A DNA stretch of 64,000 bases from Gordius sp. MW1. Lineage: Eukaryota; Nematomorpha; Gordioida; Gordea; Gordiidae. Within the stretch, counting starts at the first letter, position 1. Each line of letters begins with the position of its first letter. This document shows, in pieces, positions 1 through 64,000 of this stretch. Location: NCBI GenBank assembly GCA_964036665.1, contig OZ038526.1, positions 23,312,001 through 23,376,000 on the forward strand. Reading direction: 5' to 3'. A program made the position numbers and the translations under genes. The notes beneath the pieces were generated by a model. The model saw only the letters and a list, made by a program, of their open reading frames with translations, did no database searches and had not been told where the DNA came from.

Positions 1-602
1 TAAAGAAAAAAAGAGGGATTTTTAATAAATTAAATAAGTGTGAGGGAAAAATTTTAGATATTTAACGGTCTTAATTATGAGTGTTCGACTTTATTTATCC
101 TAAGCTATAATACTAATTAACTGCGATTTAAAATAAACTAGCATTTATGCTAAATTCCCATAAAAATTGATAAATTAAATGAATAATAATGTTCCATTTA
201 TGATAGTCTAAATCGGAATATTAATTTAGTTTGGATAAAATCAAAACAAATATATTATATTTAATTAATATATGAGCACTTACATTTATTCACACCACAT
301 TTTTTCTTTTCATTTTCGTGTCGTAAACCCATTGCAATCTAATACAAAATTTATTCAAAAGTTAGTAATTAACTTTAGGTTTTTAAAGTAAGATAAGAAT
401 AGCATTTTACTGGGTAATTAAATTTTTAAACATGATTATTATGCTAATTAACATAAAAAGATTGAACCTTATACGGTTTGGCCTCGTTTAAATTAGTCTA
501 AGTGATTAAATTTACTAAAATTAATAAATTTTTAAAGTTTTTAATGTAAATTTGGGCTAATTAAAAAGTGGAGACCTGCACATTATAGATCGGTTAAATA
601 AA
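1..602. other. AT-rich non-coding stretch
   Basis: No coding or repeat signal recognised. It lies on the 3' side of the minus-strand exons at 2211-3185, so it is probably intron or downstream sequence of that gene, whose remaining exons must lie to the left of the window or were missed. Confidence 0.5.
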
Positions 603-2203
603 AACTCGGGCCTTCGGCCCTCGTGGGAAGGGGGAGAAGGGAAGGGAAGAGGGGAAGGGAAGGGGGGACGACTCATCTGTACTTCGTATAAATGTATCAC
701 ATTTGCTATGCAATTTATGGGCGAGAAAGGTGGGAAGGGGCGAGAAAGGTGGGAAGGGGCGAGAATGCCTATAGGGGGGTATTAAAAGCCTAATGATTAA
801 TTAATTATTTATACAAATTTTCCATTTATAGGCAAAATGTAATATAGGCAAGGGTTAGGGTTAGATTTAGTGTTTGCATCTAGTTGCGTATTACATTAGT
901 TTTTATGGCCTTTAGTGATTATGGGTCTAACAAACATTATATTATAAAACGTCACAATGTTAAGAATTTGAGAATTGTTGGGAGAAATTTTTTTTATGAA
1001 TTTGAACAATTTTTAATTAAAAATATCAAAAATTTGGCCAATGGTAATTTTTTCTCTATTGATCAGTACCAACAGATACTCTATAAGTCAATGATAGCCA
1101 AAAAAACGGAAAAAAAATTTTGATGCTCACTTTGGCCAATGGTCATTTTTTTCCATTGTTCAGCAGCCAGCACACGGTAAAAGTAGATATAAATTCATAA
1201 GAGTAAAAAAACGAAAAAAAAATTTTCGAATCACATTTTGGCCAATGGTCATTTTTTTCCATTGGTCAGCAGCCAGGACACGGTAAAAATGGATTAGTCA
1301 AAAAAAAAACGAAAAAAAGTTTTCGAATCACATTTTGGCCAATGGTCATTTTATTCCATTGGTCAGCAGCCAGCGGACGGCCAAAAAGTCATAATAGCAA
1401 TGTTAGGAACAGGAACAATCATAATAGTCAAAAAAAAACGAAAAAAATAATTTTGATTCACATTTTGGCCAATGGTCATTTTTCCATCGTTCAGGAGCCA
1501 GCGGACGGCCAAAAAGTTTATTATCATAATAGTAACAAGAACAATCATAAGAGTCAAAAAAACTCCGGGATTATAACCCAAAAACTAGTTAAATTGCATA
1601 GCAATTAAAAGTAAACAACTTTTATTTATGTTTATTATATAATAAAATGAAACAATAATAGAACAAGCGGACGGCCAAAAAGTCATAATATCAATGGTAG
1701 TAACAGGAAAAATATATTAATTTAATTTAAAAAATAAAAAAAAAATTTGCCCTCTCCGGGAATCGAACCAGCAATTCAGAACGTTCGCCGGGGTTCGAAC
1801 CCACATTAATAGAGGCATAGGCTTTTGTAGGGGTACAGGGACCCATATCAGTAGAGGCATAGGGTAGTGGAGGGCATAGGGTAATTATAGCAATTAATAT
1901 CAATGTTACCCAATTAAAAACGAATAGATATACTTATGCATTAATTTAACGTAGCAATTAAAACCCGACCCCGCCCGAAAGCGAGGGAGATAGAGATGAG
2001 GGGTGGGGCACCTCTTATGCATTAATTTAAAAAATAACACAGCGAGGGAGATAGAGATGAGGGGTGGGGCACCTCTTTCTCATGCATTAATTTAAAAAAT
2101 CGATAACCTAATATACCCAATGCAAATAGATAGGGAGGGTAACGGACAACGGACGGACAACGGACAACCAAAAACGAGCCCATAAATTGCATAGCAATTA
2201 ATA
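603..2203 (+). repeat. Composite tandem-module element, copy 1
   Basis: Modular repeat shared with 12617-15444 and 30032-31919. In order: a hairpin-forming head (GGGCC-TTC-GGCCC, about 608-630) followed by G/A-rich sequence; an inverted-terminal-like motif TTTGCTATGCAATTTATGGG (about 703-722); two telomere-like TTAGGG units (about 847-860); a tandem array of 110-140 bp modules, each starting TTTTGGCCAATGGTCATTTT and containing CAGCAGCCAGCGGACGGCCA (about 1030-1690); a tRNA-like segment; two copies of a module with GAGATGAGGGGTGGGGCACC (1985-2080); a GGAC-rich run; and the end CCCATAAATTGCATAGCAAT. The outer motifs are inverted relative to one another. No protein domain was found, so the element is probably non-autonomous. 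Class is uncertain: a TIR element or a Helentron-like element with internal tandem repeats are both possible. Confidence 0.8.
1750..1806 (-). other. tRNA-like 3' half inside composite element
   Basis: On the minus strand the segment contains GGTTCGATTCCCGG, a full match to a tRNA B box and T-arm, and a second GGTTCGAACCCC motif. There is no matching 5' acceptor or A box, so it is not a functional tRNA. It sits just after a conserved TTAATTTAATTTAAAAAA tract, the same place where copy 2 carries another tRNA-like segment. Confidence 0.5.
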
Positions 2204-2210
2204 AACTTAC

Positions 2211-3185
2211 TCGTAGGTAATTCCTAGGGAAATTGGCGATGTCTCTAAGCAAAGGTTGGATATTATAAAATTTTGTTTTGTATTTGCTTCTATTTAGCCT
2301 CTTTTGTTTAAAAAGCTTAGTCGCTTTAAAATATCGACGGATCTGGGGGTTTGATCGTATATTATATTTTTTGTCCAAGTATAACATGTATTCGTAATAA
2401 TCTATTGGATCATTGTGTGAATTATTTGTTATATCTTGAAATGATAAACCGCTAGCTTGTGGAGTGTTCAGTTTCTGCTTTTCCCGTTTTAATCGAAGTT
2501 CATTTTGAGAATTTTCATCTTTAATATGTACATGTTTAATCTGGCTTGCCCTTGTTTTATCATCCGTCACATGAGATAATGAAAATAAAACTTTTCGATA
2601 ATCTGTGTTTCTAATGTTCGTCTTTTTCATTTTATCTTCCGGTTTTAATATCCACAAATCACTGTCGTGATTGAATTTTAAAAATACTTTCTAAAACAAT
2701 TATGTTAATTAATCATTAATTTATTTGGTAAAAATGAATAATCAAAAAGTAGCTTATTACCAGATGATTTATTAAATCATCTCCTTCATTGTCCACTGGC
2801 CCTGAACATATATTGCCAATAACAGACAATGGTTTATAGTCCGACGCATTATTCTCATTGTTGAAAACCGTGTTTGCTCCCATATCCAAAACTCCAGAAT
2901 AAAAACAGTTAAGTTCGTGATTGGATATATTATCGGAATCATGTAAATGCCCATCATCATTGGTGTACATAAGTTTAAGTGTAGGAGATAGAAAACTAAC
3001 ATCCCGCCTAAGCTGTAACAATCCAATCTTTTGCTCAATATCACTATTGTTAAAAGTTGAAGACACATTTCTATTTAAATTCAAATGTATGTTATCCAAT
3101 ATAGTTATTTCATATGTCAAATAATTAGGAAGACTGCCCTCAATTGTTGCATGATCTTCAACAAGTTCTAACCAGGCATATTGAT
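2211..3185 (-). CDS. Two exons of an unrecognised protein-coding gene
   Basis: Two adjacent open segments read leftwards as one spliced frame. The upstream exon is 3185-2761 (acceptor after GAAACAG, donor GTAATA, phase 0). The next is 2690-2211 (acceptor after TTGTTTTAG, donor GTAAGT, phase 0). The intron between them is 70 bp. The joined part is about 300 residues, hydrophilic, without signal peptide or membrane segment; it contains a charged stretch (RLKREKQKLN) and a Tyr-rich stretch (DYYEYMLYLDKKYN). I do not recognise the family. The open frame runs past the donor into repeat DNA, but that extension is read-through and should not be counted as protein. Upstream exons with the start codon, and the downstream exons, were not found. 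Codon use and matching phases at both junctions make a real gene likely; an old captured gene fragment is the alternative. Confidence 0.6.
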
Positions 3186-6100
3186 CTGTTTCAATATAAA
3201 TATATTTAAAATAAAAATTATATTTTTAGCAGTTATACCATTATGGAGCTTTTCAGCCGTGTTTTGCTTCGATAACGCTTGCTAGATTCAATAAATAATA
3301 AAATAATAATTCAAATATTATAACTATTAAAATAACACTATTAAAATTTTTTAAATCTATTTGTAACAAATGATAAATTTTGTCTAACATGTTTTAAAAA
3401 ATGCAAATATTAAATTCTTGTCATAATTTCATATTCAAGTTAATAGTCTATACCTTCTCGGAATCACGAGCTAATGCGTGTAATATTATACAAATCTTCA
3501 AAAATAGAGAAAAAATCAACATAATGATTAATACTTATAAATTGCATAGGCTTTTAGCTTATGTATTTTAATGTTTATTGCAATTAGTAGGTAATAAACA
3601 GTACCGAAAACGGTGGATAAGGCATGCCTCTAAGCGTATACTTCAAAATTTAAGATTATATTTCACATTAAATTATATATTGTCTTATACACATAAAAGC
3701 GTCTATTCAAGATAGTACAACCCCATTATAAAAAAATAAAGTTGTCATAGCTCCTCAAAAAAAGTAACTGGACTCAGTTTATCGTTCCATGTCTTTAAAA
3801 GGAATTAATTATGTTCGAAGTTTTACTTTCCTAGAGTTCAAGTTCCAGCTTCTTTAAAGATATTGTTTCAAAAACTTAAGTATTAATAAAAGGCAATTAT
3901 AAAGATAGTTAATTACGAAATATAAAAAAAAAATTAAATAACGATAATCTTGAATTGTATTTAAGCTATTGCGAATAAAGTTAATAGGAACAACTATGAT
4001 TTATATTTTATTTTTATTAATAAGTAGATCGAAAATAGTGATTTTAAATAATAAATTTATTTGCCATTGGATATTCCACAAAATTTTATGAATTTTTTTT
4101 CATTCTCCATTCTCATCCATCCTCACTCACTTAAAGGTTAAATGAAGGATAGCGTACTTGTCATAAAGCCTAGGTAGCTCGTTTAATTCTTTGTTTATTA
4201 AAACTCAATTTGACCCAAAATTTAAGGTGCAAAATTATTGCGATTTTACATTTAAATTATCTGAATTTTAACTTTTAATTTGAGTTCTTAAAATTTATAT
4301 TTTTATTACATGTTTTATTTTCTGCCATTAACATGTAAATAGATGAATTTAAATCATTTTTTATTTAAACTATATTTTATCTGCCTAAATCTAATTTAAT
4401 AATATCTTATAATGATATAAGGGGCATTATTTATTTAAAAATATTGATATAGGGTATAATATCAAACTATGTAGAAACGGCATCGATTTTTGACCTGTGG
4501 TAAGTTATATAACTTTTTTTTATATTTATATATTATTATTTAACATTTTATTAATCCTACTCTTAATGTTAGTCATTTGGCTATAATTTTCGACAAAGAA
4601 AGTTGCTTATATTTTATGCGATTTTTATTTATTCCAAATAATAAATGGTGCGGGATCGTCCTATCTATTTATCTTCATAGCTTAGAATAATTTTAAAGGG
4701 CCTATAAGTATTTATTATAGTTATTATTAAAATGTATTACAAAGATATTAAAAATTAGCAAAATAGCCTACAAACTTGCCATTAATAAGTGAATAAAATA
4801 AGTTATTTATAAATATTTTAATAAAAATTTATGCATTTCCAAAAAAAATTAATTAAATAGATTTATTTATTAACCAAATCTTATAATTTTTTTGTACAGT
4901 TAAAACATGTGACAGTCATGTTTAGTAGATAGAAGGTATGAGAATTTTTTAATATGGAAAAGTACATAAGAAAATGCTATCAGGTCAAAATTTAAAGTTA
5001 GTAAAACAATCTAAAACCATACTATATTAATCATTATTTTATTCATAAGTTGTCTTAGGAAAAATCATCTAAACTTTAATCCAATTTTCATGACTAGCCT
5101 TTTTGTTGAGCTATCAAAAATTTAGATATCTACCCTTAGTAGCTTTCTTCACCTTTTAAATATATCATATTGGTAAAATCAACGAAGTTTATAATACATA
5201 AATTTTATTTCATATTATATCTATTATTAATTCTTTTAATAATGCTTGGGATTTAAAATATACAATACGAAAAACATATTTTCACCTTCAATAAAATAAA
5301 AAAATTTGTTTAAAAAAGTTCTGACTCATCTGGGTGTATCCTTGTATCCATATTTCGCATTTAAAAAACTTTAACAAAACTAGTGTTCAACAACTCTACG
5401 AGCAACGCTTTCAAATCCATTTTAAATTATAGTTTTATAAATAATTCATTTGATTTGGATTTTTAAGTAACTCTTATTAAGATATTAGGGATTGGGTAGG
5501 ATTTTGTTTTAGATAAAATTAACTTTAGTTAAATTTATTTGAAATTTTGTAACCCATGCCGCCGAATGTCAAATCGTGTCACTATTTTTTCTCTAAAGGT
5601 CATGGTGCTAGATCTTATTGTTTTGACATTATTTTAAGTGAGAAATTCATTTGCTTTAAGTGTCTGATGGGGTAAAGGTATAAAACTTCAAGCACTTTGG
5701 GGTCATGGATTGCCACATTACTGTAGGACTCTAAATATATTTTTATCAAAAAAAGTATGAAAATCTCTAACCCTTAAACCTTATTGGCATTATAAATTTG
5801 ATCCATAATAAATTACTCATTTTTCGTATATCACATATATTATTCGGTGTAATTTTTACAGCGCATGAGTCCTATTTAATTACCTAGCCACACAATTAAA
5901 TGGATAATAACCTTTATACTATGCCATCTTGTATCAAAAGTACAACAGTATTATGTTTTTTATGTTTAATTTTCTCCATTATCACAACTTGAATTTTTGG
6001 AAATTGCTAAAGTATTATCTAAGACATGTCATTGAAAGGGGTGATTAAAAAAAAAGAAGAATTTAATAAATTTTTGAGAGGTGTTGAGGTCATCTGACAA

Positions 6101-6663
6101 CATTAAATTTCCTTGATAATAGAAATTGTTTGTTTAAAAAATGGTAATTTCCTGTCATTCATTATCTATGTCATCCTTAGGGGGCCATGTATTATTTTTA
6201 ATCAAGTGAGGAGGTGGAATAACAACAGCGATATGTAAAAAGCGGCTAAATTGAGTCTATTTAAAATTTAGTGTAAACAAAGTTAATAAAAAGGATTTGT
6301 AAAAGTAAAAAATTTAGGGGTAATATTTGATTTTCGTACAATTAAAACAAAACAAAAAACGACGATAATTGCAACTATATGGTGTTGCAAAACACAACAA
6401 TAACAAGTCATCTTTAAAAATACAAATTTACACACCAACTTATTCCCTTAAAAGGGCATCCTTGTGATTGATTTTTTGAGCCGTAATTATATCACGAACA
6501 CCGAGGCTACGTTTTTAAGCCACTTTAAAACTGAGACCTTTGAAAGGCAAAATTACATAGTACGACGGTCCCAAGTCCGCGTGCAAAATGTGGAGGGTTG
6601 GCGTCAGGTTGGAAACCGGCTATTAAAACCAACTCCAAAATCATGATAGTTTCAAACAAAATT
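3186..6663. other. AT-rich region, no recognisable feature
   Basis: Long A/T-rich sequence with frequent stops in all frames. A 60-codon open stretch at 6464-6646 has no recognisable motif. Part may be 5' intron of the gene at 2211-3185. Confidence 0.5.
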
Positions 6664-6664
6664 T

Positions 6665-8566
6665 TAGAACATAAAGCTAGGGCGTCCTACACAAACGACG
6701 CACACGATTCGAGTTCTAGGACATACCAAAGAAGGCAAAGCTATGAATAGGGAACTATGGTGGTGGGATCAATCAGTGAGGGATTTCATCGAAAGAAAAA
6801 AAAATGTATATAGACAGTGGTAGAATCCATAAAGTCGAAGGATTATCTAATGCTTAGGGAGGCAAAAAAAGCCTCGAAAAAGGCCGTTGCAATAGCGTAC
6901 ACCGAGATGGCAAGCAAACTGGAGCATAAAGGGGCGATAGGCTTATGTACAAATTTGTCAAGATAAAGGAAAAGAAAAGTCGCGATGTCGGAGTCCTTAG
7001 AATAGTCAAAAACGAGAAGGGTGAAACCTTATTAAGCCGAAGGAAGTGGTGGAAAGGATATTTTAAGAAACTTATGAATATTGCAAATGACAAAGATTTC
7101 CTTCCCGATATTGAGCCTAACAAATTATGGTTTAACTCTTTCAGAAGGATGAAGATAGGACGCAACCGATGGAAAGCATTGCTCGGATTCTATGAAGAAG
7201 GAGTCAAGAACCATGACAAACCTCTTTAGAAAGACATTGGTTGAAGAGCAAATTTCTAATCAAAGGAGAGCAAGCACGATTATACCCTTATTTAAAGGCA
7301 AAGGAGACCCTCAGGACTGTCGCAATTACAGAGGTATCAAGCTAACTTGCCACTCCTTGGAGCATATGGAAAGGATCTTCATGGCTAAAAAACGAGGTGG
7401 AAATATTGGCTAACCATTTCGGATTCGAGGCCGACAAATCCACAATCTACCCAATTTTCGCATAAATGATGGATTTAGAAAAAAGAGAAGAGACCTACAT
7501 AGGGTCTTTATCGACTTGAAGATAGCTTATGACATAGTCTCTCGCGATATATATGTGGTGCTTGAGAAAATAAAATTTCCTTACGCATATATACAGGTTA
7601 AAAAACATAGCAATTAAAAATATAATTTTAAAGTAATTCTTGCAATTGGACGACAGTTGGAGACTTTAAATCTGTCGGTTTTAAATTGGATTACACCAAG
7701 GATCTGCTTTAAGTCTCTTTTTATTAATTTTTAATATAATTATGGACACAATAAAGAAAGACATTCAAATGCCATCGCCATGGTGTATGCTATATGCTGA
7801 TGATATAGTAATATGCGAAGAAACAAATAAGAAAGAATTCGATGAAGCTGAAAAGTGGTCAAAGCGCATAGCTAAATATGGTTTAAAGGTCAACGACCGA
7901 AAAGGCTATACATGGAAATGAACGTTACAGGCAGCACATCGCTGAATGACCATCTAAAGTACCCAAAAGTAGACAGGTTTTTATATCTCGGCTCAATGCT
8001 ACCTCAAGAGTGAAATTGCGCAACAGAAGTCAATACCCTAATCCAAAAAGGATGGCTTAACTGGTGAAGTATATTTGGGTAGTGTGCGACAAGAAAATGC
8101 CAATATGGTGAAGAGCAAAGCTTTCAAATCCATAATAAGACCGGTGGTACTGTATAAAGTGAAACATGGGCATTAAACGCCACTGAAGAAAAGCTATTAC
8201 AAGCCACAGAGATGAATAGGGTACGATGGAGCTTGGGGTATATATACTAAGCACAACCATAGGACGAATGACTTTCTCATGACAAAAATGAATATTCAAC
8301 CTTTGGCGAACATGATTAACGAAAAACGGCTAAGTGGTATGGGCATATATGAAGAAGGAAACAAGTGATGTAAATTGAAAATACTAGACATGGAGGTACC
8401 GGAGATGAGACGAATAGGTTAACCTCGTGTCAAGTAAAAAGCGCAAGTCGATAAAGTTATGAAAACTAACAAGATTATTCAAGACGTGCACTTACCCGAT
8501 CAAGATTAAAAAAATTCACAAAACTAACTCTACGATTGTGGACCAAATACTTGAAGAAGAAAAGTG
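6665..8566 (+). pseudogene. Decayed RTE-like LINE (non-LTR retrotransposon)
   Basis: Degenerate copy of the element at 55569-57990, aligning over most of its length. Recognisable pieces: a linker with WWDQSVRDFIERKK (about 6760-6800), a reverse-transcriptase piece with IPLFKGKGDPQDCRNYRGIK (about 7285-7345), the catalytic YADD motif (about 7794-7806) and a C-terminal part similar to GYTKLDHMTNDFL. Frameshifts and stops break it throughout. It ends in a GAAGAAGAA tail (about 8552-8563), as expected for RTE-type elements, which end in short repeats rather than poly(A). The endonuclease part is absent, consistent with 5' truncation. Confidence 0.85.
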
Positions 8567-8602
8567 TAAAGAAATTTTTTATTTAAATAAAACTGTATGA
8601 AT

Positions 8603-8742
8603 CATGGGTGTAGCTAGGGGGGGGGGCGGCCGCCCCCCACTAAAAGGCAAAAAAAAATTCATTGCGAAAACCCTTAAAAATTAAAAAAATTTGCCCCTCC
8701 ATAATTGAACTTTTAAAACCTCGGACCCCCATAGCTACGCCT
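8603..8742. mobile_element. MITE-like element, GGCGTAGCCAGG family
   Basis: Begins CATGGGTGTAGCTAGG and ends in a diverged inverted copy (CATAGCTACGCC). The interior has a G run, an A/T-rich centre and a C run. It belongs to the subfamily whose centre resembles TGCAAAAACCTTAAAAATT. Confidence 0.7.
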
Positions 8743-9696
8743 TTAGGCTGCTCTCTCGATTTTTTAAATCGAAAATGGTTTAAATAGCTTAAATAAATAA
8801 ACTACATAATTATTATGAAGGGTTGTAATAAACTTAGTAGATCTTATTAAAACTTTTATTAGTTTAGGTAAAAGTTAATTTTTTATCTTTTTAATAATTC
8901 TTTATGTTCGTCTCAGGTGGGATCACTAAATTTTTCCATTATAACAGAAACATGCTAATCAGTTATTGTCAAGACTCAAGTGGAAAGAGAGTTTTAGCTA
9001 AAGCCATGGATAGCTAAAATATTATCAAAATAGTTGCCACTTTATATTCATTTAGGTCTTTTTTTGTCTGAAATGATCTTTATTATACACATCCCTTGTT
9101 CTATTCGAACATTTTTATAATACCTAAGCCCTACTAAACGTTTTTTTTATCCCGAGAAAAGTTTTTATGCATCTTTGTGCCGATTAAATATACAAAAAGG
9201 ATATTTAAACACTCTGAAAAATGGGTTGTTTTTCTAGTGTATAAATAATGGTAGCATCTAGACTAAATTTTGCACTCCGTTACTAAACGTAAAATATCAT
9301 AAACTCAAAAAATCTAAATTTTATTAGTGTTTTTATAGCTAAGTACAATAATATCAGTGCGACATTAAAACTATATGATGATTATCATTAAAAAGCCAAA
9401 TGGCACAGCAGTTTACATAGAAGAGACGTCACGAATTGAAAAAGTTTACAATGATATACATAGCTTAAAACTAAATTAATAAATTATTTCAACAAATTTT
9501 AAAATGTTTGTTACATTATATGTTAACATTTAATACAATATTTGCATGATGATGAATAAATATAGGCAGGTTAAATTGCATATGTGATATTAAATGACAA
9601 TTTGGTAATAATTAAAGCAACTAATGACTAAGAATAAATTCAAAAACTTTGATAGTAAAGTTTTTAAGCTTATATCATAATTGGCTGAAAAGATCT
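8743..9696. other. Non-coding sequence 3' of the aquaporin gene
   Basis: AT-rich, no coding or repeat signal seen. It should include the 3' UTR of the minus-strand aquaporin gene; no polyadenylation signal could be assigned with confidence. Confidence 0.4.
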
Positions 9697-12600
9697 TTAA
9701 ACTTCCTTTGTCCTGAAGATGAATCTGAATACAATACATAATATAAGAATTCATCCAAATTATAGGAATATAAGTATAATGGCTAAACTAACCTATAGAG
9801 TAAGGCAGTAACAATGGCTCCAATGAAAGTTCCCAGGTAAAAAGGATATTGCCCATACCAGTTGTGGCGACCCGCTATTGCAAACAAAACTGCTGGTCCA
9901 AAAGTTCTAGCCGGGTTGAGTGATGCTCCCGAAATATTGCCTCTAAATAATTTTTTGAAATTTTAAATGAAATTATATCAATAAATGATTGTTCAAATTA
10001 AAATACCCAGCATAAACACAGGCAGTGATGGAAAGTCCAATATACAGGGCAGTGACCGGATTTCTACCACCGTGATCAAGGGCCAGCATCAAGACGGTAA
10101 ATACCAATAATGAGGTAAAGAAGGCCTCACACAAAAAGGCTCCACCCGGTGTAATCCCTCCTGGATTGGCATTGTAAATAGTCATTCCTCCCATCATTTT
10201 TCTGTAATTATCCATTCCTACGGCCCCCTTAATTAACAAATTTTTACATTTAAATATATTTTAATAATGTGCTTATTAAATGTTTAAATGTAAAATGTAT
10301 TTCAATGTGATACCAAAAATATCGAGGCTCCTAGAATTGAACCCAACATTTGGCATAGAATGTATAATGCTCCTTTCACCAAACTAATCCCACCGGCTAT
10401 CATTAAAGCTAATGTTACTGCTGGATTAATATGACCTCCACTAAAAAGATAACAATTATGTTATTTACAGTCATTCATTACTATTAAAATAGAATTAAAA
10501 TATTTAAAACAAAGCATTAATATTATTGTATATCAGTGTTAGTTTGTATACTAGACAGACAGAGCAATCAATTCGCCTTTTATAAGTGATTAAGAGTATC
10601 TTTTAATGATTCGTTAGTTAAATTAAAAAAATGGTTAGGTGAGAGTTTTTTTAAACAATGGTATATAAGGTTTATACGATTAGTGAATAAAACCTCTTTA
10701 AGACAATCATACAAGTTTTAAAATCGTTTACCGACTCGTGGCCACTTTTGGAGGACCACTTCGATGATTTTATTATAGGTTTTTTTTAAATATTTGACGC
10801 GTTTCGTTTCATATGTTTTGAGCAATGTGCGTCTATTTGCATAAGCGTAGCCAAGATTTTAATTAGAGGGGGGCAATAATGATTTAGGGAGGGGCAAAAT
10901 GATTATTTTTTGAAATTTTAGCCATAATTTTAATAAATTTTAAAGTTTTTTGGATTTAGAGGAAGGCAGCCGCCCCTCCCTGCCCCCCCCCCTGGCTACG
11001 CCCATGTCTATTTGTCATATTTCCGATTCTGTGATTTACAAAATCATAAGAAAGATACTTCAACACTAACATTGATAACCATTAATTGCCTATATATGGC
11101 GCAGTTTAAGTAATAAGTAAAGTGTGGATAGAAGTATAAGAAAATTTTGATGGATTAAAAGTTATATTAAACGAGGGTCAATATAGGACACTGTACAGAA
11201 CCGGATAAGGCAATTTCAAGCGACTTTTTATCCTTGATCTTTGTTTAGTCTATGATCTTTGTACAAGGTTAGAGGTATTGCTCGCATGGGCGTAGCCAGG
11301 TTTTGGATTAGGGGGGGGGCGAAACATTCAAAAGTTCAATTAAGGGGAAGGGGGGGCAAAACATATTTTTTTTTTAATTTTAAGGGTTTTTGCATTGAAA
11401 ATTTTTTTCCCCAATTTGAAGGGAGGGGGGGGCGGCCCCCCCCCCTGTCTACGCCCCTGATTGCTCGTGTTTTGAAAAGATATAATTATTTCCTTGTTCA
11501 GTCTTGTCCCAAACAAAAGGAAAAATCCCTGCCTGACTGGTTCACAAATTAATTAACTATTCAGGGCTACCTAGTATATCTGAAATTCTCTAAGTTTCTT
11601 CTATTAAAAGGGATAAATTAAGCGAATAAAAATAGACATAAAGTCCAACTTCAAATAATTGCTGCATATTGCAGCTGTACACAATTTTTGGAAGATTATT
11701 TAAAATAATAATCATACTTGAATAACTCCTAACAATAATTACAGGATTTAAATCTCAGCGACTAATTTATTTATTCTTATAAATATCCTTGCAATAGCGA
11801 CCTCCATGACATTAGATCTCGAATAAATCATCCCGGTTTTCGTAACTTTATCTATTAGCACAACAGCTGGCTGAGAGATAAAAAACCTAGTTTCGGACCT
11901 TGGCTTTTAGTTAGAATTAAGGAAAGCAATCACCGCATATTGTAGGTCAGGTCAATGTCGGCCGATATAGTGTTGCCTATGCATGCATTGGAGTTAGAGG
12001 GGGGCAATCATGATTTAGGGGGGGGGGCGGTAAAATGATCTTTTTTTTTGAAATTTAGCCATAGTTTTATTAGGTAGGAAAAATTTGAAAACAAACCCAC
12101 GACTGTAGGACTAAATACATGAGAAATTTATTAATTGCTATGCAATTTATCATATTTAAAGATGAATATAATATTATTGTCCAATTATTTCCATTTAACT
12201 CACACATTAATATGTTTGGATTCACATACTCCTGCCCTGTCATGAGTTCTCCGGAACAGTCATGAGTTCTCCGGAGCAGTCATGAGTTCTCCGGAGTAAT
12301 TGTCGTCACTGTTCCGTTTAACTATTATATCCTAGCTTCCCCATCTTAAGAACTATTGTCGGTCCTGTCCTGACTATTATGTGTTTTAATTATAGGGTTT
12401 CATTTATCTATAATTATATTACAACAAAAATAAATTGCATAGCAATTAATATGGTAGTATCAAATGGTCCAAGAGTTTTTTAAATATAAAATCACTGAAT
12501 CTAGGCCAGACCATCGGTAAAGTTTATTTAGGTATACCAAGGCGAAGTCAAACAAGCATGGAGTTTTTAGTGTTCTGATTCTGATAAGTATATATATAAA

Positions 12601-15600
12601 AAATTGACATCTAGTCTAAAAAAAACTCGGGCCTTCGGCCCTCGTGGGAAGGGGGAGAAGGGAAGGGGAGTAGGGGAAGGGAAGAGGGGAAGGGGGAACT
12701 CTTCTATACTCCGTATAAACGTAGCATATTTGCTATGCAATTTATGGGCGAGAAAGGTGGGAAGGGGCGAGAATGCCTATAGGGGGTATTAGATGCAAAA
12801 TAATTAGTTAATTAGTTATAGGCCCTTGTAGGGGAGGACATAGGGTAATTATCAATGTTAACCAATTCAAAAACGAAAAAAAATTTCGATTTATTTGGCC
12901 AATGGTCATTTTTTTATTGGTCAGTAGCCAGCGGACGGTCAAAAATTCATATTATCATTGGTATTAACATGAACAAATATTAATTTAATTTAAAAAAATT
13001 AAAAAAAAAAATTTGTCCACTCCCTGACTTGAACCCCACACCTCCAGTTCACAAGCCTGCGCTATAACCACTATACCATGCTGGCTTTAAAATAGTAGAA
13101 GTTATTATGTTATTTATATAGATGATGAAATAATAAAGTTATGTTTTATGTTTAGAAAATCAATATATTTCGTCGGTCAGTAGCCAGCGGACGGTCAAAA
13201 AGTCATATTATCAATGGTATTAACAAAAACAAAATATTAATTTAATGTAAAAAAAAAATTAAAAAAAAGTTTTTTTTAGTTTTAAAAAAGGGCTAAATTC
13301 TTAAACTACCAGCCCGATTCGCTCGAAACTTTACCCGTAGGTGCCCAGGGCGGCCGGGGGTAAAATAACCTTTTCAGATTCCTAAAATACCTTTTCATTT
13401 TAAAAATATCGGACATTTCCCTGCCACACGCGGTGTAATATCTATGACACGTAGAAAAATTTTACTAATTATATAAACTTACGCGCGCCATCTAATAAAG
13501 TACAATTCGTGTTTGAGTTTAATAGTAGATTCAATTTAATTAGAAATAACGGGCTATGCTTATACCTTTGAAGGAGGTTTCGAATTTTGTGTTAGTTTCT
13601 ATCGATATATTTTATCGTAAATTAGAATCTAATACCTATATTATTTTTTTAAATATTACTTTTTAGGTTTTCTATGAAATCACAATCTAATTAAATGAAA
13701 TATATTAACCCAATAAAAAAATATATATGCATTTATAAGGTTAAAAATATATATTACATAGTTGGCTGTCTGTTAGACCATCTATAATAAATTTTTAGGT
13801 TATATATAAAATTTGGCCAATGGTCATTTTTTTTCATTGGTAAGCAGCCAGGACACGGTAAAAGTGGTTATAAATTCATAAGTCAAAAAAAAACGAAAAA
13901 AAAAATTTTCGAATCACATTTTGGCCAATGGTCATTTTTTCCATCGGTCAGGAGCCAGCGGACGGCCAAAAAGTCATAATAGCAATGGTAGTAACAGGAA
14001 CAATCATAATAGTCAAAAAAAACGAAAAAATAAACTTGGATTCACATTTTGGCCAATGGTCATTTTTTTCCATTGGTCAGCAGCCAGCACACGGTAAAAG
14101 TGGATATAAATTCACAAGAGTAAAAAAAACGAAAAAAAAATTTTCGAATCACATTTTGGCCAATGGTCATTTTTTTCCATTGGTCAGCAGCCAGGACACA
14201 ATAAAAGTGGATATAAATTCATAATAGTCAAAAAAAAACGAAATAAAAGTCTTCGAATCACATTTTGGCCAATGGTCATTTTATTCCATTGGTCAGCAGC
14301 CAGCGGACGGCCAAAAAGTCATAATAGCAATGGTAGGAACAGGAACAATCATAATAGTCAAAAAAAACGAAAAAAATAATTTCGATTCACATTTTGGCCA
14401 ATGGTCATTTTTTTCCATCGGTCAGGAGCCAGCGGACGGCCAAAAAGTCATAATAGCAATGGTAGTAACAGGAACAATCATAATAGTCAAAAAAAAAAAC
14501 GAAAAAATAAACTCGGATTCACATTTTGGCCAATGGTCATTTTTTTCATTGGTCAGCAGCCAACGGACGGCCAAAAAGTCTTATTATCAATGATAGTAAC
14601 AAGAACAATCATAAAAGTCAAAAAAAACTCCGGGATTCTAACCCAAAAACTAGTTAAATTGCATAGCAATTAAAAGTAAACAACTTTTATTTATGTTTAT
14701 TATATAACATTGGTCAGCAGCCAGCGGACGGCCAAAAAGTCATAATAGCAATGGTAGAAACAGGAACAATCATAATAGTCAAAAAAAACGAAAAAAATCA
14801 TTTCGATTCACATTTTGGCCAATGGTCATTTTTTTCATTGGTCAGCAGCCAGCGGACGGCCAAAAATTCTTATTATCAATGATAGTAACAAGAACAATCA
14901 TAAGAGTCAAAAAAAACTCCGGGATTCCAACCCCAAAACTAGTTAAATTGCATAGCAATTAAAAAGTAAACAACTTTTATTTATGTTTATTTATAACTAG
15001 TTAAATTGCATAGCATTAAAAGTAAACAACTTTTATCTATATTTATTATATAACCAAAACTAGTTAAATTGCATAGCAATTAAAAGTAAACAACTTTTAT
15101 TTATGTTTATTATATAACTAGTTAAATTGCATAGCAATTAAAAGTAAACAACTTTTATTTATGTTTATTATATAATAGATAATTTAACAAATCTTATATA
15201 TAACACACCGAGAGAGATAGAGATGAGGGGTGGGGCACCTCTTATGCATTAATTCAAAAAATAACACAGCGAGGGAGATAGAGATGAGGGGTGGGGCACC
15301 TCTTTCTCATCCATTAAGTTAAAAAAAGCGATAACCTAATATACCCAATGCAAATAGATAGGGAGGGTAACGGACGACGGACGACGGACGACGGACGACG
15401 GACGGACACCAAAAAACGATCCCATAAATTGCATAGCAATTAATAATTGATCTATCTTATCGCAAATTTTTATGTTATATCATGCACTTGGGCACAAATT
15501 GTTGTACCTAATTAACAACCGAAAGGACCAACGATAAAAATCGATAATTGCTAACTTTAGTTTGAGGTTATTTCGCCAAAATGTCAATATTAGCTGTGTA

Positions 15601-17231
15601 TTATAAAATGCCTTGTTCATCTGTAAATATAGAAAACATCTTCAAATCAAAAAAGAGTAATATTAAAGTAAAATAAAATTTAAATGATTTTATAGAAAGT
15701 TAATTTTTAATTATAAAAAAACTCCAGTTAATATTTGTCAAACACGTTATCAATACTTAATTTTGATTTAAACTATCTTTTTAAAAATTAAACACTTCTT
15801 AAGTGAAATTATATAATTTCTAATGGTTAGGTAAAATAAATAGTTAAGTTTTCAGCATGCTATGCAATTTATGGTTTGTAAAATTTATTATTTTATATTA
15901 ACAAATTTAGGGTGCAATATTTTATTAAGAAAATAAACATGAATTTAAGAAAAAAGGATAAAATTGGGAAAGAAAATGTAAAAAAGAATAATATTTGATT
16001 TGAATTTTAAAATTGAAAAATTATTCATTTGTTTTCTAACTAGTAGTAATTAAACTCACATTACATTTAAATTTAAATAAATTAAATTATTAACAGTAGA
16101 ATTAATTATCAATAATAAAAAAAATATTTAAAAATATCTTATACTCCTTAAACGAGTTTCTAAAACTGCCTTGAATTTTTGTTATTCTATTATTCAATAT
16201 AATCAGGGTAATAAACTTTGTGTTCAACCTAAAAATATTCATGTCATTCTCGGCATTTCCAAAACATTAATTATATTTTTGTTTTAAGTACTAAAAAAGG
16301 CAATTTATTCCTATTCTGAAAATGCAATAAATGAGCGCGATAAGGGTAGTTCAATGTTTCTTTTAGAAAGAAATTAATACAAGAAGTTCCCCCAACATGG
16401 GCGTAACCAGCATTAGTATTAGAGGGGGAGGCAATGATGATTTAGAGAGGGGCAAAACAATTTTTTGAAAGCCATAATTTTATTAAAGATAAGCCCGTAC
16501 TCGGTACAAGGCTATCACATTATTATCATTTTTCTAATACATTTTAGTCGTTATATGTAAAATGATTCTTAAAAATATATTATCATGGGCGTAGTCAGAG
16601 GTGGATTTAGAGGGGGCAATATAATTTAAGCAGGATTATTTTTTGGTATTTTTAGCCATAAATATTAAATTTTTAAGAATTTTTAGAGGGGGCAGCAGCC
16701 CCTTCCAGACACCCCCTGGCTACGCCTATGTATTTATATTGTACTCATAAATTTATAAGTATAGTTAAATAATTTTAAAACGAATGAAATGGGTATGACC
16801 CTGATATTTAAATGCTAACATAAATTGAAACAATGAGCATATTTAAAGTCAATAAAAATATGCGTAAATGAGTTTGGCTATCTGATTAGTAATAATGAAA
16901 TAGACCTGATATCAGCTATGGAAGCAACCAAAACCGCTATCGTCAAGCCATGGGCAAATGCCGCTGCTGATATATCTCTCGACATGGCCTGAGCACATCC
17001 TATGAAAACGAAGATCATAGTGGCCAGAAATTCGGCCAACAAAGGCTTCACCCAAACGTCCATGACTCCAGTGAGTGGAGCTGGCTGGGTTCGCCTGATA
17101 CGCGATTCCTCAATTTCCATCACCTCGTGTCCTCCCGGTCTTAATTTTTCGCGTATAGCAATGTCTTCTTCGGTAGCTAGAGGTGGTATAGTTTTAAGAG
17201 CTCCTTTTGGGCCGGCCAATAAGCGATCGTT
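9697..17231 (-). CDS. AQP8-like: Aquaporin, AQP8-like water/ammonia channel
   Basis: Six-helix membrane channel of the MIP family. Minus-strand exons: 17231-16906, 10440-10314, 10227-10007, 9942-9793 and 9724-9697 (stop TAA 9699-9697). All junctions have AG/GT borders and compatible phases. The joined product is about 283 residues from the first exon seen. Exon one gives TM1 (LLAEFLATMIFVFIG) and TM2; exon two starts with SGGHINPAVTL, the first NPA box, and TM3; exon three gives TM4 and TM5; exon four carries the second box, SLNPARTFGPAV, and TM6; the last exon adds RFIFRTKEV. The selectivity filter reads His (AFAHGL), Val, Ala, Arg, resembling AQP8 (His, Ile, Ala/Gly, Arg) rather than AQP1 or aquaglyceroporins. 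AQP8 proteins conduct water, ammonia and peroxide. The exon with the start codon is upstream of 17233 and was not found. The 6.5-kb intron holds composite repeat copy 2. Confidence 0.92.
10840..11006. mobile_element. MITE-like element, GGCGTAGCCAGG family
   Basis: Starts CATAAGCGTAGCCAAG and ends CCTGGCTACGCCCATG. The centre has GATTTAGGGAGGGGCAAAAT and AGCCATAATTTTAATAAATT, the second subfamily. It sits in the large aquaporin intron. Confidence 0.8.
11285..11459. mobile_element. MITE-like element, GGCGTAGCCAGG family
   Basis: Starts CATGGGCGTAGCCAGG and ends CTGTCTACGCCCC. Interior subfamily with TTTTTGCATTGAAAATTTTT. A 97-codon open frame overlapping it is G/C-run translation, not a gene. 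Confidence 0.8.
11985..12080. mobile_element. Truncated MITE-like element, GGCGTAGCCAGG family
   Basis: Keeps the GAGTTAGAGGGGGGCAAT to GCCATAGTTTTATTA part of the second subfamily but lacks the right terminus. Confidence 0.55.
12130..12450. mobile_element. 321-bp inverted-repeat element with internal triplication
   Basis: Bounded by a perfect 21-bp terminal inverted repeat (12130-12150 and 12430-12450) whose core is TTAATTGCTATGCAATTTAT. The same motif ends the large composite elements. The centre (about 12240-12300) holds three near-identical 20-bp units, CAGTCATGAGTTCTCCGGAG. No coding capacity. This is the shortest and cleanest family member, useful for defining its ends. Confidence 0.8.
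12617..15444 (+). repeat. Composite tandem-module element, copy 2 (longest)
   Basis: Same modules as 603-2203 but with a longer tandem array (about 13810-14990), followed by four copies of an ACTAGTTAAATTGCATAGCA unit with spacer (14940-15175), two GAGGGGTGGGGCACC modules, a run of CGGACGA repeats (about 15370-15405) and the common end. An additional stretch (13085-13800) without similarity to the other copies separates the head from the array. Open frames of 87-98 codons inside the array are translations of the repeat and are not genes. It sits in the aquaporin intron. Confidence 0.8.
13013..13084 (-). other. tRNA-derived segment (tRNA-His-like, degenerate)
   Basis: Minus strand shows a good A box (TGGTATAGTGGTTA), an anticodon-loop-like TTGTGAA (anticodon GTG, His) and a B box GGTTCAAGTCAGG, in tRNA order and spacing. 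The acceptor strands (GCCAGCA against AGTGGAC) and anticodon stem do not pair properly, so it is a pseudogene or SINE head. It follows the same TTAATTTAATTTAAAAAA tract as the tRNA-like segment in copy 1. Confidence 0.55.
15445..16395. other. AT-rich intron sequence
   Basis: Nothing recognised except an isolated GCTATGCAATTTATGG motif near 15859, perhaps a remnant end of the composite family. Confidence 0.4.
16396..16487. mobile_element. Truncated MITE-like element, GGCGTAGCCAGG family
   Basis: Left end CATGGGCGTAACCAG, then the second-subfamily interior up to GCCATAATTTTATTAA; the right end is missing. Confidence 0.6.
16584..16730. mobile_element. MITE-like element, GGCGTAGCCAGG family
   Basis: Starts CATGGGCGTAGTCAGAG and ends CCTGGCTACGCCTATG, both ends present, second subfamily. 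It lies about 175 bp beyond the donor of the aquaporin exon ending at 16906. Confidence 0.75.
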
Positions 17232-17677
17232 CTAAAAACATATGAATTCACGTAGCATATACCTATTTATACATAAATTTTAAAACAGTTTTTGCATAAA
17301 CTTTAATTTTAAGGGGGTTAAATCTCTGCAATGATCGGATCTTGACCAGCACTAACTAATTAATGTTTGATGATTAATCCGACAACGAGCCAATAGATAA
17401 TTCAATTGTACATGGGGGTAGCGAGTTTAGCGTAAAATGTTTATTGAAACAGTTTGACAGTCGATTTTTTTGCATACTACCGTAAGGAATACCAGGCAAC
17501 TCAAAGGAACCAAAATAATATACCTATGTCTCACATATTATAAGCGAAAAGATTTAATTAAATTAATTTATCCTGTAAGCCTTAAAATAAACTACTTCTC
17601 CCTAGAGCATTTCGAGCCAGTAAAAATGAAATGAATCCTTTAATTTTAGTAAGTTAGGGGTCAATTTTATATAGCAA

Positions 17678-17817
17678 CATGGGCAAGAGAAAAAACAAAT
17701 TTTTAATGCAAAACCATTGAAAAATTAAAAAATTTATGTTTTGTCCCCCTCTAAATGAACTTTTAAGCGTTTTGCCCCCACCCCCCCCCCCCCATTCAAA
17801 ACCTGGGTACGCCCATG
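17678..17817. mobile_element. MITE-like element, GGCGTAGCCAGG family
   Basis: First subfamily (TGCAAAACCATTGAAAAATT) with a long C run, ending CCTGGGTACGCCCATG. The left end is diverged. Confidence 0.7.
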
Positions 17818-19598
17818 TATGGAAATAACTTTATTTTTCAATGTAAATATCATAGAAAATTACCCTTTAAGAGTTCTGCTTAGAAGAGATTAATTAATAT
17901 ATATGTTGTGCAACGATAAATGATCAAAATAAAGGAATGACAGTAGTTTGTAAAATAATGCCACTACGAATATAATATTTTGAACCAACGACGATTGGTT
18001 GATTTTATGATGGAGTCAAAATTAAAATGAAGAAAGAGGACGTTATACAACATGTATTATGTGTTAAAATTGGGGCGTGGAGCCAACTAAGTAAACATTG
18101 AAATGCTTAATATTAAAACAAGTAATATAGTAAGGTATATGTTTACCCATACAAAAGTAATGAGAGCTCGAACTGACTTGATTTTTATTTTAATTTTACC
18201 AACCCACGCCTTATTTGTGAAAATTACACCCTTAACTTATTGCCTTAAAATATATCCAAGGGTTTCGCGTTTATTTACAAAGCTGTTTGGAAGAACTTCA
18301 AACCAATCAAGGTTTGGGCAACCTGTTGTTGATTCTATTATATGTTTTATTGATTTTATCAATGTAATTAACATCATAGTAAAGGATATAAATTTAGTTA
18401 TTGCTTATATATATTTGTCTGTTTTATTTTAAAATTTATTAAAAAATCAATAAAAATTAGTTGGTAAATTCGGACATAGATTTAGTATAATGCTTTTTTA
18501 CTTAGGTCAATAAAGTAGTTTATCGGTTATCTTAATATATTTTAAATTATATAGATGTAAATTGTAGGATCTTTCCAACTAAGTAATCTGAAAATTTGAT
18601 TTTGCATGTCACATTTATATTGATAAAAGCGTGGTAAATGCAAGTTGTAAGGGCTACGCATTAGTACAAAAATTTAATATTTTAAAATGTTCTAATAAGC
18701 AGATATTTATAGATGTTGATATTATTTTTAACGAAATTTTTTACTAACTAATTTTTTTTTACTAAATTAAATGGCTAATGGGCGTTAGGTGAATTTTTAA
18801 AAAGAATTTAAGAATCAGAAAAAACTTCTAGTCTCAAAATTACTTAAAGCCTTTAAGATATATTTTAATTCTTAATGCAAATCTTAGGAGACTGAATTCA
18901 AATATTTTGAAAAATAGAATATTGACGATCGGCCGAAAAATAGGTATTGATTTTAAAAATCATTAGTTTGTTAAAATAATTCGGTCAGGAAATTAGCAAA
19001 TAATTAATTCCCTTGTCACTTTTAAAAAAGATTACATGATTTTTGTTCCTTGGAGATTTGTTTTGGATGGTGACCGCGTTAAGATGTTAATCTGTGGTCT
19101 AGAAGTTGATAAATTAAAACGCTTTGTCTCTTTTAAAAATTAGCATGATTTCTTTGATTAATAATAATTTTTTTATTTATAGCAACTCGCTTCTTAACAG
19201 ATCCGTAGTATATGTATATTTATTTGTAATCCACAACGAAAAGGTTGAGTTATAATATCTGAATTTTGGAATTAATCTAATGAGTTACAAAACTGGAAAA
19301 GTCATTAGTGTAATTTACAAAATAGCACTTAATACAAGAATTCTTTCTATTAATAAAAAGTTAAAAATTTATATTATAAAATTAAAATTATTTTATACAC
19401 ATTAGCTTAATATACCTTAACAAGATAGACACGAGCCTACGGAACTATACTGATGTACCCGAAACCCGACTCCACCCATCTCGTTTACCCTCTTAGTTCG
19501 AGATAATAATTTTAATTTCAAATAAAATAATATTAATTTTTAAATATAATTTATTTACACATTGAAGATTAAAACATGCACGAATGTAGGAAGATCTA

Positions 19599-19732
19599 CA
19601 TGAGCGAATGATTTAGGGAGGGGCAAAATAATAATTTTTTAACATTTTAGCCATAATTTTATTAAATTTAAAGGTTTTTTAAATTTAGAGGGGGGGCAGC
19701 TGTCCTCCCTGCTTCCCCCTGGCTACGCCCAT
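19599..19732. mobile_element. MITE-like element, GGCGTAGCCAGG family (left end eroded)
   Basis: Second subfamily, beginning at GATTTAGGGAGGGGCAAAAT and ending CCTGGCTACGCCCATG. Confidence 0.7.
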
Positions 19733-20554
19733 GGAGATCTATAAAATATTCTAAAGATGCTATAAATGCCACGAGTTTTCTTTTGATATAATATTTTGTT
19801 TTTACCATTAATATTATTATTTATTCAGTGACGTAGGCAGGGGGGGGATTTTAAATTGTATGCAAATTTAATGGAAGACCTTAATGATATTAAACAATAC
19901 TAGAACTCTTGTCGGTGTTGGACTAATAGAAATAATTAATTAATTTAATTAATTAAATTGGAAAAAATTTGACACGAACTTTTCGGCCCTAGTGCGTGTT
20001 TTAAAAAGAAAGGTATTTAATTCTCGATTATTTCTCTAAAAATATTTCAGGGAGATACTGCCAAATTTATTAGTAAACAAAGTAATTAACAATTTATTTA
20101 TTTTTTCTAAGTACCAACAAGCTTTGTCGGAAATCCAAGAAGAGCAAAATAGTAAAATACAAATAAAGTAGTTAAAGTAAATGAAAATTGTACAAAGTGT
20201 TCGGCTCGGCACACTTCATTTATGCCATGCTTCAATTAAACACATTAAAATCTCTTTTCTTTCGAAACTCAGTATGTTAATTCTTCATTAGAACTTAGAA
20301 GTAGTTGATGAGCAAAGTTAACCGATAATAATAATTAATGCACCTCATGATGGTTTGCTAAATTAATTGGTAATGACATGTTTATATATGAATGTGGCTT
20401 CGTCTTCGCAAGAACTTTTAAAGCGAAAAGAAATTATTAAAGCAAATATAGTTGTCAATGACAAAACTTCAATTTAATTTGGAAACCGAATGAAAAATAT
20501 AATTTTCCTAAAGTGGAATTCCTAAGCTTCTTAACATCACTGATCCAAACTAGG

Positions 20555-20675
20555 GACTAACACGGTCAGGCCAGGACGGGCTTAAAACCCGGCGGGACTT
20601 TTAAGGGCGTGCATAGACAGGCTTTATTAACGCTAGTCGGGCCGGGCCCTAAAGATAAGTTAGGCCTACCTCCGG
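20555..20675. repeat. G/C-rich interspersed repeat
   Basis: Isolated island with CAGGCCAGGACGGGCTT, GTCGGGCCGGGCCC and GGCCTACC in AT-rich DNA. Similar CGGGCC/GGCCCGAGCC motifs recur near 26080-26235, 32790-32862 and 55133-55285, so it is probably a diverged dispersed element rather than a gene. Confidence 0.45.
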
Positions 20676-22259
20676 CTAGCACATGTTTTTCAAATTTCAT
20701 GATTACTTAATTTGTACTATAATGATTTAATCAATATTAATATTTCTTCGTCATTCGTTCATAAATTTTGTAATTTTTAGATTGATCTTTTAAAATGGTA
20801 GAAAAGCGATGTAATTTTTTTTATTTAACCTTGCAAAATTATTCCTTAATTTTTATTTGGCATGAATGGTTTTATGCCGGGTGCCAAGTGCTCTTAGGGA
20901 AAATTAAACGGCGGGACACCATTTGGAAATTTAAACTCCTTTTAAAATAATTCAAAATGCCTAAAATATGTTTGAGTAAGGTTTTATTTCATCAGCCAAA
21001 AATAAAAAAATTAACAAGTTGATAACAGTGAAATTTTTTTTACGCAAATAAAAAATCACATATTTTAGAACGCAAATATTTGTGAATATAGAATTTAAAT
21101 AAATTATCGAAATATAATAAACTTCCCTCTTCCAAATCAATGCGGATATGGCAGGTTAAATTATAAAAAATATACATTCTTTTGAAATGAGCAAACCAGG
21201 AGATTCAATCGCTAAACATATTTAGTGAGCAAAATAAAAAGAATTACTTTAACAAGAATACTTTGTTTAAAAGAGCTAAAAACGTTCCTCTATTATTTGC
21301 CCCTCTCTAATATAATAATAAAATAAATCGTAAATTTCATTTAAATTAAAAATATGCCTTAAACTTAACAAGTTGTCTCAAAACAATACTTACTTAGATT
21401 AAAGCGCGTGTCGTTGTGGGAATTGGCAAAACATATGTACAAATAATATATAGGCCAATAATGAATAATAAATAAGTAGCCTAAAAAAGGAAAAAACTTT
21501 ATATGCTTTATGAGGAGGGTCGGTTTAAAAAAAGATTCGTAAAATTAAAAATATTTATTATAATTACATATTAGTGTTCATCCTCGTTCAAAACTAGTTC
21601 AATTTACTTATTTTACGCATTTTGTTTTTTATGTATCATGTATTTATAGAATTTTTAACAAATAAACTAAATAAAAAAATTATTAAAGAACTAGTTCCAT
21701 GGCCATGTGTCAAAAACGGTGATATTAATTATTATTAACAAAAATGAATAGGGTATTGACAATAAATAAGTAACATTGAAATTATCTAAATGAGCTTAGT
21801 AGTTAGTCCTATAGATGATATTCAAAAAAAATTATAAATTCATTACTTGGGCCATCTTGCATATATAATTTCAGTAGTAATATTTTAACGTATATTGAAA
21901 ATCAAAATATTCCAATATTGGCATAGGCTGTTCAATAAGGATAGTCAAAAGTATTATTGGAAAATCAGGATGATTAGGGCGTAATCCTAACGATCGAATC
22001 TTCTAAAAATAAATATATAATGAGAAATAATGACGTTGTATGGGTGATTGGATATTTTATCCGTTGCCGTTTATAAAGCTATAGCGCAAACATATTAAGG
22101 AGGGTGGTGTCATGGAGAGATGGAACCCCGTGCCCTATAATCTTAAACAAATAATAAGTACTTTCTGCTCCCTTCCAGTGCTTAATGAGGACTAGGCGCT
22201 CTAAGATTTTTAGTTTAGTTTAAGGAAGTTGAATACTTTCATTTAGGGTGATGCTAATC

Positions 22260-22416
22260 GAGGGCGTAGCCAGGAGGGGGGGGCCAATTTACAAGAAAAA
22301 AAATTTTCAATGCAAAAACATTGAAAATTAAAAAAATGTTATGTTTAGCCCTCCTCTAATTGAACTTTTAAAAAACGTTTTGCCCCCCTCCCAATCCAAA
22401 ACCTGGCTACGCCCAT
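22260..22416. mobile_element. MITE-like element, GGCGTAGCCAGG family
   Basis: Both ends present (GGGCGTAGCCAGG and CCTGGCTACGCCCATG), first subfamily. Confidence 0.8.
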
Positions 22417-22449
22417 GATGCTAATTATAGTTTCGTGAATAGGTTAGGG

Positions 22450-22614
22450 CATGGGCGTTGCCCAGGGGTGGGAGGGATGGGCGGCTGCTCCCCTCTAAAT
22501 CCAAAAATTCTAAAAACTTTTATCAAATTAGCGCTAAAATGTAAAAAATGGTTATTTTGCCCCTCTCTAAATCATTAAAACCCCCCTCTAATTCCAATCT
22601 TGGATACGCCCATG
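22450..22614. mobile_element. MITE-like element, GGCGTAGCCAGG family, opposite orientation
   Basis: Starts CATGGGCGTTGCCCAGG and ends TTGGATACGCCCATGG. Second-subfamily interior in reverse (CTAAATCCAAAAATTC then GCGCTAAAATG). It lies 33 bp from the previous element. Confidence 0.75.
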
Positions 22615-25600
22615 GTGTAGGTAGGGTATATAAATATAAGGTAGATTGAATATACATTTGCCGTAAGTAAAAATAATATTTATTATTAACAAGATGAGGT
22701 ATAATCTTGTTCAAATTTGTCGAGCATCGATATTTATTTCTGCGATTTTTAATATTCAACGTTCTTTGGCATTTTAAATTTTTGTTTTATTAGGCCTTAA
22801 TAGCACCGAAAGATTCAAATATACTAAGATCATTATGTCAAACAATAACTTTAACATTAAAATAAATAATTTTGGATCTTTAATAAAATCAGTAATCACT
22901 GAAAATCAAGATTTGTTAATTTTTTCGAATTGTACGGGCGTTAAAATCCATTATTTAAAGCATTTTTATTATATATATTAAAATTGGCCCATACTGTTAA
23001 ACCTTTAGAAATCCATAACTTTTATTAAAAAAATAAAATGTAGGGCCTATTATTTGGTGAGAATTAATAAAGCTCATTAATTATTTTAAAGGATATTAAT
23101 TTTAAACGACCTAAATTAAAGTTTAATTATGCATTTTTATAGTAGACAAGTTTAATTTATGCATCATCTTACATGGTTTAAAATATACTTTGAATGTATT
23201 ATAAGTTTGTTTAATACGCTAACTTATAATATAACTTATTCCATTTTACTGACAAAAATCAAAATTATAACTTTCTGAAACTAATATATTAAGTCGTAAG
23301 TCATTTATTAGAATAAATTATATTTAAGCTAGGGGTCAATTAAAAGTTTGTTGGATTTTGTTGATTTTCATCCTATAACTCATATTAATTATATATAAAA
23401 TATCCCTCAGGCATTATTATTGCTTAGCATATAATTATAAAAGTTAAAAAAAAAATTATATACCATCATTTACTCTTAATTATTTTAGCGGGAAATCTCA
23501 AAATATTGATTAATTCCTGTCAAAGGCCAAGGAGGCCATCGATCGATCGATCCAACCCCAAAAAAATAATTTATATGCTCATGTGGTAATAAAACATCTA
23601 CAAATCAAGCAGAGATGGGTCAGGGGCGAACTTTAATCTGCCTTTTTAAATATTACATTAACCAGAAACGGGGTCAAGGCTAGAACTATGGCTTTCGGCC
23701 AATTTGTCCTTTGAGTGGGACTACTACCTAGAACAATTAAAATTATAATTAGAGGTGAACACAATTGAATATAGTTATGAAAAAATATAATAACGATGTC
23801 TTTTATTTTATAACGTAATAACTTGACCCATTTTTAATGCTAGCTTTATAGAAGAATCTAGGGTTTAAAAATATAGACACGATATAATGTTGGTCTACAA
23901 ATATTTGTTAAAAAAGTGTAGCTTCATATAGAAATTCAAAACTTATTATAATTTTTTTTATTGCTAAAGAAGCTTTTGATTTTAATTTGATCAATAATGT
24001 ATTATTTAATCCATCATTAAAAGCGAAATGTAGATGTCAACTAGGTTTTGTATAGGCATAAGTGGTGAGCAAATTTTGTCAGTGTTTGTATCTAGAACTG
24101 ACCTTTCGCAAATATTTTTCTGGCTAAGCTCATGGTCTTAGCCGTTGTACCCAATAAAAAAAGTTGTTTGCTAGGTTTTCTAACACAATCAAACAGTCTT
24201 TTCTCTATAAAAAACAGTTCAAATTCTAATTTAAATGCTAAAATAGTTACTATGAAATTAAATTAGTTAAAAATTATAGAAGAGGTAAAGAAGGTTGAAA
24301 ATCGTACTGCATGGTAAATCCATAACGACTTTAATATTTAATTTTTTCATTAATTGAAAAATACAAAGAGAGGTAATTAAAATAGATCGAAATACTCTTC
24401 CATCATTTTAAAAAAAACCCGCGAAATTGCTCCATGGGCCTCATTCTAAGAACAATTACAATTATATCAATCGATAGGTTATGGGCACAACTATGGGGAG
24501 GGAAGGTGGTAGCGGAGCGGAGTAAAGCAAATTTTTTAAGTTAAATTATTTTTTGCCCCTTTCCCCCTGTCTAATGCTTCCGCCGCCCGATAACTTCAAG
24601 TCTCCAAACAAATTTTTTACATTTAAGGGCCCGTCTTAATATACGATTCAACTTCAAGCGCCATATTTTTGTTCGTCTAAATATGCGATATACATGTCGT
24701 GAAATCAACAATTTTAGTTTAGTTACCATATGAATATGCATTAATAAGCGTAATTAAAGGATAAATATTTGTTTTACGAGCAAAAACACAAAAATAGAAA
24801 AAAAATGACGTGACGCTCGTATTAAGACGCGGCTATGTTTTATGCATTCGTTTTTTTTTGCATCTATGCAAAATCGCATTTTAAGACGCACCCTAAGATA
24901 TTTACGGGTGAGAGTTTAGAATTAGATTACATAGATCTTAATGTAGAGTTAGGCGCCTATACCTAATTATATTAAATATTAAATTTCTAAGAGCAGATTA
25001 ATTCCAGTAGTGTGGGCAGGATTGCCAGGGGCCGGGCGGGAGAGGATTTAAATTTTTTCATTAAATTATACTACGAAACAGTTTCTTATTTAAAATTATA
25101 TAGCGACTGGGCAATTAAATTTTTATATGCGATATAACATGTTAAATTATTTTATGTGTAAAAATAGGGGCTAGTGCAAGCCATTACTTATTGTATCGTA
25201 CCTAATAAAGACAAATTATTCACAAAACAAATTTTTTTAATATCTTAATTCAATGTAACTTGCACAGACATAGACTATAAATATGCATCATACTATTGAA
25301 AGCATTATTTATTGTAGAATCCGTCTTTTATTTGCACATAAGTCAGGTTGTTATTTTGACCCATTTTATATTTGTAATGAGTAAAATATTAACACAAATA
25401 TTTTTCATTTTTATGTTTTATACCGTAAAATAGTTGTTTTATTCATTTAAGTTAGCAATAGTAAATAACTTTTTAAATTTTTAAGATTGTTGTTTTTTAA
25501 ACATAATTTGCATGAAAACTTAAAAATATTTCTCAAACTTTTTTCCCATAGTAAAAATACATATTCCATCCCAATATTTAAAAAATTAATTTTTAGTTGT

Positions 25601-26384
25601 GCTTTTGGTTTACTCTCCGTTTCAAAGGGGTTTTACTTCTTCCACCATGTGACCTCCGTTTAAGTATTATTACTACTAGCACTTATAACCCGCCTTAAAA
25701 TCATTTATTTTAAAATATAAAAACAACTTTATAAGATTAAATTTATTTATTGTCTTTTGCTTTCGAATCAAATTGAAACTATCCACGAATTTAAAAATAA
25801 ATAAGAGTTAAGGAAAAAAATCAATATCGTGAAAATTAAGTATTTATAAAATTTGAAGATTATTAAAACAATTAACACCATACTTTATATATAAAAAACA
25901 AAAATATAAACATTATCTAAATATTTTTGCTGGGCCAGAGGGCTTGCCCGGATTACCTAAAAACCCCTTCATGTCCAGCACCTATTTTTTAAACAAAATG
26001 TTTAATCTGTTAGTCCATTAACGAGCAGAGCCAGGCCGTGCTTGCTTTGAGTTTGAATTATTGAAGCACATTAATAAACAAAACTAGATCCTTCGGGCCT
26101 AGCTAGGGGCTCGGCTTCAAGGCCCATGCTTGGTCCTTTGAACCTCGCCGCAAAGAAAATCCGCCCCTTGAATTCCTGCAGGGGCTTAGGCCCCGTGCTG
26201 ACTTTTTAAAGTCTTATATCCTAGGCTCTGCTACATTAGAAGTAGAACATTTGTTCAAATAGGGGTAAACCCAAACGCGAACTGGTATCGTTAGCGATAT
26301 GTCCAACCTCGCTATCGCCCTAGGGGCGCCATGTTGTTTTCGTTCAACCTAAAGACTAGGCTCTTTATACCTCGTATGGAAGTA

Positions 26385-27103
26385 GTTGATTTACTATGCA
26401 ATTTAAGCTGTGTTAATAAGGTCTAGGGGGAAAGCTTGCTGGCAACATTATTAGGGGGAGGGGCGTAAGGCGCGCACCCAAGTTTAGTGGTAAAGGGAGG
26501 GATGGGGGGGGGGTTTATGAAATCTTTAAACAATAAGCAGTCTCGTGCTTAAAAAATATAGTTACCACTGGCAGAGGTTAGACAAATTAAATGCAAACAA
26601 CGGCTATTATTTAAAGTTATACGAGGGTCAAAAAGAATCATTTGAGACTAGAAAATGCCCAAAAAATAAAAAAGTATTTTAGCCTAAGGCCGGGGTCAGA
26701 CAAATTAAATGCAAACAGGTACAATGTAAGAGCAATTTAGCCAGTTTCCTTAGTTCTCCATTACATGCAAACTGCGGTCATTATTTATTTTTAGGCAAAA
26801 ATGTATTCACAACGTAGAATTTCCACTATAAAGCATCAAGTTGGACAATGGTGGAAAAGGATCAGTTAAGAATAACACATGTTAAAATCAATTGAGGCCT
26901 AAAAATTCGAAAGTGTTTTGGCCTCGGGCCGAGTCAGACAAATGATATGCAAACAGCGAACATCATGGTTTATTAATAGTAGACAATAAATTATTTTCCA
27001 GCATAGTTTTCCATTATTTAATGCTTGGGCAAGACATTCACGATACTAAATTAGCTCAAAACAGTTTTGGTCCATAGTGAGCCCATAAATAGCATAGCAA
27101 TTA
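26385..27103. mobile_element. Inverted-repeat element with four internal tandem units
   Basis: Left end TTTACTATGCAATTTAAGC and right end GCCCATAAATAGCATAGCAA are imperfect inverted copies and match the ends of the composite family. Inside, a unit with GTCAGACAAATTAAATGCAA followed by a CGGCTATTAT-like stretch recurs near 26575, 26690, 26760 (partial) and 26930. It carries no coding sequence. Confidence 0.65.
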
Positions 27104-27130
27104 ATACTATGAAAATCGTTTAACAAGATT

Positions 27131-27281
27131 TTGGCGTAGCTAGCATTGGATTTAAAGAGGGCAATTACGATTTAGGAAGGGGCAAAATCATCATTTTTTT
27201 TTAATCTCTTAGCCATAATTCTCAAAAATTTGAACAAAATTTTGGATTTTCCCTGCCCCCCCCCCTTGGCTACGCCCCGTG
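27131..27281. mobile_element. MITE-like element, GGCGTAGCCAGG family
   Basis: Starts GGCGTAGCTAGC and ends TTGGCTACGCCCC; second subfamily. It begins about 28 bp after the previous element. Confidence 0.7.
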
Positions 27282-28689
27282 TGATAATTCTTATTATAGC
27301 CATTAGTAATTTTGAATTCATAAATAAAGCAATTATTTATTTTTTAAAAATTGCTTTTCATTTTATCATGTCAGCGTTCCATAAAATTAAAAAAAGTTTT
27401 GCTTAGTGTGAGGAGATTTGGTTGTAAATGAAACTAAATTAGTTTTATTTTCAATATTAATTAATAAGCGCCTATACTATCAAGTAATACTTAATTTTCA
27501 TTCGAATTTATATTTAAATGCGCTATAATATCTTTATCAGAAAGTTGAAGAATGTAATCAAATTCATTAAATGGCTCAAGGTTCTAATTATGTATTTAAC
27601 AAAATTCTGTCTAAGCATTAAAAATCATAGTTTACAAAGTTATTACAAAAAATTTATTTTACTTTATAGATTTAACTTAATCTAACAACGAGTCCTAACC
27701 TATTTTTATTTTCTTTAAAGCGATGTCAGATTTAATATTTTATTCCTTTATCTTTTATATTTGCAACTGTTTTTTAATTAATAAAATAAAGTTTAATATT
27801 CCGCGAACGAAATTGTAATGATCGCAATGCTTATAGTGATCATTTAATTACAACTTAAAAAAACGGAAAGGGCTTTCTTTGAACCATAGATATTTTGGGT
27901 TAAAATAGAGGATTGTTTATCGCTCATAAAGTTAAATCGGTATTAATGCGACTTTCTCTAGAGTTAAATCAATAATTAATAAAAATTTGGTAAAAATTGA
28001 TTCTGTTCTTTTGAATTTGATTTTTTATCTTATTTTTTAAACTCTACTAATCTTCTTCTTCTTTATCAGTTTAATATATATATAATTTAAAAATTGAAAA
28101 TATAATATTTATATGTCTTTTTTTAGAGAAATAAAACTGCAAAAACAATTACTTACTTTAAAATAATATGTTTTTGTGCTCATCTGGAACAAGAAGACAG
28201 TGTGCTAATTGAGACTAATATTAAATTTTGGGGTAGGATAGATAAAGTAATAATAAGAAGTTTATAAAATTTTATTTTGCACCCTGTAAGCCGATTCAAT
28301 TATGAGTTTGAAGATTGATGCTTTGTCGCGCACATAATTACACTTAATTTAAAAACCTAACAACGTTACATTCTTTCTCTTATTACCGCTTAAACGTTGA
28401 TCAATTTACCTGTAAACGGCCTTTGAATTAAGGCCATAAAATTTGTCCCTTGTGTGGCATAAATTAATTTATCCTTTCTCCTAAACCTAGCTAAATTTTA
28501 ACGAGACAATTTTGGTCTGGTTCGTGACACATTCGTAAAAATTAACCGACAGCCTTGCATATAAAACTTATTAATCTATATTACCAAACATCTTTAAGGC
28601 TATCTTTAAAATGCTTAAATAATAGTTTTTGTTTAAGAGTCTTTGTTGTTGGTTCTCTGGTTTATGTGTTACTAATCACAAAAATAAAC
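27282..28689. other. AT-rich region, nothing recognised
   Basis: No coding, RNA or repeat signal could be supported. Confidence 0.4.
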
Positions 28690-28830
28690 CATGGGCTTAG
28701 CCAGGTATAGAATTAGAGGTGAGCAATAATGGTATAGGGAGGGGCAAAAAATATTTTTTGAAATTTTAGCCATAATTTCTTATGATGCTTTAGAAGATTT
28801 CTGAATTTGGGGGCCCCTGGCTACGCCTAT
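28690..28830. mobile_element. MITE-like element, GGCGTAGCCAGG family
   Basis: Starts CATGGGCTTAGCCAGG and ends CCTGGCTACGCCTAT; second subfamily, with an internal deletion before the right end. Confidence 0.7.
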
Positions 28831-30031
28831 CCACTTACACCTCTTAGATAAAAATATTTTGAGCATTTTGTTACAATGATTCGTGAACAAATTATTTAAT
28901 ATTGATGGTGAGTTTCTATTTATATTAGCAAAAAATAGGTTTATGATAAAGAAAATAGCCAAGACTTATTCGTTGGCACTGTTTAAAAATATAGTCCTTA
29001 GAAACAATTAAACACCATGCATATAGAAGCAATTAAAGCTTTTTATTTACTTTACCTTTTTATTATTTGAATATCCTACAATTTAAAGATTTTGATGTAA
29101 TCACGAAAACTACTAAATTTAATTGATAGGATTTCATTAAAGGTCACTAATAAACATTAACGACAAACACGCGAAAACTTCAACTTTGGCGCACCAACTA
29201 CTTAATTAATCTCCTCGCAGTTTTCAAAATAACATAATTTTATTGATTGATTTTTTGCACTTTCTAATCGGATATCGGATAACGGGAGGGAGTGGAAGGA
29301 GGCTAAATTCGAGTCAAAAGATGGATTTAATTAATGTAAATCGTTAGAAAAATTAACATTATATGTTTCTAATTAAAATCTGATTAAAACTTATGAAAAT
29401 TTTATGATGGTTCGGAGTACTAATCATCTATTAACTAGGTCATCAGAACTTATCTCACTGTATTGAGGAGACCTGTGGGTGGATAAAGATTTAAATACTT
29501 ATCTATAATGGAAGAAAGTCGATAATTTTAACCTAAAAAATAGTTATTAAAAAGATGTAAGCTGATGTAAGTGGTGTTTTTTTCTAAATTATACCAAAAC
29601 ATTGGCGTCACTAGGGGTAGGCAGGAAAAATAGGATGCAGTAAACGTTATCCCATACGATTACTGGGGAAAGCGTTTTCCTGGGTCCAATATATTACTTG
29701 ATCCTAAATAACCTATCCCCCTTTCTTAAATTATCCCAATAGATTCTTTCAAAGAGATACACTTCGTATTTTTACATACTTGGATTTGAATAAGGAAAAA
29801 CCAGAAATTGCGTTACGAAAATGGTGAGCTGGCCCCGGCTATTTGAAAATCTTCGCAGGCGGTATTGTGGTTAAAGTTGGAATAACTATTATTATGACTC
29901 TCATAAATAATATCAATTTTAGTCCCCTTCCCCTTCTTTTTAAATGCTAGCTCTCCATGTAGCAAATTTTTTTATTAAAACTAATTTTTTAACAATGTTT
30001 TTTATAATTAATTATATAAATTTAAAAAGAA
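28831..30031. other. AT-rich region, nothing recognised
   Basis: No feature supported. The open frame starting at 29944 runs into the composite element and is not a gene. Confidence 0.4.
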
Positions 30032-31919
30032 AAACTCGGGCCTTCGGCCCTCGTGGGAAGGGGGAGAAGGGAAGGGAAGAGGGGAAGGGAAGGGGGGACG
30101 ACTCATCTGTACTTCGTATAAATGTATCATATTTGCTATGCAATTTATGGGCGAGAAAGGTGGGAAGGGGCGAGAATGCCTATAAGGGTGTATTAAATGC
30201 CTAATGATTAATTAATTATTTATATAAATTTTCCCTTATAGGCAAAATGTAATATAGGCAAAATGTAATATAGGCAAGGGTTAGGGTTAGATTTAGTGTT
30301 TGCATCTAGTTGCGTATTACATTAGTTTTTATGGCCTTTAGTGATTATGGGTCTAACAAACATTATATTATAAAACAACACAATGTTAAGAATTTGCAGA
30401 ATTGTTGGGAGAAATTTTTTGTTGAATTTGAACAATTTTTAATTAAAAAAATCAAAAATTTGGCCAATGGTCACTTTTTCTCTATTGGTCAGTACCAACA
30501 GATCCTCTATAAGTCAATTATAGCCAAAAAAACGGAAAAAAAAATTTTGATGCTCACTTTGGCCAATGGTCATTTTTTTCCATTGGTCAGCAGCCAGCAC
30601 ACGGTAAAAGTGGATATAAATTCATAAGAGTAAAAAAAAACGAAAAAAAAATTTTCGAATCACATTTTGGCCAATGGTCATTTTTTTCCATTGGTCAGCA
30701 GCCAGGACACGGTAAAAGTGGATATAAATTCATAATAGTCAAAAAAAAACGAAAAAAAAATTTTCGAATCACATTTTGGCCAATGGTCATTTTATTTCAT
30801 TGGTCAGCAGTCAGCGGACGGCCAAAAAGTCATAATAGCAATGTTAGGAACAGGAACAATCATAATAGTCAAAAAAAACGAAAAAAATAATTTCGATTCA
30901 CATTTTGGCCAATGGTCATTTTTTCCATCGGTCAGGAGCCAGCGGACGGCCAAAAAGTCATAATAGCAATGGTAGTAACAGGAACAATCATAATAGTCAA
31001 AAAAAAACGAAAAAATAAACTCGGATTCACATTATGGCCAATGGTCATTTTTTTCATTGGTCAGCAGCCAACGGACGGCCAAAAAGTCTTATTATCAATG
31101 ATAGTAACAAGAACAATCATAAGAGTCAAAAAAACTGGGATTTCAACCCAAAAACTAGTTAAATTGCATAGCAATTAAAAGTAAACAACTTTTATTTATG
31201 TTTATTATATAACATTGGTCAGCAGCCAGCGGACGGCCAAAAAGTCATAATAGCAATGGTAGAAACAGGAACAATCATAATAGTCAAAAAAAACACGAAA
31301 ATAATAATTTCGATTCACATTTTGGCCAATGGTCATTTTTTTCATTGGTCAGCAGCCAGCGGACGGCCAAAAATTCTTATTATCAATGATAGTAACAAGA
31401 ACAATCATAAGAGTCAAAAAAACTCCGGGATTCTAACCCCAAAACTAGTTAAATTGCATAGCAATTAAAAAGTAAACAAGTTTATTATATAACTAGTTAA
31501 ATCGCATAGCATTAAAAGTAAACAACTTTTATCTAAAAAACTAGTTAAATTGCATAGCAATTAAAAGTAAACAACTTTTATTTATGTTTATTATATAACT
31601 AGTTAAATTGCATAGCAATTAAAAGTAAACAACTTTTATTTATGTTTATTATATAATAGATAATTTAACAAATCTTATATATAACACACCGAGGGAGATA
31701 GAGATGAGGGGTAGGGCACCTCTTATGCATTAATTTAAAAAATAACACAGCGAGGGAGATAGAGATGAGGGGTGGGGCACCTCTTTCTCATGTATTAATT
31801 TAAAAAAGCGATAACCTAATATACCCAATGCAAATAGATAGGAGGGTAACGGACGGACAACGGACGGACGGACGGACGGACAACAAAAAACGAGCCCATA
31901 AATTGCATAGCAATTAATA
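30032..31919 (+). repeat. Composite tandem-module element, copy 3
   Basis: Closest relative of copy 1: same head hairpin, same block with the TTAGGG units, same block around 30340-30420, then a longer tandem array (30460-31430), ACTAGTTAAATTGCATAGCA units, two GAGGGGTGGGGCACC modules and GGAC repeats (31850-31883). The right end abuts a hAT transposase coding relic in mid-frame, so the element apparently inserted into or joined that gene. Confidence 0.8.
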
Positions 31920-32480
31920 CTGTCATTTAAAAATAAGAGACTATCTATGATATCAGGCAATTTCTTCTCTGTTCTATGGCGACTTGCCTCACTGAATGTG
32001 CGTTCACTCGTAGCACTGTTGGCTGGAATTGACAAAAACTAAATAGCTAATTTTAATAAGTTTGGTAGCATAAGTTAGTGTTATTTCCATTATAAAATTA
32101 CATCTAGCTGAGCATCTTCAGGTTTTAGATTTAATTCAAGAAAAGTATCAACTTCGTTGAAATCTTCAATCTTTTCCGTTTCATCATGCTCTTAAATGGA
32201 AATATCCTTATCCACCAATGTAAAATTGCTTAGTGTTGCACACCTAAGCTGAATTGCTCATAGTTGGACTTTGCATGGATTTCTTTAAGAACTCAGTTAC
32301 TGTCATTTTTACAAAGCTTCTTTCATCTTCGGGTAGCATTTTTTACGTGCGAAACTAAGAAACAAGAAAGGTTGATATTCTATGATAAATATCGATAAGC
32401 TTTAAAATTAGCATAGTTTGCTCTTGATTTTAATTTGTAGATCGTTAAGTCAACAGAATCATCATTACACGTAGAAGATG
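31920..32480 (-). pseudogene. hAT transposase C-terminal relic
   Basis: Minus-strand reading from about 32029 gives SIPANSATSERTFSEASRHR and then LPDIIDSLLFLNDS, the signature of the hAT dimerisation domain (IPA-S-SER-FS ... LLFLN). Further upstream (32100-32330) are acidic frame fragments such as EDFNEVDTFLELNLKPED, typical of the linker before this domain, broken by stops. The reading frame is cut off at 31919 by the composite element. Non-functional. Confidence 0.8.
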
Positions 32481-33042
32481 GAAACAAATTTGATGTTTTT
32501 TAATGATGTATATAAGGGTAATACTTTATAGAGTGTTGGTCATTTATCCGCTTTTAACTCGATACTGACCTTTTCATAAGGTGAAAGCATATTAATAGTT
32601 AGCATGATATGTTTTTTGGAAATGCCTTCAAGCTTTTACATCAAACCTTTGCCAGATAAAAAACTGATTATTCATAGATTTTTGTTCGAAAAAATAAATT
32701 TTTATATCATCAAGCTAATAAGTGCATTTCTTGTTTCTATATTATAATTATAGTATAAAGTTAAAAACTCAAATTATTTCACTTTTCAAAGCCCAGGCCC
32801 GACCCGCACACTGCTTTACTTTAGGCCCGGCCGGGCCAGCTCTGCCCATGCAGACCTCTACTACACACACGATGTTTACTAACACATTATCTCTCCCTTT
32901 CTCCTTCTCTTCTCCTCCTGTGCCCATATATATTCAAGCACATTTTCCACATTTTTTGTAAACCCTTTTTATTTCAATTTTTTTAGATATTTTTGAAAAA
33001 ATCAACTTATTAACTGAAGCATTTAGAAATTTACTATTAAAG
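32481..33042. other. Spacer with G/C-rich repeat fragment
   Basis: AT-rich apart from about 32790-32862, which has AGGCCCGACCCGC and GGCCCGGCCGGGCC, matching the G/C-rich dispersed motif seen at 20555 and 55133. The 79-codon open frame here is repeat translation. Confidence 0.4.
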
Positions 33043-33046
33043 GACA

Positions 33047-33220
33047 TTATAAAGTATTTAATTTATTTGGTAACATATAAGAAACAAAACAAAAGGTGAT
33101 TCTTGGTAATTACAATTACACGTTTAAATAGACATTCAATTTACAATCAATTAACATTGCATTTCAATTCGAACGCTCAAGGTCATGCTAATTAGGTAGA
33201 TAGTATTTGCATACATTACA
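33047..33220 (-). repeat. 3' LTR of the Gypsy element
   Basis: 174 bp, on the minus strand starting TGTAATGTATGCAAATAC and ending CTTTATAA. It is preceded by the polypurine tract AAAAGGGGGAG. Matches the other LTR at 36978-37148 with scattered substitutions and small indels, implying an old insertion. Confidence 0.9.
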
Positions 33221-33965
33221 TTACTCCCCCTTTTAAAGTTGCACTCCATCGTATCGATCCGGGGGTTTGGTTTGTGTTCTAGAATGTTTCGCTCGGACCC
33301 CGCACCTTGGTCAATCGTTGTTCTTTCCCGTAACTGATCTCCGTGTTTCATTCTTGTATTTCCGTCTATATTAACGTCATAGGTAGTCGAAATTATTCGT
33401 GCTTCTACAAGTCCTTCCCTCCATTCCGGACTTGTGTCATTATGTACCCACACCTGCTGTTCGGGTTCAAAGAATCTTTCTTGGGTCCATCGGTTTTTAT
33501 AGTACTTTTGTTTCCAGATCGATTCTTCAACCTTGTCGCGAGTCTTCTGAGCTGGTCTAGAGTCGTCGAATCCTGCGATTGAACATCGCCTCAGCCGGGC
33601 TAATACCTGTAGTCACGTTTTGACTACTACGCATGCTCATTAATACTTGTAGTAAGTTTAACGAGTCATTAACCCCCGAGTTTTTATTCGCATTACTTTT
33701 AATAGTTCTAATATATCTCTCGGCTAAGCCATTAGTTTTGGGGTGGTAGGGCGGTCCCGTAAATTGAACGATGCCATTGTTTTTACAAAAAAATTTTAAT
33801 TTCGTAGATTTAAATTGCGGGCCATTGTCGCTGACAATATATCTAAGTAACCCAAAACGCGCAAAAATTGTCCTTAAATTTTGGATAATTTTTGTTGAGT
33901 TTATCTCGCCCAGCACCATTACTTCGGGCCATTTTGTATGCAAACTAACCAATACTTCTTATTGA
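33151..33965 (-). pseudogene. Gypsy integrase region
   Basis: Integrase core with SDNGPQF and, 35 residues later, the catalytic Glu in GLAERYIRTIK: the D,D(35)E pattern. A second segment (33453-33151) gives the C-terminal part with WREGLVEARI and HGDQLRERT, similar to the GPY/F-like end of Gypsy integrases. The frame shifts between the two segments, and the N-terminal HHCC zinc region is not intact. Confidence 0.85.
33221..33239 (-). other. Polypurine tract
   Basis: Minus-strand AAAAGGGGGAGTAA directly next to the 3' LTR; the expected primer site for plus-strand DNA synthesis. Confidence 0.75.
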
Positions 33966-34807
33966 TGGGTCTCGCTAGGTCTATGTGGACCCGTTCCCAA
34001 GGCTTGTTAGGAACGTTCCAAAGCGTATAGGGGTACCTCTTTAATGTTTGGTCGTTCTTCTTGGCAATATTTCTAGGTATTAACGTATTTTTTTATGTCT
34101 ACGTCAATATTATTCCAGTACACATGGTATCTCGCTAATGACTTCATAGCCACGATTCCCGGATGACCATCATGTAAAATTTTAAGAATATCTGGCCTTA
34201 ATTTTTTCGGAATTATAAGTCGATTTTTATAAAATAAAAGATTATTTGCGAAAGAAATGTAATTTCTTAATTGCAGGTATTTTCGTACGTTATCGTTATT
34301 TGAAGAGCCTTGCCATCTATTTTTAATTGCTCTATAACTTCTTTTAGTACATTATCTTTTATTGTTTCCTCTACAATATTTTTTGTATTCAAAGTCAAGT
34401 CATCGATTAATTGTAATTTAATTCTTCGTATATCATTATCTATGTTTAAATTATGAGGTGATTCCTTTGGGCATGACCTAGAAAGTGCATCAGCACCCTG
34501 ATTGATTTCCCTGGGATGTATTTTATATCATAATTATATTGAAGTAATTTAATTGCCTATCTTAGTAACCTATTATTGATTATTTTACTAAGATCCCGGG
34601 TTGTCCCAAAAATATATTGATGGAATTTATTTATCGCATAAATTGCTGCCGATGCCTCTCTGTCGATGACAGAGTAATTTTTCTTAGCGGGATTTAGGGA
34701 ACGAGAGGCGTAGGCAATAGGTTTTTCTTGGCCTGAGGAAAACTTATTCCCTATAACTGCTCCTTAACCTAAATCTGACGCGTCGATTGAAATTATGATA
34801 AGCAATT

Positions 34808-36180
34808 CTATTTGATAAGCACTATAGTTTTTCTGTTAGAAATTATAGTTTTAACTTTTTCAAAAGTTAATTTTTCTAAATCGCCCCATACCCATTTTGT
34901 ATTTATGGAAGTTAATTTGTATAAAGGAGCGCAATTTATCTGGAGTTTGGGGATAAAAGTTTCTAAATAGTTTACCAACCCAAGGAAAGAACGAAGTTCC
35001 TTTTTGTTTTCGGGTGTTTTAAAACTTTTAATCTTTAGAACCTTTTCATCACTCGCTGGTATACCTTCACTATTAATTATATGTCCTAAGTATTTGACAG
35101 ACTTTTTAAATAGTTGCATTTTTGTTTGAGATGTTGTTAAACCAACAGTTTGAAAGAGATTTAATACTCTTATTAATTTGTTTAAGTGATCCTTTTCGTT
35201 TTTACCGCTAATTATAACATCGTCCATAAAGATGCTCACCCCGGGTATGTTATAACCAATTGTCTCATAAACCTATGAAAGATAATCGGCGCTGTTGTGA
35301 GCCCAAACGGTAATCTTTTATAACGAAAATATCCTATATGCGTTGATATGTTTAAATATTTCCTTGATTTCTCATCAAGTTCGAGTTGTAAAAAGGCATC
35401 TTTGAGGTCAATGATAGAAATTTTTTTACCTCTGGCTATTCTTTCAGCCACGTCGCTGAAAGTCGGTAAAATATCCTGATCTTTAGCCTAGTGTTGATTT
35501 ATGGTTAAACGAAAATCACCACATATACGCACCTGCCCTGTTTTCTTCTTAACATTTACAGTTGCCGTAGCCCATTCAATTGGCGTTAAAGTAGGATTAA
35601 CTTTTTCAATGACGTCTTCGTTAAGTAGCCGTTGTAGTTCATCTTCTACAGCTTGTCGTAGTGGAAACGGTACTACTCTTGCTGCAAACATTTTTGGCAT
35701 CGCGTTATCATTGATTTCGAGCGTCACTTTGAAATCTTTTACTTTTCCTAATTTTTCGCAAAAGACGTGGGGAAATTGTTTTATACTTGCATGTACATTT
35801 GAAGGTATTTCAATAATAGAATTTAGGCAAACCAACTTTGGTAAAGTTAAGTTAAATTTTGAGATAAATGGCATACCGAATATTGCTGAACCTTTACCTT
35901 TGATGACATAAATATCTAAATACTTTGTCACACCACCAACGTCCACCATCACTTTGGTTTTACCGAGTTTTGAAATAGCCGTTCTACCATAGCCGTATAT
36001 CTTCGGAGCTTGGTAAAGTTTAGGCTTGCCGATTCGAGACCACGTTATTTCATCAATGACGCTACATGCCGCACCCGTATCGAAGATCATTTCATAGGGC
36101 ACATCGTTAATTCGTATGTTGATGTGAGCTTTGGTGTGCTGATCGAAGTCGTGGTTGATGGCTGATAACGTATTCATCAC
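34808..36180 (-). pseudogene. Gypsy protease and reverse transcriptase region
   Basis: From 36180: aspartic protease with catalytic DTGAACS (Asp codon at 36081-36079), then RT beginning around VPFPLRQAVEDELQRLL, QVRICGDFR, RLPFGLTTAPIIFHRFM and, in another frame from 35239, FMDDVIISG, the YxDD-box variant with Met. LGHIINSEGI and FLGLVNYLETFIP follow, typical of the RT thumb. Two frame breaks (near 35488-35451 and 35239) disrupt it. Confidence 0.9.
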
Positions 36181-36189
36181 CGTTCTACA

Positions 36190-36891
36190 ATTTTTTGCTA
36201 AATGATTTGGTTTCCCACACCGATAACATTTAGGGGCTATTTCCTAAGTGTGCTAAACTTAAGAAAATGTACATATCTATTGTTAAAGTTATTAAACGGC
36301 TGCTTAACCTTGTTTACTTCAACAGCCCCCGATGTTTCGTGTTCTACCGAATCTAACGCCAATGCTAGATAAACTGTTTCTTCGAAATTTATGTTACCAC
36401 TCGGATACTTAGCTCTTAACTCAGCCTTGGTAAGTTACATCCTAGGACAAATATATTCTTTAATACCTCGTCTAGATTATTTTCAAATTTACAGTTTTTC
36501 AAAAAAAATTTCAAACGAATACTAAAGTCAATAATACTTTCGTTATTTCTAATTGCCTCATAAAATTGTTTTCTATGATGATATATAGAAAACTTATTTG
36601 CGAATATACTCCTAAGGGCTTTAATTATCTCATCGTAATTAGTTTTGTCTACTAATTTTGGATATAAAAAGTGTCTTAATTTTGTTAAAGTGTTAAGACC
36701 TACGTAAGGGAGTAACAAAGTTTTCGCCTTTCTCCTGTGATGTCTCTCAACTTGAATAAGAGCTCGATATTAAATAAATAGTCATCAATAGAATTACTTG
36801 GATCATACAGAATTGATTCCTTCAATTCCTTTGAGTAATCGCAAGAAAAATTCGTCTCCGGTTTGATGGCCATCTGAAAATAATATGGCAA
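36190..36891 (-). pseudogene. Gypsy gag region with CCHC zinc knuckle
   Basis: Capsid-like segments (36891-36700 and 36718-36416) with YDEIIKALRSIF and FYEAIRNNESIIDFSIRLK, followed after a stop by a zinc knuckle CYRCGKPNHLAKNC (about 36231-36190). At least two frame disruptions. Confidence 0.8.
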
Positions 36892-36960
36892 ATAAATTAT
36901 TTAAGTTGAGCGAGGTAGGGAGCTTCTTCTAAACGAGGTTGAGTTTAAGGTCCAAGGGTT

Positions 36961-36977
36961 CTAAGGCCTCGTCGCCA
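36961..36977 (-). other. Primer-binding site
   Basis: Minus-strand TGGCGACGAGGCC immediately after the 5' LTR, in the position of a tRNA primer-binding site. The tRNA was not identified. Confidence 0.65.
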
Positions 36978-37148
36978 TTATAAAGTATCTGGTTTATTAG
37001 GTAATATAGAAAGAAAACAAAAGCTGACTCATGGTAATTACAATAACACGTTTAAATAGACATTCAATTTACACTCAATTAACATTGCATTTCAATTCGA
37101 ACGCTCAAGGTCATGCCAATTAAATAGATAGTATTTGCATACATTGCA
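36978..37148 (-). repeat. 5' LTR of the Gypsy element
   Basis: 171 bp, minus strand starting TGCAATGTATGCAAATAC and ending CTTTATAA, next to the target duplication GACA. Confidence 0.9.
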
Positions 37149-37152
37149 GACA

Positions 37153-38661
37153 CGAAAGACATAATATTATAATATTTTTGCGCAAAAAATGTACAAGATA
37201 TTTAGGATATGAATCTACAAGGATCAATTTAATATTTACAAAAGTTTATAGGCTTTAACTAGAAAAAATCAAGATTCAGAGAGGGGCGTTGTGTGATTTA
37301 TTGATTGAGAAGAGAGAGGATATAGTAGTAGTAATATATTATCCTATCGTTTACAAATTTATATAAGTTGAAATAGGGAAGGAGAACTTTTGGGCGATTA
37401 TACTTAATAAAATATAAGGAGTAACATTATTTAAGATTTAACTAATTTAACTAAAGCATAAATTGTTCCATGTTTTTCCTCTATGTTTGATTTATCACTT
37501 AGAGTTCTAATAAATTTGGCCGCCGGGGCCATACTTATTTTAAGTATTAACATTTTATCATGATATTTCTATGATGATACTCAGGATACTTTTATTATTT
37601 CATTCATTAAATTATATGTCCTCCTCCCAAAAGGGAGGACAAGAATAAATGGTCGAGGCGGTCAAAATGTATTTATTAAAATTCCGCAACAAAAATAATA
37701 ATCTGATCTATATCATAATCTTTAGATATATATATATGCGAACACAAGCGGTAGAATTCCTTTTTAGGGAAAGGTAGTAAGTAACATCGATGACTGTTTT
37801 TATTATCATAAGCGAGTAGCGTATAGGTTTATATTATTGACAAAAATCGATAAAGTTAAATATATTAAGAAGCGTAACATGCAAGTGGGAGGATAAACAA
37901 AAATCGATAAATTAGAAAGGGAAACACCACAGTTAAATACCACAAGTTCATTGAAAACATTTTGTAAATTTGTTATCTTGGTATATGCTAGAATATAAAG
38001 GAAGTAGGACTGTGTGGTATAGAAGAAAAAGGAATGGATTCACCAACAAAGTAATAACATCACCGACAGTACTAACAACCCCTTTAATACGAGGATGGCA
38101 CGACGCAACAAATCAACCGTAATGGTAAAAATAGAACAATCGAACTACAAATTTCATATCATCACAATAGGAATAACGCAATATAAAATAATACATTTAT
38201 AGAGATATTACAGAAACGTAATCACGATCTTTCAAACCTCAAGGGTATACAGTTTTAAAAGAAGGCATATACAACTTTAAATTTAATTATCTAAAACTTG
38301 AATTATGTTAAAATAATGAAGCAGATATTTTGTTTACCTCAAAAAACTCGATACGTATGTCAACCGTTTTACGGTATTTTTAAATTAGACCTTTGTTATC
38401 CTACTTTTTATTACTTGAACAGATTGCCCTTAATCAAACCCTACCAACGTTGCAAAACCTCTATATTTAAAAACTAGTCCTATTTCTAAATGCAATAAGT
38501 AAAACACTTAGACTATAAATCGCACAAAAGTTTTAAAGTTGGAATACTTCAAAAAATATAGTTACCAATTAGCGGTCACATACATTTACACATGATAAAA
38601 TTATTTTAATCTATACGCTCAAATCATAATATACATGAAACTAGAATGAAAGCGATAGTTA
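37153..38661. other. Region upstream of the JAK gene
   Basis: No coding signal seen. It should include the JAK promoter and 5' UTR; no specific promoter element could be supported in such AT-rich DNA. Confidence 0.4.
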
Positions 38662-51288
<12,627 letters not shown>

Positions 51289-51463
51289 TTGAATTTGTTT
51301 AAAAAATGTCGAACTACTATGCATAAAACATATCAGAAATTGGTGCCTCATAAATCTCATATGCAACCTCAACTTAAATTGAATTACCATGATAATTATT
51401 TTTAAAATTTTAAACGATCAAATGTGAACTCGTCATATTATGGATCTCTTTTGTGGACAAAAG

Positions 51464-51469
51464 AATAAA
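51464..51469 (+). promoter_or_regulatory. Polyadenylation signal AATAAA for JAK
   Basis: AATAAA 175 bp after the JAK stop codon; placement is reasonable, but this hexamer is common by chance in AT-rich DNA. Confidence 0.4.
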
Positions 51470-52264
51470 AGATTTGCAGAAAGGAAATCGAAGATAAATG
51501 TGTGATATAATCTTAATGTTAGATAAAGATTAACAATTTTAAATTTTAATGAATAATAGATTTTTTATTTGTAAAATATGGACGTTTACACCTTTTGTTA
51601 CAATTTATCTATACCAGCAGTAATTTTAAACCAAAATCGTGTTAATATATTCCCTTGTTAAATCAATAATTTTAGTGAACAGTTTTGAAAATAAAATAGA
51701 ATAAAAATTTTATTTTGTTGTTTTTTAGATTTAAGTTTCATTTTATTATGTCTTATTATAGGAACATTAGAATGGATCATTTTTAAAGCCTTGATTATTA
51801 CTAAATAGTGTCGGTATTTTAATAATAAATGAAGTGTGCATCGATCTATTAACATTAAAAGAGGACCTGCAAAAGATCAGATTATTTAAAAATGATAATG
51901 ACAAAGCTGTAAATCAGATATTAGTATCTGATAAATTATTTAATAAAAAAGTTTGAATTATAGTTTTAAAAACTTCCAATTAATTGGCATTTAAGTTTGT
52001 GGCTCATTTATTTCCTCTATACTAAAAACACTTGGGGATGTTTTTTCAGCTCAACACTAACCTATCAAATAGAACTTTAGTAAAATAGATTGGCAATAAA
52101 GTGTTATGGGCTTTCTATTAGAAATGGGTACATACATTTTTATTACATTTAATACAAATTACATGATTATTCGCCTATTTATCATATACGTTTTTATTCA
52201 TAGTCAATAATAGCTTAAAATACTTTGGCAAGTTTCAGCCGATGCAAAACTTCTGATTGTTTTT

Positions 52265-52456
52265 TTATGAAAAATTTATGCAATAGTTGCTGATCACACT
52301 TGTTTCCTTTGCAAAAATTCTATGAAATCTAACTGCCATTATGGCCCTCACTGCAATCGCAATAAAGCCCGGTATCTTTGCCCTGCCGCGGTTAACAAAC
52401 TTATAGATTACTATTTTTTCACCTGGTTTCTCTTCCAATTTCAAACCCACAGGCCT
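52265..52456 (-). CDS. Possible orphan terminal exon, unrecognised
   Basis: Minus-strand open segment starting after a strong acceptor (TTTGTTATCCTCACAG) and ending at TAA (52267-52265). It encodes about 63 residues with RPVGLKLEEKPGEKIVIYKF and NRGRAKIPGFIAIAVRAIMA, a possible short hydrophobic helix. Base composition (about 45 % G+C) is well above its surroundings, which favours coding. I do not recognise it and no partner exon was found to the right. Confidence 0.35.
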   Translation of the reverse strand, partial: RPVGLKLEEKPGEKIVIYKFVNRGRAKIPGFIAIAVRAIMAVRFHRIFAKETSVISNYCINFS

Positions 52457-53211
52457 CTGTGAGGATAACAAAAGATCCGGTGGTTAAACGTTAGCTGCTT
52501 GGGAAAATGGATTCTGTTTAGCTTAGGACTATACATGTGCCCACGTATATGCCCCATCTAATCAAACAAAGATCCTCTCTTCAGCCGAGGCACTAAAAAT
52601 TTTAAAATACTCGGAGTTTAACAATACTATAATTTTCTGCCATTGCGACAACCACTCTCACAACCTTTGTCCCCCAAGCCAGAAAAATTATTTACAAAAA
52701 AAGGAAAAAATTTTCTTTGCTTTCCTATGATAATCGCGAATCTTTTATTATAGGGCAGAAAATCGGCATTACTATTTGTAAATGTAATTTAATAGCAATA
52801 TCGGAATTTTTTCCCAGTATTTAAAATACTTAACCATTTTATTTATTTCATTTATTTTCAGAAAAAATGTTTAATCAGTAAATCGTAGACATTGTGAAAT
52901 TGTGTATAGGATATTTCTAAATAAAGCCTTTAACGAAATGTTTATTGTAACCCGATCAAGTTTTTATTTTTTTAAATTTTAGTTTAACGTGTATCTTTTT
53001 TTGATAATTTAAATTTTTTACATATTTTAGTAGCTGTGATTAGTGTTGTTAATCTGCTCGAATTGGTTCTGCTTGTATAGTGCTAAACCTGGTAATAGGC
53101 ACATATCTCCTACTATTACCATCATCATAACCAGCACCATGCTGCTTAATAACCCGGTACTAGCATGGCAGATTAAAGTTAGCATGGTTGTCTAGTTGAG
53201 AGAGATGTAAG
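52457..53211. other. Non-coding stretch
   Basis: Nothing recognised. If the exon at 52265-52456 is real, this would be its upstream intron. Confidence 0.35.
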
Positions 53212-54417
53212 TAACCGGGCATTTGGCAGATTGGATTGATATAAACCGTGGTATCAAGCTGGGTTGTTTTAAACTAAACATGCTTTTTAGCTAATTTAAT
53301 TTTAGCTTACTATTAGACTTGGCAGCTGCAGACATATAATGCTAATCAATATTTTTCAATCATATATTAATCCAAAAATGGTGATAAAAAAATTCAAATA
53401 TATTATAAAGAACTTTGCCCCCCCCCCTACCTTTATTTGTCCCGTTGCTCCCCCCCTTATTTTTTACCCTCTTTCTCACCAGAGGGGGGGGTGTGTTTTG
53501 CCCCTTCCCTTTTTTACCCTCTTTCTCACCAGAGGGTATTTTTTTCAAAAGCTGGTAATATCCTAGGATCGAAGAAATCGATTAGACCCGGCCACTATTA
53601 AACATAATTTATGTTTAAAATCATGGGGATATTAGGATATTATAGAATAGTTAACAAATATTGTATTTTCTTGCGTATTTGTAACTTTCTTTATTATATG
53701 TAATTTTATAATAAATATCTTATTTTAAATATGAGTATTTTAAACAACATTGTTGACATGACAATTGTCACTAATATAAGCTGACAAAATTATATGTTTC
53801 TAATAAATAGAATTTCGTTTAAAAAATTTAATTAGCTTGAAAATTGACAATTATAACAATGGTCACTCATATAAAATGACAAAATAAGATTTGTATTTAA
53901 CATAATTTTTTTACCACTAGATTATCGTTTAAAAAATTTAATTAGCTTGAAAATTGACAATTATAACAATTGTCACTCATCTAAGTTAACAAAATAAAAT
54001 TTGTGTTTAACATAATTTTTTTTACCCATAGATTATCGTTTAAAAAATCTAAGTTGTAAAAAATCAGAGGGGGAAGGGGCAAATCACCCCCCCCCCCCCT
54101 CTCTCACCCCCGGTTAAGAAAGAGGGTAAAAATAAGGGGGAGGGGGGCAAAACACCCCCCCCCCCTTTCCTCTGGCGAGAAAGAGGGTAAAAAATAAGGG
54201 GGGGGGGGGCAAAACAACGGGTCAAATAATAGGGGGGCAATTTTTTATCACCATTTTTGGATTAATATATGATTGAAAAAAATTGAATAGCATTATATGG
54301 CAGCTGCCAACTTTAATAGTAAGCTAAAATTATATTTGCTAAAAACCATGTTTAGTTTAAAACAACCCAGCTCGATTTCACGGTTTATATCAATCCAATC
54401 TGCCAAATGCCCGGTTA
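53212..54417. mobile_element. 1.2-kb foldback element with C/G-run arms
   Basis: Two arms of about 330 bp are inverted copies: TAACCGGGCATTTGGCAGAT at 53212 pairs with its complement ending at 54417, and similarity continues inward through GGTTGTTTTAAACTAAACAT, AATCCAAAAATGGTGATAAA, long C (left) or G (right) runs and TTACCCTCTTTCTC repeats. The loop (about 53540-54066) contains a tandem duplication of a roughly 118-bp AT-rich unit with AATTAGCTTGAAAATTGACA (53817-54048). No coding sequence. It resembles Foldback-type elements or a large MITE. The arms differ at several sites, so it is not an assembly artefact of one arm. Confidence 0.8.
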
Positions 54418-54470
54418 TTGGAATTAGAGGGGGCAGCCGCCCCTCCCTGCCTGCCCCTGGCTACGCCCAT
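54418..54470. mobile_element. MITE-like terminal fragment, GGCGTAGCCAGG family
   Basis: Right end only: GAATTAGAGGGGGCAGCCGC then CCCCTGGCTACGCCCAT, directly abutting the foldback element. Confidence 0.65.
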
Positions 54471-55132
54471 AGCTGTAATAATACTTCCTCCTGGTATATC
54501 GATCCATCTCGCAATTAGCATCCGAATAGCAAGGCATGAATTGGGTGTTCGTGGCTACCTATGGTAGGGAAGACACTTTGCAACATCACGAGTTTTAGCT
54601 ATATAATAAAATCTAATGGCTTTGTCAGGCTTTGTCACCACAAACATATTTCATTTATTTGAGGTAATAGAATTTTCATTCCATTCACCATTTTGAATGG
54701 CATTAGAAGATGTGTTGATTTTTGATGCCGGTGAACGTTAAATTTGATGCTATGGGATGCTTGACAAAGGAATTATGGGATTGGGATGAAAAGCTAATTT
54801 ATCAATGTCCTTCATCTTAGTAGATAGAAAAATTGTTGTTAATATTGCCAGCATGAATAATGTTACGAAATTAATGATAAAAATAGACTCGCCCAAATTT
54901 TTTCTTAAATATAACCTTTCATTAATTTGATCTTTTAATCTAGGATCAAATCAAGGACTCTAGCTATACTTCTCACCGTCACCTTGCAAGGCTCATTAAC
55001 GTATATTAATTATATCGGAGTATCCATAATCAGCTGCTTAGTCTCTTTAACCACGTGGTATCGAAATAAGCGTGCAGTTAACTGGTCTATAATGCGTGAT
55101 ATTAATTATGTATATCCTTAATGTTACACGTA
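54471..55132. other. Non-coding stretch
   Basis: No gene or repeat recognised. Confidence 0.35.
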
Positions 55133-55285
55133 GAGCCCAGCACGGGCCGCCCGAACCCCGGCCCGAGCCCGGTTGGCCCAATCGGGTTTCGAACTGGGCT
55201 TGAGCAGAATTAAATAAAAAATTTTGGCCTCGGGTCAGGCCTGATGATGCGGCTCGACTTGAGGTCCGAGCCCAGCCAGAAATTA
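55133..55285. repeat. G/C-rich interspersed repeat
   Basis: Contains CACGGGCCGCCCGAACCCCG, GCCCGAGCCCGG and GGCCTCGGGTCAGGCC in an otherwise AT-rich region. Same compositional class as 20555-20675 and 32790-32862. Confidence 0.5.
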
Positions 55286-55568
55286 ACTAAAGCAAATATA
55301 TATTTTATAAAATAGGATTCAAATAAACTCACAGCGTACATTATATAGTTTCCAAGCTTCCCCTTTTTTTGCCAATTATATTTTCACATGAATTCCAATC
55401 TTATTCCAATATTTTAGTATATTCATTGAATCTTACACGCCATTTTTCTGCTTAAATGCCAAAACTGATGAAACTAGTGTATCGTGCTGTCTTATTTTTT
55501 TTAGGGGGGGGGGGGGGGGGTGGGGGGTAAATGATAATTTTTTTAACCTTAGTAATAACTATATCACC

Positions 55569-57990
55569 GTTATGTGCGCGTATTCCCCAAATTGGGTGTT
55601 CGGAATCATAGAAAGACATATTCTCGATTCACTGGAAAAGGAATAGGACAGGAAGAAAGGCTAATCATTGGGGCAGATTTTAACGCTCACGTCGGGAAAG
55701 ATCGCCTCGGGTATGAACGCAATCATGGAGGCTATGGGCTTAGTCTGAAGAACAGAGAAGGGGAAAAACTTCTCCAAGTATCCCAAGCATATCACATGGC
55801 GATCGTTAACACCTATTTTCAAAAGCGTGAAGATCATATTGTGACCTATAGAAGTGGGAAGCATTTTAGTCAAATTGACTATTTGCTTTTACGGCGAAAG
55901 GACTTATGGAGTATCAAGGATTGCAAAGTTATCGGGAGAAGAAATCGCCAGGCAACATCGTCCCCTTGTTATGGACCTTGACAAAAGAGTATTTCCAGAA
56001 AGAAGAAAGGTATATGAACCTCGAATCGATACGAAAGGCTAAAGGATACGTCGACGAACGAAGAATACCATCTAAAGGCCTCCTCACTCTTGGGTGCAAG
56101 GAAGCTGCAAAGGGACGTAGACGGCGATTGGGAGACGCTATCTAAGGGCATTAAGGAAACAGCGATTCATGTTCTAGGACAGATTAAAGGAGGCAAAGCT
56201 ATGGATGGAACTAAGGTGGTGGGATCAATCGGTTAGGGATTTCATCAAAAGAAAGAAAAATCTATATAGACGATGGAATAAATCAAAAATGTTGGAGGAT
56301 TATCAAGAGTATAGGGACGCAAAGAGGGCCGTTGCAATAGCGAAGAATGCCGCCTACACTGAGATGGCAAACAAACAGGATCATAAAGGGGGCGATAGGC
56401 TTGTGTACAAATTGGCCAAGATAAGGGAGATGAAAAGTCGCGATGTCGGAGTTCTTAAAATAATCAAAAACGAGAAGGGTCAAACCTTATTCAAGCCGAA
56501 AGAAGTGATGGAAAGGTGGAAAGGATATTTTAAGAAACTTATGAATATTGCAAATGACAAGGATTCCCTTCCCAAAATTGAGCCAAATATAAGTATGGTC
56601 GAACTCTTTCATGAGGATGAAGTTAGGACACAAATGAACAAGATGCAAAAAGAAAAAGCAAATGGCCCAGATGGAATACCTGAAGCATTGCTCGGATGTC
56701 GTGAAGAAGGAGTCATCAGACGAACCTTCTTAACAAGACATTGGTAGAAGAGCGAATTCCTAATCAATGGAGAGCAAGCACGTTTATTCCCTTATTTAAA
56801 GGCAAAGGAGACCCTCAGGACTGTGGCAATTACAGAGGTATCAAGCTAACTTGCCACTCCTTGAAGCTTATGGAAAGGATCTTAGTAACAAGGCGGAAAA
56901 ACGGGGTGGATATATCGGCTAATCAATTTGGACTTGTGGCCGGCAAATCCACAATCGACCCAATCTTCGCACTAAGACAAATTATGGATAAGTATGGTGA
57001 AAGGAAAGACCTACATATAGTTTTTATCGAGTCGGAGAAAGCTTATGACACGGTCCCCCGCGATTTAATATGGTGGTGCCTGAGGAAACAAAAATATCCC
57101 TGACGCATATATACGGCTTATAAAAAATATTTATGAAGCCTCAAACTCTTGCGTCAGGACAACAATTGGAGACTCTAAACCTTTTCAGGTTAATATTGGA
57201 TTACATCAAGGCTCTGCTTTAAGTCCCTTTATATTTAATATAATTATAGATAAGATAAAGAGGGACATTCATGAGCCATTGCCATATGCCGGTGACATAG
57301 TACTATGCGAGTAAACAAGGGAGAAAGTACTCGAAGAAGCTGAAAAGTGGTCAAAGTGCTTAGTTGGATATGGGTTAAAGGTCAACGATCGAAAAACGGT
57401 ATACATGGAAATGAACGGTAAAGGCACCCCATCTCTGTATGACCATCTAAAGAACCCAAAAGTAGACAGGTTTACTTACCTCTGCTCGATGCTACATCAA
57501 GAGGGAGGTTGCGCAACGGAAGTCAATGTCCAGATCCAAAAAGGATTAAATGGCGAAGTATATCCGGTGTAATATGCGACAAGAAAATGCCAATATGGTT
57601 AAAGTGAAGTGCAAAGCTTACAAATCCATCGTAAGGCCGGTGTTACTCTATGGAAGTGAAACATGGGCATTAAACACCACGGAAGGAAAGCTATTACAAG
57701 CCACAGAGATGAGAATGATACGGTGGGGCTTGGGATATACTAAGCTCGACCATATGACGAATGACTTTCTCATGACATAAATGGGTATTCAACCTATGGC
57801 GGACATGATTAACGAAAATCGGCTAAGGTGGTATGGGCATATACTAAGAAGGGACACGGATGACGTAAATCGAAAAGTACTGGACATGGAGGTACCGGGA
57901 AAGAGAGGAAGAGGACGACCCCGTGTCACGTGGAAAGGGCAAGTCGATAAAGTTATAAAGAAGAAGAAGAAGAAGAGTAATAACTATATC
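55569..57990 (+). pseudogene. RTE-like LINE, 5' truncated, near-continuous coding
   Basis: Apurinic-type endonuclease end (LIIGADFNAHVGKDRLG, QIDYLLLRR, then RQHRPLVMDL), a linker (WWDQSVRDFIKRKKNLYRRW), reverse transcriptase with IPLFKGKGDPQDCGNYRGIK, FGLVAGKSTIDPIFALRQIM and EKAYDTVPRDLIWWCLR, GLHQGSALSPFIFNIIID, and an AGD variant where the catalytic YADD is expected (about 57284-57297), then VLLYGSETWALNTTEGK and GKRGRGRPRVTWKGQVDKV. Several frameshifts and stops. It ends early in AAG repeats (57957-57975) and lacks the last 20-odd residues kept at 42988-43497. Confidence 0.92.
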
Positions 57991-58036
57991 AAGCTTTTAA
58001 GAATTTTAGGATTGCCTCCCCCTGGCTACGCCTATG
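57991..58036. mobile_element. MITE-like terminal fragment, GGCGTAGCCAGG family
   Basis: Right end only (TTTTAAGAATTTTAGGATTG then CCCCCTGGCTACGCCTATG), fused to the LINE's AAG tail. Confidence 0.6.
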
Positions 58037-58473
58037 TCCCTTCTACTTAAGTGTTAAATGCTACAACTTTTTCTAAAAGTAAAATTATTTAAAAGCAATA
58101 TTGAATAATTCTTAAAACATTAATGAGGGAGAATATAAAATTTTAAACATGATCAATTATTTGATTTATTAAATTCAATTGTCCAAGTATAAAAAGTGTG
58201 AAAATGCTTTACATAAAACGAAACTAAAAAGTAAAACAAGTAGACGGTTTGATTTTTAAACTATTTGAGATCTGTATTTGTAAAACAAATGCATAATATA
58301 ATAATTGTAAATTAAATAAATTTATTTTAAAAATTAATAATTACTTTTATTTGTCAACAGGCAGTAATTTAATAAATAAAAATCAATTTTTGTCCGCAAC
58401 CGTCAAATCTAAATTTTACCAAAACTTAAAGATTACATAAATATTTATGTAAAAATAGTTATGATATATAAAC
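58037..58473. other. AT-rich stretch left of the micro-exon array
   Basis: No further micro-exon with convincing borders was found here; it may be intron or 3' flank of the micro-exon gene. Confidence 0.35.
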
Positions 58474-61400
58474 CTAGTATGGAGGAGATGCCTGAAGCTA
58501 TTATTTAAAAAATTATAATATTTTAAAATTTATGTTAGGAAATTATTAAGTTATTTTTAAACAATTTTTTACTATTTGAGGGTAGTATGTCTAAAAATAC
58601 AGAAAGAATTTAAGGTTGTTATTTAAATGCTAGTAATAAATTAAAAGATGCTCAGTATAATGTGCCCAGTATTTTTGTACTACTCCCAGTTAAAATTTCA
58701 AAATTGCACAGTAAATTAACTAATATGCTCAGATTCACATTTAAAAATGCTCAGTAAAAAATGGTTAGAAATTTAAATTATTTATAATTTTTGATAGATT
58801 TTCGTTAAAAAAATTAATTTAGCCTTTAAATGATAATTATGAAAATTGTTTGCAAACAGACCAAAAGACATTAGGACTTTTTTATAGTCGTATACTCAGA
58901 ATTAAAGTGAACACAGGTATTACTTAAGACTTATAAAATGGACATTGCTGGTTAATATCTCGCTCCAATACTTATTTTATTTTGAAATTAAATATCAGGT
59001 AATGAGCAAAAAGTTACTGAAAAAACGGGAATAAATAGCTGAGCAAATTAAATACTGAACAAATGAATTAAACTGAACATTAAATATTCTACTGAGCAAT
59101 GAGTAAATGTACTAAGCAAAATAATTTGTTCTCATTAAAAAAATATAATATTTTATGATTTATTGAATGGATTCATTTATTTATTTTTAAATAATTTTTA
59201 CCAAATGGTATGTCGGAACGAAATTCTAAAAATACAGAAATAATTATATTTATTTATTTTAGAATTAAATTTTTTCTGGAGCTGGTTGTGGTTTTTGAGA
59301 TAAATTTAAATACTAATTTTTGTTTAATTAAATTCATTATTCAATCTAAATTTACAAACTTATTTTTAATTTTTGTAATGGATTTAATACAATTAAAATA
59401 CATAATGTTGAAAGTAATGTAAGGACTCAAATAATATAAAAGTTAAAAGTATTTAAGTATTTAATTCTAAGTGGCCTAAACGCCGGCTGGGACTTCACTG
59501 CAGTGGATATATTTGCCAAATCTAACGCCTCTCCCGACCTCATCTCTTATACTGAGAGAAAGATAGTGGAAAAATACAAATACCTCAGCAATATTATTTT
59601 TGTACGAGTAGTAGCCACAACCCTCGGTAATCTAGGTCCCGAGGGCAGACAATTCCCTAAACAAACAACAAAATTTATAACCTCCATCACACACGATCCC
59701 AAAGAATGATTCTACATCAAGCAGAAAATCACCATGGAAATTGTAAAATCTAATACAATCTCAATCCATGGCTCGATGCCAGCTTATTAATTTAATATGT
59801 TTTAGCATATAACAATACATATTTATTCGGAAATAAACTTCTATCGATTAAAAAAAATTGAATTTTTAAAAGTAATTTAATATTTATTCATTTTTTATTT
59901 AAATATAATTTTGAAAAATAGGATATAACATATTCATCAGATTGAATCGTTTAACATAAAATTAAAAAAAAAATTTGGATAAAATGGGACAATAGCTTAA
60001 ATGAAAAAAAATGAATTTTATAAAATAATAAATTAAATTTTGTTTAAATTTAAATTAATTATCGTGCAATAGGATAAATTGGCGCTAAAAAATTTAAATT
60101 TTAAATTCGAAATAAATTTATATTTATATATTTTAGTTTTTTATTTTTTAAATATGTTTTTTTGTCATATAAAACACATTTCAATTGATTTTAAAGGCAT
60201 TTAAGTATTTTGTACGAATAAATTATATTTTATAAAATTAATATTTGTTAATTTCTCTATAATATTTAAGTCGATCGGTTTTTCTTTTATACAAAACAAA
60301 ATATTAAATCGTAAAAATAGATTTTGAATTTTACCTTGTCTTGGCTGATATGGACGTGGAGCAACAGCTGTTTAAAAAAATATTTAAATAAAAAATAGTT
60401 GAAATATATAGGGTGTAATAGAAATTTTACTTGCTATTGGATAAGGTATGAATGGTACTAGTTTTATATTTAAAATATTAAAAAACATAATTTAATTTAT
60501 ATTTTTGATTAAATTTATTTTTAAAAACCAAGATCTTATTAAAATTTTATTTTAAAGATAAAATTTATAAGAATGTATACCTGGTCTAGGCTGAGGTAGA
60601 TAAAATGCTGTCGCTAACATAATAATCCTAAAGATTAATATTTTTTGAAATTTTTCCTTTAGAAAATTAGATTTTAAATAATTTTTCGAGGAAAATAAAA
60701 ATAAAAAATAATAAAAACTGAACAATAAATATTCTACTGAGCAATGAGTAAATGTACTAAGCAAAATAATTTGTTCTCATTAAAAAAATATAATATTTTA
60801 TAATTTATTGAATGTTCATTTATTTATTTTTAAATAATTTTTACCATATGGTATGTCGGAACGAAATTCTAAAAATACAGAAATAATTATATTTATTTAT
60901 TTTAGAATTAAATTTTTTCTGGAGCTGGTTGTGGTTTTTGAGATAAATTTAAATACTAATTTTTGTTTAATTAAATTCATTATTCAATCTAAATTTACAA
61001 ACTTATTTTTAATTTTTGTAATGGATTTAATACAATTAAAATACATAATGTTGAAAGTAATGTAAGGACTCAAATAATATAAAAGTTAAAAGTATTTAAG
61101 TATTTAATTCTAAGTGGCCTAAACGCCGGCTGGGACTTCACTGCAGTGGATATATTTGCCAAATCTAACGCCTCTCCCGACCTCATCTCTTATACTGAGA
61201 GAAAGATAGTGGAAAAATACAAATACCTCAGCAATATTATTTTTGTACGAGTAGTAGCCACAACCCTCGGTAATCTAGGTCCCGAGGGCAGACAATTCCT
61301 TAAACAAACATCAAAATTTATAACCTCCATCACACACGATCCCAAAGAATGATTCTACATCAAGCAGAAAATCACCATGGAAATTGTAAAATCTAATACA

Positions 61401-63898
61401 ATCTCAATCCATGGCTCGATGCCAGCTTATTAATTTAATATGTTTTAGCATATAACAATACATATTTATTCGGAAATAAATTTCTATCTATTAAAAAAAA
61501 ATTGAATTTTTAAAAGTAATTTAATATTTATTCATTTTTTATTTAAATATAATTTTGAAAAATAGGATATAACATATTCATCAGATTGATTCGTTTAACA
61601 AAAAATTAAAAAAAAATTTGGATAAAATGGGACAATAGCTTAAATGTAAAAAAATGAATTTTATAAAATAATAAATTAAATTTTGTTTAAATTTAAATTA
61701 ATTATCTTACGTGCAATAGGATAAATTGGCGCTAAAAAATTTAAATTTTAAATTTGAAATAAATTTATATTTATATATTTTAGTTTTTTATTTTTTAAAT
61801 ATGTTTTTTTGTCATATAAAACACATTTCAATTGATTTTAAAGGCATTTAAGTATTTTGTACGAATAAATTATATTTTATAAAATTAATATTTGTTAATT
61901 TCTCTATAATATTTAAGTCGATCGGTTTTTCTTTTATACAAAACAAAATATTAAATCGTAAAAATAGATTTTGAATTTTACCTTGTCTTGGCTGATATGG
62001 ACGTGGAGCAACAGCTGTTTAAAAAAATATTTAAATAAAAAATATTTGAAATATATAGGGTGTAATAGAAATTTTACTTGCTATTGGATAAGGTATGAAT
62101 GGTACTAATTTTATATTTAAAATATTAAAAAACATAATTTAATTTATATTTTTGATTAAATTTATTTTTAAAAACCAAAATCTTATTAAAATTTTAAAGA
62201 TAAAATTTATAAGAATGTATACCTGGTCTAGGCTGAGGTAGATAAAATGCTGTCGCTAACATAATAATCCTAAAGATTAATATTTTTTGAAATTTTTCCT
62301 TTAGAAAATTAGATTTTAAATAATTTTTCGAGGAAAATAAAAATAAAAAATAATAAAAACTGAACATTAAATATTCTACTGAGCAATGAGTAAATGTACT
62401 AAGCAAAATAATTTGTTCTCATTAAAAAAATATAATATTTTATAATTTATTGAATGTTCATTTATTTATTTTTAAATAATTTTTACCATATGGTATGTCG
62501 GAACGAAATTCTAAAAATACAGAAATAATTATATTTATTTATTTTAGAATTAAATTTTTTCTGGAGCTGGTTGTGGTTTTTGAGATAAATTTAAATACTA
62601 ATTTTTGTTTAATTAAATTCATTATTCAATCTAAATTTACAAACTTATTTTTAATTTTTGTAATGGATTTAATACAATTAAAATACATAATGTTGAAAGT
62701 AATGTAAGGACTCAAATAATATAAAAGTTAAAAGTATTTAAGTATTTAATTCTAAGTGGCCTAAACGCCGGCTGGGACTACACTGCAGTGGATATATTTG
62801 CCAAATCTAACGCCTCTCCCGACCTCATCTCTTATACTGAGAGAAAGATAGTGGAAAAATACAAATACCTCAGCAATATTATTTTTGTACGAGTAGTAGC
62901 CACAACCCTCGGTAATCTAGGTCCCGAGGGCAGACAATTCCTTAAACAAACAACAAAATTTATAACCTCCATCACACACGATCCCAAAGAATGATTCTAC
63001 ATCAAGCAGAAAATCACCATGGAAATTGTAAAATCTAATACAATCTCAATCCATGGCTCGATGCCAGCTTATTAATTTAATATGTTTTAGCATATAACAA
63101 TACATATTTATTCGGAAATAAACTTCTATCGATTAAAAAAAATTGAATTTTTAAAAGTAATTTAATATTTATTCATTTTTTATTTAAATATAATTTTGAA
63201 AAATAGGATATAACATATTCATCAGATTGAATCGTTTAACATAAAATTAAAAAAAAAATTTGGATAAAATGGGACAATAGCTTAAATGAAAAAAAATGAA
63301 TTTTATAAAATAATAAATTAAATTTTGTTTAAATTTAAATTAATTATCGTGCAATAGGATAAATTGGCGCTAAAAAATTTAAATTTTAAATTCGAAATAA
63401 ATTTATATTTATATATTTTAGTTTTTTATTTTTTAAATATGTTTTTTTGTCATATAAAACACATTTCAATTGATTTTAAAGGCATTTAAGTATTTTGTAC
63501 GAATAAATTATATTTTATAAAATTAATATTTGTTAATTTCTCTATAATATTTAAGTCGATCGGTTTTTCTTTTGTACAAAACAAAATATTAAATCGTAAA
63601 AATAGATTTTGAATTTTACCTTGTCTTGGCTGATATGGACGTGGAGCAACAGCTGTTTAAAAAAATATTTAAATAAAAAATAGTTGAAATATATAGGGTA
63701 TAATAGAAATTTTACTTGCTATTGGATAAGGTATGAATGGTACTAGTTTTATATTTAAAATATTAAAAAACATAATTTAATTTATATTTTTGATTAAATT
63801 TATTTTTAAAAACCAAGATCTTATTAAAATTTTATTTTAAAGATAAAATTTATAAGAATGTATACCTGGTCTAGGCTGAGGTAGATAAAATGCTGTCG
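58474..63898 (-). CDS. Tandem micro-exon gene (proline-rich peptide), partial
   Basis: On the minus strand each about 1.64-kb unit has micro-exons in the order A (33 nt), B (27), C (33), D (21), F (24). Unit 3: 63898-63866, 63742-63716, 63652-63620, 63369-63349, 62510-62487. Unit 2: 62255-62223, 62104-62078, 62014-61982, 61731-61711, 60868-60845. Unit 1: 60613-60581, 60457-60431, 60367-60335, 60084-60064, 59225-59202. Two diverged ones follow: 58590-58573 (18 nt) and 58497-58474 (24 nt). All are preceded by AG and followed by GT except D in units 1 and 3. All start with two bases, continue in whole codons and end with one base, so any combination stays in frame. Peptides: A TAFYLPQPRP, B PFIPYPIA, C VAPRPYQPRQ, D PIYPIA, F FRSDIPY. 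No leader exon or 3' end is seen. The structure matches micro-exon genes known for secreted proteins; function is unknown. Confidence 0.72.
59069..60711. repeat. 1.64-kb tandem unit 1
   Basis: First complete unit; the left border is where similarity to units 2 and 3 begins (ACTGAACATTAAATATTCTA). Period to unit 2 is 1,643 bp. It carries micro-exons A, B, C, a D without donor, and F (with TTT in place of TAT in its last full codon). Confidence 0.93.
59482..59790 (+). pseudogene. Reverse-transcriptase C-terminal fragment inside unit 1
   Basis: Plus-strand reading gives VDIFAKSNASPDL, then a stretch with VVATTLGNLGPEGRQF, a stop after HDPKE, and KQKITMEIVKSNTISIHGSM. This resembles the conserved tail of some invertebrate non-LTR retrotransposon proteins (ETLG-x-GP ... 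Q+-S-AIQ+GN-ASI-GT). It is antisense to the micro-exons, between D and F. Same fragment with one or two substitutions at 61125-61433 and 62767-63075. Confidence 0.6.
60712..62353. repeat. 1.64-kb tandem unit 2
   Basis: Period to unit 3 is 1,642 bp. It is the only unit in which micro-exon D has an intact donor (GTAAGAT), because it keeps four bases that units 1 and 3 lack. Otherwise nearly identical to its neighbours. Confidence 0.93.
61125..61433 (+). pseudogene. Reverse-transcriptase C-terminal fragment inside unit 2
   Basis: Copy of the fragment at 59482-59790 amplified with the unit; Leu replaces Pro and Ser replaces Thr at two places in RQFPKQTTK. Confidence 0.6.
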
Positions 63899-64000
63899 CT
63901 AACATAATAATCCTAAGATTAATATTTTTTGAAATTTTTCCTTTAGAAAATTAGATTATAAATAATTTTTCGAGGAAAATAAAAATAAAAAATAATAAGA
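62354..64000. repeat. 1.64-kb tandem unit 3, reaching the window edge
   Basis: Complete or nearly complete copy. The sequence at the edge is the end of the unit, and whether a fourth follows cannot be seen. D lacks its donor as in unit 1. Confidence 0.9.
62767..63075 (+). pseudogene. Reverse-transcriptase C-terminal fragment inside unit 3
   Basis: Third copy; differs from unit 1 by the Pro-to-Leu change in RQFPKQ. The internal stop after HDPKE is shared by all three. Confidence 0.6.

Follow-up and report, generated by a model that had tools for sequence, protein, structure and literature searches.

The tandem cassette described here probably makes up the 3' portion of a nuclear gene in a hairworm, whose predicted secreted protein would be encoded almost wholly by symmetrical phase-1 micro-exons. 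It lies on the minus strand near the right end of the analysed stretch of DNA (64,000 nucleotides, hereafter the window), and the larger gene to which it is assigned is predicted to start about 3.2 kb past the window's right edge. In total, the gene model has about twenty tiny exons sharing one reading phase. Paralogous copies on another contig provided the main evidence for these exons.

Structure of the cassette array

We identified three consecutive units, each containing five phase-1 micro-exons (A, B, C, D and F). The features are as follows.

62357..63998, minus strand: cassette unit 1, 5'-most on this strand, 1642 nt
60715..62356, minus strand: cassette unit 2, 1642 nt
59072..60714, minus strand: cassette unit 3, 1643 nt
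63866..63898, minus strand: exon A of unit 1, 33 nt, TAFYLPQPRP; same at 62223-62255 and 60581-60613
63716..63742, minus strand: exon B of unit 1, 27 nt, PFIPYPIA; same at 62078-62104 and 60431-60457
63620..63652, minus strand: exon C of unit 1, 33 nt, VAPRPYQPRQ; same at 61982-62014 and 60335-60367
61711..61731, minus strand: exon D of unit 2, 21 nt, PIYPIA, the sole copy with a GT donor
63349-63369 and 60064-60084, minus strand: copies of exon D in units 1 and 3, lacking the GT donor
62487..62510, minus strand: exon F of unit 1, 24 nt, FRSDIPY; same at 60845-60868
59202-59225, minus strand: variant of exon F in unit 3, FRSDIPF
59471..59858, minus strand: 388-nt piece of a repeat with many copies in the genome, lying between D and F in each unit
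58573..58590, minus strand: F', a copy of F that is older and has diverged (ILPSN, 18 nt), with AG and GT
58445..58491, minus strand: candidate last coding segment, either an 18-nt micro-exon (58474-58491) or, if unspliced, a terminal exon ISSILGLYIITIFT followed by a stop

With gap columns excluded, the units are 99.57% (1 and 3), 99.08% (1 and 2) and 99.14% (2 and 3) identical. Since they are such recent copies, agreement from unit to unit is no evidence by itself. The initial annotation had described five minus-strand segments of 33, 27, 33, 21 and 24 nt, all in the same phase and free of stops, and these are present in every unit. Its statement that AG precedes and GT follows the segments with one exception held for A, B, C and F in all three units, but D has a GT donor in only one of them. 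Two further proposals, that junction codons stay open (even from D into the next A when F is skipped) and that whole cassettes were duplicated without breaking the frame, agree with the sequence: none of the 25 joins among the five exons creates a stop, and the three units of about 1.64 kb contain phase-1 exons throughout.

The 388-nt repeat fragment was already in the unit before the unit was duplicated. Of the 44 matches listed (40 of 1089 candidates scored), 39 are this repeat at other places in the genome, at 88-94% identity. Downstream of the array, the candidate last coding segment found no support from any paralogue.

The upstream gene and its paralogues

To the right of the window we found a TATA-like box, an ATG and a putative signal peptide split over two short exons (C8:23379240 and upstream, C8 being the window's contig), together with 14 more phase-1 exons. 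A signal-peptide exon had been predicted on this side in the initial annotation. Coding begins with an exon of 24 nt. The predicted signal peptide, called by eye and by hydropathy rather than by SignalP, reads MKNSKIIK followed by IIAGMLFIGSYVFANEMD. The internal exons from E3 onward start at codon position 2 and end at codon position 1. All 20 internal exon types are multiples of three, a property that the scan required, and independent support for it comes from lengths that are unchanged or changed by multiples of three in the paralogues. Sixteen of the 20 listed types are no longer than 36 nt, and the introns are short (61-245 nt in 16 of the 18 measured). Forward joins between exons are free of stops in 203 of 210 cases; all seven stop-making joins start from E3. 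Tandem copying is seen at the scale of a single exon, a two-exon cassette and a five-exon cassette, and the duplicated regions include the C8 cassette (three copies), the E13 region (two) and the E15 region (two).

Arrays on three contigs (C6, C2 and C4) also match the upstream gene, in a search with at least 264 matches. The C6 array was rejected as a bigger family member, the 1.6-kb piece of it that was read being an AT-rich satellite devoid of candidate exons; those on C2 and C4 were set aside by analogy with it.

Two paralogous copies of the gene lie on contig C6, one on each strand, referred to as C6(-) and C6(+). The regions of interest on the two contigs are C8:23370400-23379400 and C6:17613600-17622100. 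A translated search with E11 hit three places, namely the C8, C6(-) and C6(+) loci. Remains of yet another copy lie on C6 at 17600319-17600669. Across E1-E12, C8 and C6(-) have all 11 acceptors in common and 11 of the 12 donors, the exception being E12, which lacks GT in C6(-). The joined exons E1-E11 form an open frame in both. The exons differ by one in-frame 3-nt indel in 469 aligned bases, against 30 indels in 1151 aligned intron bases (21 of them not multiples of three), so that 12.2 exon indels were expected and one was observed (P about 6e-5). The signal-peptide exons show no mismatches and contain this 3-nt indel, and C6(-) keeps the signal peptide with one residue more. Most upstream C8 exons had been listed before the 5' exons of the paralogue were read. 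In the comparison of C6(-) with C6(+) over E5-E11, one exon indel (10.0 expected) and 15 intron indels were found. Identity between these two copies is equal in exons (90.1%) and introns (90.7%).

At the protein level, constraint is weak, as indicated by dN/dS values of 0.78 (C8 and C6(-)) and 0.9 (C8 and C6(+)) and by 12, 21 and 19 mismatches at the three codon positions of E3-E11. The value of 2.7 between the two C6 copies involves very few synonymous changes and one broken copy: C6(+) is 5'-truncated, has a 1-nt indel and lacks GT at E10.

The cassette exons gave a more varied picture. Exon A is 33 nt with AG and GT in C6(-), and 27 nt with GT absent in C6(+). Exon B is 27 nt in C6(+), with two mismatches and both splice sites kept, and is deleted in C6(-). 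Exon C is 27 nt in both copies, an in-frame 6-nt difference, with AG and GT kept. For D, the acceptor is absent in C6(-) and most of the exon is deleted in C6(+); with GT in one of three C8 units, it looks like a decaying exon. A search for F in C6 found no counterpart, and its one line of support is the diverged local copy F': the two align locally with a score of 77, whereas 500 pieces taken from the opposite strand of the locus score no higher than 48. Against C6(-), the cassette is 79.2% identical in exons and 66.7% in introns; against C6(+), the values are 67.3% and 68.1% in a pairwise alignment that misplaces A and C, whose borders we took from a four-way alignment. Two cassette exon indels were observed in each comparison, where 2.6 (C6(-)) and 2.2 (C6(+)) were expected. 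The indel test thus makes a convincing case upstream, whereas on the cassette it gives no information.

These cassette results bear on whether a micro-exon gene that once functioned is now decaying, its 3' cassette drifting and amplified by neutral tandem duplication. The missing donors of D in two units and of E13a, the dN/dS of 0.78, the broken C6(+) copy and an indel rate in the cassette that, compared with the paralogues, is no lower in exons than in introns all point in that direction. On the other hand, the signal-peptide exons are free of mismatches between C8 and C6(-), the upstream exons are almost free of indels, and in all three C8 units both splice sites and an open frame are intact for A, B, C and F. 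We consider such decay unlikely.

Chance and background controls

We scanned the middle unit plus 200 nt with one fixed rule. The minus strand yielded eight candidates and the plus strand three, while 400 dinucleotide shuffles gave a mean of 2.06 and a maximum of 7. The eight comprise A, C, D, F and four unclaimed segments; B was missed, since the rule demands a stronger acceptor tract than it has. A, C and D have at least two prolines; the plus strand has no such candidate, and the shuffles average 0.03.

Real DNA sets a higher bar than shuffled sequence. In 393 overlapping 3.2-kb background windows, we counted a mean of 6.0 candidates and a maximum of 16, reached once at GC 0.32; the 43 of them with GC of at most 0.27 had a mean of 3.8 and a maximum of 10. 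The locus has 16 candidates at GC 0.17. The array has up to five two-proline candidates, a number that background DNA of GC 0.37 also attains in at least one window; the low-GC windows reach three at most. The expectation that AT-rich DNA should not give such exons by chance held in part: two-proline candidates exceed the shuffles, but one of the 393 background windows equals the candidate count. The number of phase-matched candidates was rejected as sole proof, and the exon pattern alone is suggestive, because background DNA gives similar counts, at higher GC.

Could the cassette be a recent tandem duplication of AT-rich, non-coding DNA with no exons in it? Phase-matched candidates are common in background DNA and the cassette indel test does not discriminate, yet the upstream exons exclude indels and keep their splice sites, A, B and C retain splice sites and lengths in multiples of three in paralogues, and the signal peptide is at the predicted place. 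We regard this explanation as very improbable. At the sequence level, conservation in the paralogues settles the reality of the upstream exons and supports exons A, B and C.

The hairworm host, known micro-exon genes and possible roles

Mitochondrial genes on contig C12 were named from their protein sequences, and cox1 was also identified by Pfam PF00115. We found perfect inverted-repeat arms in nad1 (108 nt), atp6 (95 nt), nad5 (60 nt) and nad2 (81 nt). In Nematomorpha, mitochondrial protein genes have been described to contain long inverted repeats with perfect arms, above all in atp6, nad1 and nad5, and in the same account cases elsewhere are shorter or unconfirmed, e.g. up to 60 bp in a gastrotrich (PMC6649704). 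The open reading frames on C12 run cox1-cox2-(atp8)-atp6-cox3-nad3 and nad4L-nad4-nad5, nad2 being encoded on the opposite strand, which is the gene order described for Nematomorpha (PMC10380579). The coding palindromes and the gene order both match Nematomorpha, indicating that the host is a hairworm.

The initial annotation had drawn parallels to schistosome MEGs and aphid bicycle genes. These hold at the level of architecture, and the organism is a hairworm. Aphid and adelgid, which the parallels suggested as hosts of the gene, were rejected on the mitochondrial contig, and bryozoan and copepod were considered and discarded as well. Schistosome MEGs are described as secreted parasite products with a 5' signal peptide and a coding body mostly of micro-exons below 36 bp, most of them symmetrical (26 of 33 in MEGs 26-32) (PMC4671649). 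They have two long flanking exons, the 5' one with most or all of the signal peptide, which in MEGs 26 and 30 runs on into the first micro-exon (PMC4671649). The predicted hairworm gene likewise has a 5' signal peptide and mostly symmetrical micro-exons, but it belongs to another phylum, spreads its signal peptide over two short exons, the first of 24 nt, and contains tandem copies of multi-exon cassettes. The bicycle genes of aphids, phylloxerids and coccids have many small internal exons, nearly all starting at codon position 2 (PMC9168663), as do the hairworm internal exons. The aphid megacycle gene, common to aphids, has more than 100 micro-exons in repeating units with introns at identical places (PMC9168663). 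Both it and the hairworm gene have repeating exon units, those of megacycle presumably old, given their presence across aphids, and those of the hairworm about 99% identical. Bicycle genes are further characterized by a Cys-Tyr-Cys (CYC) motif, and none was seen in the hairworm exon peptides examined. By architecture, the gene would be a micro-exon secreted gene, and its likeness to MEG and bicycle genes appears to be one of design. No micro-exon gene of a hairworm turned up in a search of the open-licence literature, and a general search for secreted micro-exon genes led to the schistosome and aphid papers cited here. Genes of this kind may escape standard gene finders.

In the predicted gene, duplication, loss or skipping of a phase-matched exon would leave the frame intact. 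The C-terminal tail, rich in proline and probably unstructured, would then grow by unequal exchange or by replication slippage within introns, and the signal peptide would hardly change. Varied splicing of cassette exons may produce a single secreted protein in several lengths and sequences. Units about 99% identical would show cassette duplication near the time of its occurrence. The gene model is also accepted by a reading in which secretion is structural rather than host-directed: the product would be a repeat protein, rich in proline, that goes into cuticle, egg string or larval gland glue, and its repeat number would tune a material property. The signal peptide, the proline-rich repeat tail and the growth in repeat number fit this reading; the two N-terminal pieces tested had no Pfam matches. 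We see this as a real possibility, somewhat short of an even chance.

Hairworms are noted for manipulating their hosts; few candidate secreted genes have, to our knowledge, been described for them. A fast-changing product of a gland or the body surface, facing the arthropod host or the outside, may be the likeliest use of the predicted protein, although the indications are weak. Tentatively, and with more doubt than confidence, we propose that hairworms independently evolved a micro-exon system in which frame-neutral cassettes, amplified separately in paralogues, yield splice-variable, proline-rich secreted proteins, possibly released into the arthropod host. If so, such systems would have arisen convergently once more, in addition to those of schistosomes and aphid relatives. 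The predicted gene would also bring another phylum into the set of parasites and plant feeders whose secreted proteins are assembled from micro-exons, and a gene family with phase-interchangeable exons would offer a concrete handle. At the 3' end of C6(-), a different proline-containing cassette was found amplified, with the exon TVLYEPP present five times and unit matches at six places.

A tandem cassette of predicted micro-exons and its upstream exons

The assembly that holds the window comprises 211.8 Mb in 12 contigs. The initial annotation had proposed a tandem cassette on the minus strand at window 58474-63898, and we found this array to be real, with three units of 1642, 1642 and 1643 nt and a mutual identity of 99.1-99.6% (gap columns left out). 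As described there, five candidate micro-exons, A (33 nt), B (27 nt), C (33 nt), D (21 nt) and F (24 nt), recur in every unit with a common phase (2 bases + codons + 1 base) and zero stops. AG precedes all five in each unit. GT follows A, B, C and F in 3/3 units, whereas it follows D in 1/3. The junction codons are open, since 0/25 joins among these exons give a stop. Either F or a segment at window 58491-58445 could be the last exon of the gene.

The window spans 23312001-23376000 of contig C8. Every unit there includes 388 nt of a high-copy repeat, a piece that was in place before the units were duplicated. The unit border reads ...GTTCAGTTT / TTATTATTTT (slash at the border). This is compatible with exchange at a short T-rich match as the putative route.

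A signal-peptide exon had been foretold to the right of the window, and it is present beyond the edge. There, on the minus strand, a TATA-like box is followed by two exons:

E1, minus strand of C8, 24 nt: ATG AAA AAT TCC AAA ATT ATT AAA, then GT
E2, minus strand of C8, 55 nt: next after E1

Their translation is MKNSKIIK-IIAGMLFIGSYVFA-NEMD, a typical predicted signal peptide as judged by eye and hydropathy. E2 is followed by 14 exons in one phase (E3-E12, E13b, E14-E16), which lead up to exon A of the first cassette. Thirteen of these measure 21-39 nt and one measures 129 nt, and 16 of the 18 introns between E1 and C are 61-245 nt long. E13a, a second copy of E13, lacks a donor.

To compare these exons with chance expectation, candidate exons were counted by one fixed scan rule. 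Because this rule demands multiples of three, such lengths are no independent evidence. The middle unit plus 200 nt gave 8 candidates on the minus strand (A, C, D, F and 4 unclaimed, with B absent) and 3 on the plus strand, compared to a mean of 2.06 and a maximum of 7 in dinucleotide shuffles (n=400). Three candidates of the middle unit (A, C, D) carry at least two prolines, versus 0.03 in the shuffles. The 5' region beyond the window yielded 16 candidates (shuffle mean 3.0, maximum 8, n=200), of which 11 belong to the 14 proposed exons E3-E16 and 5 do not. Its plus strand yielded 3, a count reached in 51/200 shuffles.

Since the shuffles favour the claim, real DNA was scanned as well, in 432 overlapping 3.2-kb windows on both strands, 393 of them serving as background. 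The background mean was 6.0 candidates, with a maximum of 16 in one window at GC 0.32. In the 43 background windows with GC ≤0.27, the mean was 3.8 and the maximum 10, compared to 16 at the locus (GC 0.17). The array held 5 two-proline candidates, a number also reached by one or more windows of the background (GC 0.37); the low-GC background had at most 3. Background windows of higher GC reach similar counts. Taken alone, the candidate-exon pattern is suggestive and short of proof.

Paralogues on contig C6

The deciding test was a comparison with relatives, sought by DNA and translated searches of the genome in which up to 40 candidates were scored. Among the matches listed, convincing relatives lie on contig C6 only:

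About C6:17621980 down to 17613700, minus strand: near-complete copy, C6(-)
C6:17607042-17609970, plus strand: copy truncated at the 5' end, C6(+)
C6:17600319-17600669: further fragment

Searched by itself, the region of promoter and signal peptide had C6(-) as its one relative among the matches listed (86%). Most upstream C8 exons had been recorded before the 5' exons of C6(-) were read. Across E1-E12, 11/12 donors and 11/11 acceptors are conserved between C8 and C6(-), with the exons 86.6% and the introns 79.7% identical. Over 1151 aligned bases the introns carry 30 indels, and for 21 of these the length is no multiple of three. This rate predicts 12.2 exon indels, versus one observed in 469 aligned bases (3 nt, in the signal peptide; P about 6e-5). 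Between C6(-) and C6(+), 1 exon indel was observed in E5-E11 versus 10.0 expected, a 1-nt change that breaks E10 in the truncated C6(+).

In the cassette, the C6(-) copy of exon A is still 33 nt long and its two splice sites are intact, and exon C has 27 nt and both splice sites in both copies. Exon B, deleted from C6(-), measures 27 nt in C6(+), where its two splice sites are present. Exon D is missing its acceptor in C6(-) and most of its length in C6(+). No counterpart of F was found in the C6 copies; an older diverged copy, F', lies at window 58590-58573 (18 nt, AG and GT, homologous flanks). The indel test does not discriminate in the cassette (2 exon indels versus 2.6 expected for C6(-), 2 versus 2.2 for C6(+)), and the evidence for A, B and C is therefore the retention of their splice sites together with their 3n lengths.

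Duplication recurs in both genes. On C8 the E13 region is doubled (291 nt aligned, 90%) and the five-exon cassette is present three times. In C6(-) the E15 region is doubled (256 nt aligned, 80%), and the gene has a cassette array of its own:

C6:17613683-17618477, 3' end of C6(-): array of Pro-containing micro-exons, mixed with (TAAA)n runs

Its period is 837-853 nt between neighbouring TVLYEPP exons (24 nt), of which five copies have AG and GT. A second exon of 21 nt encodes TILKPN or IILKPN; a script confirmed two copies of it in the one stretch scanned, and it was seen by eye in further stretches. A third candidate exon there has GT in 1/6 copies. For a 661-nt portion of the unit, six matching sites were found, at 87-100% identity. 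Thus, different cassettes were amplified in the two paralogues.

Constraint, proposed role and known parallels

We demonstrated, at the level of predicted exons, a chain of exchangeable micro-exons after a signal-peptide start, with recurrent tandem copying. Forward exon joins are free of stops in 203/210 cases, and all 7 stop-making joins begin at E3. Since the internal exons share one phase, their copying, loss or skipping would leave the frame intact. A proline-rich tail could in this way lengthen and vary with secretion preserved.

Several observations count against this gene model or indicate weak constraint. C6(+) is a broken copy (5'-truncated, E10 with the indel and no GT, A without GT), E12 in C6(-) lacks a donor, and C6(-) and C6(+) are equally similar in exons and introns (90.1%, 90.7%). 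The dN/dS is 0.78 for C8 vs C6(-) (E1-E11) and 0.9 for C8 vs C6(+), and mismatches at codon positions 1, 2 and 3 in E3-E11 number 12, 21 and 19. The signal peptide has zero mismatches between C8 and C6(-) and the one 3-nt indel. Outside the signal peptide, the predicted protein is loosely constrained. The dN/dS of 2.7 between C6(-) and C6(+) comes from 2.5 synonymous changes with one copy broken, and we do not take it as a sign of selection.

Schistosome micro-exon genes match the hairworm gene in architecture (PMC4671649), as do aphid bicycle genes, whose internal exons likewise begin at codon position 2; megacycle, a bicycle relative, has repeating units (PMC9168663). Identity with a bicycle gene is ruled out, as the exon peptides lack the CYC motif and the phylum differs. 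A literature search of open-licence papers found no hairworm micro-exon gene, the titles listed being on other topics. A host-facing or gland role would have slightly better odds than one in cuticle, eggs or glue, solely on the ground that the genes most similar in architecture are of this kind.

Mitochondrial contig and surrounding genome

The mitochondrial contig C12 carries cox1-cox2-atp6-cox3-nad3-nad4L-nad4-nad5 on one strand and nad1 and nad2 on the other; these are the names we take the genes to have, with cox1 additionally assigned by Pfam. Protein genes, nad1, atp6, nad5 and nad2 among them, contain perfect inverted repeats as long as 108 nt. Such a gene order and coding inverted repeats are described for freshwater hairworms in two reports (PMC6649704, PMC10380579). 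One of these also mentions a few other organisms in which such cases are shorter or unconfirmed (PMC6649704), so the identification as Nematomorpha rests on both features together. Many nuclear cox1 copies were found (C8:2829490-2830827, C5:673008-673997, C4:356383-379815, C4:1458719-1486890, C1:25290196-25293598, others), with one full-length copy on C8 and several copies in mirrored pairs on C4.

Within the window, separate exons of a JAK-like gene (38659-50228, plus strand) encode a FERM and a tyrosine kinase domain, which is compatible with an animal nuclear genome. Retroelement remains (33151-36243, minus strand) contain aspartyl protease, zinc knuckle and integrase. Remains at 55559-57103 (plus strand) resemble a LINE by eye; no Pfam match was obtained in 56178-56744, the single piece scanned. 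A perfect (TAT)64 run occupies 43640-43831.

An AT-rich satellite at C6:7031076-7061743 (piece read: 7057001-7058600) has units of roughly 60 nt, and matches spaced 4506 nt apart suggest that it also has a higher-order period. This satellite was rejected as a relative of the gene, as it resembles the upstream introns in composition only. Furthermore, a satellite-bearing element, its units measuring about 97-129 nt or 58 nt, has repeated copies at three places in the window (1100-1608, 14004-15182, 30513-31807) and was also seen by eye between C6(-) and C6(+).
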